From assembly GCA_950054155.1 (NCBI GenBank), contig CATLOT010000026.1, forward strand, positions 1 through 54,662: DNA of 54,662 bases, in the 5' to 3' direction. Of this stretch, positions 1 to 54,662 are shown piece after piece (the first letter of the stretch is position 1; each line of letters starts with the position of its first letter). The notes under the pieces were generated by a model, which saw only the letters and a program-made list of their open reading frames with translations, was not told the origin of the DNA and searched no databases. A program made the position numbers and the translations under genes. Source of the DNA: an uncultured Bacteriovoracaceae bacterium (GTDB lineage: Bacteria; Bdellovibrionota; Bacteriovoracia; Bacteriovoracales; Bacteriovoracaceae).

Positions 1-537
1 GCTTTCGCCTTCTTCTGCTTGGCCTACAATGGCGACGCCACAACCGTCTCCAAAGAGAATACAGATTGAGCGGTCCTTCCAATTCACTTCACGGGAAAGC
101 ATTTCAGAGCCGACGACCAGAACATTCTTGGCCATGCCAGTTTTGATAAAACTATCGGCCATGTTGACGCCGTAAACGAAGCCTGAACAGGCTGTGGCAA
201 TATCAAAGGCCGTACACTTATTGGTGATTCCAAGCTTTTGCTGAAGGACTGAAGCAGAGTTGGGCAGCTTATAGTCAGGAGTGACTGAAGCAAAGATAAT
301 CATATCGATATCGTTGGGCTCAAGTCCTGCTGTTCTTAATGCTTGCCACGTGGCCTTTTCGGCCATGTCAGTGGGGAATTCTCCGCCCTCAGGATTACAA
401 ATTCGGCGGGCCTTAATTCCGGTGCGTTCATAGATCCACTGATCATTAGTATCGACCATTTTTTCGAGGTCGAAATTCGTCATAATTCTTTCGGGCAGGT
501 AAGTTCCTGTACCCAAGATTTTGGCCTGGTAGCTCAT
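1..537 (-). CDS. fabH: 3-oxoacyl-ACP synthase III, 3' end outside window
   Basis: FabH starts fatty-acid synthesis by condensing an acyl-CoA with malonyl-ACP in the cytoplasm. The first 179 residues are visible and the gene runs off the left edge in frame. The start is the ATG at 537, followed by the N-terminal motif LGTGTYLPE, then NDQWIYERTGI and the active-site motif TACSGF with Cys117, close to the usual position near residue 112. The His and Asn of the catalytic triad lie beyond the window. It follows rpmF on the same strand, but a terminator separates them, so it may have its own promoter. The plsX gene that often sits between rpmF and fabH is absent here. The family call is firm. Confidence 0.95.
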   Translation of the reverse strand, partial: MSYQAKILGTGTYLPERIMTNFDLEKMVDTNDQWIYERTGIKARRICNPEGGEFPTDMAEKATWQALRTAGLEPNDIDMIIFASVTPDYKLPNSASVLQQKLGITNKCTAFDIATACSGFVYGVNMADSFIKTGMAKNVLVVGSEMLSREVNWKDRSICILFGDGCGVAIVGQAEEGES

Positions 538-675
538 GATTTCCCCAGTCTTAAAAAATTTAGTCTTGTATTCAAAAGGAGTTCTCCTTATTTGACAAGG
601 CTGAGTGAAAAAGATTTTGTTGCCGTGTGTTACTGAGGGGGAGAAGTGAGTGTTTCAAATGGGTAAAAACTAAAA

Positions 676-696
676 AGGCTTCCCTAGGGGAAGCCT
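676..696 (-). terminator. Rho-independent terminator after rpmF
   Basis: A perfect 9-bp stem (AGGCTTCCC/GGGAAGCCT) with a 3-nt loop lies 28 nt beyond the rpmF stop. On the minus strand it is followed by a T-rich tract, so it should end rpmF transcription before fabH. Confidence 0.9.
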
Positions 697-724
697 CAAT
701 TATCGATCTCTTTAGTAAATGAGA

Positions 725-937
725 TTATTCTTCTGTAGCTTCTTCTTCGTCAGCAGAGGCAACTACAAGTACTTCTTTACCTTTGTAGTGTCCACAAGCT
801 GGGCATACAGTGTGAGGAAGAACGTGAGAACCACAGTTAGAGCAAGACATTGGGTGCTTGCGGTATAGTTTGTGGTGCTGACCAGCTCTTCTTAGTCCTT
901 TACGAGATACAGATGTTTTTTTCTTAGGTACGGCCAT
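725..937 (-). CDS. rpmF: 50S ribosomal protein L32
   Basis: L32 is a small structural protein of the large ribosomal subunit. The 70-residue product begins MAVPKKKTS and has the classic zinc ribbon CSNCG...CPACGHYKG (two CxxC pairs), followed by an acidic tail. An SD sequence (GGAG) sits 6 nt before the ATG. A clear terminator follows the gene. In many bacteria rpmF lies directly behind a yceD gene; here the yceD homologue is about 3 kb upstream (3939-4511), with two unrelated genes between. The 293-nt stretch upstream (938-1230) contains no gene that I can support and presumably carries the rpmF promoter, but I found no convincing -35/-10 pair. Confidence 0.97.
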   Translation of the reverse strand: MAVPKKKTSVSRKGLRRAGQHHKLYRKHPMSCSNCGSHVLPHTVCPACGHYKGKEVLVVASADEEEATEE

Positions 938-1230
938 TTCCGACTCCGAGTATTTTCAACTTTCACATTAATTTGGCTAATAAGACCTAGGTTTTTACTA
1001 AAAAATGCTGCCCCCGACAAGTCTTTTCTTCTTTTTTACCCAAAAGGTGCCAGGTTGAGTTTGGTAACCCTTGAAAATCTTATAGGTGCTCTCAACAAAA
1101 AGAAGATGGCCTGATAGCACAGGGGTTCTCATTCTACAAAAGAGAGTCTCTTAAGTATTTTGATACTATTGATACCTTCGCAAGCTCTCTAAGACGGTCC
1201 CCGATTTCTTATTAAAGGACATAGGTAAAG

Positions 1231-2619
1231 TCATTTAAGGAAAAAGTCTGAGGAAAGAAGCTTCATTATATCACTTGATTTAAGTAGTTTTTGGACCTCT
1301 TTCCTTTTATCCAGGGTGATTTCACCAGCATCTTCGATCTCTTTAGCCAACCTTATCATCTGTTGCCCAAGAGGAGCATTGCCATTTTCAAGGGCGATCA
1401 TTCCGACATACCTAAGGGCGCCATTGAGGTTTGAGGTGTTGGGATCCTCAATTTTCTTAGCCGTCATATTATCAACAAGGCGGATCTTGTTGTGGTCCTG
1501 GGCCATAGCTGCGGCAAGGGCAAGATGGTTTTGACCCTCTTCGAACTTTAAGTAGTTTCGTACTTCAAGATCGTGCATCTCAAAGGGTTCTTTATGGCGT
1601 TTGTAATTCATGCGAATAACGCCAGCACTTTTCTTCGCACTGTCAGGGTTTCCTCTTAAAGTTGAGTAGGAAGTTGCGTAGAGTTTTTTGCCAAAGGAAG
1701 AACTTGCAGCATGTTCTAAAATAATTCTGGCTTCAACAGCACGAGCGATTGCATCCATTTTTGTCTTCCCAATTTCGGCGGGAATCCCAATGTGCATATG
1801 ACTTGAAGACCACTTGAGCTGATCGTTGATATCTTCTTTGAGAACGCGATTCCAAGTCGATGGAATTGTTTCATAGCTACTGTGAGGAAACTCAAGATAT
1901 CCAGCATCGAGTGTTGCCTTTACGGGCATTCCCATGTCATCGACCATTACCTTTTGCATTAACTTACGATAGCCCTCTGTAAAGTCTTGAGCAGCATCAC
2001 GAGAGACGCTCATGAATTTTAAGTTCTTTCCCTGGTGTTTGGTTTCGAGGATGGGGTCGACAATATCACTGACAAAGAAATCATAGAGTCGGGGAGAGAG
2101 GTCGGTTATAGCGTAGGTGTCCTGGTCTTTGGGAACTCCTTTTCTGACTCCACCAAAAGCAAAGAATTGTTTTGCTGAACGAGCTTTTTTTCCGCCATTC
2201 ATTATTCTGTCTGCTTCTAATATTCTTTCAAGAGGAATATTAAGAAGATCGATTTCTTCTCTTGTTTCTTTTGTTCCTCTGAGAAACTGAGTCGCCCTCG
2301 TGAAGAGACCAGGTTTCTTATTGTCCTCAATGCGAAGATTTTTAAAAAGCTGCTGGAGATCTTCAATATACTTGGGGTCTTTTTCCAGAAGGATGAGGGT
2401 GTCTCCATAGGAGAACTCTGAATCGAAAGAATAGGTGAGGGGATAATCTTTGTCTTTGATACGAATAGTGACTTCATTGTCCTGAGCCCAGAACTTCTTG
2501 AGGCTTGGTCTTTTCTCACTCTTAATTGATGAAGCCAAGCTTTTGGCAATACAAGACTCTGCGCTTAGAGAAAGCGAGGAGGTTAGGAGTGTGAGGATAA
2601 AGAGAATTTTCCAATTCAT
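1231..2619 (-). CDS. secreted protein with HxHxG motif, possible amidoligase-like fold
   Basis: A 462-residue protein with a signal peptide (MNWKILFILTLLTSS, cut near ALA-type residues before ESC). I do not recognise it with certainty. Three elements are spaced as in the glutamine-synthetase-like carboxylate-amine ligase superfamily (GCS2/amidoligase): a Glu in YLEFPHSS (about residue 242), HMHIG at 274-278, and HDLEVRNY at 349-356, comparable to the family's E-x-P, HVHVG and EFR motifs. That fold is normally cytoplasmic because it uses ATP, so a secreted copy would be odd. It stands alone on the minus strand between rpmF and a divergent lipoprotein gene. The membership is an inference; an unrelated secreted enzyme remains possible. 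Confidence 0.55.
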   Translation of the reverse strand: MNWKILFILTLLTSSLSLSAESCIAKSLASSIKSEKRPSLKKFWAQDNEVTIRIKDKDYPLTYSFDSEFSYGDTLILLEKDPKYIEDLQQLFKNLRIEDNKKPGLFTRATQFLRGTKETREEIDLLNIPLERILEADRIMNGGKKARSAKQFFAFGGVRKGVPKDQDTYAITDLSPRLYDFFVSDIVDPILETKHQGKNLKFMSVSRDAAQDFTEGYRKLMQKVMVDDMGMPVKATLDAGYLEFPHSSYETIPSTWNRVLKEDINDQLKWSSSHMHIGIPAEIGKTKMDAIARAVEARIILEHAASSSFGKKLYATSYSTLRGNPDSAKKSAGVIRMNYKRHKEPFEMHDLEVRNYLKFEEGQNHLALAAAMAQDHNKIRLVDNMTAKKIEDPNTSNLNGALRYVGMIALENGNAPLGQQMIRLAKEIEDAGEITLDKRKEVQKLLKSSDIMKLLSSDFFLK

Positions 2620-2832
2620 AGTGAACTTGTCGGGATAAGTCTTTAAAAACTAAAGAGGTGTCAAAAAGGCAGTCAATGTCCCAAAAGTGGCTAAAGTGTG
2701 ACCGCTCAGGTGCAAGAAAGATGAATATTTCTAGATATTTAGACGGCTTTTTAGGGGGTTAGAGAAATGGTCACTTGGCAATGAGTTTGCAGCTATATAA
2801 GTAACGATTTTACGCCTAAGGGAGGGCTAAGA

Positions 2833-3942
2833 ATGAAGAAAACGTTGTTACTATTATTGCCATTACTTTTTTTCGTTTCTTGTGGTGATGACGATGAAAC
2901 TGTCATCACGGGGTCAGTTGAGGTCCCTTCAGAGATCGCACCAGAGCTAAGCGAAGTGACAGAAGCTTGCCACCTCTTTTCGGCGGAACATAATAGTGAG
3001 TCCGACCTCTTAAGAGAGTCTTTTTCAAAGGTCGCTGAGGATTGTGACAACGAAGTTGCGCTTCATGAAAATAAAGAGGCTGCGCTGATGAAGGGGTATG
3101 CTTTCTTTCAAGAATTCGTTCAAAGCTACAATGAAGAGGCTCATAAGAGTTGTCGAAACCTCGCAAAGAGGGTGATAAAAAAATCTTATAATCAATTTAT
3201 GCGTGAGCGCTTAGAGCAAACACCTCAACGAGTTGCTTATGCCGAAATGGATAAAGTGACTTTTGATAATACGATGAGAGTGGCTATCGCTCGAGGTTGT
3301 ATTAGTGATTTTGAAAGCATTGATTACAGTTTTAGTGATAATGACTTTAGCTATTCTATAGGTGATGAGCATCTTGTGAATGGATCCTTTGAATACTTTA
3401 GAATTCAAGGAGAGTCTGGTTACCAAACTCTTGGAAGTGACTGGGCCCTAGTCGAAAGTAAGTTTATGCCGTTTTGGCGTGCTTTTAGTGTGGTTGAAGA
3501 GGAAGGCAAGAAATGTGACTTCTTTGAAGTCCAGGGTATTGGAGTGAGCGCTGTCGCTGCCGATGGAAATCATGTTGTAGAACTCGATTCTCACTGCCAA
3601 AACGAGTCAGGGCAAAATGTCGCTGGAGACGCTCGTATCGAAATCCGTCAAAGTGTTTCGATTAAAGAGGCCGGTGATTATAAGCTTACTTTCAAAGCTC
3701 AAAAACGAGGTGGTGTTCATGGCGACCTTGAAGTAGCTGTCTTTCAAAGAAGCCGTGATAAAGAGTTTGATCCAGTTGCCTTAGATAATTCTCAACAATG
3801 GCAAGAAGTGTGTGTCGACTTTAACGCCGAAGACGAACTTAAGTCCGTTGCTATCGCTGTTCGTGACGCTGAAGCATCAGGAGCAAACTCTATGGGAGCC
3901 CTGGTTGATAACTTTTCTTTTAGCGCGGGGACCTGTCCTTAA
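2833..3942 (+). CDS. lipoprotein with C-terminal jelly-roll-like domain
   Basis: A 369-residue lipoprotein: the signal sequence MKKTLLLLLPLLFFVSC ends in a lipobox with Cys17, followed by an acidic linker (GDDDE), which argues against inner-membrane sorting by a +2 Asp (the +2 residue is Gly). Residues ~40-170 are helical and Cys-containing. The C-terminal half starts LVNGSFEY and continues with repeated beta strands ending VDNFSF, the look of a DUF642/carbohydrate-binding galactose-binding-like domain. A strong SD (GGGAGG) precedes the ATG. Its stop overlaps that of the convergent yceD gene. Substrate is unknown; a role in binding a surface glycan is only a guess. Confidence 0.7.
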   Translation: MKKTLLLLLPLLFFVSCGDDDETVITGSVEVPSEIAPELSEVTEACHLFSAEHNSESDLLRESFSKVAEDCDNEVALHENKEAALMKGYAFFQEFVQSYNEEAHKSCRNLAKRVIKKSYNQFMRERLEQTPQRVAYAEMDKVTFDNTMRVAIARGCISDFESIDYSFSDNDFSYSIGDEHLVNGSFEYFRIQGESGYQTLGSDWALVESKFMPFWRAFSVVEEEGKKCDFFEVQGIGVSAVAADGNHVVELDSHCQNESGQNVAGDARIEIRQSVSIKEAGDYKLTFKAQKRGGVHGDLEVAVFQRSRDKEFDPVALDNSQQWQEVCVDFNAEDELKSVAIAVRDAEASGANSMGALVDNFSFSAGTCP

Positions 3943-4511
3943 TTCTTGGTTTGATGTTCGCAAATCTTAACGTTTAGGTCTTGTCCACATTCTGGACACA
4001 GACCTAAACAGTCTTCGTCATGGAGAGGGAAGTGCTCGATATTCATAAAGAGGTTTTCGTGGACCATCTCAGCAATATCAGCATTGCCTCGATCATGAAA
4101 GTAGAGTGCGAATTCCTCATTTTCAGTAAAAACATCATCTAATTCTTCAAACTCAGGTTCATTTTCAAGGCGTTTAGGAACAAAGCAGACCTGAAAATCT
4201 GCATAGACATCTTGATTTGTTGGAGTGAGGCAGCGGACACAGGGTGTGATGTACTTTGCTTTAATATTACCTCTCACGAGGAGGTGATCCCCAAAAGGCT
4301 TCCCTGACTTTCTTTTAATCTTGAGATCACAAGAAATTGAACCTTTTGAGTAGCCGTCTTCTTCACGATCCGTTTGCTCTTCTAGTTCTTCAAATAAAGC
4401 GGCAACCCACTCACACTCTTCAGTGAGTTCATATTCACTAACTTCATCAAAAACATATTCACCCAATTTTACGACGGGTTTGATATCATCTTGGACATAC
4501 TCATTATTCAT
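3939..4511 (-). CDS. yceD: YceD/DUF177 family protein
   Basis: About 190 residues, taking the ATG at 4511 (MNNEYVQDD); an upstream in-frame start at 4553 would add 14 residues that do not fit the family. The signature is two cysteine pairs: PCVRCL in the middle and the C-terminal GLCPECGQDLN, typical of DUF177 proteins. YceD proteins are linked to ribosome or 23S rRNA function and usually sit directly before rpmF; here that pairing is broken by two inserted genes. A possible promoter (TTGTGC, 16 nt, TATTTT) lies upstream on the minus strand. The gene is divergent from the shikimate kinase gene, and its 3' end overlaps the lipoprotein gene on the other strand by 4 nt. Confidence 0.85.
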   Translation of the reverse strand: MNNEYVQDDIKPVVKLGEYVFDEVSEYELTEECEWVAALFEELEEQTDREEDGYSKGSISCDLKIKRKSGKPFGDHLLVRGNIKAKYITPCVRCLTPTNQDVYADFQVCFVPKRLENEPEFEELDDVFTENEEFALYFHDRGNADIAEMVHENLFMNIEHFPLHDEDCLGLCPECGQDLNVKICEHQTKN

Positions 4512-4558
4512 TGCGATCTCTTGGTCAAAAATAGTAGTCGGTATGCATAGCACAAAGG

Positions 4559-5077
4559 ATGGAAAGAGTGAAGCTGATCATTACAGGTTTTATGGGAGCG
4601 GGAAAATCTACCCTGCTGACATCGTGGAAGGCTGACTTTGAGGGGAGGGCCTTTGATCTTGATCATCTTGTTGCGAAGGCCGCCGGCGTCGCTCCGGATC
4701 GGCTCGGGGGATGGATTGCCGAAGTGGGCTTTGATGAGTTTAGAAAACAGGAATCAAAGCTCATTAAGAAATTCCTCCAGAAGCAGGGACGGGGTCTCCT
4801 TGCGCTTGGTGGAGGTGCTTTCCACAGTGAAAACAGAGAGTTATGGCTAGAGCAAGACGAAGTTAAATCACTGTGGCTTGATGCGCCTCTTGATGTCTTG
4901 TGGCGCCGAGTCGAAAAAGATGGAAATCGTCCTCTTGTTGCAGATGGCCGAGAGGCCTTTGAGGCACTATATAGGCAAAGGTTAGAGGATTATCAGAGTG
5001 CGGACTATCGGCTTGTCAGTGTTGGCGAGCTCCCTTCATTTTCTCAGTGGTGCAGTGATTCAAAATTAGACGAATAG
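4559..5077 (+). CDS. aroK: shikimate kinase
   Basis: Shikimate kinase phosphorylates shikimate with ATP in the chorismate pathway. The 172-residue product has the P-loop GFMGAGKST (residues 10-18), DLDHLVA (the DxD shikimate/Mg site is present as DLD), a shikimate-binding FRKQE, LGGGAF and the lid-type motif GNRPL. The N-terminal half is conserved, the rest is divergent. The ATG at 4559 has almost no room for an SD; GTG at 4568 with AAGGA 8 nt upstream is an equally possible start. It heads a long co-directional run (5104, alr, mla genes), which suggests an operon. A related small P-loop kinase cannot be fully excluded. Confidence 0.85.
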   Translation: MERVKLIITGFMGAGKSTLLTSWKADFEGRAFDLDHLVAKAAGVAPDRLGGWIAEVGFDEFRKQESKLIKKFLQKQGRGLLALGGGAFHSENRELWLEQDEVKSLWLDAPLDVLWRRVEKDGNRPLVADGREAFEALYRQRLEDYQSADYRLVSVGELPSFSQWCSDSKLDE

Positions 5078-5103
5078 CTCTTTTGTGGGGCATAATTTAG
5101 TCT

Positions 5104-6579
5104 ATGGATAAAGAAGATCAAATTGTCGTTGCCCTCCTCTGTCGTAATCTCCAGCTTGCCAAAAAGCTGTCTGATATCTTCAAACAAGTTGGGGTACTTC
5201 CTTATATATGCACTGACCTCGCTGACTTTTGGGAGCAAACCCTCAAAGAGACACCTCATCTTTCAGTTGTCGATGTAAAGTCGACACATGAGGGGGAACT
5301 TCTTTTTAAAAACCATCCCAAAATTTTAAGTGAAGAGATGCCAGTTAGTTTCCTCTATGAAGCTGATAGCATGCCTCTTCTCTATTCTACATATGATATC
5401 CTTAATCTGGGACTTATTGATGCTCGTGCGAGCTTATCTGGACAGATTAAGGCAGTTCTTAAGAGGTTTAATCGCTATCAAAATTGGCAAGCAAAGGCCT
5501 ATGCTGCGAATGAATCTCAAGAGGGTCTTGATCGTAAACTGAGTCAGGTGATTGAGCGAACTGAAGAGCTTAAAGAGAAAAACTTTTACCAATCTCTTTT
5601 AAAAAGCCTGCAAGGTCGTCTCGAAGAAGAAAAGGAAAGTGAAGACTTTCAAACGGCTGTTGCCCGCGTCTTTTCTCAAGTGAAGGAGATGAAGAAGTTT
5701 ACCTTTCTTGAGTTGAGCCCTTCTGGTCAAAAGCTTGTGTCGCCTCAGTTCTTCTTTGATAAATACACTCACATTCCTTCACTGTGGCTAGGGAAAACCT
5801 GCACTAAGGGAATTGAATTCTTTGCTCAAAATATGGCCTCTCAAATTTGCCTAGAAATAATGGGGGGTGAGTTGATGAGCCTTCTCATTAGAGGCAAGAA
5901 TAATGAGCCTGAAGGAATGATTTTCGTTCGTGTCGAGAGTGAGGAATTTCTTGCCAATTTTGATTGGGAGTCACTAGAGCGCTACTTGAGTGGACTCTAT
6001 TGTTATTTTAATCTTAGAGCTCTTGGTGCTGATACTCAAAGTTCAGTAGGTGGTTTGTCTCTCTCATGGGGGCTATATCAACTTCTTGATGAGATAAAAT
6101 ATGGGGCCCTTCCGGAGTCTCGCCTTGAGGGGGGTTACGATCGCTTTGCCTTGATTTCTGTTAATTTTCACGACCTCTATGAACGCGCTCTTTCTCAGGA
6201 AGAGATGCGCTTTTATTGGCACAAATTCTATAGTGACTTTATTAATGGAATCGAAACTCAAAAGGGTTTAGATTTTAGACCTTATTACCACAGTCCAAAG
6301 CATAGTTACTTTCTCGTTGAAAAAGAGAGTCTTGATCAAGACCTTGTGGCCTTTAAAAATTACTGCACTCGCTTTCCTTACTGGCGTTACTTTGAAGATG
6401 CGGATGTTGTCCTTGGGGCAAGTCTAAAACCTGAGGTTCGTCTGGTCCCCATGACTCCTCAAGCAATTGAAAGAGTGATTCTTGAGGAAGAGGTTAGTGC
6501 CCTTCAAAATAATTCAGAAGCTTCAAAAGAAAAGCCAAAGAGAACTCTCTTTCGAAGTGGTCCTGAACTGACAATGTAA
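5104..6579 (+). CDS. receiver-like signalling protein, function unknown
   Basis: A 491-residue soluble protein. Residues 1-120 resemble a response-regulator receiver in strand order (IVVALLCRN, LSVVDVK, PVSFLYEAD), with an Asp in VVDV at the usual phosphoacceptor place, but the acidic pair near the N-terminus and the conserved Lys are not evident, so it may be a pseudo-receiver. A charged coiled coil follows (about 140-190), then a long region without a clear family and a Glu/Lys-rich tail. It lies 26 nt after aroK and 2 nt before alr. A CATAAT box ends 7 nt before the ATG, so a leaderless secondary transcript is possible. The fold call is an inference. Confidence 0.6.
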   Translation: MDKEDQIVVALLCRNLQLAKKLSDIFKQVGVLPYICTDLADFWEQTLKETPHLSVVDVKSTHEGELLFKNHPKILSEEMPVSFLYEADSMPLLYSTYDILNLGLIDARASLSGQIKAVLKRFNRYQNWQAKAYAANESQEGLDRKLSQVIERTEELKEKNFYQSLLKSLQGRLEEEKESEDFQTAVARVFSQVKEMKKFTFLELSPSGQKLVSPQFFFDKYTHIPSLWLGKTCTKGIEFFAQNMASQICLEIMGGELMSLLIRGKNNEPEGMIFVRVESEEFLANFDWESLERYLSGLYCYFNLRALGADTQSSVGGLSLSWGLYQLLDEIKYGALPESRLEGGYDRFALISVNFHDLYERALSQEEMRFYWHKFYSDFINGIETQKGLDFRPYYHSPKHSYFLVEKESLDQDLVAFKNYCTRFPYWRYFEDADVVLGASLKPEVRLVPMTPQAIERVILEEEVSALQNNSEASKEKPKRTLFRSGPELTM

Positions 6580-6581
6580 GC

Positions 6582-7718
6582 ATGGTACCGGCCCGACTTG
6601 GCAGTCACCTTCTCATTCACTTTGACCGCCTCAAAGAAAATATTTCTCGTCTTAAGAAACTCTGTCCTAAGAATAAAATTCTTCTCATGGTCAAGGCCGA
6701 TGCCTATGGGCACGGCTTATCAGAGGTTGTGGACTATACGAATACTCATCTCGGGGTTGGGGAGTTTGGGGTCGCTGCACTTGGTGAAGGTTTGACTCTG
6801 AGAAAGAACTTTCCAGACAAAGAGTTTGAAATTTATGTCTTTAGTGACCTGCAATTTTCTTTTGATGAAATGAGAGAGCAGTATCTGGAGAATAGACTCA
6901 TTCCCGTTATTGGTCAGTGGGAAGACTTAGATATTTTTCTTGAGGATAAGCGCTTTTCTCACCTCCCACTGTGCTTGAAGTTTAATACGGGAATGAATCG
7001 TCTCGGAATCGACTATAAAGAATGTGATCAGGTGATTGAGAAGCTCATCAAGTTCAAAAGAAAAGAGATCTTTCATTTAATGACCCATATGGCGAATGCA
7101 TCAATGCCCATGGAAACCAATAAGAGAAATATTTGGCAACGTGAGCGTTTTCAAGAGATTAAAGAAAAGCTCGCCCAGGCCGGGATCAAGGTTTTAAATT
7201 CTTCCTTTGGTAATTCTGGAACAATTGAGCAAGAGTATTCTTTAGAAGAAACTCACATAAGACCTGGACTCATGGTCTATGGGCCTACAAGTATGGCCCC
7301 TCAGCATCGCCAAAAATCCTCTTGGCAAGGAAAGGTCATAAGTGATCTCAATACAAAAGTTCTCAAGACTTTCGAAGTTAAGAAGGGGGAGCCGATAGGT
7401 TATAGCTCTATCGCTTGTCCCCATGATGGAGTTGTCGCGATTATTGCCCTCGGTTATGGCGATGGTATTTCGACTCGCTTTAGTGGCGCCTCCCTCTATC
7501 ACAAGGGGGTGAAGGGAAAGGTTGTTGGTCGCGTTTGCATGGATATGACTTATGTTATTTTCCCGCTTGGAACGGCCATTGAAAGAGGTGAGATTTTTCA
7601 AGTGTGGGGAGAAGATTCTCAAAAATTTAGTGAGCTAGCTCATGAGACCAATACACTACCATATGAGTTAACTATTCAGCTTACAGCTCGCGTTCCTAGA
7701 ATCTATCAGCTAGACTAA
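6582..7718 (+). CDS. alr: alanine racemase
   Basis: Alr is a PLP enzyme that makes D-alanine for peptidoglycan. The 378-residue length is normal. The PLP lysine lies in MVKADAYGHG (Lys38), the second catalytic base region is PIGYSSIA (Tyr), and the C-terminal motifs ALGYGDGI and GRVCMDM are present. It starts 2 nt after the preceding gene and ends 4 nt before mlaE, so it is clearly part of the same transcription unit. Pairing a wall-precursor gene with an outer-membrane lipid transporter fits a cell-envelope operon. Confidence 0.95.
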   Translation: MVPARLGSHLLIHFDRLKENISRLKKLCPKNKILLMVKADAYGHGLSEVVDYTNTHLGVGEFGVAALGEGLTLRKNFPDKEFEIYVFSDLQFSFDEMREQYLENRLIPVIGQWEDLDIFLEDKRFSHLPLCLKFNTGMNRLGIDYKECDQVIEKLIKFKRKEIFHLMTHMANASMPMETNKRNIWQRERFQEIKEKLAQAGIKVLNSSFGNSGTIEQEYSLEETHIRPGLMVYGPTSMAPQHRQKSSWQGKVISDLNTKVLKTFEVKKGEPIGYSSIACPHDGVVAIIALGYGDGISTRFSGASLYHKGVKGKVVGRVCMDMTYVIFPLGTAIERGEIFQVWGEDSQKFSELAHETNTLPYELTIQLTARVPRIYQLD

Positions 7719-7722
7719 TATC

Positions 7723-8532
7723 ATGTCAGAGCAAACGCGCGAATTACCCGCTTATTTAAAACCGATTGAAAGTCTCGGCGCTTCCGTCATGAATACTATT
7801 ACGGGGCTGGGGAGCTTTATCACCTTTCTCTCCAAAGCTTTCTTCTGGTTTGTTAGGCCACCCTTTAGGATTCGTTTGTATTTTGATCAACTCTACTTTG
7901 TTGGAAATAAGAGTATTTTTATCGTGATGTTGGCAGGGTCCTTCACTGGTATGGTGATGGCCTATCAGACCTACTTTGGTTTTAAGCTCATTAGCGTGGA
8001 CTCTCTTGTGGGACCCATTACCGCTTTGACTCTCGCTAAAGAGCTTGCTCCCGTTCTTACAGGTCTCATTGTTGCAGGTCGAGCTGGAGCTGCTATGACC
8101 GCTCAAATTGGTTCCATGAAAGTGACGGAGCAAATTGACGCCCTTGAGGTGATGGGAATTAATGGTATCCAATACCTCGCTGTTCCTCGTATTGTTGCGG
8201 GGACGATCTCTTTACCCATGCTTTCCGCGCTGTTTCTCTTTATTGGAAATGTCGGAAGTTATATTGTTGGAACCAAATTTCTTAGCATCGATGAAGCTAT
8301 CTATTTATCGAAGCTAGGTCAGTTTATGTTTCTCTCGGATATCTGGCAGGGCCTTATTAAGGCTACCTTCTTTGGTTTTATCATCTCCTGCATTGGAACT
8401 TACTTTGGCTTTAATGTAACGAAAGGAGCTGAAGGAGTAGGGAAGGCCACAAACCTTTCTGTTGTGTGGGGAATGATTATGGTCCTTATTTCAGATTATT
8501 TTTTAACTAGTTTTTTAATCCAAGTATTTTAA
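7723..8532 (+). CDS. mlaE: MlaE-family ABC transporter permease
   Basis: MlaE is the inner-membrane permease of MCE-type phospholipid transporters. The 269-residue protein has several hydrophobic helices and the family core: GSFTGMVMAYQ, the long conserved LTLAKELAPVLTGLIVAGR and AMTAQIGSMKVTEQIDAL. It forms a cassette with the ATPase (8536) and the MCE protein (9346), separated by 3 and 57 nt. Direction of lipid movement cannot be read from sequence. No MlaA, MlaB or MlaC gene accompanies it here. Confidence 0.95.
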   Translation: MSEQTRELPAYLKPIESLGASVMNTITGLGSFITFLSKAFFWFVRPPFRIRLYFDQLYFVGNKSIFIVMLAGSFTGMVMAYQTYFGFKLISVDSLVGPITALTLAKELAPVLTGLIVAGRAGAAMTAQIGSMKVTEQIDALEVMGINGIQYLAVPRIVAGTISLPMLSALFLFIGNVGSYIVGTKFLSIDEAIYLSKLGQFMFLSDIWQGLIKATFFGFIISCIGTYFGFNVTKGAEGVGKATNLSVVWGMIMVLISDYFLTSFLIQVF

Positions 8533-8535
8533 GCC

Positions 8536-9288
8536 ATGCTCAATTTTGAAGACCCTGCTATTCGCATTGAAAATTTAACAAAGACCTTTGGCGAACACAC
8601 CGTTTTGAATCGTTTGAACTTTGATATTCCAAAGGGAAAGATTGTGACGATTCTTGGTTTTTCTGGGGCTGGGAAATCAACCCTTCTTAAGCATATCCTC
8701 GGACTCATGCAGCCAAGTTCGGGAAGTATCAGTGTTCTTGGCAATGATCTTTCCACTTTGGATAATGTCGAGCTTCGCGAATTTCGCCGTAACTTTGGCA
8801 TGCTCTTTCAATATGCGGCCTTATTTGATTCTTTGACGGCCCTTGAGAATGTGGCCTTTCCCCTTAAAGAATTTACGAAACTCAGTAAGGGGGAAATTGA
8901 AGCCAAGTGTCACTCCCTCCTTGAAAGTGTTGGTATCAAAGAAATTGCCCATAATAAGTTACCCTCTGAACTTTCAGGGGGGATGAGAAAAAGGGTTGGA
9001 CTAGCAAGGGCACTTGCTCTTGAGCCTCAGATCATGCTCTATGACGAGCCGACAACAGGTTTGGACCCCATCACTACTCATATGGTCAATGATTTGATTG
9101 CCTCAACATCCCAGAAAAACAAAGACCGACAAATGACCTCGATTATTATTTCCCACGATGTGCGAGCATCTTTAAGGATTTCTGACTTTGTCGCTTTTCT
9201 CGATCGTGGTAATATTGTTGAGTACTTACCGGCTAGCGAGTTTGCAGAGTCAACTAATGAATTGGTTCAGGAGTTCGTAAACCTGTAA
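8536..9288 (+). CDS. mlaF: MlaF-family ABC transporter ATPase
   Basis: The ATP-binding subunit that drives the MlaE permease. The 250-residue protein shows all ABC motifs: Walker A GFSGAGKST, Q-loop LFQYAALFD, signature LSGGMRKRVGLARAL, Walker B MLYDEPTTGLDP and the H-loop IIISHD. The QYAALFDSLTALENV stretch is typical of the Mla/Ttg2A branch. It is 3 nt downstream of mlaE and is cotranscribed with it. Confidence 0.95.
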   Translation: MLNFEDPAIRIENLTKTFGEHTVLNRLNFDIPKGKIVTILGFSGAGKSTLLKHILGLMQPSSGSISVLGNDLSTLDNVELREFRRNFGMLFQYAALFDSLTALENVAFPLKEFTKLSKGEIEAKCHSLLESVGIKEIAHNKLPSELSGGMRKRVGLARALALEPQIMLYDEPTTGLDPITTHMVNDLIASTSQKNKDRQMTSIIISHDVRASLRISDFVAFLDRGNIVEYLPASEFAESTNELVQEFVNL

Positions 9289-9345
9289 GATTTCTTTCCA
9301 GGAGAGGGGAGAAAAAACACAATTTTGGAAGTGTGGTAATTATAA

Positions 9346-10728
9346 ATGAATGAACTGAAAGTCGGCCTTCTGACCATCGCAACCCTCGCGGCTATTGTGG
9401 TCATGTCTATCAAGGTGACATCAAATCAATCAGGTTTCGGCGATTACGTTCAGTATCGAACGATCATTAGAGATGCCTCTGGCATTTTCCCAAAAACTCC
9501 TATTCGTGTTGCTGGTATTAATGCCGGTCGAATTAAAGATATCAGTCTTGCTGACAATAATGCGGTCATTACCTTTGAGGTTCTCGAAAAGGTTTCAGTG
9601 ACTAAGGGTTCAAAACTTAAAATTAAAACTGTTGGTTTTCTTGGTGATAAGTATCTTGAAATTCAAACGAGTAAAGATGATCAGCGCCTAGAAGAAAATG
9701 CCTTTATTCCTGCACTTGAGGGAGGAGGGATTGAAGACCTTGTAAAGGATGCTTCCACCGTTTTTAAAGATGTTAAGGTCATTGTCGGTAGTATTAAAGA
9801 GTCTCTAGCTCCACCAGGTGAGGAGCCACCCATGAGGAAAATCCTCGCGGATGTTAAGGAGCTTGTTGCTAATACTAAGGTTGCCACAGAAGCTCTTAAA
9901 AGAATCATGGTCGATAATGAAGAGAAGATTAATGACATCATCGCTAATATGGATGAATTTTCAGAGGACATCGCTTACCAAGTTAATAATGACAATAGTG
10001 ATTCCGCGATGGCCGATGTTAAAAAGATTTTGGCCAACGCGAAGAATATTTCTTCTGACCTAGAAAAGGTGATGGGCGACCTGAAGGCCGGTAAGGGAAC
10101 TATGGGTAAGCTCTTAGTTGAAGAGCAAATTGCCGATGAAGTTCGCCAAACTCTTTCAGGTGTTCGCCAACTTGTGACGAGGGTGAATAACCTAAGAACA
10201 GAAATGGAAGTTTATACGGGTGCAAACACTCGTTTTGGGAGTGAATCTCAATTTGGTCTACGCCTTTATCCTTCACCGGAGCGATTCTATGAACTTGGTG
10301 TGGTTACCAGTGAGTTCGGTGTAGAAGACAAATCAATTATTACGTCTAATGTGAATGGTAATGTCACAACGGAACAAAAAACAATTCAAGATGAAGACAC
10401 TTATCGCTTCAATATTCAGATGGGTCGCCACATCCATAACTGGGTTCTTCGTGGTGGTCTGATTCAATCAACTGGTGGCCTCGGTGTCGACTACGAGCTT
10501 GCTGACTGGGGTTCTAAGTTCTCTCTTGATGTTTATGATTATCGTGAGGATATTGGTCCCAATGTTCGCTTTACCCTTGAACATCAACTTTATAATGTTC
10601 TCTACGGAAGAATTAGAGGCGAAGACCTCCTTGAAAGTGGAACGCGAAGTGCGACCTTTAGTTTAGGTATTAAGTTTACTGATGAAGATATTAGGGGACT
10701 CCTTGGTCTCTTCCTTGGTGGGAATTAA
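9346..10728 (+). CDS. mlaD: MlaD-like MCE protein with long beta-rich C-terminus
   Basis: The MCE protein is the lipid-carrying partner of the permease. Residues 1-25 form a single N-terminal membrane anchor; residues ~35-115 are the MCE domain (YRTIIRDASGIFPKTPIRV, VAGINAGRIKDI, VGFLGDKYLEI). Residues ~130-290 are long helices. From ~295 to 460 the chain becomes alternating beta sequence rich in aromatic residues (FGLRLYPSPERFYELGVV, FNIQMGRHI, FTLEHQLYNVLYGRI), ending near TFSLGIKF, like outer-membrane beta-barrel strands. E. coli MlaD has only about 180 residues. A comparable one-piece inner-to-outer-membrane MlaD has been reported in the diderm Firmicute Veillonella. That the C-terminus is a true barrel is an inference. 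Confidence 0.85.
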   Translation: MNELKVGLLTIATLAAIVVMSIKVTSNQSGFGDYVQYRTIIRDASGIFPKTPIRVAGINAGRIKDISLADNNAVITFEVLEKVSVTKGSKLKIKTVGFLGDKYLEIQTSKDDQRLEENAFIPALEGGGIEDLVKDASTVFKDVKVIVGSIKESLAPPGEEPPMRKILADVKELVANTKVATEALKRIMVDNEEKINDIIANMDEFSEDIAYQVNNDNSDSAMADVKKILANAKNISSDLEKVMGDLKAGKGTMGKLLVEEQIADEVRQTLSGVRQLVTRVNNLRTEMEVYTGANTRFGSESQFGLRLYPSPERFYELGVVTSEFGVEDKSIITSNVNGNVTTEQKTIQDEDTYRFNIQMGRHIHNWVLRGGLIQSTGGLGVDYELADWGSKFSLDVYDYREDIGPNVRFTLEHQLYNVLYGRIRGEDLLESGTRSATFSLGIKFTDEDIRGLLGLFLGGN

Positions 10729-10731
10729 GAT

Positions 10732-11772
10732 TTGGCAGAAAAAAATTGGCTCATAAGAACAAAGAATAAACAAATCCTTGGTCCAGCGACCAAGGATAAA
10801 GTTATTGAGCTAATTGAAAAGGGTAGCCTCACAGCTGATGATGAAATCACTTGTGGAAATGGCTACTGGTTTTGGATTCGAGAGGAAGATCTTATTGATA
10901 AGTATCTCTATGGAGATATTCCTCAGTCTTTCAATCCCATAAGTGAAGCTCAGGATGTGATTACTGCGAAGTCGAGTCCAGATGGTATTACGGCTTCAGT
11001 TACTGAGAGTCCAGCCCCTAAAGTTGAGCCTAAGAAAGAACCTCAGGTGTCAGATAACCTTCTTCCTGATGACGATGATTTAGCCTATCCCGATGAGGCC
11101 GATCTTGACTATCCAGATATGGGCGATGACATCGAGCAAGAGCAAGGACAAGAGGAATTAACTCCAAATGATGAAGACCTCGACTACCCTGATGTCGGTG
11201 AGGTGACGGCTGAAACGTCTCCGAGTTTAAGTCTTTCTTCACACACTCAAGAGGTAGAAGTTCCTCGTGAGGAACCTGTCGAGACTATAGTACAAGAGGG
11301 GGAAGAGAACTTTCTTTATCCTTCTGCAGAAGATCTTGAATATCCGATGATGGAAGGTGTTGCTGAGGAGCTAAGTGAAGAAGTTGACGATGATGCCACA
11401 GATCCCAATATGGCAATCCCGTCTCTTGAAGAGGAACCCTCTATTGAAGATATTCCTATTCAGGAGCCCGTAGAAGAAACTCCTGTTGATGTCGCTCCTG
11501 TTGAAGAACTTCCCGAAGAAGCTCCTTATGAAGAACCACCTCTTCCCAAAAAGAAGAAGAAAAAGAAAGTCAGAAAGAAGAAAAGAAAAGTGGCCACAGA
11601 GAGAAAGGGCAATGATCGCTATCTCTTTTTAATTCTCGCTCTCATTATCGTTGCGATTGGTGTCGTTTTCTATTACTACACTGAAGTTCTCAATAAGCCT
11701 TTTCCTGTTCTTGGGATCAATAAGGCCCACGCTCAAAGTCTGCAAAGCCTCAGTAAAAAAAAAGTCTCTTAG
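10732..11772 (+). CDS. GYF_2-domain membrane protein, N-terminal frame (frameshifted gene)
   Basis: Begins with TTG 3 nt after mlaD. Residues 1-60 form a GYF_2/DUF4339-like domain (NWLIRTKNK, LGPATKDKV, GYWFWIREEDL). An acidic middle carries repeated D-L-x-Y-P units, then comes a very basic patch (seven consecutive Lys, then VRKKKRK) and a membrane helix at about residues 297-317, giving a cytoplasmic N-terminus. The frame stops at TAG 11772, about 30 residues beyond the helix, right after a run of nine A. The -1 frame stays open from that point to 13001, so the complete protein is probably about 756 residues with a large periplasmic part. Either the cell makes two products or the sequence has an indel. 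Confidence 0.8.
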   Translation: MAEKNWLIRTKNKQILGPATKDKVIELIEKGSLTADDEITCGNGYWFWIREEDLIDKYLYGDIPQSFNPISEAQDVITAKSSPDGITASVTESPAPKVEPKKEPQVSDNLLPDDDDLAYPDEADLDYPDMGDDIEQEQGQEELTPNDEDLDYPDVGEVTAETSPSLSLSSHTQEVEVPREEPVETIVQEGEENFLYPSAEDLEYPMMEGVAEELSEEVDDDATDPNMAIPSLEEEPSIEDIPIQEPVEETPVDVAPVEELPEEAPYEEPPLPKKKKKKKVRKKKRKVATERKGNDRYLFLILALIIVAIGVVFYYYTEVLNKPFPVLGINKAHAQSLQSLSKKKVS

Positions 11773-11777
11773 AGACT
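11755..11777 (+). other. A9 slippery tract followed directly by a hairpin
   Basis: Nine A residues (11755-11763) are followed by a perfect 6-bp stem AGTCTC-TTA-GAGACT (11763-11777) whose loop holds the first two bases of the zero-frame TAG stop. A -1 shift, or insertion of one A by slippage, joins 10732-11763 to the downstream frame. The hairpin has no spacer, unlike classical ribosomal -1 sites, so polymerase slippage or a sequence error is more likely than ribosomal pausing. Confidence 0.6.
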
Positions 11778-13001
11778 CGTACCCTCGAAAGTCCTTTTGT
11801 TAGCATCGCAGTCGACAGCAGTGTTAATGGATTAAGCTTTAAACAGCCTGAATATAAAAACCTTGAGACGTGTAAGGCTTTTGAGGATTATCTCTTTAAG
11901 CTTGCTCTTATTTTTGAGATACGTGCTGGAAAGAGAGAGAAGTTTAAGCCTCTTTTTACGAAGTGCTTAGGAGAGATTTCTAAAGAGTTTAGTGTGATGG
12001 CCTATTTTCCTTATCTTGGCTCCTTAGAGGATGCAAGTGAGTACCTCAAAGATAATGGTTATGCCCTTAAGTATCGTTTGAAAATTCAAAGTCTCCTGCA
12101 GAGAAAACGTCAGATTGAAGTAATGAAGAAAGAAATCTTAACGTTGATTGATATTCTTCAAGATAAAACTCGCTTGCAAAGTCCTGAAACCCGTCATGAT
12201 GTTCTGAAAAAGGTGAGAAAACTCCCTATTGAATGGTGGGAGCGATTCTTTAGTTTGCTTCTTGCAGTAGAGGGAAAGAATCAGCCATGGGCCCTTGAAC
12301 TCAAAAGAGAGCTGACGAAATCGAGTCCTTATATAACCCTCGTCGGCGGCCTGTCCTTTAGCGAAGATGAGCAAATCAAAATTAGAGACTTCATTATCTT
12401 TGTCCTCAAAAAATATCAGGAACAGTTTGGTGATGAAGAAGGAACAAAAATTTTAGCTGAGAAAATAACGAATGCAGTGGGGAATAATGAATTTAAAGTC
12501 GTTCGTAATCGTCTTGATGCGGATTGGTCTCTCACTGAACTAAGGGATAATTTTAAAAATCCACTACTGAGAAGTGAGTTCTTTGATTTTTGGTATATGG
12601 TAATGATGAATCGAACCAGTGATACTGAAGTCAGAAGTCGCTTTAGAAAGGCTTTAACTCTGCGGTCTCTTAAGAATGCGCAGCCTGGCCAATTTTGGGT
12701 CATGGAATATTTCTTCCCCGCAGAAAAGAAAAAGAGAGAGATTATCCTGTCTCGACTTGAAGACATGTGGGCGGGGACAGATTCCCTTGAGCAGTATACC
12801 GTTCTTAGAGTAAGCCGCTCTTTAAAGATTAAGAATCTTCTTGCGAAAAGAATTCCTGACTTCAAGCGCGCGGATTTTCAAATCAATAGAGAGTTCTATC
12901 GAAAGCTACTCAATAGTGGCCGCTCAACCCACTATGCTTTAGCGGAGCTTTTCTTCTTGGGAGATAAGAACGAGGAGAATCTGTGGTGGCTGATTCTCTA
13001 A
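11763..13001 (+). CDS. periplasmic C-terminal part of the frameshifted GYF protein
   Basis: This is the -1 frame relative to 10732, open without a stop from the A9 tract for 412 residues. Between 11763 and 11994 there is no ATG, GTG or TTG in frame, yet the sequence looks coding (SPFVSIAVDSS, NLETCKAFEDYLFKLAL), so the GTG/ATG at 11994/11997 is probably not the true beginning. The protein is mostly helical and charged, with no family that I recognise. Placed after the membrane helix of the upstream frame, it should lie in the periplasm. Its 3' end overlaps the methyltransferase gene by 19 nt. An independent protein from 11994 is the alternative. Confidence 0.6.
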   Translation, partial: SLLETRTLESPFVSIAVDSSVNGLSFKQPEYKNLETCKAFEDYLFKLALIFEIRAGKREKFKPLFTKCLGEISKEFSVMAYFPYLGSLEDASEYLKDNGYALKYRLKIQSLLQRKRQIEVMKKEILTLIDILQDKTRLQSPETRHDVLKKVRKLPIEWWERFFSLLLAVEGKNQPWALELKRELTKSSPYITLVGGLSFSEDEQIKIRDFIIFVLKKYQEQFGDEEGTKILAEKITNAVGNNEFKVVRNRLDADWSLTELRDNFKNPLLRSEFFDFWYMVMMNRTSDTEVRSRFRKALTLRSLKNAQPGQFWVMEYFFPAEKKKREIILSRLEDMWAGTDSLEQYTVLRVSRSLKIKNLLAKRIPDFKRADFQINREFYRKLLNSGRSTHYALAELFFLGDKNEENLWWLIL

Positions 13002-13555
13002 GGACTCATGAATATCATCAACCCTCTTTTTACCACTTTAATGAAGATAGCCTTCTCTTGAGCCAATTCATTAGGGAGCGAATGACCATTACAGTGGATA
13101 CTGCTCTATGTGAGTTTGGGGCGGGCTGCGGTGTGATTTCTTATGAAATCGCCAGAAAGTCTCAAGTCGGAACTCTTCATTTAGTTGAAGCTCAAAGAGA
13201 ATTTAAAGATTTTTTAGAGGCGAATCGAAAAACTTATCAACTCTCTCAAGTCGAATTTTCTATTGAAGATATTAAAAATTTTAAGAGTTCTAGATTATTT
13301 GATGGGCTCTACTTCAATCCTCCTTATTTCTTTGAGGATTCTTCAAGACCAAGTGGAAACTTAAATCGAGAAAAATGCCGAAGAATTAAGAGGGAAGCCT
13401 TTGAGGATTGGTTTATAAAAGCACATGAACTCCTCAAAAAAGATGGAGATTTATTCTTTTGTTTTAGAGAAGATGTATCAATACCAGCTGACTTTCGGCT
13501 CGTTTGTCAGAGAGAGACGAACGGGGCCATCCTTTTTCATTATAAGTCTTATTGA
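12983..13555 (+). CDS. N6-adenine methyltransferase, TrmN6-like
   Basis: A 190-residue class I SAM-dependent methyltransferase, started by a GTG inside the end of the previous frame. Motif I is LCEFGAGCGVISYEIA, motif II is HLVEAQ, and motif IV is FNPPYF, the NPPY signature of enzymes that methylate adenine or guanine on the exocyclic amine. In E. coli the nearest such small standalone enzyme, TrmN6 (YfiC), modifies A37 of tRNA1-Val. The exact target here cannot be decided. Its end overlaps the convergent DciA-like gene by 7 nt. Confidence 0.8.
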   Translation: MVADSLRTHEYHQPSFYHFNEDSLLLSQFIRERMTITVDTALCEFGAGCGVISYEIARKSQVGTLHLVEAQREFKDFLEANRKTYQLSQVEFSIEDIKNFKSSRLFDGLYFNPPYFFEDSSRPSGNLNREKCRRIKREAFEDWFIKAHELLKKDGDLFFCFREDVSIPADFRLVCQRETNGAILFHYKSY

Positions 13556-14085
13556 ATTTTATTTTGGATGTAGATTGAAACCATTCTCTCTTTGGTTTCG
13601 TCATCGAGGCCTACGAGGTCACCCAATTCATTAAGTGCCTCTTGGCGAAGAGCTTTATATTGAGGGCTTTGAGGATGGAGGATATTCTGTTTTAGCTTTT
13701 GAACTTTCTCTTTGTTTTCATGACCAGCATTAGCTCTTTTGAGAAGATCCTCACGTTCTTTATCAAAGTGCTGAGTACTCACTTGAAACTTGAGGTACTG
13801 GACCTTGCCGCGAAGCTCGGGAAAGGTCGCAATAATTTTCTTTTTGAGAGTTTCCTCAAGCATACTGAGTTGCTGAGAGTAGGCAGAGTGGTTGGTTAAA
13901 ATAGTAAGGGTCTTTCCCTGGTTCTTGAGAGGGACAGTGACCTTGGCCATACGAGTGCCAACAACTTCTTCCCATCTGGCGATAAGGTCAAGGAAGTTGA
14001 AGAGTTCACTACCTTTATTACGAGAGCGGTAGTGGCTTTTCTTATAATTGTTTTGACCCAGAAGGTCAGAAACTTTCTTAAACAT
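13549..14085 (-). CDS. DUF721/DciA-like protein
   Basis: A 178-residue protein. The core LFNFLDLIARWEEVVG...MAKVTVPL...GKTLTILTNHSAYSQQLS is the DUF721 pattern (W-x-x-V-G, then a beta strand and the SxWxxEL-like stretch, here HSAYSQQL). DciA is the loader of the replicative helicase DnaB in bacteria lacking DnaC. The C-terminal ~70 residues are charged and helical. The gene is divergent from lptE with 62 nt between. The family is fairly clear; the helicase-loading role is by family only. Confidence 0.8.
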   Translation of the reverse strand: MFKKVSDLLGQNNYKKSHYRSRNKGSELFNFLDLIARWEEVVGTRMAKVTVPLKNQGKTLTILTNHSAYSQQLSMLEETLKKKIIATFPELRGKVQYLKFQVSTQHFDKEREDLLKRANAGHENKEKVQKLKQNILHPQSPQYKALRQEALNELGDLVGLDDETKERMVSIYIQNKIQ

Positions 14086-14112
14086 GACTCATTCCATATT
14101 TGATGACATTCT

Positions 14113-14141
14113 TTGGCAAGTTGCACTGAATTAGATAAGAT
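14113..14141 (+). promoter_or_regulatory. promoter of lptE-holA, predicts leaderless mRNA
   Basis: TTGGCA (14113-14118), a 17-nt spacer and TAAGAT (14136-14141) fit a sigma-70 promoter. The ATG of lptE begins 7 nt after the -10 box, where transcription would start, and no SD is visible. The -35 overlaps TTGCCA on the other strand, which could serve the divergent DciA-like gene. Confidence 0.55.
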
Positions 14142-14147
14142 TGGCCC

Positions 14148-14810
14148 ATGAAAGCCTTCACTCTTTTATTGCTCGCCTTTCTCTTAAGCTCCTGTGCTGG
14201 TTACCGTGTGCGGACCAAGGGGAATCCTTTTGAGGATAGTCATATTAAGACGTTGGCCGTGCCCTTATTCGTTAATCATAGCCTCTTTCCTGGGGTTGGC
14301 CCGATCTTCACTCGGGAGATCATGAAGGTCCTTTCAACTTATTCAGACCTACGGCTTCAAGGGAGTGCGAGTGAGAAAAGTGATGCTGTCCTGATTGGAA
14401 TTGTCACTTCACCGGATCGTTATCGAGACACCTTTAGAACGACCCAAATCAAGTTCACCTCTGGCGAGCTCAAAGATTCTATTGGTGATCGCGCTCAGTT
14501 TAACGTGCCCACGTCTTCAAGTTATCAAATCAGCGTCAGGCTTGTGATGATTAAGAATCCAAGTGTTGAAGAGAAGGAACTGATTGTTTCAAGTTTAGGA
14601 GAGAAGATTCTTAAGAGTCCAAGAGTCATTTTTAATAGAACTTTGAGTTACACTGGTAATTTCAACCGAGAGTCCAAAGATACGGTCACAAGTGACAGTG
14701 GCGGTGTGGTTAACTATACCAAGACAAAGCGCTTTTTTGAGCAAACTGTTGAGAGCCTTGCCGTAAGCACGGCTAAAGACTTTGAGGATCTGGTCATTAA
14801 TGTATTCTAG
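14148..14810 (+). CDS. lptE: LptE-like LPS-assembly lipoprotein
   Basis: LptE is the outer-membrane lipoprotein that plugs the LptD barrel during LPS export. The 220-residue product has a short lipoprotein signal (MKAFTLLLLAFLLSSC, Cys16) followed by AGYRVR, the usual LptE start, and IKTLAVPLFVNHSL...FTREIMKVL, the conserved beta-alpha layout; the C-terminal half carries the predicted DAVLIGIV strand. It overlaps holA by 11 nt, the same gene order as lptE-holA in E. coli, which supports both calls. Confidence 0.88.
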   Translation: MKAFTLLLLAFLLSSCAGYRVRTKGNPFEDSHIKTLAVPLFVNHSLFPGVGPIFTREIMKVLSTYSDLRLQGSASEKSDAVLIGIVTSPDRYRDTFRTTQIKFTSGELKDSIGDRAQFNVPTSSSYQISVRLVMIKNPSVEEKELIVSSLGEKILKSPRVIFNRTLSYTGNFNRESKDTVTSDSGGVVNYTKTKRFFEQTVESLAVSTAKDFEDLVINVF

Positions 14811-15750
14811 TTTTAATCCCTGGGAATTTAAGCAGAATTATCCTCAGCTTTTGACTGAGGGCAAGTTCGGTCCCTATGCCTTTTCTTGCTATGATCCCTA
14901 TCTTGAAAAGATTTTCTTTAACTCAATCCCTAAGCATTTTATCGAGGGGGGATGGAAAGTTATCGCGGGACCCGAGGTTAGTGTAAGCTGGCTTGAAGAT
15001 AACCTTGCGACCCTCGACTTCTTTTCAACCCATCAGAGCTATAAAATTCTTCTTAGTGAACAAATGAGTCCTCAGGCTAAAGAGTTTCTCTTAAAAGAGA
15101 ATATTGAATGGGGAAATCGATTCTTTCTTCTCAGTTTTTCTAAAGAAGATAAGTTCTATGAAAAGTGTAAGAAAACAGAGTCCTTTAATACCCTCAAAGT
15201 AAGTGAGCCACGCTTTTGGGAAAATGGGAAGCTCATGAAGTTTCTTTGTGAAACGACTGGTGTTTCCCTTAGTTTTGAGATTCAAAACTTTATTTTAGAT
15301 ACGATAGAAAATACGCCAGGAGAGTTAATCCTAGCGATAAAGAAGCTCGCGCTTTCAGGAATTGAACCACGGCGCTTAACTGTTCAAGATGTCGCGCTCC
15401 TTCTCACTCAAAGTAAAATTGATCAGTTCGACTTGGCCCGCAGATGGGGTGATAAGAGGCTGACTTCTTTCTATAAAAAGCTCCTTTCTCTGAGTGAAGA
15501 TTACGATGGCATGCGCTCATTCTTTGGATTCATGCAAGGTCATGCCGTAAAGATGCTTGACCCAAGCTACATCAGAGCAAAGAGCAAGCCTTCAAAGTAT
15601 GACAAGCAAATTGAGTCTCAGGCCCAAGGCTGGTCTAAAGCAGACTTGGCCGATGAATTACAGTTCTTTGGAGAGTGCGAAGTTCTAGCGAAGGCAAAGT
15701 CTCAAGAGCTTACCCAAAAGCTACGCCTCAGAGTAATAGAAACCTATTAA
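14800..15750 (+). CDS. holA: DNA polymerase III delta subunit-like protein
   Basis: The delta subunit opens the sliding clamp as part of the clamp loader. The start is ATG 14800 (MYSSFNPW), within the end of lptE; a start at 14782 would only add six residues from the lptE frame. The 316-residue protein is divergent at the N-terminus but keeps the C-terminal pattern: TPGELILAIKKLAL, DVALLLTQSKIDQFDLAR, and a helical collar domain ending EVLAKAKSQELTQKLRLRV. Position after lptE and before rpsT (convergent) matches the common neighbourhood of holA. Confidence 0.85.
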   Translation: MYSSFNPWEFKQNYPQLLTEGKFGPYAFSCYDPYLEKIFFNSIPKHFIEGGWKVIAGPEVSVSWLEDNLATLDFFSTHQSYKILLSEQMSPQAKEFLLKENIEWGNRFFLLSFSKEDKFYEKCKKTESFNTLKVSEPRFWENGKLMKFLCETTGVSLSFEIQNFILDTIENTPGELILAIKKLALSGIEPRRLTVQDVALLLTQSKIDQFDLARRWGDKRLTSFYKKLLSLSEDYDGMRSFFGFMQGHAVKMLDPSYIRAKSKPSKYDKQIESQAQGWSKADLADELQFFGECEVLAKAKSQELTQKLRLRVIETY

Positions 15751-15781
15751 GACAACAAAATATAGAGAAGGTAAAAACTGA

Positions 15782-15807
15782 AAAAGCCCATCTTACGATA
15801 GGCTTTT
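15782..15807 (-). terminator. Rho-independent terminator after rpsT
   Basis: On the minus strand the sequence reads AAAAGCC, a 12-nt interior that can form an extra ATC/GAT pairing, GGCTTTT and further T. It lies 28 nt past the rpsT stop and may also stop transcripts coming from holA on the plus strand. Confidence 0.8.
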
Positions 15808-15834
15808 AAACTGTCTTTCTATGAAGAAGTGGAA

Positions 15835-16095
15835 TTAAGCGTTTGTTACAGCTTTTGTAAGACGAGCTGTCTTTCTTGCCGCTGTGTTAGGCTTAATAAC
15901 GCCACTTTTTGCTAGGCGAGCGAAAAGGCTTTGGGCCTTAACGAGAAGCTTTTGAGCTCCTTCTTTGTCACCTGATTCAATAGCACCACGAAGGCTTTTC
16001 TCAGCATTCTTTGCCATTGTTGTTTTAATTCTGTTTCTTTGAGTACGAGTTACGGTTTGTCTTACTCTTTTTTTAGCTGACTTATGATGTGGCAC
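15835..16095 (-). CDS. rpsT: 30S ribosomal protein S20
   Basis: S20 binds 16S rRNA in the small subunit. I take GTG 16095 as start because AGGAG lies 6 nt before it and the product then begins MPHHKSAKKRVRQT, the family start (H-K-S-A-K-K-R); the in-frame TTG at 16101 lies too near that SD. The product has 86 residues, basic and Ala-rich, ending KTARLTKAVTNA, all normal. A weak promoter candidate (TTCAGA, 17 nt, TATATT) precedes it on the minus strand. A terminator follows. Confidence 0.95.
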   Translation of the reverse strand: MPHHKSAKKRVRQTVTRTQRNRIKTTMAKNAEKSLRGAIESGDKEGAQKLLVKAQSLFARLAKSGVIKPNTAARKTARLTKAVTNA

Positions 16096-16178
16096 GAACA
16101 ACTCCTGCGTTTAAATATAATGCACTAGACCAAACATCTGAAAATAGTTCTAGATTTGTAAATCATTCCAGCGCTCAT

Positions 16179-16220
16179 GGCAAGGTTTTATTTGATAAAC
16201 TTGCCCTCTCTAAGTATGAT
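16179..16220 (+). promoter_or_regulatory. promoter of the beta-oxidation operon with overlapping inverted repeat
   Basis: TTGATA (16192-16197), 17 nt, TATGAT (16215-16220) is a near-consensus sigma-70 promoter. An inverted repeat GGCAAG (16179-16184) / CTTGCC (16200-16205) encloses the -35 box, a typical operator position for a repressor of acyl-CoA catabolism. The regulator is not in the window. Confidence 0.55.
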
Positions 16221-16243
16221 CGACCAAAAATTTCACGGTATTA

Positions 16244-16257
16244 GCCCAGTTCTGGGC
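16244..16257 (+). promoter_or_regulatory. leader hairpin before 16282
   Basis: GCCCAG-TT-CTGGGC, a perfect 6-bp stem with a 2-nt loop, is followed by GTTTTAT, so it looks like a short terminator or attenuator in the 5' leader of the following operon. The loop is tight, and function is uncertain. Confidence 0.35.
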
Positions 16258-16281
16258 GTTTTATAGGCAAAGGGAGTCGTC

Positions 16282-17139
16282 ATGACAACAATTCAATCAC
16301 TTGGTGTCGTTGGTGCAGGTCAAATGGGTAGAGGGATCGCTCAAGTTGCAGCAATGAGTGACTATAAAGTTCAACTCTTTGATATCTCAAAGGATTCACT
16401 TGATTTTGCGATGAGCTTTATTGAGAAGCAACTTAATAGAGGTGTTGAAAAAGGGAAGTGGGATCAGGACTTTGTTAAGAAAACAATGGGAAATCTCAAT
16501 CCTATTACTGATATGAGTGCCCTTGGTCAGGCAGATCTGCTTATTGAGGCAGCCACAGAAAATAAAGAAATTAAGTTTAAAATCTTCCAGCAGCTCGATG
16601 AAGTGGCTAAGGAAGGAGCGATTCTCGCGACAAATACTTCTTCAATTTCCATTACAGAGATTGCCGCTGTGACGAAGAGACCAGAGAAAGTAGCTGGGAT
16701 GCACTTCATGAATCCGGTTCCCGTTATGAAGCTTGTGGAAGGTATTCGTGGCCTTGAAACAAGTGATGACACTTTTGAGAGTGTTCAAAAGGTATCTGAG
16801 AATATGGGGAAAACTTTTATAAAAGTTAATGACGTTGCTGGCTTTGCAATCAACCGTATTCTTATGCCTATGATTAATGAAGCTATTTATGCTCATTATG
16901 AAGGTGTTGCGACTTGTGAGGATATCGATACCGGAATGAAGCTTGGAACTAATCAGCCGATGGGGCCATTTGAACTTGCAGACTTTATTGGTCTTGATAC
17001 TTGTCTTGCGATTATGGAAGTTCTTCATGACGGACTTGGAGATACAAAATACCGTCCGTGTCCGCTTTTAAAGAAATACGTTTTAGCGGGAAGAATGGGA
17101 CGAAAATCAGGAAGAGGTTTCTATGTTTATAACAAATAA
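16282..17139 (+). CDS. 3-hydroxyacyl-CoA (3-hydroxybutanoyl-CoA) dehydrogenase
   Basis: Oxidises 3-hydroxyacyl-CoA with NAD(P) in beta-oxidation or the reverse in butanoyl-CoA synthesis. The 285-residue monofunctional form has the Rossmann motif [12 protein letters not shown], the NTSSISIT loop, the catalytic His in [14 protein letters not shown] and the dimerisation motif [20 protein letters not shown] stands before the ATG. It overlaps the enoyl-CoA hydratase gene by 17 nt and shares a promoter with it. Length and sequence are close to the hbd/paaH group, but chain-length preference cannot be read. Confidence 0.93.
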
Positions 17140-17929
17140 TTACGAGACGATTACATTTGAAGTTAAGGAAGGCATTGGTCATTTAACGATCAATCGTGAA
17201 AAGAAGCTTAACGCTCTTAATTCAACCGTTCTTAGTGAGCTTAAGACGCTCTTAAATCATCTTATTGAAGAGGATAAGGGTCAGACCGTAAAAGGTGTTC
17301 TTGTTACTGGCGCTGGAGAAAAGGCTTTTATTGCCGGAGCGGATATCGCTCAAATGCAGGATATGAATGTCGAGGAAGCGAGAGAGTTTGGAGCTCTAGG
17401 ACAGGAAGTAACACTCCTCTTTGAAAGACTACCTATGCCGGTAATTGCATGCGTGAATGGTTTTGCTCTCGGTGGTGGTTGTGAGATGGCGATGGCCTGT
17501 GACTTTATTTACGCCACGGAAACAGCTGTTTTTGGCCAGCCTGAAGTGAAGCTTGGACTTATTCCAGGCTTTGGTGGCACTCAAAGACTTTCAAAGGTCG
17601 TCGGCAGAAATAGGGCCAAGGAAATCATCTATACAGGTCGCAATGTGAAAGCTGAAGAGGCCTTGAGAATCGGCCTTGCTGTTAAGCTCTTTGCTTCAAA
17701 GGATGAAATGATTGCAGGGGCCCTTAAGACCTTTTCTTTCATGACGACGAATAGTCCTAATGCTATCAAAATCTCTAAGCAAGTGATGAATGGTGGCAAT
17801 GACCTGACTGTCGAAAAAGGTCTGGGGCTTGAGCTTGATCAATTTGCTGCTGTCTTTTCTTCAGAAGATATGAAAGAAGGAACGAAGGCTTTTGTTGAAA
17901 AGCGCGCCCCTAATTTTACGGGCAACTAA
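17123..17929 (+). CDS. enoyl-CoA hydratase (crotonase family)
   Basis: Adds water to 2-enoyl-CoA to give 3-hydroxyacyl-CoA. The 268-residue product carries the oxyanion-hole and catalytic regions: [29 protein letters not shown] (first catalytic Glu) and [20 protein letters not shown] (second Glu). It starts inside the preceding dehydrogenase gene and is followed after 44 nt by an acyl-CoA dehydrogenase, making a three-step beta-oxidation block. Both catalytic Glu point to true hydratase activity. Confidence 0.93.
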
Positions 17930-17973
17930 AGAAGAAAGTATTTTAGACGAGATAATATAAAGAGGACGACGAT

Positions 17974-19113
17974 ATGACATTAGAAGATTACAGAGAATTA
18001 AGAGAGATGGTTGCTAAGTTCAGTGATGCTGAAGTTGCCCCTCTTGCTGCTGAGATTGATGAAAAGGGACAAATCCCAAAAGAGTTGATTGCCAAAGTAG
18101 CAGAGAACGGATTTCTTGGAAGTTATATTCCTGAGGAATACGGTGGCGCTGGTATGGATTACATGAGCTACGCTCTCATTGTAGAAGAAGTCTCTCGGGG
18201 ATGTGCTTCGACTGGTGTTCTTATCTCGGCCCACACTTCTCTTTCAGTTTGGCCGATTCTTGCTTACGGAACAGAAGAGCAAAAGAAGAAGTATCTTCCC
18301 AAGATGGCTTCTGGTGAGTGGATTGGTTGTTTCTGTCTTTCTGAGCCAAATGCGGGATCAGATGCTGGATCTTTGACAACTTATGCTGAAGACCAGGGAG
18401 ATCATTACATCCTTAACGGATCTAAGAACTGGATTACGAATGGAGTTGAAGCTGATGTCGCTGTTGTCTTTGCTAAGACAGAGAAGACGGATAACCACAA
18501 AGGTATGTCAGCTTTTATTGTTGAGACCGCATGGGATGGTTTTGAAGTTCAAAAGAAAGAAGACAAGCTTGGAATTCGCGGGAGCTCTACAACGGCTATT
18601 GCCATTGAAAATCTTAAGGTTCCTAAAGAAAACCTTCTTGGAAAAGAGAAGAAAGGTTTTAGCATTGGTCTAGCGACACTTGATGGTGGACGTATTGGGA
18701 TTGCTGCTCAAGCCCTTGGAATTGCAGAAGCTGCTTTTCGTTATGCTAAGAAATACTCTCTTGAGCGTGTTCAATTTGGTAAGCCGATTGGCGACCTTCA
18801 AGCGATTCAATTTATTCTTGCGGATATGAGTACAAAGATTGCTGCTTCTCGTCTTTTGATTGCAGAAGCAAGTCGCCTTAAGGATCTTAATCAGCCCTAT
18901 TCTAAAGAGGCGGCCCAGGCTAAGGTCTTTGCAGCTGAAGCGGCGATGTGGATTACGACTAAGGCCATCCAAGTTCTTGGTGGAAATGGTTACGTAAAGG
19001 AGTATCCTGTTGAGCGTCATTTTAGAGATGCTAAGATCACAGAGATTTACGAAGGGACCTCTGAGGTTCAGCGACTCGTTATCGCAGCAAACGAACTTAA
19101 AGAGCTGCGTTAA
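17974..19113 (+). CDS. short-chain acyl-CoA dehydrogenase
   Basis: FAD enzyme that oxidises acyl-CoA to 2-enoyl-CoA and passes electrons to ETF. The 379-residue protein has CLSEPNAGSDAG, NGSKNWITNG, the ERVQFGKPIG flavin motif, IQVLGGNGY and the C-terminal catalytic Glu in IYEGTSEVQR, the position used by short/medium-chain enzymes. SD GAGGACGA precedes the ATG. With the hydratase and 3-hydroxyacyl-CoA dehydrogenase before it and a thiolase at 21866, it covers a full butanoyl-CoA-type cycle. ETF genes are not in the window. Confidence 0.92.
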   Translation: MTLEDYRELREMVAKFSDAEVAPLAAEIDEKGQIPKELIAKVAENGFLGSYIPEEYGGAGMDYMSYALIVEEVSRGCASTGVLISAHTSLSVWPILAYGTEEQKKKYLPKMASGEWIGCFCLSEPNAGSDAGSLTTYAEDQGDHYILNGSKNWITNGVEADVAVVFAKTEKTDNHKGMSAFIVETAWDGFEVQKKEDKLGIRGSSTTAIAIENLKVPKENLLGKEKKGFSIGLATLDGGRIGIAAQALGIAEAAFRYAKKYSLERVQFGKPIGDLQAIQFILADMSTKIAASRLLIAEASRLKDLNQPYSKEAAQAKVFAAEAAMWITTKAIQVLGGNGYVKEYPVERHFRDAKITEIYEGTSEVQRLVIAANELKELR

Positions 19114-19201
19114 AAGGTTGTGAATTCTTTTGCCTAAGGCTAGCTTAAGTGCTACCAATGGAGATTACGTGGTTTTAAAAAAGATTTTGGAGAAGGTAGG
19201 T

Positions 19202-20275
19202 ATGGCCAAGAAGAAAACGGCTAAGAAAGCTGCTAAGAAAAAGACAACTCGCGCAAAAACGGCGAAGAAGACTTCAAAGAAGTCGACGGCTTCCAAGAAA
19301 AAGACTGCGAAGAAAGTCACTAAAAAGACAGCGAAGAAAACAGCAAAGAAAACGACCAAGAAAACGGCTAAGAAAACTGCGAAGAAGACGGCCAAGAAAA
19401 CGGCTAAGAAAACCGCTAAGAAGACGGCTAAGAAAGTTGCGAAGAAAACAACTACCGCCAAGAAAAAAGCAGCTAAGAAAGTTGCAAAGAAAACCACGGC
19501 AGCCAAGAAGAAGGTAGCAAAGAAAAAAGTAGCCAAGAAAACGACTGCAGCTAAAAAGAAAGCAGCGAAGAAGGTGACTAAGAAGGTTGCAAAGAAAGTG
19601 ACGAAGAAGACAACAGCGGCTAAGAAAAAGGTTGCTAAGAAAGTGACTAAGAAGGCTGCTCCTAAAGCTGCACCTGCTAAAAAAACGGCTGCACCAAAGA
19701 AAGTTGAGGCTGTTGAAAAAGCAACTCCTAAAAAGACAAAAACTGCAGCTAAGAAAACAGTTGAGGTGGAGTCAAATCAACTGGATCTTGATCTGACAAA
19801 ATCACAAAAGAAGACCATTGCGAGTGAAGCGAGAGAAAAGGTTTCTGAAAGTATTGGAGATCTCAATGGAGAGTATTCTCTTAAAGAGATTTTTCAGGCT
19901 ATTAAAACTCTTGAATTTTATACTTCTGACAGCGATGAGTGTTTAGCTCGTGGTTGTGAGAACCCAGCGACAACCTCTGGTTACTGTCGTTTTCACTATA
20001 TCTCATCTTGGAAAGATATTAAGAAGAAGCAGCGAATCCTCGAAGAGGGACAGCTTCAAGAATTTATCGAAGGTCTTGTTGAGAAATATCCTATTAAGTT
20101 CATCGAAAGTCTTGTTAGTGACCTCACTGACGAGAAGTCTTTCTTCGCTATCCTAAAAGAGATGGATATCGATGCAGATGAAGAGTCTTATGAAGATATC
20201 GAAGAAGGTGATGATGATGATCAAGACATCGCCTTTGAAACGAAGGGTTCTGCTTCTCCTCGCTTTGAGGAATAA
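19202..20275 (+). CDS. histone H1-like lysine-rich protein with C-terminal Cys3His module
   Basis: About 357 residues from ATG 19202, chosen because GGAGAAGG stands just before it and the product then starts MAKKKTAKKAAKKK. Residues 2 to about 190 are repeats of AKK(T/V/A)AKK type, as in bacterial H1-like DNA-compacting proteins. The C-terminal third is quite different: acidic and folded-looking, with C247-x4-C252-x9-C262-x2-H265 (ending GYCRFHY), a likely zinc site, then helical sequence and an acidic tail (EEGDDDDQD). The basic arm should bind DNA; the job of the C-terminal domain is unknown. A weak promoter candidate lies at about 19130. Confidence 0.85.
   Translation: MAKKKTAKKAAKKKTTRAKTAKKTSKKSTASKKKTAKKVTKKTAKKTAKKTTKKTAKKTAKKTAKKTAKKTAKKTAKKVAKKTTTAKKKAAKKVAKKTTAAKKKVAKKKVAKKTTAAKKKAAKKVTKKVAKKVTKKTTAAKKKVAKKVTKKAAPKAAPAKKTAAPKKVEAVEKATPKKTKTAAKKTVEVESNQLDLDLTKSQKKTIASEAREKVSESIGDLNGEYSLKEIFQAIKTLEFYTSDSDECLARGCENPATTSGYCRFHYISSWKDIKKKQRILEEGQLQEFIEGLVEKYPIKFIESLVSDLTDEKSFFAILKEMDIDADEESYEDIEEGDDDDQDIAFETKGSASPRFEE
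19208..19672 (+). repeat. imperfect tandem AAG/AAA-rich coding repeats
   Basis: Short units of the type GCN-AAG-AAA-ACN repeated dozens of times encode the Lys/Ala/Thr arm of the histone-like protein. Synonymous codons vary between units, so the repeat is kept at protein level rather than being a recent DNA expansion. Confidence 0.8.
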
Positions 20276-20296
20276 GGAAGGACCCTCCTTTTTTTA
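20274..20296 (+). terminator. probable terminator after the histone-like gene
   Basis: AAGGA and TCCTT can form a short imperfect stem overlapping the stop codon, followed by a run of T. The stem has a mismatch, so the strength is uncertain. Confidence 0.45.
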
Positions 20297-20298
20297 CT

Positions 20299-20973
20299 TT
20301 AATAGAAAGAATGAGTGCCATTTCCTAGAGCAATATTAATCTCTAAGAGGTGGCCTTTTTCTGTCGCTTTAAAAGAGTTCTCGCTATTTCCGGCAGCAAT
20401 ACTCATGACTGTTGAGATCTTTGATCCCTTAGGACTTGAAAGGGATGCATTACCCGTCGCTATACTAATAATTTGAGACTTTCCAGTTTCTGGAAAGGTT
20501 GTATTAATGAGCTCTAGGTTACCGGCAGAGAGTTGAATGTTGACGGGATGAGCACCTTCTTTCCATGTGACGTTTCCTGCCGCAAGTTCTAGGTTGAGAG
20601 AAGAGAGCTTGACCTTACCTTCGATGCTTCCTGCATCCTGAAAGAGATGGAGCTTTGTGTTTTCTTTTAAAGTGAGGCTCCACTTCATTTCACATCCTGT
20701 GCTTCCGGTGAAGGAAGTATTTTCAACCATAACTTTGAGAGTTCCGTTTTCATCTTTCTCTCTTAGCTGACACCACTCGCGCCATTCCTTCTTTTGATAG
20801 CTGAGTTCGTTCTTATCACCAGAGGAAATGCTGATTTCACCGATCTCATTATCTAAATAGATATTTTCACTTTCAGTGAAAATCGTTACGGATTTTGTGT
20901 ATTTGGCTTCACCTTCATTTTGGCAACTGTTGATAAAGGTAAAGAGAAGAAAGAGGGGGATTATTGATTTAAT
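20299..20973 (-). CDS. lipoprotein with repeated xGN motifs (DUF4097-like), probable ATT start
   Basis: The frame is open from 20973 to 20299 (224 residues). The first part reads as a lipoprotein signal, KSIIPLFLLFTFINSC, but no ATG, GTG or TTG precedes it; ATT 20973, with GGAGG 4 nt upstream, is the best start, and ATA 20964 the second choice. Starting at the ATG 20730 would cut away the signal and about 80 residues of good coding sequence. The mature part has five strands ending in GN (AAGN, SAGN, ATGN, AAGN, ALGN), a beta-helix-like pattern seen in DUF4097/DUF2807 putative adhesins. It overlaps the upstream gene by 13 nt and is probably translationally coupled to it. Confidence 0.65.
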   Translation of the reverse strand: MKSIIPLFLLFTFINSCQNEGEAKYTKSVTIFTESENIYLDNEIGEISISSGDKNELSYQKKEWREWCQLREKDENGTLKVMVENTSFTGSTGCEMKWSLTLKENTKLHLFQDAGSIEGKVKLSSLNLELAAGNVTWKEGAHPVNIQLSAGNLELINTTFPETGKSQIISIATGNASLSSPKGSKISTVMSIAAGNSENSFKATEKGHLLEINIALGNGTHSFY

Positions 20974-21401
20974 AGGGCCTCCGCTTGAATCGTTAGGGCG
21001 ACATTTTCCCGGCTAATAATATAGTGGAAGCTAATATCTTTATAAGTTGCCTCAGTCCAAACACTTATGTAGTCATTCCACTCAAGATCTGCAAAGTAAG
21101 TGTCAAAGAAGACACCCATGGAGTCAATGATGGTATCGAGAACTTTTTCGGGATCATTATTCTTCTCATCAAGGTCCATGCTAACAATATAAGAAACAGG
21201 AGCCTCTTCGAGACGATCTGGGTTATAGAGGCCAACGGCAAGAAAGAACTCATCAGGATAGGTGAGACCGTGAACTTGAAAGGCTTTTCCTTGTCCATCA
21301 CACTGCTCTTTGTAGACCTTGTAGAGGACATCCTCAATTTTTGTACGCCAAGCTTCGGGAAGTAGGATTCCTGGTTTTGACTGGTCTTTGCGTGAGAGCA
21401 T
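20961..21401 (-). CDS. uncharacterised 146-residue protein
   Basis: I do not recognise a family. The protein starts MLSRKDQSKPG with AAGGAG before the ATG, has no signal peptide or membrane helix, and contains mixed alpha/beta sequence with several aromatic residues (YIVSMDLDE, FFDTYFADLEW). The end overlaps the lipoprotein gene 20299-20973, so the two probably form a small operon. Cytoplasmic location is the simplest reading. Confidence 0.65.
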   Translation of the reverse strand: MLSRKDQSKPGILLPEAWRTKIEDVLYKVYKEQCDGQGKAFQVHGLTYPDEFFLAVGLYNPDRLEEAPVSYIVSMDLDEKNNDPEKVLDTIIDSMGVFFDTYFADLEWNDYISVWTEATYKDISFHYIISRENVALTIQAEALLNQ

Positions 21402-21478
21402 AATTTCTCCTTACTCTTTAAGTGTTTTGACTGAATTATGATGCAAAACATACACTAGAGAGACGGAGGCGGTAAAGA

Positions 21479-21793
21479 ATGGATTTCTCTCAGATAATTT
21501 CAAAGTCTAAATTTCTCTTTGATTGGGGTAATCAAAATCCCCCACAAGACTTCAAAGTGACAGAGGTTGGGCCCGACTTTATCAATTTTAATAGACCTTT
21601 GAGTGACAGGGGAGAGGCCCCGCCTGGCCTTACGATTTCTATTAAGGTGCGTCACCGCTGGCACGAGCACGAGTTCACTGAAATATGCTGGAAAAAAGAT
21701 GAGACAGGTCAAGTGATTGGCCTTGAACTCTCTGGAGACGAAGGAAAAATGCTAGAATGGCGTAAGAGTCTAGAGTTGGGGCTCTGCGTTTAA
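21479..21793 (+). CDS. uncharacterised 104-residue protein
   Basis: A small soluble protein with GGAGG before the ATG. Beta-rich sequence (FKVTEVGPDFINF, LTISIKVRHRW, VIGLELSG) might be a single barrel domain, but the PilZ motifs RxxxR and D/NxSxxG are absent. It stands alone between a divergent small operon and the thiolase gene. No function can be offered. Confidence 0.6.
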   Translation: MDFSQIISKSKFLFDWGNQNPPQDFKVTEVGPDFINFNRPLSDRGEAPPGLTISIKVRHRWHEHEFTEICWKKDETGQVIGLELSGDEGKMLEWRKSLELGLCV

Positions 21794-21865
21794 CCCGTAA
21801 CTCCTATCTCTTTTCCATTCAATATGGTTAAATTCACGCGCTAAATTAATGAATAAGGAGTAAAT

Positions 21866-23026
21866 ATGGCAGTCTATATCTTAGCAGGAAGTCGCACCCC
21901 AAGTGGTTCTTTCCTCGGTTCTCTCTCAAGTGTTCCCGCACCAACTCTCGGTGGCGTGGCCATTAAAGGTGCTCTTGATCGAGTGGGCATGTCCAATGAC
22001 AAGATTGATGAAGTGTTTATGGGAAATGTTGTCCAGGCCGGTGTTGGTCAAGCTCCTGCTCGTCAGGCGGCGCTGAGTGCAGGTCTTCCTGAAAGTGTCT
22101 CTTGTACGACCGTTAATAAAGTTTGTGGCTCAGGTCTCCAGACGATCATCATGGGCTACCAGTCAATTCTCGCGGGAGAGAATTCAACCGTAGTTGCGGG
22201 TGGTATGGAAAATATGAGCCTTGCTCCTCACCTTGTTCCTAACTCAAGAACAGGAAATAAGTTTGGTGCTACTCAAATGAAAGATGCCATGCAATGGGAT
22301 GGTCTCTGGGATGTTTACTCTGATCGCCCAATGGGAAATTGTGCTGAAGAATGTGCCCGTAAGTATAACTTCACAAGAGAAGAGCAAGATAGCTTTTCTA
22401 TTGAATCATTTAAGCGCGCCCAGAAGGCAATTGAAGAGGGAATCTTTAAAAAAGAAATCTCTCCTGTCACAATTAAAACTCGTAAGGGTGAGACCGTTGT
22501 TGAGCAAGATGAAGGTCCTTTTAAAGCTAACTTTGAAAAGATCCCTCAACTAAGACCTGCTTTTGAAAAAGAGGGAACAATTACAGCGGCAAATGCGTCG
22601 ACTATTAATGATGGTGCTGCAGCCGTTCTTCTTGGCGGTGATGAGTATAAAGATCAAGCTAAGTTTAAAATTATTGCTCACGCCAAGCATGCCCATAATC
22701 CAACTTGGTTTACGACAGCTCCCGTTGAAGCAATGAAGAAATGTGCTGAGAAAGGCGGAGTAAACTTAACTGATATTGATCTCTTTGAAATCAATGAAGC
22801 TTTTGCTGTTGTGCCGATGGCGGCGATGAAGGAACTCGATCTTCCTAAAGACCGAGTAAATATCTATGGTGGTGGTGTGAGTTTAGGTCACCCCATTGGT
22901 TGTTCAGGAACTCGTATTGTCGTCACTCTTATGAACGCTCTTGAACACACAAATGGTAGGTACGGAATGGCCTCCATTTGCATCGGAGGCGGAGAAGCTT
23001 TAGCATTGTTAATAGAAAAGATTTAA
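21866..23026 (+). CDS. acetyl-CoA acetyltransferase (thiolase)
   Basis: Thiolase cleaves 3-ketoacyl-CoA or condenses two acetyl-CoA. The 386-residue protein begins with the family pattern AVYILAGSRTPSGSF, has the acyl-accepting Cys87 in NKVCGSGLQ, FEINEAFAVV, GGGVSLGHPIGCSGTR with the catalytic His, and CIGGGEA with the second Cys. AAGGAG precedes the ATG. It supplies the last step for the beta-oxidation block at 16282-19113. The length and motif set fit the biosynthetic/acetoacetyl-CoA (AtoB) type better than FadA, but this is not certain. Confidence 0.93.
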   Translation: MAVYILAGSRTPSGSFLGSLSSVPAPTLGGVAIKGALDRVGMSNDKIDEVFMGNVVQAGVGQAPARQAALSAGLPESVSCTTVNKVCGSGLQTIIMGYQSILAGENSTVVAGGMENMSLAPHLVPNSRTGNKFGATQMKDAMQWDGLWDVYSDRPMGNCAEECARKYNFTREEQDSFSIESFKRAQKAIEEGIFKKEISPVTIKTRKGETVVEQDEGPFKANFEKIPQLRPAFEKEGTITAANASTINDGAAAVLLGGDEYKDQAKFKIIAHAKHAHNPTWFTTAPVEAMKKCAEKGGVNLTDIDLFEINEAFAVVPMAAMKELDLPKDRVNIYGGGVSLGHPIGCSGTRIVVTLMNALEHTNGRYGMASICIGGGEALALLIEKI

Positions 23027-23058
23027 TTAGCTAAACTTCATATTTAGACGAGGATAGG

Positions 23059-24123
23059 ATGTCCGCAGCGGCTCAAGGTCAAAAGAAATCAGGGATCAGG
23101 ACTTTCCAACCAGGGGAAGTCCTCTTTAAAGAAAACGATCCGGCAACGTCACTTTATATTATTCAAAAAGGTCAGATTCGACTCTACCGCCCAAAGGGCA
23201 GGGGATTTGTCGATCTGGCCATTTTACGTTCTGGTGAAGTTATTGGTGAAATGGCCTACTTTGATGAGAAGAGCCGTAGGCGTTCTTGTAGTGCAGCCGC
23301 TATTGTTACCACAGATGTCATTGAGATCTCCTTTGTCGCTTTTGCAAAGACGATGGAAGGGCTTAATCCCTGGTTTAAAACAATCATTAACACACTTGCT
23401 GACCGCCTAAGAAAGACCAATGAAAGAGTTAAAGAGCTTGAGTCTAATAGTGTTGGCTTTGGTGCGGGTGGGAAGGTTGCTGACTACGTCTTTTTCCACA
23501 ATAGTGATGTGATTCGTGCCCTTGCCACAATTTATCTCGTCTATAAGGCCCACGGAGAAGTTCTTGATAATGGTTCAACTCAGATCCATATGAACAAACT
23601 CAAATTCTATCTCTTTGATGTCTACAATGTGCCTGAAATTAAGTTTGAAGAATTTCTCGCTCTCCTCAAGGAGACCGGTATGATTGAGATGGTTAAAGAT
23701 GACGATGGCCTTCCTAAAAATCTGAGAACGCAGAATGTGGATCAATTTAGGTCAATAAGTGTTTTCTTAAATCAGCAGCGTCTTGTTGATGATGCTAAGA
23801 AAATTTCTATCTCCACAAAGTGTGAGCGTTTCTTAAGTCGAGTGATTGAACAGCTAAAAGCGGCTGACAAGCCTCAGGCCATGGCGGATATTTCCGCAAT
23901 TCTCAATGACTTTAAAGAGAGGAATGTTCCTATTTCTGATGAAGACTTTAGAGATGCTATTCAGTCAGGTCTTGCTGAAGATATCTTGGTGGGGGAAGGG
24001 AATACCTTAACTTCTGTCATTAATATCGAAAAACTTCGCTTAGTCTTTCCCTCTCTCGTCGTTCAAAATGCCATTAAGAAGGTGAATGAGATAAAAGCGA
24101 AGCAAGGTGAATCAAAGTACTAG
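23059..24123 (+). CDS. cyclic-nucleotide-binding-domain protein
   Basis: A 354-residue protein with an N-terminal cNMP-binding fold (about 15-135): FQPGEVLFKENDPATSLYIIQKGQIRLY, a GEVIGEMAYFDEKSRRRSCSA phosphate-binding cassette, and the long C helix after it. The cassette has RRRS where CRP has RSA, so cNMP binding is plausible but not assured. The remaining 220 residues are helical with no CRP-type helix-turn-helix that I can see, so it may not be a classical transcription factor. It follows the thiolase by 32 nt. Its stop overlaps that of the convergent gene 24120-24587. Confidence 0.8.
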   Translation: MSAAAQGQKKSGIRTFQPGEVLFKENDPATSLYIIQKGQIRLYRPKGRGFVDLAILRSGEVIGEMAYFDEKSRRRSCSAAAIVTTDVIEISFVAFAKTMEGLNPWFKTIINTLADRLRKTNERVKELESNSVGFGAGGKVADYVFFHNSDVIRALATIYLVYKAHGEVLDNGSTQIHMNKLKFYLFDVYNVPEIKFEEFLALLKETGMIEMVKDDDGLPKNLRTQNVDQFRSISVFLNQQRLVDDAKKISISTKCERFLSRVIEQLKAADKPQAMADISAILNDFKERNVPISDEDFRDAIQSGLAEDILVGEGNTLTSVINIEKLRLVFPSLVVQNAIKKVNEIKAKQGESKY

Positions 24124-24587
24124 TCATTCTTGACTTCGTAATCGGCTTCAAAGGTATCGCTGTCACTCACATTGTAGCGGGGTGTTCCTTGGTAATCATC
24201 ACGCTTGGTATTGATATCGGCACGAAAGCGCATAGGACGACCTCGATTAATGACAATCGATTTCTCTGAAGTTTCTCCCCCTAAGGCCACGAGCCAAGCA
24301 ATGAGAACGAGAATGGGATTACTTTGCCAATATGTCGTTGTTGCTAAAAAGGCCACAAGAAAGCGTGGACTGATAAGCCAAGCAAGCCACCACAGAAGTC
24401 CGCCACTGGCCACTGAGCTAAAGAGTAGGGTGAGTCTTGGAAAGAGAGTCACAAAGAAGAGAAAGAAAACTCCACGATATTCCCAGTAGTTATCCGTTCC
24501 AAATGGAATTTCAAGGACGTTCATCATGATTGTTGATGCGCCGGTGATGCAGAGAAAAACAATGAGAATCTTAGTTAAATCTTTCAT
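24120..24587 (-). CDS. small membrane protein, uncharacterised
   Basis: A 155-residue protein with about four hydrophobic segments (IVFLCITGASTIMMNVL, YRGVFFLFFVTLF, LLWWLAWLI, NPILVLIAWLVAL) and a charged tail of about 45 residues containing two basic stretches. I recognise no family. It lies 35 nt downstream of bpt on the same strand, so it is probably cotranscribed with the vWA-lipoprotein and bpt genes. Confidence 0.65.
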   Translation of the reverse strand: MKDLTKILIVFLCITGASTIMMNVLEIPFGTDNYWEYRGVFFLFFVTLFPRLTLLFSSVASGGLLWWLAWLISPRFLVAFLATTTYWQSNPILVLIAWLVALGGETSEKSIVINRGRPMRFRADINTKRDDYQGTPRYNVSDSDTFEADYEVKND

Positions 24588-24622
24588 TCCTCATTGGTAG
24601 ACCATCTCTTACATAAAGGCAA

Positions 24623-25330
24623 TTAGCGTGGAGTTTCTTTCCAAATCCCTTGTGTCCAGTCAAAAAGCTCGTAAGGGTGAAATTGATTTTTGTAATTCAT
24701 CGAGGAATTTTCTTTGACGTAGTAGCCTAAATAATAGTAATTGCGCATTGTCTTTTGAGTGTATTCAATTTCTTTGAGGGCCCCAAAAACACCAAGGCTT
24801 CTTTTTCCATAATCAGGGTCATAGATAAAATAGACACTACTTGTTCCCCGCTGGGAGAGATCTAAGAAGCCAACAGCTATGAGCTGATCTTGTAAATGAA
24901 AGAGGCTTAAAACAGTCGGCGTCGTTTGGGTGAAATGAGTTTGAATGAAGTCTTCTCTTGCTGTGTTATGGTTTTCCTCTTGCTCAAAGCGAAGTTTAGA
25001 GTGTTTTCGAAAGAGCTGAAATATTTCCTCAGAGTATTCTGGAGCTTGAAAAGAGACAGCGACATCTTGGTTCTTTTTGAGAACTCGGCGATGGGATTTA
25101 CTTGGTTTAAAGTCATTAACGTTAACGCGAAGAGGGCGGCACGCCTGACAGTTTTGACAATGGGGACGAAAGAAATAGACACCAAACTTTCTAAAGCCCT
25201 TCTTTAAAACGTCATCAAATTCTTGGGCTGAAAGATCATGAGCTAAGAAGAATTCATGCCTCGCAAGCTCGGTCGCAATATAGGGACACTTCTCCTCGGG
25301 AGAGAGCTTGGGAGGGCTAAGAAGTTTCAT
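24623..25330 (-). CDS. bpt: aspartate/glutamate leucyltransferase or arginyltransferase
   Basis: Transfers an amino acid from aminoacyl-tRNA to N-terminal acidic residues, marking proteins for ClpAP degradation. The 235-residue protein shows CPYIATELA..H, the Cys motif CQNCQACRPLRVNV, FQLFRKHSKLRF, and the C-terminal YLGYYVKENSSMNYK. These match the bacterial Ate/Bpt family; the bacterial branch is usually leucyl-specific (Bpt). It overlaps the stop of the preceding vWA-lipoprotein gene by 1 nt (TAATG). Confidence 0.9.
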   Translation of the reverse strand: MKLLSPPKLSPEEKCPYIATELARHEFFLAHDLSAQEFDDVLKKGFRKFGVYFFRPHCQNCQACRPLRVNVNDFKPSKSHRRVLKKNQDVAVSFQAPEYSEEIFQLFRKHSKLRFEQEENHNTAREDFIQTHFTQTTPTVLSLFHLQDQLIAVGFLDLSQRGTSSVYFIYDPDYGKRSLGVFGALKEIEYTQKTMRNYYYLGYYVKENSSMNYKNQFHPYELFDWTQGIWKETPR

Positions 25331-26853
25331 TAAGTACTTGGGTCGTAGATCACTTCAATTGTGGCACCATTTGAATAGACGGCACTTCCATTGAGTTTAA
25401 GAAAGTAGCCTGACTTATTAATGGCCGGAGTTGCTTCACTAAAGTTTGTAGGACTTTGGATCTTAATATTTTTATTAGGAAAATATTGAGGTTGACCTCC
25501 AGACTTCATAAGTTGCCAGCCATTTGTTGAAGACTGGGGAATATTAACTCCGTTAATTTCAAGTTGAATAGAGGACTCTACGGGCTTCGTTTGCAGGTCT
25601 ACATAACCAAAGTATTCTTTTGGGGTTTGAGTTTGCACACGGATACATTCTGGGTAGGTGACGATTGAGCTCCCATAGAGACGAACAACGTAACCTTGAA
25701 AGGGTTCACCTGGTGTTGGCTCGTACCTTGTGTTTACGTATTGGACGGAGTTGGTAAAGGTAAAGCCTGAGGCTCCTGCTGGAATGGGGTTGCTAAGCCT
25801 TGGTTGCTCAACTCCATTTTTAAAAACACGCACTTCATTGGGATCAATAGCGGCAGATCCTGTGGAGGCCACTGGCCAATAATTGTATTTGTGGCGAATA
25901 AGGGTGTCTTCAATAGAGCTGTTGATACCATCAAAGATCTGTGTGTAATTAGATTGATCACAGAGGTTGTAAGAGTCTCTCTTTGCTCTGCCTTCTTGAC
26001 CGTAGTGACGCTTAATAGAGTTACCACTTTCGATATAATTACTATTGTAGACGCGCTCTGAGAACATTTGATAGGTTCCCCCTTGTTCCCATGAGGCAAC
26101 ACTTCCACAAGTATTTGATCCCACCTTTGGAACAAAAGCAGAGATATTCATGAAGCGCATCTCAAGAGAGTCGAGACGAAACCCCGTACAGCTAGAGCCC
26201 GATGGGGGGTTATAAGCACCTCTTAGGCAGAGCCACTCATTGAGCTCTTCACGCAGATAGTTTTCTTGGTCAATGGATGAAACTTGTTGTTTCTTCCAGC
26301 TTGAGTCATCTTGATTAGACATAACGACAACGTAAACATAACTGTTACGACGAAAAACACCATTGGTGTGGTTTGCCTTAATAATATCAATGGAGCGGCT
26401 AATACCTGACTCTTGTGAGCCTGATGAGTAGCTAAGAGTGTCGAGGTGGTCATCTGCATAGGTCATATCAATGCGCATACTGAGAGCATCACTACTTAAA
26501 CCATCTGTATTTTCAGTAACGATGCGTGCTTGGTAATTGACGGGATCATAGCTTCTCTTTACAAGGGGAGCTAGCATGATGTGATAATCAAAGCGATCCG
26601 AGACACTATGAACAAGATTATTAAGAGCTGTTTTTGTAGCGCTATTGATAAAAGTCGCTGAAGTTGAATTATCCCAGAGGAAGAGAAAATCTACTTTGGG
26701 TTTTATGTGAGTGAAGGCACTACAAGAGTTAGTATTTGAGATCGATATGGGGTTTGCGACCTGAGCATCGTACTGGCTCTTCGGCGCAAAGGATTCTTCT
26801 CCACAAGAAGCGATGAAGAAGGCGAGAAAAAGAATCGGGTATAGTTTTTTCAT
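25330..26853 (-). CDS. vWA-like lipoprotein
   Basis: About 507 residues from ATG 26853 (MKKLYPILFLAFFIASC), a clear lipoprotein signal with Cys17; an in-frame GTG 12 nt upstream is possible. Shortly after the lipid site the sequence VDFLFLWDNSTSATF has the MIDAS pattern D-x-S-x-S of a von Willebrand A domain, which continues to VYVVVMSNQDDSS. The C-terminal half is beta-rich with repeated short domains (VRVFKNGVEQPRL, IEVIYDPST). Such proteins typically bind ligands or help assemble surface structures. It is the first gene of an operon with bpt. Confidence 0.75.
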   Translation of the reverse strand: MKKLYPILFLAFFIASCGEESFAPKSQYDAQVANPISISNTNSCSAFTHIKPKVDFLFLWDNSTSATFINSATKTALNNLVHSVSDRFDYHIMLAPLVKRSYDPVNYQARIVTENTDGLSSDALSMRIDMTYADDHLDTLSYSSGSQESGISRSIDIIKANHTNGVFRRNSYVYVVVMSNQDDSSWKKQQVSSIDQENYLREELNEWLCLRGAYNPPSGSSCTGFRLDSLEMRFMNISAFVPKVGSNTCGSVASWEQGGTYQMFSERVYNSNYIESGNSIKRHYGQEGRAKRDSYNLCDQSNYTQIFDGINSSIEDTLIRHKYNYWPVASTGSAAIDPNEVRVFKNGVEQPRLSNPIPAGASGFTFTNSVQYVNTRYEPTPGEPFQGYVVRLYGSSIVTYPECIRVQTQTPKEYFGYVDLQTKPVESSIQLEINGVNIPQSSTNGWQLMKSGGQPQYFPNKNIKIQSPTNFSEATPAINKSGYFLKLNGSAVYSNGATIEVIYDPST

Positions 26854-27013
26854 AAATTTTTCCACGTTTTGATCTAACTCCTTCGGCTCATCGGTATAGG
26901 AGAGGAAAATCTTTAAGTTTTGAGAGGATATTCTTTCCCTCTAGGGGAGAGTGAGGTGCCCCGTTAAAATAGATAAAGCATTGTAATTATTTAAAAGCAC
27001 GAGGAGATTCACC

Positions 27014-27847
27014 GTGGCAACTCAGTGGTATTATGTCCAAGGAAATGAGAGAGTAGGACCTGTAGAAGAGGTAGAGTTAAAAGAGCTCTATGATTCTGGC
27101 ACTCTCAATGAAGACTCTTATGTATGGAAGAAGGGCTTTGATAATTGGGCCCATCTTAAAGATGTAGACGAGTTAAGTGCGATCCTAGCGCCATCAAGTG
27201 CTCCCGCTTTTGAAATTGAAGACAATGACGATGTGGATGAAATTCCAGTAATGGGTGGTTCCTTTGAAGGGCCAGCAGCTGTGGAAGAACCTCTATTTGA
27301 TCTTTCAAGTATTGGACAAAATGAAAAAGTTTTCAGCATTAAAGTCGGCTATGATCGCGGTGGTCAAGAAACTGAGTATGGTCCTTTTTCACTCAATCAG
27401 CTTGGAAGGGCGTTTACTGAACAAAGAATCAATGAGAAGACATTTATTTTTACGCCAGGTATGTCAACGTGGGTTTTATTAGGTGACTTTGAGCGTTTTG
27501 ATGAAATCGCCGGAGGACTTCCTCCACAGATTACACCCGAAGATAGGCGTATTAATGTGAGGAAGCCATTTGTGGCCCGCCTTTTCTTTCACGATAATTC
27601 ACAAGTCTATGAAGGGGTTTGCCGAGATATTTCCGTTGGTGGTCTGCAAATTCTTGTTTCAGACTTTCCCTGTGAGATTGGTGACAATGTTTCCATGAAT
27701 GTGCATCCTGATAATAGTAATTATCATTTTACGGCATCAGGAAGAGTTGTCAGAAAATTAGAGGGCAATGCTGGGTTTAGCCTGCGCTTTGATGGATTGA
27801 ATCAAGAGGCGCAAGAAGCTATTCAAAACTATATTAATGAATATTGA
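27014..27847 (+). CDS. GYF_2-GYF_2-PilZ protein
   Basis: A 277-residue soluble protein with GTG start and GGAG 9 nt before it. Two GYF_2/DUF4339-like domains (about 1-55, motif GPVEEVELKELYDSGTL; and about 100-160, YGPFSLNQLGRAF) precede a C-terminal PilZ domain with RRINVRKP (R-x3-R) and DISVGG (D/N-x-S-x2-G), the two c-di-GMP-contacting motifs. So it should bind c-di-GMP and pass this through the GYF domains, which bind proline-rich peptides. The partner is unknown. Its end overlaps the next gene by 11 nt. Confidence 0.88.
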   Translation: MATQWYYVQGNERVGPVEEVELKELYDSGTLNEDSYVWKKGFDNWAHLKDVDELSAILAPSSAPAFEIEDNDDVDEIPVMGGSFEGPAAVEEPLFDLSSIGQNEKVFSIKVGYDRGGQETEYGPFSLNQLGRAFTEQRINEKTFIFTPGMSTWVLLGDFERFDEIAGGLPPQITPEDRRINVRKPFVARLFFHDNSQVYEGVCRDISVGGLQILVSDFPCEIGDNVSMNVHPDNSNYHFTASGRVVRKLEGNAGFSLRFDGLNQEAQEAIQNYINEY

Positions 27848-28754
27848 AAAAATCGATGAATCATCATTAGGAGAGAAGGGAGATATTCTCGTCTCTTCTT
27901 TAAGGGTCAAGGTTGAGAATAATTCTATTCGCTACGGGCGGCGCTATTGCACCGATGAAGAGGCGACTTGGCGCCTCTTCTTTTTTCACGACATTGGTGA
28001 ACACTCTAACCGCTATGAAAATGTCTTTATTGAGCTCTTAGAGAGCTTTAGGGCTTTAGGAGCTCCCGCTTTTGAAATTGTCACTTTTGACTTTAAGGGA
28101 CATGGAAAGAGCTCAGGAACACGCGGTCATATTGATTCAGTCGACGACTTATGCCTCGATTCTTTAATCTTTTTAAATGAGGAAGGTAAGAAAGAGTTAC
28201 CGACGGTTATTATGGGCCTAGGTCTTGGTGCCATTGTTTCGCTTAAGATCTATCATCACTATTTTTCAAAACTTCAGTCAGACTTAAGCGGGCTTATTCT
28301 CATTAATCCCGCTTTGAAGTTACACTGGAAAATCCCCTCTCTCTTTGAAGGAGTAGCGCGTGGGGGAAGCCTCCTCATGTCTAAATTAAGACTCCCCTTT
28401 CATCTGGCAGGGGAGCTCTTTGCTGGTGATACTCTCATTGCAGAGGAATTTGATAGTGATCCGCTCGTGAATCATTCCATCTCCCTTGGGAGCCTCTTTG
28501 AATTGCAGCATAACGCTAGTTTAATGAGAACATCTGCTTATTACTTAGATATTCCCGTCTTTATGGGGATATCAGAAAAGGGGAAGCTCTATTCTTCTCG
28601 TATCGCTGAACTTTTCGCTAAGGGCATTGTTAATTGTAAAGTTGAGTCCTTTACTCAGGCAGATCATGATCTCTTTCATCACTTTGATTGTGAAAATCTC
28701 TTCAATAGTGTCTATAATTGGTTAGAAGACAATAAATTCTTTCAAAAGGCATAA
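27837..28754 (+). CDS. alpha/beta-hydrolase-fold protein lacking the nucleophile Ser
   Basis: A 305-residue protein of the monoacylglycerol-lipase/lysophospholipase type: FDFKGHGKSSGTRGH, then the elbow region VIMGLGLGAIVSLK, LILINPAL, and a late QADHDLFH with the expected His277. The nucleophile elbow reads G-L-G-L-G, so the Ser expected at residue 129 is Gly; the acidic residue normally after PVFMGISE is also unclear. It therefore looks like a non-catalytic member. It overlaps the PilZ gene and may be a partner of that sensor. Codon reading at 28212-28229 confirms the substitution. Confidence 0.75.
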   Translation: MNIEKIDESSLGEKGDILVSSLRVKVENNSIRYGRRYCTDEEATWRLFFFHDIGEHSNRYENVFIELLESFRALGAPAFEIVTFDFKGHGKSSGTRGHIDSVDDLCLDSLIFLNEEGKKELPTVIMGLGLGAIVSLKIYHHYFSKLQSDLSGLILINPALKLHWKIPSLFEGVARGGSLLMSKLRLPFHLAGELFAGDTLIAEEFDSDPLVNHSISLGSLFELQHNASLMRTSAYYLDIPVFMGISEKGKLYSSRIAELFAKGIVNCKVESFTQADHDLFHHFDCENLFNSVYNWLEDNKFFQKA

Positions 28755-28757
28755 GGC

Positions 28758-29282
28758 ATGAGCAGGTCATCTCTCGTAATTAAAATACTCCTCTTTATTT
28801 TGGCGTTTGGCTGTACAACGTTGAATAAGAATATGACGAAGAAGGGGACCTATACGATAGGTGGCGGTGTCTACCAGAATCAGCGCTGGGATGACGATTT
28901 AGTCTTTGATCGTGTTTCCTGGTTTAAAGAGTTAACTCTTTCCTTTGATCTCTTTTATACGAAAGTGGAAAAGGATAGTCCCTTCTATCAATGGTTCTCT
29001 GATGATGAGAAAAGGCTCGTTGAGCAGTGTCTAGAAAATTACGTGGTCCTCACTTATGCTTGGGACCCAATGCAAATATCAAGAGAAGGCTTCTTTGCAG
29101 AGGTTCTTAAACAAGGTTACGAAAGGCTCTCTATCCCCAATTTCCATCAGAATGTAAAAATGCATCCCAACTTCGCCAGAATCAACGTCTATCTTTATAA
29201 AACAAACTTAATTTGTCGCCGAAAACTCGGAGGAGATCCCCTCATCGTAAGTTTTCCGGGGTTTAAGTCGGTTAAATTATAG
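28758..29282 (+). CDS. small lipoprotein
   Basis: A 174-residue lipoprotein (MSRSSLVIKILLFILAFGC, Cys19) that follows the hydrolase-like gene by 3 nt. The mature chain is rich in Trp, Phe and Tyr with conserved-looking patches (WDDDLVFDRVSW, WFSDDEKRLVEQC). I do not recognise a family. It probably belongs to the same operon as the PilZ and hydrolase-fold genes and may be their cell-envelope component. Confidence 0.7.
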   Translation: MSRSSLVIKILLFILAFGCTTLNKNMTKKGTYTIGGGVYQNQRWDDDLVFDRVSWFKELTLSFDLFYTKVEKDSPFYQWFSDDEKRLVEQCLENYVVLTYAWDPMQISREGFFAEVLKQGYERLSIPNFHQNVKMHPNFARINVYLYKTNLICRRKLGGDPLIVSFPGFKSVKL

Positions 29283-29316
29283 AGTAAAGAATTTTCTCAA
29301 TCTTTAAAGGCATTAA

Positions 29317-29336
29317 TCCGATAAGACTATCGGAGA
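29317..29336 (+). promoter_or_regulatory. hairpin holding the SD of the Ser/Thr kinase
   Basis: TCCGATA (29317-29323) and TATCGGA (29328-29334) form a perfect 7-bp stem with a 4-nt loop. The SD GGAG (29332-29335) lies mostly in the 3' arm, 11 nt before the kinase ATG at 29347, so the stem could hide the ribosome-binding site. Confidence 0.5.
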
Positions 29337-29346
29337 ACGTAAAGTT

Positions 29347-31374
29347 ATGGCCGAACAAAAAGAACGATTTGGAAGATACCTGATTTTAGATCACCTCGTT
29401 GATGGGGGGATGGCAAAAATTTGTCGTGCACGATTCCTCGGGGAGCAAGCCGATAAAGTCGTGGCGATCAAAATGATCCAGCCTCAGTACTCTTCAGATG
29501 AATCTTTTAAAACCATGTTTATGGATGAAATTAAGGTAACCTTTGGGCTCCTCCATCCTAATATTGTTCAGACCTATGACTATGGACTACAAAAAGATCA
29601 GCTCTTTGTGGCCATGGAGTATTGTGACGGAAGAAACCTCAAAGAGTATCTTGATCGTCTTCGTCAAAAGAAATTTGTTTTCCCTGTGGAAATCAGTGTC
29701 TATATCATTTCTCAAGTGTGTCAGGGGCTTCATTACTCTCACACCTTTACTGATAAATTAACAGGGAAAGCCGCGAATATTATTCACCGAGATATTTCAC
29801 CTCATAACATTATGTTGACTTATGACGGTGCAGTTAAAGTTATCGACTTTGGTATTGCAAAGGCGAATACAAACTCTGAAGCGACACAAGCAGGAACGAT
29901 AAAAGGAAAGCTGAGCTATCTGGCCCCAGAATATCTCGATGGTCTCAATCTTGATGCACGCTACGATATGTTTGCCGTAGGAATAACTCTATGGGAAATG
30001 CTCTGTAGTAGAAAACTTTTTAAAGCAGCGAATGATTTAGCGGTTCTTAAAAAGATTCAAGAATGTAAAATTCCACCACCATCAAAAATTAATCCCAATG
30101 TGCCTAAGGAACTCGATGATATCGTTCTTAGGGCCTTAAGAAAGGATAGAAATAAGCGTTTTGAGAACATGGACCAATTTAATCGGGCCCTTATTAAGTT
30201 TCTCTACGCCAATTATCCCGACTTTAATTCATCAGACCTCTCTTACTTTGCTAAGGAACTCTTTAAAGAGGAAATTAAGAAAGATAGAGAAAAGCTGTTT
30301 GAGTTTGGGAAGATCGATATTAAACCTTATATTGATGACTGGAAGAATGAACAAGAAGGAGGAGCTGCTCGTTCAACGGAACCCGCTTCTGAACCTTCCT
30401 CGGATAATACAGCTTCACGTAAGTCAGAACAAGTTCTTGATTTTGGATTTGAAGAAGATCAACCAACAAAGACAAGTCTCAAAGAACATCGTAAAAAAGC
30501 GAGAGAGAGTGGGAACGCCAAATCTAAGCGTGTAAAAGCGATTGATGGCGATAATATGGGGATTACGGCGCCCCCTCCAAAGAAGAAAGCGCCCATGCCC
30601 TCTCGTGATTCAGGTACAAGAACACGTACGCGTTCAAGTAAACGGGGCCGTGGCACGACAACTAAGACTGGTATGATTGAGGCTGGCGAACTCAAAAAGA
30701 ACAACTTTAAGAAAATTATCCTTATGGTTGGTGTTCTTGCGGGTGTCGCCTATTTTGGACGAAATGATCTTCCGGTTTTAAAACAGTATATAGGTGATCG
30801 CGCTCCAGCTTCGAGTACTCCTGTGGCCAAACCTATCATACCTGAAAGTCAGAAAGATCAATCTGAAATGATTGCCAATAGGTTAAAAAATGGAATTCGT
30901 ATTCCTAATTATGATGCCCAAATTCATAAAGTCTTTATTAATGGCGAAGAAGTTAAACCGGACTTTCTAAAGAAAATAGATATTAAAACAAAGAAGGAAG
31001 TTTTTCTTCGAGTTGAAAAACCAGGTTATAGACCTTTTACGGAAAAGATTATCGTCCCTCCAGGAAAGACTGTAACCATTAAGATTCCGCCAATGCCTGC
31101 AGAATCCTTTGGATTTCTCTACCTCTCGAGAGGATGTAAGATGTACGGATCCCTTTCCTTTGAACTGTATGGTGAAAAGCGAACAGAAAAGGTTCCGATG
31201 TCTTCGCCCATTGGGATTTCATTTCCTATTCAGGGAGATGGTCGATATCCCGCTAATGACAAGGGAATGGCACAATATACGGTTTATTTTAAGAAGATTA
31301 ATGAATCTATTGAAAGGAAAATTAGCTTCTCCTTTAAAGAGGAAGGCCAACGAATCGACCTTTGCCAGCTCTAA
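29347..31374 (+). CDS. membrane-anchored Ser/Thr protein kinase
   Basis: A Hanks-type kinase of 675 residues. The kinase domain (about 8-280) has a Gly-loop variant DGGMAKICRA, VAIK with Lys42, HRDISPHN with catalytic Asp149, DFG at Asp167, and APE. A long acidic/basic linker follows, then one membrane helix (about 455-470) and a ~190-residue extracytoplasmic part with a PEGA-like unit (VFINGEEV, LRVEKPGYRPFTEKI, VPPGKTVTIKIPP). So it senses something in the periplasm and phosphorylates cytoplasmic proteins. No partner phosphatase is nearby. Its stop overlaps that of the convergent ppsR gene. An SD-masking hairpin precedes it. Confidence 0.92.
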   Translation: MAEQKERFGRYLILDHLVDGGMAKICRARFLGEQADKVVAIKMIQPQYSSDESFKTMFMDEIKVTFGLLHPNIVQTYDYGLQKDQLFVAMEYCDGRNLKEYLDRLRQKKFVFPVEISVYIISQVCQGLHYSHTFTDKLTGKAANIIHRDISPHNIMLTYDGAVKVIDFGIAKANTNSEATQAGTIKGKLSYLAPEYLDGLNLDARYDMFAVGITLWEMLCSRKLFKAANDLAVLKKIQECKIPPPSKINPNVPKELDDIVLRALRKDRNKRFENMDQFNRALIKFLYANYPDFNSSDLSYFAKELFKEEIKKDREKLFEFGKIDIKPYIDDWKNEQEGGAARSTEPASEPSSDNTASRKSEQVLDFGFEEDQPTKTSLKEHRKKARESGNAKSKRVKAIDGDNMGITAPPPKKKAPMPSRDSGTRTRTRSSKRGRGTTTKTGMIEAGELKKNNFKKIILMVGVLAGVAYFGRNDLPVLKQYIGDRAPASSTPVAKPIIPESQKDQSEMIANRLKNGIRIPNYDAQIHKVFINGEEVKPDFLKKIDIKTKKEVFLRVEKPGYRPFTEKIIVPPGKTVTIKIPPMPAESFGFLYLSRGCKMYGSLSFELYGEKRTEKVPMSSPIGISFPIQGDGRYPANDKGMAQYTVYFKKINESIERKISFSFKEEGQRIDLCQL

Positions 31375-32222
31375 TCCTCTCTCTTTTGCTTAAAGATATT
31401 ATTCTTGCGCATGTTTATAAGCCGCATGATTTCTGCGGCTGTTTCCTCTAGCGCCTTATCTGTGACATTAAAGACGGGCCAGCGCTTATTTTCTTTAAAG
31501 ATGCTATTGGCCCACTCAAGTTCTTCAATGACCTTGGATTCATCTGCATAGTCACCTGTGAGGTTGGCAGCACCTAAGCGAGAGAGTCTATTTGTTCTGA
31601 TTTGCTTAAGGGCCTCTGGATCGATTGTCAGGGCAAAAATCTTTCTTTGATCAATGATAAAGAGTTCATCTGGTAACTTGGTTCCTAGGACAAGGGGAAC
31701 ATTCATCACCTTTAAGCCGTGAAGACTTAGGTAAAGTGAAAGGGGAGTTTTAGAGGTTCTTGAGATCCCTACAAGAACAACATCTGCTAAGTGAAGAGAG
31801 CGAAGATTTCGTCCATCATCATGATTGAGGGTGAATTCCATCGCCTCAACTCTTTTATAGTAGTCATCGTTAACCTGGTGAAGGAGTCCCGGTTCGTTGG
31901 TTGGCTCTTGATCAAAGTAGTTACTAAATGTTGTAAGGGCTGGGCCTAGGACATCAAGAGTTCTCACATGCTTTGTTCTTGCGACGTCAGCAATATATTC
32001 TCTGAGTTTTGCATCCACTAAAGTATAAATCACCAAGTCATGGTGAACAGCGGCTTCAGAGAAAATGGCATCGATTTGCTCAAAGGTCCTCACTGATTTG
32101 TAACGAGTGAAGTAAACATCCCTCCCTTTGAATTGAGTCATGACAGCACGGCTGATGGCCGTTGCGGTCTCTCCCGTTCCATCCGAAATGATAACGATTT
32201 TTAGGCGTTTTCTCTTATCCAT
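31371..32222 (-). CDS. ppsR: pyruvate,phosphate dikinase / PEP synthase regulatory protein
   Basis: DUF299 proteins are bifunctional: ADP-dependent kinase and Pi-dependent pyrophosphorylase that inactivate and reactivate PPDK or PEP synthase. The 283-residue product has the N-terminal ISDGTGETA, a conserved middle (LHHQVNDDYYKRVEAMEFTLNHD-like region ending HDDG) and the P-loop-like GISRTSKTPLSLYL. Its target enzyme is not in the window. It overlaps miaA by 8 nt and is last in the FHA-GGDEF/mutL/miaA/ppsR operon. Confidence 0.92.
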   Translation of the reverse strand: MDKRKRLKIVIISDGTGETATAISRAVMTQFKGRDVYFTRYKSVRTFEQIDAIFSEAAVHHDLVIYTLVDAKLREYIADVARTKHVRTLDVLGPALTTFSNYFDQEPTNEPGLLHQVNDDYYKRVEAMEFTLNHDDGRNLRSLHLADVVLVGISRTSKTPLSLYLSLHGLKVMNVPLVLGTKLPDELFIIDQRKIFALTIDPEALKQIRTNRLSRLGAANLTGDYADESKVIEELEWANSIFKENKRWPVFNVTDKALEETAAEIMRLINMRKNNIFKQKRED

Positions 32223-33174
32223 GATTGAGGTCCTTCAAGAAGGTAAGGGTATCTGACATAATTGACTCTTCTTGATTGAGAGGGTGGTAGGTTATCTTAG
32301 GTGTCGTTTTCTTAAAAAAAGTTTTTTGGGACTTCGCTAAGCGGCGCGTGTTGATATAAATACGCTCTCCAAGCTCTTCTTTACTAAGGTCCCCTTGAAG
32401 ATATTGGATAGTTTCTTTATATCCAATGCTTTGAAGCGGCTTGAGTTCTGGTGAAAAACCTTGATTGAGAATCTCTTGAACCTCTTCAATGAGTCCCGCA
32501 TCAATCATTTTGTATGCACGCTTTCGCATAATTTCCCAATGAAAGTCTTTAGGGAGGTCCAGATAAATATGATGAAGAACCCAGGCTTCTTTTTGAAGTT
32601 TCGAAAAGTCGTAAGGACCACTCTCTTCCATTCTTTGACGCTCTTCGCTTAAAGGACGATTGTGAGTGTATGAAAATTCGAGTGCCCTAAGTGTTCGATA
32701 GCGGTCATTTTCATGAATTTTTTCATAGGAGAGAGGATCTCTTTTTCTTAACTCGTCTCTTAGAAAATGCCATCCCTTTTCTTTTTCGAGTTGGCTTATC
32801 TCTTCTCTAACTTGCAAGTCGATTTCACCACTTTCATACATTCCCTTGAGAAGTGCTCTAATATAAAAGGCAGAGCCACCAACAATGATGGGAACCTTCT
32901 GAGAGCGGTGAAGATTTTCGATGGCCTCAAGAGCTTGCGCCACATAGTCGCTTGCATTATAGGGTTCGCTAAGATGTCCGCAATTGATAAGATGATGGGG
33001 GATAAGCGTAAGCTCCTCGGGTGTAGGTTTTGCCGTCCCAATATTGAGCTCCGGATAAAAGAGGAGGGAGTCACCGTTAATGATTTCTCCACTTATGAGA
33101 GAGGCGAGCTTAAGCGCTGTTGCAGTCTTTCCTGTTGCGGTAGCCCCTGATATTAAAATGAGCGGACGTTTCAT
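32215..33174 (-). CDS. miaA: tRNA dimethylallyltransferase
   Basis: Adds a dimethylallyl group to A37 of UNN-reading tRNAs. The 319-residue protein starts with the P-loop SGATATGKTATALKLA, then DSLLFYPELNIGTAKPT (substrate-binding), VPIIVGGSAFYIRALLKG (normally GGTGLY; the Ser-Ala-Phe variant is slightly divergent), and the C-terminal LKPLQSIGYKE and RRLAKSQKTFF. It overlaps mutL by 4 nt (ATGA). The mutL-miaA order is common in bacteria. Confidence 0.95.
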   Translation of the reverse strand: MKRPLILISGATATGKTATALKLASLISGEIINGDSLLFYPELNIGTAKPTPEELTLIPHHLINCGHLSEPYNASDYVAQALEAIENLHRSQKVPIIVGGSAFYIRALLKGMYESGEIDLQVREEISQLEKEKGWHFLRDELRKRDPLSYEKIHENDRYRTLRALEFSYTHNRPLSEERQRMEESGPYDFSKLQKEAWVLHHIYLDLPKDFHWEIMRKRAYKMIDAGLIEEVQEILNQGFSPELKPLQSIGYKETIQYLQGDLSKEELGERIYINTRRLAKSQKTFFKKTTPKITYHPLNQEESIMSDTLTFLKDLNHG

Positions 33175-34862
33175 TGAGAAGAATTCCCCTGTGAATGACT
33201 CTTGAAATTTCTTTGGGCAAAAGCCTCATCTAGAGAAAGACAATATTCATCTTTTCTTTGGGGAATAGCTTCATCAAGTCTCGTGATAAAATTCTGACTG
33301 ACAAAGAGCTCTGAAAAAGAATGACTTTGACCTGTAATCCAGTGGCAAAGGACTTGGGCCAATTTCTCAATCTGAATAAAACCATTATAAATTTGATGAT
33401 AGCCGCGAAGGACCAAAGTCTCTTCTTGCTGATCACTTAAGAACTCGCATTGAAGACCAGCGCTTTCGAGCTTTTCAAGAAGCTCTGATCGAGTCATAGA
33501 AGAGGAGCTGAACTCGATCGGTTCACAGATCATCAGAGGAATAAAATCACTATCCTGATTGAACGAAGTCTCGCTGAGATGGGTGAGGATCGTTTTCATC
33601 ATTCGAGACTTAGAAACGAGGTGAGAGCCAATAATTTGGTAATCACTTTCATGATGAGGAGCTTGAGAGATAATTCTTTGAGGTTGAAAGTTATCCTTTG
33701 AGCGTGGGGCTGGTGCGAAGAGTTCGGCATTCTCTGTGAGCGAGCTCTCTGAAGAGGGGGGATTAAAATCCCTCTCTGGGCGAGGAATAAAACTTTCTTG
33801 GATCTCTCCAGCATTGCTTTTTAGGCGGAGCTTCTTGATTTCAGAAGAGAGGAGGGCCGTTAAAACAGAGAGCTTAAAAAACTTGATTTGGGTCTTGTTG
33901 GGATGGACATTGACATCAATCAGTTGTTCGGGAACTTTTAGGAAAACACAGTAATGACCACTTTCTCCTTGAGGGTAAATTCCTTCACTTGAGCGAAGAA
34001 TGGTCTGATGAATTTGTCGGTCAGTAAAAAGGCGTTGATTACCATAGAGGAAGTGCTTCTTGTGAGCATTTCCTCGTGTGCTATTTTTGCTGAGGTAGCC
34101 CCACACTTTATGACCTTCATATTCTCCTTCAAAGGAGTAAACCTCAGGATTCTTCTTACGGCCATCAAAGAGCCTCGCCACTCTCTTAGAATGATCATCT
34201 GTGGGCGAGAAGACCTCTTTATCCTGATCATCCCACTTAACGGTAAATTTGACGTGGGGATTGGCCAAAATAAAACTATCGATAGTCCTTCGTAGAGCAT
34301 TCTTTTCTGACTGAGCGGACTTAATAAACTTTAGGCGAGCAGGAGTGTTGAAGAAGAGGTCCTTTATATAGAGAGAGGTCCCTTTTCTTAGGTTTTCTTG
34401 ACGTTCGTGAGCCTTTGTTTCCCCTGCATGAAAAACTATTTTACCACCGTGTTTGTGGTTTTCTTCAATAGCAGAGGTGCAAGTGACTTTTGCGATTGCT
34501 GCTATGGAAGCCAGTGCTTCCCCTCTAAAACCAAAACTATGTAGGTTATAGAGATCTTCAAAGCGAGAGATCTTAGAGGTCGCGTGACGACAAAAGGCGT
34601 AGGGAAGATCTTCAAAGGTCATCCCATCGCCATCGTCTTCAATGGAAATAAGGTCAAGGCCATTATTGATGAGGTGAAGGTCGATCTGGGTGGGGTGAGC
34701 ATCTAGAGCGTTTTCAATAATCTCTTTAATAAGGCTAGCGGGTCTTTCAATGACCTCGCCAGCTTTAATTTGATCGACTAGATGTTCTGGAAGAAGGTGA
34801 ATTCTTTGAGATAAGGACTCACCATTTTGTTCAGAAGAACCAGGGGGGGATTGATTAATCAT
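33171..34862 (-). CDS. mutL: DNA mismatch repair protein MutL
   Basis: A 563-residue MutL. The N-terminal GHKL ATPase is well kept: EIIENALDAHPT, EDDGDGM, SFGFRGEALASIA, and FFNTPARLKFIK. A linker rich in Ser, Pro and Arg lies about 355-400. The C-terminal dimerisation part is recognisable (ICEPIEFS to the end) but the DQHAxxE endonuclease motif that many MutL proteins carry is not found, and the region before it looks shortened. So, like E. coli MutL, it would be non-nicking. It overlaps the FHA-GGDEF gene and miaA by 4 nt each. Confidence 0.95.
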   Translation of the reverse strand: MINQSPPGSSEQNGESLSQRIHLLPEHLVDQIKAGEVIERPASLIKEIIENALDAHPTQIDLHLINNGLDLISIEDDGDGMTFEDLPYAFCRHATSKISRFEDLYNLHSFGFRGEALASIAAIAKVTCTSAIEENHKHGGKIVFHAGETKAHERQENLRKGTSLYIKDLFFNTPARLKFIKSAQSEKNALRRTIDSFILANPHVKFTVKWDDQDKEVFSPTDDHSKRVARLFDGRKKNPEVYSFEGEYEGHKVWGYLSKNSTRGNAHKKHFLYGNQRLFTDRQIHQTILRSSEGIYPQGESGHYCVFLKVPEQLIDVNVHPNKTQIKFFKLSVLTALLSSEIKKLRLKSNAGEIQESFIPRPERDFNPPSSESSLTENAELFAPAPRSKDNFQPQRIISQAPHHESDYQIIGSHLVSKSRMMKTILTHLSETSFNQDSDFIPLMICEPIEFSSSSMTRSELLEKLESAGLQCEFLSDQQEETLVLRGYHQIYNGFIQIEKLAQVLCHWITGQSHSFSELFVSQNFITRLDEAIPQRKDEYCLSLDEAFAQRNFKSHSQGNSSQ

Positions 34863-35773
34863 TTTGCCCGATAGAAATTAACCTGGTTTCTTCCTCCTTG
34901 CTTAGACTTATAGACGGCTTCATCAGCTCTCTTAAATAAGTCAGTACCTGTCGCCACTCCTTGACGATAGTCTGCAACACCAATTGATGCCGTTACGGGT
35001 AGTCTCTTTTCTTCGTAAATAAATTCGTGGCTCTCTACAAGCTTTCTTAATCGCTCAGCGATTTCGAAGGCCTGTTTAAGATTGGTCTTGGGGAGAAGAA
35101 TAACGAATTCCTCGCCACCATAGCGAGCAAAGATATCTTGATCTCTTACGCCATTTTTGCGAATAAGACCGGCCATTTCTTTGAGGACAAAGTCACCTGC
35201 ATCGTGACCGTAACCATCATTAAGTTTCTTAAAGTGGTCGAGATCAAAAACAATAAGTGAAAGGGGATTACCTGTAACTTTTGATTTCTTAACCTCTAAG
35301 TCGAGGGCGTTATTGAAGTAACCTTTATTGTAACAACCAGTGTGCTTATCAGTATTGGCTTCGTGTTGAAGCTTATCGTAAGTGAGTCTTTCCGGATCAC
35401 CTTTAGGAAGGTACTTAAGAGCGATATTTCCTAACTTGATCATATCGCCTTTATTAAGCTGTTGCTGACCCTCAATTTTCTTGTTGTTTACAAAAGTTCC
35501 ATTTCGAGAACCAGCGTCTTCAACAACATGAGAGTCTCCACCACCAGAGATGACTTTGAAGTGGTAGCGAGAAATTCCATTGAACTCTAAAGGAATAGAG
35601 TTATCGGGGTTTCTCCCAACTGAGACTTCGCCTTCAGCGAGGTCAAAGATTGTTCCGTTGAGGTCTCCGCCAACGACCAAGAGTGCAGCAGGCTTTTGAG
35701 CGGCTTCGTTTTCGGCCGCAGCGAGTGCTGCTTTAATGTCTGTTAAAACGACGGTTGAATCGTCACCTGCCAT
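34859..35773 (-). CDS. FHA-GGDEF diguanylate cyclase
   Basis: A 304-residue protein with an N-terminal FHA domain (about 33-110; VGRNPDNSIPLEF, ISRYHFKV, DAGSRNGTFVNNKK), which binds phosphothreonine peptides, and a C-terminal GGDEF domain (about 130-300) with the active-site YGGEEFVILLPK, an RxxD-like region before it and the usual DLDHFKKLND. The GGEEF site suggests active c-di-GMP synthesis controlled by Ser/Thr phosphorylation. AAGGAACTAG precedes the ATG. It is the first gene of the mutL operon. Confidence 0.93.
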   Translation of the reverse strand: MAGDDSTVVLTDIKAALAAAENEAAQKPAALLVVGGDLNGTIFDLAEGEVSVGRNPDNSIPLEFNGISRYHFKVISGGGDSHVVEDAGSRNGTFVNNKKIEGQQQLNKGDMIKLGNIALKYLPKGDPERLTYDKLQHEANTDKHTGCYNKGYFNNALDLEVKKSKVTGNPLSLIVFDLDHFKKLNDGYGHDAGDFVLKEMAGLIRKNGVRDQDIFARYGGEEFVILLPKTNLKQAFEIAERLRKLVESHEFIYEEKRLPVTASIGVADYRQGVATGTDLFKRADEAVYKSKQGGRNQVNFYRAK

Positions 35774-35889
35774 TTCTAGTTCCTTGATTTTATTAAGGCT
35801 AAACCCAGTAAAATAATGTCAATTTTAGCCTCTGCTCCTATTATTTTCAACTAGGTAGAAGCGTTTCTCGGATAGAGTGCGCTAAGAAT

Positions 35890-37149
35890 TTAGCATTTTT
35901 CTAACCACTGGAAAGCATAGCGTTTTCCGGCCTCTACACCAGGCTGGTCAAAAGGGTTAATATCGAGCATGAGACCGACTAAAGCAGTCAAAGACTCAAA
36001 GAAAAGGACTAACTGACCCAAATGATTGGCATCTCGTTGATCTATCTTGATATTGATAAAGGGGCGAGAGGCCTCTTCAAGGGCCATTTCTGTTCCCTTA
36101 AGCTCCGCTTTGAGGAGGGTTGCCAGATTATAAGGGCTCAGCTTTTTAAGACTCGTAGTGCTTGCTTCATTTTTGAGAGAAAAGTCCGTGGAAGGATTCT
36201 CGATCTCAAGGAGAAGGCATACTTTATCGTAGGGGCCCTCCATAAAGAGTTGAACCTGGGAATGTTGGTCAGTGGCACCATAGGCAGGAAGTGGCGTAAG
36301 TCCTGTCACTTCACCATTGGCCTTCTTCTTTCCAAGGGATTCAGCCCATAATTGAACAAACCAAAAGGAAAAGTCCCTCAATTTTGAAGAGTAGGGCATG
36401 AGCACAGTCTGATTGAAACCTTCATCTTTTAACGAGAGAAGATACTGGGCCGTGCGAATAAGGGTATTTTGCGGAAGGTCTGTGTGAAGCAGGGTCTTCT
36501 TAATTTCTTGAGCACCCTTAAGAAGATCTTCAACTGCAATACCTGCAAAGAGCGCTGGCAGAAGGCCTACGGGTGTGAGGACACTAAAGCGACCTCCAAC
36601 ATTGGAAGGGACTTCAAGGCAATGAGTGCCCCATTCCTTGCTGAGAGTGAGGAAGTCACTCTTAACGGGGTCGGTAGCGAAGACAAAGTAGTTCTTATAG
36701 TCTTTTTCCTCAATACCAAAATCTTTGAGCCAGTCACAGATAACGGCGAGGCTAGCATTGGTTTCGGCAGTTCCTCCACTTTTAGAAACGAAGTAAAAGA
36801 GGGCCTTCTTGGGATCTGTTCTCTCAAGTTGATCCGCAAGCATTTCGGGATCGATATTATTGATAAAGGTGAAGTCACGCTTGTGGTTGCCAAGGGCTGA
36901 AATAAGCATTTCTGGCCCTAAGCTACTGCCGCCAATACCGACTTGAATAAAATGAGTACGGCTTTGGAACTTCTCATATACTTCCATACAGCTTTGAAGA
37001 AGCTTTTTTTGGAGGTTGACATGAAAGAAGCCGATTTCATCACTTTCAATCGTTTGCAGGAACTTCTTCCAAGAGCTTTGAATAAAAGCAGAGTCTTGAT
37101 ACTGAGAGTTGATACGCTCTTCTTTATCAAAGCGAATAGAAAGGCTCAT
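35890..37149 (-). CDS. pgi: glucose-6-phosphate isomerase
   Basis: Interconverts glucose-6-P and fructose-6-P. The 419-residue protein is the short bacterial type (E. coli has ~549). Conserved sites include IGGSSLGPEML, SKSGGTAETNAS, NVGGRFSVLTPVG (PGI signature) and the C-terminal EAGKRYAFQW with Lys. Start ATG 37149 directly abuts the stop of the acyl-CoA dehydrogenase before it, so they form an operon of two dehydrogenases plus pgi, an odd pairing. Confidence 0.95.
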   Translation of the reverse strand: MSLSIRFDKEERINSQYQDSAFIQSSWKKFLQTIESDEIGFFHVNLQKKLLQSCMEVYEKFQSRTHFIQVGIGGSSLGPEMLISALGNHKRDFTFINNIDPEMLADQLERTDPKKALFYFVSKSGGTAETNASLAVICDWLKDFGIEEKDYKNYFVFATDPVKSDFLTLSKEWGTHCLEVPSNVGGRFSVLTPVGLLPALFAGIAVEDLLKGAQEIKKTLLHTDLPQNTLIRTAQYLLSLKDEGFNQTVLMPYSSKLRDFSFWFVQLWAESLGKKKANGEVTGLTPLPAYGATDQHSQVQLFMEGPYDKVCLLLEIENPSTDFSLKNEASTTSLKKLSPYNLATLLKAELKGTEMALEEASRPFINIKIDQRDANHLGQLVLFFESLTALVGLMLDINPFDQPGVEAGKRYAFQWLEKC

Positions 37150-38277
37150 TTAATTTTCCTTCTTTAAATGACGGGCAATGACGACACGTTGAACTTGATT
37201 GGTCCCTTCTACGATTTGAAGGACCTTAGCGTCTCTCATCATTCTCTCGACAGGATACTCGCTGGTATAGCCAACACCACCATGAATTTGAACGGCATCA
37301 GTCGTGACCTTCATGGCGACATCTGTCGCTTTTAGTTTTGCCATTGAACAAAGCTTAGAGTTGATCTGATTCTTATCGAGAAGCTCAGCTCCTCTTTCAA
37401 CGAGGAGGCGACTTGCCTCAAGCTCTGTGGCCATATCGGCCATCATAAATTGAAGACCTTGAAAGTCGAAGATAGGCTGATCAAATTGACTTCTTTCAAG
37501 AGAATAGCGAACGGACTCTTCGACAGCTCTCTCTGTTAAGCCAACAGCGATGGCACCAATGGTTACACGGCCGGCATCAAGACCACCAAGTGCTACTTTA
37601 AAACCTTCACCTTCATTTCCAATAAGATTTTCTTCAGGGATAAAGCAATTTTGAAAGAGAACCTCTCTTGTCGGGCTTGCCTTCCAGCCCATTTTCTTTT
37701 CTTTCTTTCCAAAAGAGAAGCCTTCTGTGCCATCTTCTACGATAAAGGCGCTGACTCCCTTCGCTCCTTCACCACCAGTTCTCGCCATTACGATATAAGT
37801 CTTAGCGATTCCTCCTGAGGTGATCCACATTTTAGAGCCATTGAGGATATAACCGCCTTCAACTTTCTTTGCCGTGGTCTTAAGAGCTTTAGCGTCACTA
37901 CCAGAGCTTGATTCTGAGAGACAGAATGCCCCAATGCCCTGGCCGCTGGTGAGCTCGGGAAGGTATTTCTTCTTTTGTTCTTCATTGCCAAAGCGTTGAA
38001 TAATTCCTTGAACCATCGTTGAAACACTTACGGTCACAGCGTAAGCAACACTTGATTTCGCAATCTCTTGAAGCGCAATACAGGCATCACTATAACCTAG
38101 TCCTGCGCCTCCATATTCTTCACTAATCGTCATGCCACAAAAACCAAGAGCACCAAGTTCTTGGAAGACTTCCATGCGAAAGTTCTCATTCGCATCATCC
38201 TCTTCTGCGTAAGGCTCGATCTTGGCGAGGCGAAATTTCTCTAGCTGTGATTTAAGTTCAACTTGCAATTCATTCAT
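37150..38277 (-). CDS. acyl-CoA dehydrogenase
   Basis: A 375-residue ETF-linked dehydrogenase. Motifs: CLSESSSGSDAKAL, NGSKMWITSGG, LERSQFDQPI (FAD), IHGGVGYTSEYP and the catalytic Glu position IVEGTNQVQR. The general motif set is that of short-chain or branched-chain enzymes; the substrate is undecided. It is between the isovaleryl-type gene upstream (16 nt) and pgi downstream (0 nt) on the same strand. Confidence 0.92.
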   Translation of the reverse strand: MNELQVELKSQLEKFRLAKIEPYAEEDDANENFRMEVFQELGALGFCGMTISEEYGGAGLGYSDACIALQEIAKSSVAYAVTVSVSTMVQGIIQRFGNEEQKKKYLPELTSGQGIGAFCLSESSSGSDAKALKTTAKKVEGGYILNGSKMWITSGGIAKTYIVMARTGGEGAKGVSAFIVEDGTEGFSFGKKEKKMGWKASPTREVLFQNCFIPEENLIGNEGEGFKVALGGLDAGRVTIGAIAVGLTERAVEESVRYSLERSQFDQPIFDFQGLQFMMADMATELEASRLLVERGAELLDKNQINSKLCSMAKLKATDVAMKVTTDAVQIHGGVGYTSEYPVERMMRDAKVLQIVEGTNQVQRVVIARHLKKEN

Positions 38278-38293
38278 TTAATCAAAACCTTGT

Positions 38294-39436
38294 CTATTGT
38301 GCTGTTTCTTTGAGGAGGTTCTTAGCGATAATCATGATCATGACTTCGTTGGTACCTGCTCCAATTTCATTGAGTTTATTGTCTCTCATGAGGCGCTCAA
38401 TAGGGAATTCACGAGAGTATCCATAGCCTCCATGAAGTTGAATTGCATCAAGAGCAATCTTTGTCGCCATCTTGGGAACTTGAAGCTTGGCCATTGCTGC
38501 AGTTACCGGTCCTTTTTCACCACGATCATAACGGTAACAAAGATTGTAGAGAAAGTTTCTCATCATCTCCGTTTCAGTCGCCATCTCAGCAATCATTTTT
38601 TGGATGAGTTGGTAATCACCAATATTCTTACCAAATTGCTTTCTCTCATTGGCATACTTGAGGCATTGATCAACGCAAGCCTGAGCAATCCCCAGAGAAA
38701 TACCTGCGATAGTCAGTCTCTCAATTTCAAGGTTTTTCATCATGTGGTAAACAGAGTCTCCCTCTTTACCAACGAGATGTTCTTTTTCTACTTTGCTATT
38801 TTCAAAAATCAGCTCGCCAGTAGGGGAACCACGCATTCCCATTTTGTGGATGGGTTTTCCAACATCATAGTGTCCCTTAGCCTTTTCAAGAATAAAGGTT
38901 GAGAGGTTCTTTCTCTCTTCACCGGTTCTTGTGTAGACGTAGGCAATATCAGAGTACTGTGCATTGGTAATCCACATCTTTGTGCCATTAATAAGGTAGT
39001 GATCCCCGTCTTTCTGGGCGCGCGTTTGAATCCCCACAGCATCTGAGCCATATTCTGGTTCGCTCATGCCCATGCAGCCAATATGCTCACCTGTGACAAG
39101 TTTTGGAAGGTACTTTGCTTTTTGCTCGTCACTTGCGTTGTTTTCAATATTATTGACGGCAAGAATTGAGTGGGCGAGGAAACTTAGAGTAAGTCCCGGG
39201 CAGGCCTTACCAAACTCTTCCATAACAATCGTCGCTGCGAGGCAGCCCATTCCAGCCCCACCGTATTCAGGGTCAGCTGTAATGCCGAGAACACCGAGTT
39301 CTCCCATCTTCTTAAAGGCTTCTATATTAAAGGTTTCGTCGGTATCGTGCTTTTCAGCGTGAGGTAAGATCTCTTTACGCGCGAAATCTTTGCAAACTTC
39401 TTGAAGTTGTTTCTCTTCATCAGAGAAGTACCACAT
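38294..39436 (-). CDS. isovaleryl-CoA dehydrogenase-like acyl-CoA dehydrogenase
   Basis: I take ATG 39436 (MWYFSDEEKQLQ), with AAGGA 6 nt before it; a start at 39499 would add 21 hydrophobic residues unlike this family. The 380-residue product has MSEPEYGSDAVG, NGTKMWITN and IQLHGGYGYSREFP. At the end it reads EIGAGTNEVM, where short-chain enzymes have a catalytic E-G-T; the GAGT form with a Glu in LEIERLTIAG instead is the hallmark of isovaleryl-CoA dehydrogenase (leucine breakdown). Other leucine-pathway genes are not in the window. Confidence 0.88.
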   Translation of the reverse strand: MWYFSDEEKQLQEVCKDFARKEILPHAEKHDTDETFNIEAFKKMGELGVLGITADPEYGGAGMGCLAATIVMEEFGKACPGLTLSFLAHSILAVNNIENNASDEQKAKYLPKLVTGEHIGCMGMSEPEYGSDAVGIQTRAQKDGDHYLINGTKMWITNAQYSDIAYVYTRTGEERKNLSTFILEKAKGHYDVGKPIHKMGMRGSPTGELIFENSKVEKEHLVGKEGDSVYHMMKNLEIERLTIAGISLGIAQACVDQCLKYANERKQFGKNIGDYQLIQKMIAEMATETEMMRNFLYNLCYRYDRGEKGPVTAAMAKLQVPKMATKIALDAIQLHGGYGYSREFPIERLMRDNKLNEIGAGTNEVMIMIIAKNLLKETAQ

Positions 39437-39541
39437 GGCATTTCCTTGGTTGTGCATGACATTAAAGATAAGGGATATTAGCAAAGCGCTTGAAAACATG
39501 ACAAGTAATGCGGCATTATTAAGATATAAGGATGTCTAATT

Positions 39542-41293
39542 GTGTTAAATGAGGTCGAATTGTCATTAACGACGCCCGTAATAAGGGATGAAGACGCTGT
39601 CTTTCCCGGGGAAAATTGGTTTTTTTATTGGAAAACATCAGCTTCGCTGTGGCGAAGTAAGCTTGAGAGCATGGTGGGAGTGAGTAAAGTCCTGGTTCCC
39701 TTGAACTGGGCCTTTCACAGTGAGACGGGAGACTCCTATGACTTTGCGCAAGAAAAGCCAGAGACTGACCTTAAGAAGTTAGTGGGCATCGCTGAGGAGT
39801 TTGGAAAAGAAGTCGTCTTCTTAGTGCCAATGAGTCCTTGCCCCTTTCTACCTAATGGTGGTCTGCCGCCTTTACTGGCCAGGACACCGATGATTGATAG
39901 TAAGGGAAAGGTTCAGGCCTTTGTTGATCAAGAGGGAAGTCTTCATAAGATGTACTCTTTCTTTGATCCTCGAGTTTATCGTGCTTATGGAAAATTCACC
40001 AACGAGCTTGGAAGCTATTTTTCTCAACACGGCCTCGCTTGTGATGTGTGGGGTATGGACTGTGGTCATGTGAGCTTGAACGGTTTCCAATCGACAATTA
40101 AAGATCATAGTTCTGTCTATGAGCAAGGGTTTAGCCGCTTTCTTCAAGCGAAGAGGGATGAGAACCCTGATCTTGATGAAGTGATGACCCCTGATCAAGA
40201 ACACCGTTTTGGATGGGAGTTTCAAGAGGTCATTCGCTCTATTTATGCAGACTCCTGTGAGCAGGGTCTTAGTGGCAACTGGGAAGGTGTCTTAAGGGTC
40301 GGTTTTATTGGAGGCTCACAAGATGATTTTTTTCGTCGTGTGAATCAAATCGATAGTATTGCTGCTTATTCTTATGATCTTTTAGAGTGCCTCTCTCTTG
40401 ATGCGCTACCATCGAGTGTACTTTTGCCAACACGCCTTAAGAAGGGTGTGCTTGGGCGCATGTTTGATCAGCTTGTGAATAAATCTTTTAGTGATTATAT
40501 CTTTTTACGTTCAGGCTTTGAGGATGAGACTGGTGTCTCTTTTAGGCCGAAGCGCTTTTTTGAGGTCTATGATCTTCGTCCGGATATTTCTCCAGATGTT
40601 GCGGGATGGGCTGACCTTGGTCTTTGGGAGTATCTGCAAAAATACTATTCTTGGTGTTATGCCGATAAGGGAGAGTTAGAGTTTTCTTGGAATGAAGAAG
40701 AGGATATGGAAAAGATTTATTTCTTCCATGGCATCAATATGACCAAGAACCTCTTTCACAATATCCTTAAAACTTTTATGAGTGGTGGAAAAGTGATTCT
40801 CAACCGCTCAGGTCTTGAGAGAGAGTATCTCAAAAAACTTGAGGCGTTCTTTCTTGAAAATGATCTTGATATTGAAAAGGTAAAGGTCACGACAACTCTC
40901 TTTAATGCGAGTCTCGGAGAGGGACGTTTCCTAATCTTTGAGGGAGATGACCTCCTTGATCTTGAAGATAAGAAGCTTCATGAGTTTTGGCACCGACTCC
41001 TGCGTACCTTTAAAACCAATCATATGATGGTTATTCCCCCGGAAGGGGTTCAGGTGGCATGGCGTGTACGCTCCTGCAATACAAGTGAGCTTACCTACGA
41101 AGAAGTTCGACGCCTGGATATTTATAACCCTAGTTCTTATAAGAGAAAGTTTAGTTTTCAATTACCACCCAACTTTCGCCTCCTCAAAGTCTTGGATGAA
41201 GAGAAAGTTACTTTCAAGCATGGCCAAAAGGAAGTTGATATTGAACTTTTACCAGAGGGATCACTCTCTCTTGATTTTGGAGTTTTCTCATGA
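39542..41293 (+). CDS. glycoside-hydrolase-A-like protein
   Basis: A 583-residue protein with no signal peptide, started by GTG (AGGA 9 nt upstream). Residues ~20-330 look like a (beta/alpha)8 barrel of the GH-A clan, as in GH42/GH35: VLVPLNWAFHSETGDSYDF, then a LVGIAEEFGKEVVFLV strand, LPNGGLPPLLARTPM, and DVWGMDCGHVS where a family member would have its acid/base Glu. A Rossmann-like second domain (SGGKVILNRSGL) and a small beta domain follow. The catalytic Glu residues are not apparent, so activity is doubtful. It overlaps the 134-residue gene by 4 nt. Confidence 0.55.
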   Translation: MLNEVELSLTTPVIRDEDAVFPGENWFFYWKTSASLWRSKLESMVGVSKVLVPLNWAFHSETGDSYDFAQEKPETDLKKLVGIAEEFGKEVVFLVPMSPCPFLPNGGLPPLLARTPMIDSKGKVQAFVDQEGSLHKMYSFFDPRVYRAYGKFTNELGSYFSQHGLACDVWGMDCGHVSLNGFQSTIKDHSSVYEQGFSRFLQAKRDENPDLDEVMTPDQEHRFGWEFQEVIRSIYADSCEQGLSGNWEGVLRVGFIGGSQDDFFRRVNQIDSIAAYSYDLLECLSLDALPSSVLLPTRLKKGVLGRMFDQLVNKSFSDYIFLRSGFEDETGVSFRPKRFFEVYDLRPDISPDVAGWADLGLWEYLQKYYSWCYADKGELEFSWNEEEDMEKIYFFHGINMTKNLFHNILKTFMSGGKVILNRSGLEREYLKKLEAFFLENDLDIEKVKVTTTLFNASLGEGRFLIFEGDDLLDLEDKKLHEFWHRLLRTFKTNHMMVIPPEGVQVAWRVRSCNTSELTYEEVRRLDIYNPSSYKRKFSFQLPPNFRLLKVLDEEKVTFKHGQKEVDIELLPEGSLSLDFGVFS

Positions 41294-41694
41294 GCGAGCG
41301 CTTATCACCGCTAACTGTAATCTATGGACCGCATAAAGTAGCTAGCCAAATAAAAGGCCAAGAAGTGATGAGTCTTTTTAATGAAAGAGGCTTGGTCGAT
41401 GAAGTTCAGATGGAAGAAGTCTATTTAGAGCAAATTGGCCATGCACCTGAAGTTCTTGCAGAGGGAATGATTGGTCCTTTTGATGACCTTGAAGCGATTC
41501 AGAAGTTCTCATTCTCTCTTTGTCAGAACTTTGGAAACTCAGGTGTTTCCCTTGTTTCACTAGAGCGCTATAACGAAATTCTATCTGACTGCTATAAAGC
41601 AGAGGATCTCAAAGCCAAGTTAGAAGCAGAAGGTAATTTTCTAAAAAACCCTGATGCTTCCAAAGGTAATTTCTTTAATAAGATTTTTAATTAG
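41290..41694 (+). CDS. uncharacterised 134-residue protein
   Basis: Starts with ATGA overlapping the stop of the glycosidase-like gene, so it is translationally coupled. The sequence is soluble, mixed alpha/beta (LTVIYGPHKVASQIKG, MIGPFDDLEAIQK), with a charged helix at the end. No family recognised. It overlaps the convergent EEP gene by 8 nt. Confidence 0.65.
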   Translation: MSERLSPLTVIYGPHKVASQIKGQEVMSLFNERGLVDEVQMEEVYLEQIGHAPEVLAEGMIGPFDDLEAIQKFSFSLCQNFGNSGVSLVSLERYNEILSDCYKAEDLKAKLEAEGNFLKNPDASKGNFFNKIFN

Positions 41695-42547
41695 GGTCTT
41701 CTTTGATTTCAAAGACCACTTCCATAGGGTTGTGGTCAGAGAAGTTTGGAAGATTCATAACTTCAGCACTTTTTAAAGTGAGCCCTCTCGCGAAGACATA
41801 GTCGACCGGATAATCTTCAAATACAACTCTGCTGTCATTGTTAAAAACAACTTCAGACAAACCGTTTTCTTTCATTTTTAAATGGAGATAGTCAAAGCGC
41901 TTCTTTGAGGAAGTGTTAAAGTCTCCGGCTGCGATGACATAAGTCTTCCCTTGCGTTTGTTCTAAAAGGTGATCGATCTGTTTTTTCCAAGCTTCAAAGC
42001 CAACAAAGTTTAAAGCATGGATGTTAAGAAGCCGAAGATCTTCTAAATCAATACTAATAAAGGACTTGGGAGTGTTAACGAGAGGTTCGCGATCAAGTGA
42101 GTTATAGCCTTTGATTTGACCTGGTCGAATCTTAGAAAAGATACTCGTCCCATAGAGAGAGTCCTTCATTTTAAAAGCTGGCCAAAAATAGTTCCAACCC
42201 TTTCGCTTAAAACTCTGATGTCTTTCTTCGTTGAGAGGAAAGTAGTCCTCTTGTAAGAGAGCAAAGTCGTAATCATAAGGAGAAAAGGGAAGGGGATGTT
42301 GGGGAAAGAGTTGGGCCTTATAAATATTCCAAACGATCAGCGAAAAACGCTTTGGCATGACCGTTTTATCAACTCCAGTATTAACTTCAATGAGTTCCTC
42401 GTTAAAGTTTTCAATAGAGTAAAACCATCGGATAATCGTTCCCGAGGAGAGGGCAAGGCCTAACAAGATACTGATAATACCTAAACAAAAAACCGTTTTA
42501 GATGGTTTTAGCGACAATTCACTCACCCTTTTGTTTACAAGAAGCAC
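41687..42547 (-). CDS. membrane-anchored EEP-family phosphodiesterase/nuclease
   Basis: A 286-residue protein with one N-terminal membrane helix (about 18-43) and then an endonuclease/exonuclease/phosphatase domain in the periplasm: WNIYKAQL (Asn), LLQEDYF (metal Glu), LLNIHALNF, AAGDFNTSSKKRFDYL (D-x-N), DYPVDYVF, and C-terminal SDHNPMEVVF (catalytic His). Start is a GTG and is the least certain point. It is a paralogue of 42607-43443, which lies divergently 59 nt away. Substrates of this fold range from DNA and RNA to phospholipids and inositol phosphates. Confidence 0.85.
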   Translation of the reverse strand: MLLVNKRVSELSLKPSKTVFCLGIISILLGLALSSGTIIRWFYSIENFNEELIEVNTGVDKTVMPKRFSLIVWNIYKAQLFPQHPLPFSPYDYDFALLQEDYFPLNEERHQSFKRKGWNYFWPAFKMKDSLYGTSIFSKIRPGQIKGYNSLDREPLVNTPKSFISIDLEDLRLLNIHALNFVGFEAWKKQIDHLLEQTQGKTYVIAAGDFNTSSKKRFDYLHLKMKENGLSEVVFNNDSRVVFEDYPVDYVFARGLTLKSAEVMNLPNFSDHNPMEVVFEIKEDPN

Positions 42548-42606
42548 GTCTTATCGAGATAATATCATGACAGGACAATTTTAACATTTAAAGGAAGGGG
42601 ACACGG

Positions 42607-43443
42607 ATGTTTCTTAAAAGATTACTGGCGGCTCTTATGGCCACTCTTATGTTTAGTAACTTTACTCAGGCGAAGGCGATCAGATTTTTAATCCCCATTG
42701 ATTCCAATGTCATTTATCAAATGAATGAAGGTCGTAATCTTCCTAAGCTTCCTCGTGAAGATATCAGTATCTTTGTTTGGAATATGTATAAGGGAAAGAA
42801 CGATACTTGGAAGAAAGACTATGAGGAGATGACGAAGGGAAAAGATATTCTTCTCCTTCAAGAGATTTTGACAACTCCTCTTATGAAGGGTGTTATCGCT
42901 AATGATGCCGATCGCACTTATTATCTCGCTACTAGCTTCTTTGATAAGTGGGAAGACCTCGCACGCTCTGGTGTTGCAACCGCCTCTGAATACGAAGCGA
43001 CCGAAGTTCATTGGCAGAGAAGTCATTACAGAGAGCCTGTCGTAAAGACTCCTAAGATGATCTCTCTTGTTAAATATGCGATGGAGGGAACTGATAAGGA
43101 ACTCCTGACCATGAATATCCATGCAATTAATTTTGTGGGGAAGAAGAAGCTCTTTCATATGGTCAATGCCGCTCTTGTCTATGCAAGTAAGCACGACGGA
43201 CCCGTGGTTTTTGGGGGAGACTTTAATACCTGGTCAAAAGGTAAAGAGAAAGGCCTTCATAAAATGATGAAGGAATTTGGCTATAAAGAAGTAACCTACG
43301 AAGTTGACGGACGTTCGGACAACTTTGGCCGTCCTTTAGATCATATCTTTGTGCGTGACCTTAAAATCAACTCCTCTCGCACTTGGGGAGAGAGAGAGGG
43401 CTCTGACCACTACGCAATGGAAGTGAACGTTTCTTATCTTTAA
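42607..43443 (+). CDS. secreted EEP-family phosphodiesterase/nuclease
   Basis: A 278-residue exported protein (signal MFLKRLLAALMATLMFSNFTQA, cleaved near AKA). The EEP signature runs WNMYKGKNDTW, DILLLQEI (metal Glu), LTMNIHAINFV, FGGDFNTWSKGKEKGL, PLDHIF and SDHYAMEVNV. It matches the product of the divergent gene 41687-42547 motif by motif. GGAAGGGG precedes the ATG. Together the pair gives one anchored and one free periplasmic enzyme. Secreted nucleases are expected in bacteria that digest other cells, but the substrate is not readable. Confidence 0.87.
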   Translation: MFLKRLLAALMATLMFSNFTQAKAIRFLIPIDSNVIYQMNEGRNLPKLPREDISIFVWNMYKGKNDTWKKDYEEMTKGKDILLLQEILTTPLMKGVIANDADRTYYLATSFFDKWEDLARSGVATASEYEATEVHWQRSHYREPVVKTPKMISLVKYAMEGTDKELLTMNIHAINFVGKKKLFHMVNAALVYASKHDGPVVFGGDFNTWSKGKEKGLHKMMKEFGYKEVTYEVDGRSDNFGRPLDHIFVRDLKINSSRTWGEREGSDHYAMEVNVSYL

Positions 43444-43506
43444 TTTATCTCTCCCTCATCTGAAAAAAGGTGAGGGGTCATTGCCATAGCCACCTGTATT
43501 TGGGAC

Positions 43507-43540
43507 TTTCTCTCCACAAATAGTATTTTGAGGAGAGAAA
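43507..43540 (+). promoter_or_regulatory. 9-bp inverted repeat covering the SD of 43542
   Basis: TTTCTCTCC (43507-43515) and GGAGAGAAA (43532-43540) are perfect reverse complements with a 16-nt spacer; the 3' arm holds the SD just before the ATG. In RNA this could hide the SD. A weak promoter (TTGGGA, 18 nt, TATTTT) starting in the same stretch would instead give a transcript without the 5' arm. Confidence 0.45.
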
Positions 43541-43541
43541 T

Positions 43542-43856
43542 ATGAAATTGTCAGTACTTATTACGAGTCTTTTATTGTCATTCGCTGCTTCAGCTCACGC
43601 TCTTGATAAAGCAGTTGTTCTTAAGCTTGTTAAAGAGGATATCGCTCAATATGAAGGCCGTCTTCTTGGGGTTAAGTACGTTGATTCATTGAAGTTTTTA
43701 AGCTGTGATTCCCAAAAATGTAGCCTAAGCTTCCAGTATGACGTTTCAGGTTGTCGCTGGGATGAGTGCTTTGATCTGAGCTGTGAAGGTGAGCTTTCTT
43801 TTGACCTCCATAGCATTGAGACAGAAGTTGCAGATCAGGTCTGTACAGACCTTTAA
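43542..43856 (+). CDS. small secreted protein
   Basis: A 104-residue protein with a signal peptide (MKLSVLITSLLLSFAASAHA). The mature part has six Cys in three likely disulphides (CDSQKC, CRWDEC, SCEGE, QVC). I do not recognise the family. It has its own strong SD (GAGGAGAG) and terminator, so it is a single-gene unit between the EEP and rlmN genes. Confidence 0.65.
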   Translation: MKLSVLITSLLLSFAASAHALDKAVVLKLVKEDIAQYEGRLLGVKYVDSLKFLSCDSQKCSLSFQYDVSGCRWDECFDLSCEGELSFDLHSIETEVADQVCTDL

Positions 43857-43871
43857 GGAAGGCTCAAGGTA

Positions 43872-43890
43872 AGCCCTTTTTTATAGGGCT
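43872..43890 (+). terminator. terminator after the small secreted protein
   Basis: AGCCCT (43872-43877), a 7-nt loop and AGGGCT (43885-43890) form a 6-bp stem followed by GCTTGTTTT. Good stem but a slightly interrupted T tract. Confidence 0.6.
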
Positions 43891-43928
43891 GCTTGTTTTA
43901 AATAACAAAATTAGGTACATAGAGGGCA

Positions 43929-44996
43929 ATGGATATTCAAACAAAGCCCTCTCTTTACTCCTTTTCTATGCCAGGACTGCAAGATTACTTGCAGGAGCGC
44001 GGCTTTCCTAAGTTTTCAGCAAAGCAGATTTTCAATTGGCTCTATCAAAACTGGGAACCTAATCCAGAAAATTGGACTAATATCTCAAAGAAATTAAAAG
44101 TGCATATTGCAGAGGAAATGGACCTCACTCTTCCTAAAGTTGTGTGGCATGGACTTTCAAAGGATGGGACTCGTAAATTCCTTATTGGCATGAAGGATCA
44201 GCAAACAGTGGAAACTGTTGCCATTCCTGCGCGTGACCGCCTTACTCTGTGTGTTTCCTCTCAAGTTGGCTGCGCCATTGGTTGTACTTTCTGTCATACG
44301 GGAACGATGGGGCTTAAGCGTCACCTTGAACCAAGTGAAATCGTTGGCCAATTTATGGCCGTCTCTCACTTTCTGAAAAAAGAAGTCGGAGACAGTGAGA
44401 GGCTTACCAATATTGTCTACATGGGCCAAGGGGAGCCTCTTCATAATTTTGATAATGTGAAGACAGCCACAGAAATATTTCTGGAGCCTAATGGGTTAGG
44501 GTTAAGTCAACGTAAAGTGACCCTTTCGACTTCAGGTCTGGTTCCTCAAATTAAGAAACTCTGGGACTTTCCTCCCGTCAATATTGCAATCTCTCTTCAC
44601 GCCGCTCATAACGACATTAGAACAGAGCTGATGCCTATTAATAAGGCCTTTGATTTAGAGAGGCTCTTTGGCGCGATTAAAGAAATTCCTCTAAAGGCCC
44701 ATAGACGAATCACTTATGAATATATTTTGATTCGAGATTTCAATGATCGCCAAGAGGATGTGGATGGTCTTTTGAATCTTCTTGATAAGAAGGAATCTAA
44801 AATTAATATTATCCCTTTTAATGATTACCCAGGTTCTCGTTTTAAAAAGCCTAGTGATAAAACCATAAAATGGTTTATGAATAGTCTTAATGAAGGGGGA
44901 TGTGTCACTACGGTTCGTACAACAAAAGGTGATGACATCTTAGCAGCGTGTGGTCAGCTCAAGTCGATGGAAGATAAGCTCAATCTCTGGGAATAA
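43929..44996 (+). CDS. rlmN: 23S rRNA/tRNA adenine-C2 methyltransferase RlmN
   Basis: A radical-SAM enzyme that methylates A2503 of 23S rRNA and A37 of some tRNAs. The 355-residue product has the 4Fe-4S motif CAIGCTFC, YMGQGEPLHN, VTLSTSGLVPQ, SLHAAHNDIR, and the C-terminal catalytic Cys within ILAACGQL, plus the N-terminal helix-rich domain. All key residues are present. A short TTGTT...AACAA inverted repeat lies about 43893-43908, upstream of the gene. It is monocistronic. Confidence 0.95.
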   Translation: MDIQTKPSLYSFSMPGLQDYLQERGFPKFSAKQIFNWLYQNWEPNPENWTNISKKLKVHIAEEMDLTLPKVVWHGLSKDGTRKFLIGMKDQQTVETVAIPARDRLTLCVSSQVGCAIGCTFCHTGTMGLKRHLEPSEIVGQFMAVSHFLKKEVGDSERLTNIVYMGQGEPLHNFDNVKTATEIFLEPNGLGLSQRKVTLSTSGLVPQIKKLWDFPPVNIAISLHAAHNDIRTELMPINKAFDLERLFGAIKEIPLKAHRRITYEYILIRDFNDRQEDVDGLLNLLDKKESKINIIPFNDYPGSRFKKPSDKTIKWFMNSLNEGGCVTTVRTTKGDDILAACGQLKSMEDKLNLWE

Positions 44997-45023
44997 CTTG
45001 TCGTTTACAAAAAATTTGATAAA

Positions 45024-45103
45024 GTAAGTGTCTTACGCCAAATATTTGGTAAGGAATGGTCGCCGTCCTAAGCGTTGCTTTGAACAACTTAGGCTCCGAC
45101 GCC
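45024..45103 (+). ncRNA. candidate structured RNA or leader, function unknown
   Basis: Within the 177-nt gap after rlmN I see three hairpins in a row: GTAAG-TGT-CTTAC (45024-45036), the palindrome CCAAATATTTGG (45038-45049), and a longer stem 45059-45100 with GTCG/CGAC, CCTAA/TTAGG and GTTG/CAAC segments around a 7-nt loop. A T-run (CATTTTT) follows. It could be a small RNA, a leader of the next gene or a terminator of rlmN. No known riboswitch pattern was recognised. Confidence 0.35.
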
Positions 45104-45173
45104 TTCTCATTTTTAATCCCCCCCGAACCTTGGTGGTTTGGAGGTTTTACTGTGCTTAAAAAAAGGAGAAGTG

Positions 45174-45743
45174 ATGGAGTCTTTTGATGGAATCAAGAAA
45201 ATTAATATCGTGGGCACTAGCGGTTCGGGCAAGTCGACATTAGGTAAGAAACTGGCAAAGGAGATGGATGCTAAGTTTGTCGGTTTAGATGAACTTCATT
45301 GGCTGCCTTACTGGAAGGGACGATCTGACGAGGAACTCTTTCGTCTTCTTGAAAAAGAGCTCGATTGTGAGAGATGGGTTCTCGATGGTAACTATCAACG
45401 GACTGCCTTTATAAAATGGGCTGATGTCGACCTTGTTATTTGGTTGGACCTTCCGCGATGGCTTAATTATTACCAGGCCATTTCAAGAGCAATAAAGAGA
45501 ATTATGAGCGCTCAAGAGATTTGGCCAGGGACGGGAAATAGAGAAACTTTTTGGCGTACTTTTTTTTCAAAGGACTCCATTCTTCTATGGACCCTGAGAA
45601 GTTACTCGAATAATAAAAGAAGATACCACTCGATAATGAAAGATCCTCATTATTCACACCTTCGTTTTATGAGAATTTGCACTCGAAAAGAACTTAATGA
45701 GTTTATTGCCCATTTCTCTTTGCATTCTCGTAAAATGAAATAA
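45174..45743 (+). CDS. FlaR/adenylate-kinase-like nucleotide kinase
   Basis: About 189 residues from ATG 45174, chosen because AAGGAG precedes it by 5 nt; the longer 45138 start adds a leader-like sequence. P-loop GTSGSGKSTLGKKLA, then LDELHWLPYWKGR, WVLDGNYQR and a LID-like RAIKRI stretch, typical of the FlaR/'topology modulation' adenylate-kinase-like group. These probably phosphorylate a small substrate, which is unknown. It is followed by the histidine kinase gene, separated by its promoter. Confidence 0.8.
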   Translation: MESFDGIKKINIVGTSGSGKSTLGKKLAKEMDAKFVGLDELHWLPYWKGRSDEELFRLLEKELDCERWVLDGNYQRTAFIKWADVDLVIWLDLPRWLNYYQAISRAIKRIMSAQEIWPGTGNRETFWRTFFSKDSILLWTLRSYSNNKRRYHSIMKDPHYSHLRFMRICTRKELNEFIAHFSLHSRKMK

Positions 45744-45758
45744 GGGACGAAAAGTGTA

Positions 45759-45809
45759 AGGACCTGATTTTTAGAGCTTTTTAAGATTCAGGTCCTCCCT
45801 CTGTATAAT
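45759..45809 (+). promoter_or_regulatory. promoter of the histidine kinase with 9-bp inverted repeat
   Basis: TTAAGA (45781-45786), 17 nt, TATAAT (45804-45809, perfect -10). The ATG of the kinase (45816) begins 7 nt after the -10, so the mRNA should be leaderless; no SD is present. A perfect 9-bp inverted repeat, AGGACCTGA (45759-45767) and TCAGGTCCT (45788-45796), has one half upstream of -35 and one half between -35 and -10, a good operator layout. Confidence 0.6.
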
Positions 45810-45815
45810 CGCTCT

Positions 45816-47111
45816 ATGCAAATTAAGATCATTGATTACTTTCTTCCCGCTGACTATAGAGGTGTCATTCCTACGGATCTCGAGACAGCAGAAGTTATGC
45901 GAAAATACAGACTTAATATTGTCTTCTGTCTGACGATTGGAGTGCTGGTATCCTTTATATTTCTTGCGAGAGTATTGCTCGATACAAAAGTGTCTAATTC
46001 GATCTACCTGAACTTGATCGTTATCGCTGCTTGTTTTCTTTTACCCTTTGGTATTAAGAAATTTTCCCTTCGAGATTCAGTTTTCTACTTTGGTATAAGT
46101 CTCTCCACTATTGTGGTTTTTTGGCGCTCCCTCGATACGGGAGGAGTGACTTCTCCCGTAACAACGTGGCTGACCATCTTTCCTTTAATTGGACTCTTAA
46201 TTGTTGGTTTTCGAGTGGCCCTTGTGACCTATGTCGGTGTTTGTACACTTTTCTTTGTTTTAGGGTTTCATGAGGCTCTTTCTCTTGATGTTGTTACATA
46301 CACAACCAATCCGGTCATTAAACCGCTTGTTTTATCTTTTGTTACTTTGGTGGTTTTCTTTCTCGCCCACCTCTTTGAAAGACAGCGAAAACATAATGAA
46401 GCTGTGATTATGAAAATTGAAAAGGAGCTTTCTTCCAACAAAAAGCTGGCATCTTTGGGGGGGCTCTCTGGCGGGTTAGCTCATGAGATAAATAATCCTT
46501 TGTCCATTTTAGCGGGTCGCATATTTTCCCTTAATAGGATGATAAAGGATGGGGGCTTTGATAAGGAAAAGATGATACATGCTTGTGAGAGTGCAGAGGA
46601 GAGTGTGAGGAGAATTGATTCGATCGTTAATGCTTTACGGACTTTCTCTCGCGATGAATATGTAGAAGATTTAAAAGATGTTAATGTCGCGGGCCTTATC
46701 AAAGATTGTATTCGCTCATTTGAACATGAAGATCAAATTATCATAAAAAATAAATGTGATGGTGATTACTGTCTCGTCAAAGGGAATGCTGTTCTCCTAC
46801 AGAGAGTTTTTACTAATCTCATTATAAATTCCCTTCATGCCGTTAAAGAGACAAATAGGCCGTGGATTGAAATTGAGGTTATCAATAAGACGCCACTTGA
46901 ATTGAGCTTTAAGGATAGTGGTGGAGGTATTTCAGAAGAGCTGGCTGAAAGAGTGATGGAGCCCTTCTTTACGACTAAGTCAGTCGGTGAGGGGAGTGGA
47001 CTAGGTTTAGCTCTCTCCCAGAATATAATGAGGCTCCATGGTGGAGCCTTAAGAATAAATTCAGAATCAAAGAATACAGAGTTTCGTGTCGTTTTCCCCG
47101 AAGAGAATTAA
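45816..47111 (+). CDS. membrane sensor histidine kinase
   Basis: A 431-residue protein. About six N-terminal hydrophobic segments (residues ~30-190) form a membrane sensor. The kinase core has the dimerisation H-box LAHEINNPLSILAG with His223, an N-box NLIINSLHAVKE, the G1 box DSGGGISEEL, and the G2 box GEGSGLGLALSQN. No receiver follows and no response regulator gene is adjacent, so it is an orphan. The promoter predicts a leaderless transcript. Its stop shares TTAA with the convergent gene at 47108. Confidence 0.9.
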   Translation: MQIKIIDYFLPADYRGVIPTDLETAEVMRKYRLNIVFCLTIGVLVSFIFLARVLLDTKVSNSIYLNLIVIAACFLLPFGIKKFSLRDSVFYFGISLSTIVVFWRSLDTGGVTSPVTTWLTIFPLIGLLIVGFRVALVTYVGVCTLFFVLGFHEALSLDVVTYTTNPVIKPLVLSFVTLVVFFLAHLFERQRKHNEAVIMKIEKELSSNKKLASLGGLSGGLAHEINNPLSILAGRIFSLNRMIKDGGFDKEKMIHACESAEESVRRIDSIVNALRTFSRDEYVEDLKDVNVAGLIKDCIRSFEHEDQIIIKNKCDGDYCLVKGNAVLLQRVFTNLIINSLHAVKETNRPWIEIEVINKTPLELSFKDSGGGISEELAERVMEPFFTTKSVGEGSGLGLALSQNIMRLHGGALRINSESKNTEFRVVFPEEN

Positions 47112-47449
47112 GGTTGGTATTTCCAGAAACGGGGACTCGGAATAGGTTTAAAGTCTTGGTAGGCGTTGGGGAGTTGAGGACCTTCTTCAAGCTTGGGATA
47201 CTCAGATGAGGGATTTCGCCCTTCAGGCTCCTCTTCAGAAGCAACATTTCTCTCCTTAATAGGATCCTCTTGAATTCTCCAGCTATTTTCACCAAATTCA
47301 TTAAATTCTTTTTCTTGGGCTACTTGAGGCGAAGGAATCACACGATTTTGCTGCCACTTAATCTTAGGGGCTTTATATTCCTCAGCGCGCACGCCAAAGG
47401 TTAAGAGGCCTAGAAAGAAAGTGACTGAAAGAGCATGGGAAATCTTCAT
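47108..47449 (-). CDS. small secreted Pro/Glu-rich protein
   Basis: About 113 residues from ATG 47449 (MKISHALSVTFFLGLLTFGVRA, signal peptide); an upstream start at 47461 is possible. The mature chain is hydrophilic, rich in Pro, Glu and Lys, with little predicted fold (KAPKIKWQQNR, IPSPQ, EEEPEGRNPS, IPSPRFWKYQP). No family recognised. It may be an unstructured periplasmic linker or filler. Confidence 0.6.
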   Translation of the reverse strand: MKISHALSVTFFLGLLTFGVRAEEYKAPKIKWQQNRVIPSPQVAQEKEFNEFGENSWRIQEDPIKERNVASEEEPEGRNPSSEYPKLEEGPQLPNAYQDFKPIPSPRFWKYQP

Positions 47450-47622
47450 TTTATCCTCCACAGGGGAATTATCTTATTTCTGTGATCGGTAAGTAAGGGG
47501 ACGAACTTTAGAGTTTCTCGAGTTGTTGATGAAAATGCACAGGTAAATTGCCGCTAGTTTACGAAAAATCCATTATTTGGGAGACTATAGGGGACTAAAA
47601 TTACTGAGAGAAGGAGTCTTCA

Positions 47623-48576
47623 GTGACCCAGAAAAAGAATAAAGCAGTTATGGGAATACTTATTGTGGTATTTCTTTCGTTTGTCCTCCTTATGATCTTT
47701 GCTTCTTATACGATCAAAAATATCTCAAGCGCTGGAGGGGACTTTCAAGGAGCAAGCTTTGGTAAAGAAGCGAGCATTGCCGTGGTTGAGGTTAACGGCG
47801 TCATAATGGAGTCTAAAGATCTCATTAAGCTTATTCATAAAGCAGAAAACGATAAGCAAACAAAAGCCATCATCCTTCGGATCAATAGTCCGGGTGGGGC
47901 CGTTGGTCCCACTCAGGAAATTTATGAGGAAATCAGAAGAATTGATTCTCAATACACCACGACGGAAGGTAAGGAAGGAAAACCCGTTTATGCTAGCTTT
48001 GGCACTATCGCAGCGAGTGGAGGTTACTATCTCGGTGCAGCCACTCGACGGATCTACACCAATAAAGGAACTATTACGGGATCGATTGGTGTGATTATGC
48101 AGTTTATGGATCTCTCAAAGCTCTATGAGTGGGCGATGGTTAATCAGCAAAATATTAAAGCAGGTCGCTACAAAGACATCGGCCAACCGAATCGATCAAT
48201 GACAGCAGAAGAGAAGTCTCTTCTTAATAATATGATCTCTGGTGTACATGACCAATTTAGAGAAGATATCCTAAGAACTCGTGAAGGACGGATTAAGGGA
48301 GACCTAACTGAGCTTTCACAAGGACAAATCTTCAGTGGACAACAAGCTGTCGAGCTAGGACTTGCTGATGAAGTAGGAAGTCTATGGCAAGCGGGTCGCA
48401 AGATTCATGAAGAATTGAAGCTTGAAGGAGAGTTTGCCTTTAAGTTTATTGAAAAGAAAAAGAAGACGGGTCTATGGGCCATGATGGATAATCTCGATGA
48501 GGCGGTCACTGATATTAGGCTTCTTCTTAATAAAGCAAATGTAACGAGTGGTGTGCCGCAATTAGAGTACCGCTAG
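47623..48576 (+). CDS. sppA: signal peptide peptidase SppA
   Basis: Membrane protease that degrades cleaved signal peptides. The 317-residue product (GTG start, AAGGAG 6 nt before) has an N-terminal membrane helix and the serine-lysine dyad region: ILRINSPGGAVGPTQEIYEE, GTIAASGGYYLGAA (Ser), and IYTNKGTITGSIGVIMQF preceding the catalytic Lys region. The length is the single-domain type (E. coli's double-length form is about 618). Confidence 0.93.
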   Translation: MTQKKNKAVMGILIVVFLSFVLLMIFASYTIKNISSAGGDFQGASFGKEASIAVVEVNGVIMESKDLIKLIHKAENDKQTKAIILRINSPGGAVGPTQEIYEEIRRIDSQYTTTEGKEGKPVYASFGTIAASGGYYLGAATRRIYTNKGTITGSIGVIMQFMDLSKLYEWAMVNQQNIKAGRYKDIGQPNRSMTAEEKSLLNNMISGVHDQFREDILRTREGRIKGDLTELSQGQIFSGQQAVELGLADEVGSLWQAGRKIHEELKLEGEFAFKFIEKKKKTGLWAMMDNLDEAVTDIRLLLNKANVTSGVPQLEYR

Positions 48577-48591
48577 TTTTAGGATAATTTG

Positions 48592-49827
48592 ATGACCTTA
48601 GATGTCTATTTAAATTGGTTTCAAGATCATATGCTTGCAACTGTTGTTGTGGGACTCACTCTTGTACTCATCTATCATTATATGACGGAGAGGGATACAG
48701 GGGTAAAGCTATCGAAGCGCTACCGTAACTCCATTTTTGAAGCTCAATCCAAAGTTTTCCTAAATGCGACCCAGTATCTGATCTCTGGAAATAAAGATCT
48801 CGCAATTAAAGAGTTTTTAAGTGCTGTAGATATTAATAGAGAGACAATAGAAACATACTTTGCTCTCGGAGGACTCTTCCGCAGTAACGGCGAAATTGAA
48901 AAGGCGATTTCTATCCATCGCTCTCTTATCGCGAGGGAGAACATTAGTGAGGCCGATCGATTAAGAAGTCTTAAAGAGCTTGCTGTCGACTTTGATAAAG
49001 GTGGGTTTGTCGATAAGGCTATTGAGACCTACAAAGACGTTCTTCGTATTAACAGAGATCAGTATGAAGTTATTCAGTCTCTATGTCGTATCTTTGAAGA
49101 TGTTGAAGACTGGGATCAGGCTTATAACTACCGTATTATGCTGAGTAAGGTGGGACACGAAAACCAAGCCGAAACCATAAGCCATATCCTTGTTCAAAAA
49201 GCTAAAACCCTCTTTGAAAAAGGGGAGTTCGCTCGTTGCAACGAAGACCTAGAAGACGCCTTTCGATTTGCTCCCTCTGTGTCGGCAAAGATTCTGCGCC
49301 TAAGGCTGCACTTAACGACGGGAAATATGGATCAAGCTAAGGATCTTCTTATTGAACTCCTTAAAGAGCACCCCATGTATACTTCCTTCATCTTTGAATC
49401 CCTAAGTGAGGGCTTTAAAGGTGATGATGATATTAAGACGAGCTATAAAGCGCGCTTTGATATACTTAAGAGCTTTTTCTTAGAAATTGATGACAGCGAA
49501 CTTTCTCATTCTCCAAGTGTTGTCTTAACGCGGGTTCGTCTTTTAAAACAGGCTGATCGAGTTGATGATGCCAATGCTGTGATGGAAGCCTTTATGAGTG
49601 AAAACTCAAACCCATCTGAGGTCATGAAGAGTGAGTATATCAAACTTCTGATTCAACTTGGTAAAAGAGATGAAGCCGTCAATCAAGTTGAGGGATTGCT
49701 TGAAAACTTTCATCAATCTCTTACCAAGCACTACTGTAGTAATTGTGGTTATAACTCTGATGAGATCTTTTGGCGTTGTCCTCAATGCCATGAGTGGGAA
49801 ACCATTCAATTTCGATGGAAGGTTTAA
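48592..49827 (+). CDS. lapB: LapB (YciM) tetratricopeptide protein
   Basis: LapB controls LPS synthesis through LpxC degradation by FtsH. The 411-residue protein, from ATG 48592 (AGGA 7 nt before), has one N-terminal membrane helix, TPR helices across about 50-380, and a C-terminal rubredoxin-like zinc knuckle with two CxxC pairs (CSNCGYNSDEIFWRC, CPQC, WETI). That arrangement is specific to LapB. Its stop overlaps the ATG of the next gene (TAATG). Confidence 0.9.
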   Translation: MTLDVYLNWFQDHMLATVVVGLTLVLIYHYMTERDTGVKLSKRYRNSIFEAQSKVFLNATQYLISGNKDLAIKEFLSAVDINRETIETYFALGGLFRSNGEIEKAISIHRSLIARENISEADRLRSLKELAVDFDKGGFVDKAIETYKDVLRINRDQYEVIQSLCRIFEDVEDWDQAYNYRIMLSKVGHENQAETISHILVQKAKTLFEKGEFARCNEDLEDAFRFAPSVSAKILRLRLHLTTGNMDQAKDLLIELLKEHPMYTSFIFESLSEGFKGDDDIKTSYKARFDILKSFFLEIDDSELSHSPSVVLTRVRLLKQADRVDDANAVMEAFMSENSNPSEVMKSEYIKLLIQLGKRDEAVNQVEGLLENFHQSLTKHYCSNCGYNSDEIFWRCPQCHEWETIQFRWKV

Positions 49828-50222
49828 TGAAGAACACCTTAGCCGCTCTCCTCATTTTTCTTTCCTTTGGACTCCAGGCAAAGGAGAGTGCAGTAAGGGT
49901 TGCTTATTACAACCATCTCTTTGGGCATATCCATAAGAATCCTTCGCGTTATTCCATGTCGCTTTCGACGATCAGCTGTGGTCATCCGATTAAAATATTA
50001 GGGGTAAAAGGAAAGATTATTGAGCGAGAAGGCTACTATAAAGTTCATGTTGGTCCCTACAAGGGATATATCTCTAAGCAGTATTTGAATCGGAAAAAAC
50101 CAAACTGCTTTCAAGATCGTTACCCTCGCTTCTTTGACAACCTCGATCTCAGCCTCACCGATATGTATTACTGGGGCAAACTCTATGACCAGTATGTTAA
50201 CGGGAGGTCGACGGTACAATGA
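49827..50222 (+). CDS. SH3-like secreted protein
   Basis: 131 residues from ATG 49827, overlapping the lapB stop by 1 nt. Signal peptide MKNTLAALLIFLSFGLQA, then about 70 residues with the pattern of a bacterial SH3 fold (ILGVKGKIIEREGYYKVHVGPYKGYISKQYL, a peptidoglycan- or peptide-binding module seen only in outline) and a Trp/Tyr-rich tail. Its end overlaps the next ORF by 4 nt, so lapB and these genes form an operon. Confidence 0.7.
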   Translation: MKNTLAALLIFLSFGLQAKESAVRVAYYNHLFGHIHKNPSRYSMSLSTISCGHPIKILGVKGKIIEREGYYKVHVGPYKGYISKQYLNRKKPNCFQDRYPRFFDNLDLSLTDMYYWGKLYDQYVNGRSTVQ

Positions 50223-51097
50223 AGTCTTTAATCCTTTTAACCCTCCTGTCTCTAAGTATTTTCTCTGCTGAGAAAAAAGAAGATGGTCTTGAGCCAATGG
50301 TCGAGCCCATCGAGTTTGATAAGATCAAGGATGTTATAAAAAAAGATCGCCTCAAGTCGACTGTAACGAAAAAGAAAAAGAAAATAGTTCAGAAAAAGAA
50401 AGAGCGAACAGAGCAGAAGATGCGTCGTTACGATATTCCTTCTGAGGATGAATTTTGGAGCTTCTTCTCTGAATACTGGCTTGTGAAAAATGTGACAATC
50501 CTTAAATGGGATTTTAAGAAACCCGATTATGGTCTTGAGGTCTCTTTTCGCCGCTTTCTTGAAGACCTTGGGCTTTTTGAAGTTAAGTATCGTATTCTTC
50601 TTGTGAATACTCCTGATATCTCTCACTTTGCTTTACCGAGCAATAATAATGAGGTCATCTTTATCCTAGGCGTTCCTTTTATTAGAACCTTAGATTTAAG
50701 TAAACTTGAAATTTCAATTCTTCTTCTTGAGGATTATCTTCGCGTCAAAGAAGGGTACTTTAAGGATTTTGTGAGCGTGAAAGGGACAAAAGACTTCATT
50801 GGCGGCAATTTTTATAATAAAGACCTTAATAAGAAACTCATGAAAGAAATTTCTGAAAAGTATGACGAGATTATCTTTGATAAGGGCTTTAACTTTCAAC
50901 AGCAATTTAAAGTGACGAATAAAATGAATGCCATGCTTAAGAGCAATATTAAGTGGTGGAATGGGTATTTCCTTCTTTTGAATAAAATCGATAACCTGGT
51001 GAAGACAAATATCCTTTACCAAAAGTATTTGAAAATTTATCCTAGTCCTGAGCTGCAAATTGGTTGGTTAAAACCCCAGAAAAAACAAGTTCTCTAA
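50219..51097 (+). CDS. uncharacterised secreted protein with lysine-rich linker
   Basis: 292 residues: signal peptide MKSLILLTLLSLSIFSA, a short acidic part, a Lys/Arg-rich linker (KKKKKIVQKKKER), then a globular alpha/beta domain of about 200 residues with no family I recognise (WSFFSEYWLVKNVTILKWDF, LPSNNNEVIFILGVPF, LLLEDYLRVKEGYF). Position between lapB/SH3 protein and the Tol genes suggests a cell-envelope role. Confidence 0.65.
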   Translation: MKSLILLTLLSLSIFSAEKKEDGLEPMVEPIEFDKIKDVIKKDRLKSTVTKKKKKIVQKKKERTEQKMRRYDIPSEDEFWSFFSEYWLVKNVTILKWDFKKPDYGLEVSFRRFLEDLGLFEVKYRILLVNTPDISHFALPSNNNEVIFILGVPFIRTLDLSKLEISILLLEDYLRVKEGYFKDFVSVKGTKDFIGGNFYNKDLNKKLMKEISEKYDEIIFDKGFNFQQQFKVTNKMNAMLKSNIKWWNGYFLLLNKIDNLVKTNILYQKYLKIYPSPELQIGWLKPQKKQVL

Positions 51098-51108
51098 AAG
51101 CGGACATA

Positions 51109-51930
51109 ATGGTTAAAGCATCACTTTTAACAGGGCCTTTAGCCCGTCATCTCTACTATTTTCTTGGCTTTCAGCTAGTTAATGCTTTGGTTCATTTAGT
51201 CCTGCTGTCAATCATTGCTTTCTTCCATTTTCTTCTCGATCATCGCTTAGCTGATATTCAAGATTGGGTTTTCTTTCATGGATGGGAAATTCTAGGCCTT
51301 GGTAAATTACTAAGCTTAGCTGTGATGAGCCGTTTTCTTGGAGTCCTTTCAATTGAGAGAAGACCTTTCTTTAGTTTAATCCAGCTTAAGAAGGGAATAT
51401 GGCGTAAGGAAGTCTTTATCTGCTTAGTGTTCTCCCTCCTTGGGCTCATTATCATAGGTTCACCTTTTCAAGAGCCAAACTATGAATTCAGCTTCTATCG
51501 AATAGTCGTCAATTCCTTTGGGGTTGCGATTTTCTTCTTAAGTGAGGCCTTTCTTTTGTTAGCCCTTAACGAGTGGATGCCCTTGAAAAGAGGACAATGG
51601 CCGATAGAAATCATCTGCTTTAGTTTTCTCTCTTTTGTTATCCACAAGAGCCTATTTGTCTTTGGAACAGGTTGGGATGGTACCGTCATTTTTCACCTTA
51701 TTATGGTTTATTTCTTTTTAAAGCTAAGAGGCGACCATGCTTGGCTTCATAGTTGTGTCTATACTGTTCTCTATATCGTTCCCCTTTGTGTCTTCTTTGG
51801 GGTAGATCCTTTGTGGGCTGATAAGTTCTCCTTCTTTCGCTTTTCTCACACCATCGGTGGGGTAGAGGTAGGAGTATTTACGGTATTGAGTATTTTTTAT
51901 TTGCGCCGCCGCCGAATTGGATATTCATAA
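51109..51930 (+). CDS. polytopic membrane protein, uncharacterised
   Basis: About 273 residues from ATG 51109; an in-frame GTG at 51064 would add 15 residues inside the preceding gene. About seven or eight hydrophobic segments, with loops carrying His and Arg (LLDHRLADIQDWVFFHGW, KLRGDHAWLHS). No family recognised with confidence; a CAAX-protease-like layout is possible but the EExxR motif is absent. Probably cotranscribed with the preceding gene. Confidence 0.6.
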   Translation: MVKASLLTGPLARHLYYFLGFQLVNALVHLVLLSIIAFFHFLLDHRLADIQDWVFFHGWEILGLGKLLSLAVMSRFLGVLSIERRPFFSLIQLKKGIWRKEVFICLVFSLLGLIIIGSPFQEPNYEFSFYRIVVNSFGVAIFFLSEAFLLLALNEWMPLKRGQWPIEIICFSFLSFVIHKSLFVFGTGWDGTVIFHLIMVYFFLKLRGDHAWLHSCVYTVLYIVPLCVFFGVDPLWADKFSFFRFSHTIGGVEVGVFTVLSIFYLRRRRIGYS

Positions 51931-51975
51931 AAACCTAGATAGGTAATCAATTATAGCGATCAATTCCTCCCCACC

Positions 51976-52004
51976 TCGAAAGGTCATCGGGAAATTGTTA
52001 TACT
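51976..52004 (+). promoter_or_regulatory. putative promoter of the tol operon
   Basis: TCGAAA (51976-51981), 17 nt, TATACT (51999-52004): 4/6 and 5/6 matches to sigma-70 boxes. A leader of about 33 nt with GGAG 10 nt before the tolQ ATG would follow. Confidence 0.4.
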
Positions 52005-52043
52005 AGCAAGTGTTGTTAAAATCTTAAACGGAGTTAAAGATTC

Positions 52044-52724
52044 ATGAGCGGTGAAATGGATATCGTCAAAATTATGTTGGATTCAGGTTGGGTGGTAAAA
52101 GGTGTCCTCCTCCTTCTTGTCCTCTCTTCTGTAATGTCCTGGGCGATTGTTCTCATGAAGAAGAAAGTGCTCGATCAAACAGAAACTTTAAATGAGCAAT
52201 TCTTACAAATGTTCAGGTCAGCTTCAAATTTAAAAGAAGCCGCCGAACAGGCACGCCACTTACCCTTCTCTCCTTATAAAGCTGTTTTTGAGGAAGGCTA
52301 TAATGAATTTACTCGTTATATTGGCGAAGCTGGTGAAGAAAAGCTTAAGTCCCATTATGAAAACTTTGGTCTTGATTCGATTGAAAGAGCAATGAAGAAA
52401 GGGGTTAATCAAGCTAATCTCAAACTTGAAGAGAAACTTTCAACTCTTGCTTCAATTGGCTCAGTTTCTCCTTTTATCGGATTATTCGGAACGGTTTGGG
52501 GAATTATTGATAGTTTCACTGGTCTTGCTAGTGGAGGTGCAACTCTCGATGCTGTCGCCCCTGGTATTGCTGAAGCTCTAGTCGCCACTGCCGTTGGTCT
52601 CGCAGCGGCGATTCCAGCCGTTTGGTTTTTTAATGTCTTTAATAACAGAGTAGGGGCAGTTAATACTCAAGTAGAATCTTTTGAAAATGAATTCCTCAAT
52701 AGTGTTGAAAGAGCAATCCTTTAA
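52044..52724 (+). CDS. tolQ: TolQ/ExbB proton-channel protein
   Basis: TolQ with TolR forms the proton-driven motor that energises TolA and keeps the outer membrane attached during division. The 226-residue product has three membrane helices: one near 18-35 (KGVLLLLVLSSVMSWAIVL), and two in the C-terminal half (SIGSVSPFIGLFGTVWGIIDSF; AEALVATAVGLAAAIPAV). The second carries the conserved small-residue and polar pattern of TolQ/ExbB. It is first in tolQRAB order, with TolR 11 nt downstream. Confidence 0.94.
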   Translation: MSGEMDIVKIMLDSGWVVKGVLLLLVLSSVMSWAIVLMKKKVLDQTETLNEQFLQMFRSASNLKEAAEQARHLPFSPYKAVFEEGYNEFTRYIGEAGEEKLKSHYENFGLDSIERAMKKGVNQANLKLEEKLSTLASIGSVSPFIGLFGTVWGIIDSFTGLASGGATLDAVAPGIAEALVATAVGLAAAIPAVWFFNVFNNRVGAVNTQVESFENEFLNSVERAIL

Positions 52725-52735
52725 AGGAGTCTAAA

Positions 52736-53155
52736 ATGGGCGCAAATGTAGGAAAAGGAAAGAGGGGGACCATCTCAGAGATTAACGTGACTCCTCTTGT
52801 CGATGTGATGCTCGTGCTTCTGGTTATCTTTATGATTACAGCACCCCTTATGTTAAATGGCATCAAGTTAGAGTTACCAAAAACGAAAGAAGTTAATCCT
52901 ATGAACCTAACGACTCAGCAAGTGGTTCTCTCTTTAACATTATCGGGAGAACTCTTCCTAGGTAAAGACAAGGTTCTTAAGAGTGAGGTTTTACCTCTGG
53001 TGAAGGAGCGCTTTAAAGAAGCTAAGTCTGAGATACTCTATTTAAGAGCTGACTATGGCATCAAGTATGGAGCTGTGGCTAAACTCATGTCCTTTCTTAA
53101 AAGCTCTGGGATTACGAATATTGCTCTCGTCACAGAAATTGAAGGTGATAAGTAA
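52736..53155 (+). CDS. tolR: TolR/ExbD-family protein
   Basis: 139 residues with one membrane helix after the conserved ISEINVTPLVDVMLVLLVIFMI, in which the Asp of LVD is the proton-carrying residue, and a periplasmic C-terminal domain. GGAG precedes the ATG. Ends directly before tolA (GTG at 53156 follows its stop), as in other tol operons. Confidence 0.95.
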   Translation: MGANVGKGKRGTISEINVTPLVDVMLVLLVIFMITAPLMLNGIKLELPKTKEVNPMNLTTQQVVLSLTLSGELFLGKDKVLKSEVLPLVKERFKEAKSEILYLRADYGIKYGAVAKLMSFLKSSGITNIALVTEIEGDK

Positions 53156-53950
53156 GTGCAAAGTCTACCTGGTGTAAAATCATTCAAATTTTATACAGGA
53201 AAGTCGTTTTCTTTTCATACGATCCTTATTGTCTTAGCTCTTGGCTTTTCAGCTTGGCAGTGGAGTAACCTCGACAAACAACGCAAGGCCAATATTAAAC
53301 TCGTTCAATCTTCAGTAAGGGTTGATGTCGTCGCAATGCCTAAGAAGACCTTTCAAGAGTTAAAGGCACTCCAGAGTGTAGCGGTAGAGGAAAAGCCCGC
53401 GCCAGCCAAACCTGCAGCCCCTGAGCCGAAGGTCGAAACTCCTGATACAGGAAAAGAGTTTATCAAAGAGAAAAAGAAAACCTCATTCGCTGATCTTATG
53501 AAGCAATATAGTAAAGATAAGGTAGAAGATGTAAGACCCGCGAAGGCCAAGAAGAAAGAGGAGCGTATCGATTCTCAGTCCTTGGCTAAGCTCCAAGGAT
53601 TAATTAAAAGAGGGAATAAGGTTAGGGAAGGCAAGGGGCTTGTCGGTAACGGTGCGAGTGGAGATTTAAACGCTCTTCAAGAATACGCTGCTGGTCTACC
53701 CGCAATCGTAAAACCGTTTTGGAAGCTTCCAAGCTATCTTGCTAGTGAAAATTATCAATGTCGAATACAAGTGTTTATCAACTCCCAAGGAAAACTTCTC
53801 AAAGCGGTTGTTTATGAGAAGAGTGAAAATCCTGAATACGATCAAAGAGCAATAAATGCGGTAAAGCAGGCTTCTCCTTTTCCCGCTCCGGCAGCAGATC
53901 TTGCGGCAATGACGGCGAGAGGGGATATTCTCTTAGGTTTTCCACTTTAA
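53156..53950 (+). CDS. tolA: TolA/TonB-like periplasmic linker protein
   Basis: 264 residues starting with GTG right after the tolR stop. One N-terminal helix (about 20-36, FHTILIVLALGFSAW), a Pro/Ala/Lys-rich periplasmic linker (KPAPAKPAAPEPKV), a charged stretch, and a C-terminal TonB-type domain of about 90 residues (CRIQVFINSQGKLLKAVVYEKS, YDQRAINAVKQASPFP). It links the TolQR motor to TolB-Pal. The linker is shorter than in E. coli TolA (421 residues). Confidence 0.9.
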   Translation: MQSLPGVKSFKFYTGKSFSFHTILIVLALGFSAWQWSNLDKQRKANIKLVQSSVRVDVVAMPKKTFQELKALQSVAVEEKPAPAKPAAPEPKVETPDTGKEFIKEKKKTSFADLMKQYSKDKVEDVRPAKAKKKEERIDSQSLAKLQGLIKRGNKVREGKGLVGNGASGDLNALQEYAAGLPAIVKPFWKLPSYLASENYQCRIQVFINSQGKLLKAVVYEKSENPEYDQRAINAVKQASPFPAPAADLAAMTARGDILLGFPL

Positions 53951-53966
53951 CGAATAAGGATTTGTA

Positions 53967-54662
53967 ATGAAAAAAACTACGCTCATCATTTCTCTCTTTT
54001 TTCTGATGCTCAATGCCTTTTCTGAGGAAGGTTTAACCGTCGTTGCCGTCGGTCAAGCTGAAGTGGAGCAAGACAAAATGACATTTGTCGCAACAAATGT
54101 TCCCTCAAGCGCGAGTGCTTCTGAAAAGAAGACTATCAACGAACTTCAAACACTAATCCAAAATGATTTTGCTTTCTATCGTCAGCGCTTTGAGTCCGTT
54201 AAATCAAGTGGCTATGAAGGGATGATTGCAAGCAATGACTACAGTAAATTAAAGGCTAAGGGTTTGCGCTATTATATTACCTCTTCTTTTCAAAAGAGTT
54301 TGGGAGGAGAGTTATCAGCGAAATTGACCCTCTTTGGAGTTCATGAAGAAAAAGCCCTCGAGGATGTTCAAGTAATCTTTGATAGTTCGAATGTTAGAGA
54401 AAAGGGACATATCGCTACGGATGTTCTCTTCCAAAAAATAACGGGAACCCAGTCCATCTTCCGCTCAAAGATTGTGTTTGTAAGTGATATTGCTTCGGGG
54501 AGTGGTAATGACATCAAAGAACTCTATATTATGGACTTTGATGGCTTTAATAAGAAAAGACTCACTCATCACAAGGGGACTGTGATCTCACCTGCCTTTT
54601 CCTTTGATGGAAAGAAGGTCCTTTATAGTCTGATCAAAAATACTCGTTCCAAGCACAGAAAC
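53967..54662 (+). CDS. tolB: TolB, 3' end outside window
   Basis: Starts at ATG 53967 (AAGGA 10 nt before) with a signal peptide (MKKTTLIISLFFLMLNAFS); 232 residues are visible in frame to the window edge. The N-terminal two-thirds is the TolB anticodon-binding-like domain (FYRQRFESV, ASNDYSKLKAKGLRYYITS), and the visible end enters the beta-propeller (SKIVFVSDIASGSGNDIKELYIMDFDG, then SPAFSFDGKKVLYS, the repeat typical of TolB). TolB binds Pal at the outer membrane. The pal gene, if adjacent, lies beyond the edge. Confidence 0.93.
   Translation, partial: MKKTTLIISLFFLMLNAFSEEGLTVVAVGQAEVEQDKMTFVATNVPSSASASEKKTINELQTLIQNDFAFYRQRFESVKSSGYEGMIASNDYSKLKAKGLRYYITSSFQKSLGGELSAKLTLFGVHEEKALEDVQVIFDSSNVREKGHIATDVLFQKITGTQSIFRSKIVFVSDIASGSGNDIKELYIMDFDGFNKKRLTHHKGTVISPAFSFDGKKVLYSLIKNTRSKHRN

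Follow-up and report, generated by a model that had tools for sequence, protein, structure and literature searches.

A gene for a membrane protein in an uncultured Bacteriovoracaceae bacterium is divided between two reading frames at a run of nine A residues. We consider it probable (about 0.83) that this tract is a site of programmed transcriptional slippage, through which one gene would yield a short tail-anchored form and a long one carrying a domain in the periplasm. Natural slippage giving two products had been proposed in a first-pass annotation of this DNA and stands as the best reading, supported by relatives which keep both the tract and the −1 split. The best explanation of these comparisons is that tract and split together would constitute a built-in expression device, kept across almost the whole family.

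According to this model, RNA polymerase would slip on the A9 tract and produce mRNAs differing in their number of A residues. The faithful transcript would encode a short protein composed of a cytoplasmic GYF domain, one transmembrane (TM) helix and a short periplasmic tail. A transcript with one additional A (or two fewer) would join ORF1 to the −1 frame, giving a long protein that gains a helical-repeat domain of ~410 residues in the periplasm. The tract would fix a standing ratio between the two forms, which might cooperate beside the MlaEFD-type lipid transporter whose genes lie upstream. The comparisons below lead us to infer slippage, its transcriptional rather than ribosomal nature, the ratio of the products and their joint action. 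A standing ratio of the two forms fits the evidence better than an ON/OFF switch; a dosage switch, as suggested at first, is possible.

The split gene and its surroundings

The window, i.e. the whole stretch of 54,662 nt analysed, is one of the 61 contigs that make up a 3.52-Mb draft genome. The relatives used for comparison, mostly draft MAGs, are recorded in their titles as Bacteriovoracaceae or Halobacteriovoraceae, and the host family consists mostly of predatory bacteria. The split gene lies in a conserved operon (Table 1), whose first gene we presume to be mlaE-like from protein similarity rather than from a domain scan. In all 70 loci with enough upstream sequence (70/70) mlaE-mlaF-mlaD precedes the split gene; from this synteny we would guess that the short and long forms are partners of the encoded MlaEFD-type lipid transporter.

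The short product comprises, in this order, a GYF-like domain, an acidic linker with repeats, a polybasic stretch, the TM helix and a short periplasmic tail. Its score against Pfam GYF_2 is 17.6 bits, below the gathering score of 25.8, and matches are likewise sub-threshold in 11 of 12 relatives (best E 5.2e-5). On the other hand, the ten top Foldseek matches of the N-terminal AlphaFold (AF2) model are all GYF domains, including that of Myxococcus xanthus GltJ (7z3c), with probabilities of 0.82–1.0 and TM scores of 0.54–0.60 at weak E-values of 0.03–0.23. ORF1 orthologues with the GYF-like N-terminus occur in 121 of 129 family genomes; among the 73 with completeness of 90% or more and contamination of 5% or less, 72 have the N-terminus. 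Among relatives the pN of ORF1 is far lower than its pS.

The extent of ORF1 given by the first-pass annotation, running into the A9 tract and ending at 11772, was confirmed, except that the stop does not follow directly behind the tract. In frame 0 the junction reads AGT AAA AAA AAA GTC TCT TAG and in the −1 frame TAA AAA AAA AGT CTC TTA. The tract is the sole A9 in the 54.7-kb window on either strand. The whole 3.52-Mb genome contains 92 overlapping A9 matches, and no second real frame junction was found among the 63 matches of at least nine A residues examined; two candidates (L335, L068) were rejected as ordinary starts of the following gene.

It had also been claimed, correctly, that the −1 frame is open from the tract to 13001 and lacks a start codon for its first 231 nt. 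This frame, ORF2, spans 414 codons from 11757 to the TAA at 12999–13001, the earliest possible start being the GTG at 11994. Since the TAA at 11754–11756 closes the −1 frame on the 5′ side, an independent start further upstream is impossible. The AF2 model of ORF2, built from 25 sequences, is a helical repeat with a pLDDT of 92.1 and a pTM of 0.89. In a comparison with TPR and other named helical-repeat families, no Pfam or NCBIfam family scored above threshold, and a search of the PDB gave no clear match to the fold (Foldseek E ≥ 0.04; VIA Z ≤ 6.6 over ~65–140 residues). By the positive-inside rule the domain should reside in the periplasm.

Table 1. Features of the split gene and its operon, in window coordinates.
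Feature	Position	Strand	Remarks
mlaE-like permease gene	7723..8532	+	first in conserved operon; ORF listing, synteny
mlaF-like ABC ATPase gene	8536..9288	+	ORF listing, synteny
mlaD-like (MCE) gene	9346..10728	+	stop 3 nt upstream of split-gene start
ORF1, short product, 346 aa	10732..11772	+	TTG start, TAG stop
GYF-like domain, cytoplasmic	10738..10965	+	sub-threshold Pfam GYF_2; AF2 model matching GYF structures
Single TM helix YLFLILALIIVAIGVVFYY	11620..11676	+	hydropathy; follows a Lys/Arg-rich stretch
TAA of the −1 frame upstream of ORF2	11754..11756	+	overlaps the tract; closes ORF2 on its 5′ side
A9 tract, putative slippery site and frame junction	11755..11763	+	sequence; A9–A14 at the equivalent place in 77 genomes
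ORF2, predicted periplasmic helical-repeat domain of the long product, 412–414 aa	11757..13001	+	−1 frame
6-bp hairpin AGTCTC-TTA-GAGACT, incidental	11763..11777	+	−5.4 kcal/mol; not conserved
TAG stop of ORF1	11770..11772	+	6 nt after the A9 tract

Conservation of the tract and drift of the frame

We assigned to one set all genomes in which a TM helix is followed, about 90–180 nt after its start, by a run of at least nine A residues and then by the downstream domain; loci were fetched, read and then classified by script. The set comprises 77 family genomes from 29 genera, with the downstream domain at −1 in 64, in frame in 12 and at +1 in one. The A tract and the −1 split are conserved in related genomes, the outcome that the first-pass annotation had named as favouring slippage. 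Most tracts are A10 (57 genomes), the others being A9 (10), A11 (6), A12 (3) and A14 (1), and they start in all three codon phases. All seven members of the host genus, window included, have the −1 arrangement. Its six congeners, with ORF2 39–56% identical, carry A10, the same TAA and the same 414 codons open at −1 to ORF1. In 64 relatives an ORF1-type stop lies 3–60 nt past the tract.

Homologues of ORF2 were detected in 37 of 98 sampled relatives and, by profile, in 82 of 129 family genomes. Its dN/dS among relatives, where dS is estimable, is 0.05–0.10, and ORF2 is under strong purifying selection. The locus has two of the features by which programmed transcriptional slippage is recognized, an A/T homopolymer of at least nine residues at a two-frame junction and, on either side of it, parts which are conserved in relatives and under purifying selection.

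Runs of this kind are rare in the neighbouring genes. In the same loci, ORFs of 200 codons or more apart from this gene contain 10 runs of at least nine A residues in 370,653 nt, or one per 37 kb, and control ORFs of 300 codons or more have 45 KKK tripeptides, none of them coded as A9. Of the 4494 Lys codons that the gene has outside the tracts, 1652 are AAG (36.8%), compared with 0 of 218 within the tracts, and synonymous sites between species are near saturation (pS mostly ~0.65–0.86). When codons were redrawn with the amino acids fixed, 20 of 73 genomes retained a junction run of at least nine A residues against 73 of 73 in reality, a difference which, as these genomes were selected for having such a run, shows only that KKK alone does not force it.

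Several lineages depart from this arrangement. In four more genomes (g33) an A9–A10 tract at a −1 junction lies farther from the TM helix, and four others (G015, G164, G039, G132) have the frame change or the tract solely before it. The gene is fused without a junction tract in G023, G166, G029 and G032, ORF2 is a separate gene with its own start and signal peptide in G033, G048 and G051, and in genus g15 ORF2 has been lost, the gene ending past the TM helix. Lineages that do without the device, being fused without a tract, having separate genes or lacking ORF2, count against programmed slippage. However, relatives with one frame or separate genes, which the first-pass annotation had regarded as potentially refuting, are confined to a minority of lineages.

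On a 70-row MlaE+F tree the frame switches among −1, 0 and +1 at least 10 times while the tract persists. Two sister species, in which ORF2 is 86% identical, differ in both tract and frame (A11/+1 in G142, L142; A10/−1 in G143, L149) and form a natural pair for comparing the two. Families elsewhere in the phylum have this N-terminus in a short tail-anchored protein (f8) or within a single-frame protein of ~570–600 codons without a junction tract (f6, f3), which in f6 is encoded downstream of mlaE-mlaF-mlaD in two genomes. By slippage, a single gene here would give both forms, of which the sister families encode one or the other.

Probable transcriptional slippage and its alternatives

A tract length of at least nine, starts in any codon phase, the absence of A_AAA_AAG, the −1, 0 and +1 arrangements and the drift of the frame all point to slippage by RNA polymerase. 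Ribosomes, too, can slip by −1 on A_AAA_AAA, and both mechanisms can act together. Programmed −1 ribosomal frameshifting on this heptamer, from a homogeneous mRNA, nevertheless appears unlikely. It would account for the −1 direction in 64 of 77 genomes, its heptamer is present, as it necessarily is in any run of 9–10 A residues, and in this sequence a hairpin stands directly 3′ of the tract. However, the hairpin adjoins the tract without the usual spacer, and neither hairpin nor Shine–Dalgarno sequence is conserved. The hairpin described in the first-pass annotation does exist here, but it lost its standing as a frameshift stimulator once 64 relatives were folded: the mean z is ~0 for the 60 nt on each side of the tract, with −0.04 to −0.15 downstream. 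Moreover, the canonical A_AAA_AAG never substitutes for the pure A run, no heptamer of the A6G type occurring in the tracts of the 77 genomes, the shortest tract is nine though seven would suffice, and the same A10 is present in +1 and in-frame relatives. The +1 cases, at the junction in G142 and at a second tract before the TM helix in G056, G042, G144 and G164, do not fit −1 ribosomal slippage.

It is likewise improbable that the tract is an unselected by-product, tolerated because slippage rescues frameshift mutations. Similar rescue is known from reduced genomes, and the repeated frame changes speak for neutral tolerance. On the other hand, these genomes measure 2–5 Mb, the −1 frame predominates, AAG does not interrupt the tract, and A9–A10 is retained in the 12 genomes that are already fused.

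DNA-level phase variation, in which mutational changes in tract length would leave the long form ON in some cells and OFF in others, seems very unlikely. Tracts of A9–A14 are hypermutable in principle, and the close relatives G142 and G143 do differ in frame. However, a random switch predicts about one third of genomes in each frame, far from the 64/12/1 (−1/0/+1) seen, and the host genus is uniform. In addition, the 12 frame-0 genomes mostly have A10 and differ in start phase, eight of them starting in phase 1, rather than in tract length; a miscalled homopolymer length is accordingly not the cause of their frame.

We attach hardly any credence to two independent genes with a separate start for ORF2. 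Such an organization exists in the three genomes where ORF2 has its own start and signal peptide, but among the tract-bearing species neither is conserved, an in-frame stop lies upstream of ORF2 at or near the tract, and single-frame fused relatives exist. Across relatives the first ATG lies 7 to 893 nt past the tract, usually more than 100, and none is conserved; Shine–Dalgarno sequences before the tract are not in excess in 64 relatives (6 observed, 5.1 expected). Translation of ORF2 from its own start was rejected for lack of a conserved start codon and of such an excess. With no ORF2 start, no Shine–Dalgarno excess and a folding z of ~0, both re-initiation and a structured ribosomal signal are unsupported.

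A miscalled homopolymer, or an indel that recently inactivated the gene in this genome alone, had to be excluded according to the first-pass annotation. The genome is a draft in 61 contigs and homopolymers are prone to error, but both readings are ruled out by the six congeners and dozens of further species sharing the split, including assemblies of two (G008) and five (G054) contigs, and by the dN/dS and confident fold of ORF2.

Other A tracts and comparable systems

A run of A9–A13 before the TM helix is present in 41 of the 77 genomes and absent from the window. In 73 genomes it was observed 37 times compared with 22.5 expected from Lys codon usage; as this region is Lys-rich and codon usage alone gives 22.5 of 73, the second site is a lead and not a result. 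In three genomes (G056, L107; G042, L091; G144, L229) the GYF, TM and periplasmic parts lie in successive frames, with the TM segment in +1 and a return to frame 0 for ORF2, and with a run of at least nine A residues at each border, so that the full protein would require two slips. We raise tentatively, and with some doubt, a family-wide module in which the pre-TM tract would give a soluble GYF form and the post-TM tract would add or drop the periplasmic domain, allowing up to three products. The genomic frames might be free to drift in such a module because RNA polymerase would read the tracts in all frames.

The family dnaX genes (loci L359–L387 were read) carry A9–A12 at one linker position, ~230–265 codons past IDEVH, in 20 of 27 genes checked, nearly all in frame. 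This is the signal of the Thermus type for gamma and tau (PMC1088944, PMC3711429) and serves as a supporting control. The host dnaX (L327/L358; G000:C7:118935-120500, minus strand) carries A10, in frame, at the linker between domains III and IV, and in G006 (L363) ORF1 of dnaX stops just past A9 with the remainder in a different frame. Elsewhere in the host genome, a YceI-like protein has an in-frame A10 shortly 5′ of its TM helix (L330; G000:C9:20069-20078, minus strand), a possible slippage site. Positions 19130–20275 of the window encode a long Lys/Ala-rich repeat protein with KKTAKKT repeats, a histone-H1-like tail and a folded C-terminal part.

The closest parallel is tssM of the type VI secretion systems of Citrobacter rodentium and Yersinia pseudotuberculosis, where transcriptional frameshifting has been proven experimentally in two species: a poly-A tract (A11) yields a short form alongside one that carries a periplasmic domain at its C-terminus, and a proper ratio of the two is required (PMC4256274). 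Both cases concern an inner-membrane protein with a poly-A tract and these two kinds of product, predicted for the present gene, and just as tssM is split in C. rodentium and fused in Y. pseudotuberculosis, the host family has both arrangements. In contrast, the proteins are unrelated, the distribution is two species there and a whole family here, and slippage was proven for tssM and is probable for the present gene. Transcriptional slippage on A9/A10 also gives the two product lengths, gamma and tau, of dnaX in Thermus thermophilus and Chlorobi (PMC1088944, PMC3711429). It resembles our case in its conserved A9–A10 run and in giving a chromosomal, non-mobile gene two product lengths, but slippage shortens the Thermus product and would lengthen the present one in most species. 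The Shigella genes spa13 and mxiE, also non-mobile, have products that slippage extends at the C-terminus (PMC5009743, PMC1088944). These, however, are plasmid-borne type III secretion genes of narrow distribution.

GltJ combines a GYF domain in the cytoplasm with a membrane segment and a part beyond the cytoplasm. In this architecture the predicted product resembles GltJ of M. xanthus and Bd0075 of Bdellovibrio (PMC12034629), neither of which is known to be split.

A search of an open-access library, which omits most subscription papers, for slippage and frameshifting in Bdellovibrio and Bacteriovorax gave no account of this gene. Conserved slippage is rare in chromosomal, non-mobile genes, and a review of 2016 puts the number of known frameshifting cases of this kind as small (PMC5009743). 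In a routine annotation such genes would appear as broken, or with just one of their halves listed. The device would work like that of tssM; the novelty lies in the gene itself, in a conservation that spans 29 genera and in the range of natural variants, which are split, fused with a tract, fused without one, encoded as separate genes or reduced to the short form. These variants would permit a direct test of why two lengths of a membrane protein are made, and of which of the two, tract or frame, is under selection.
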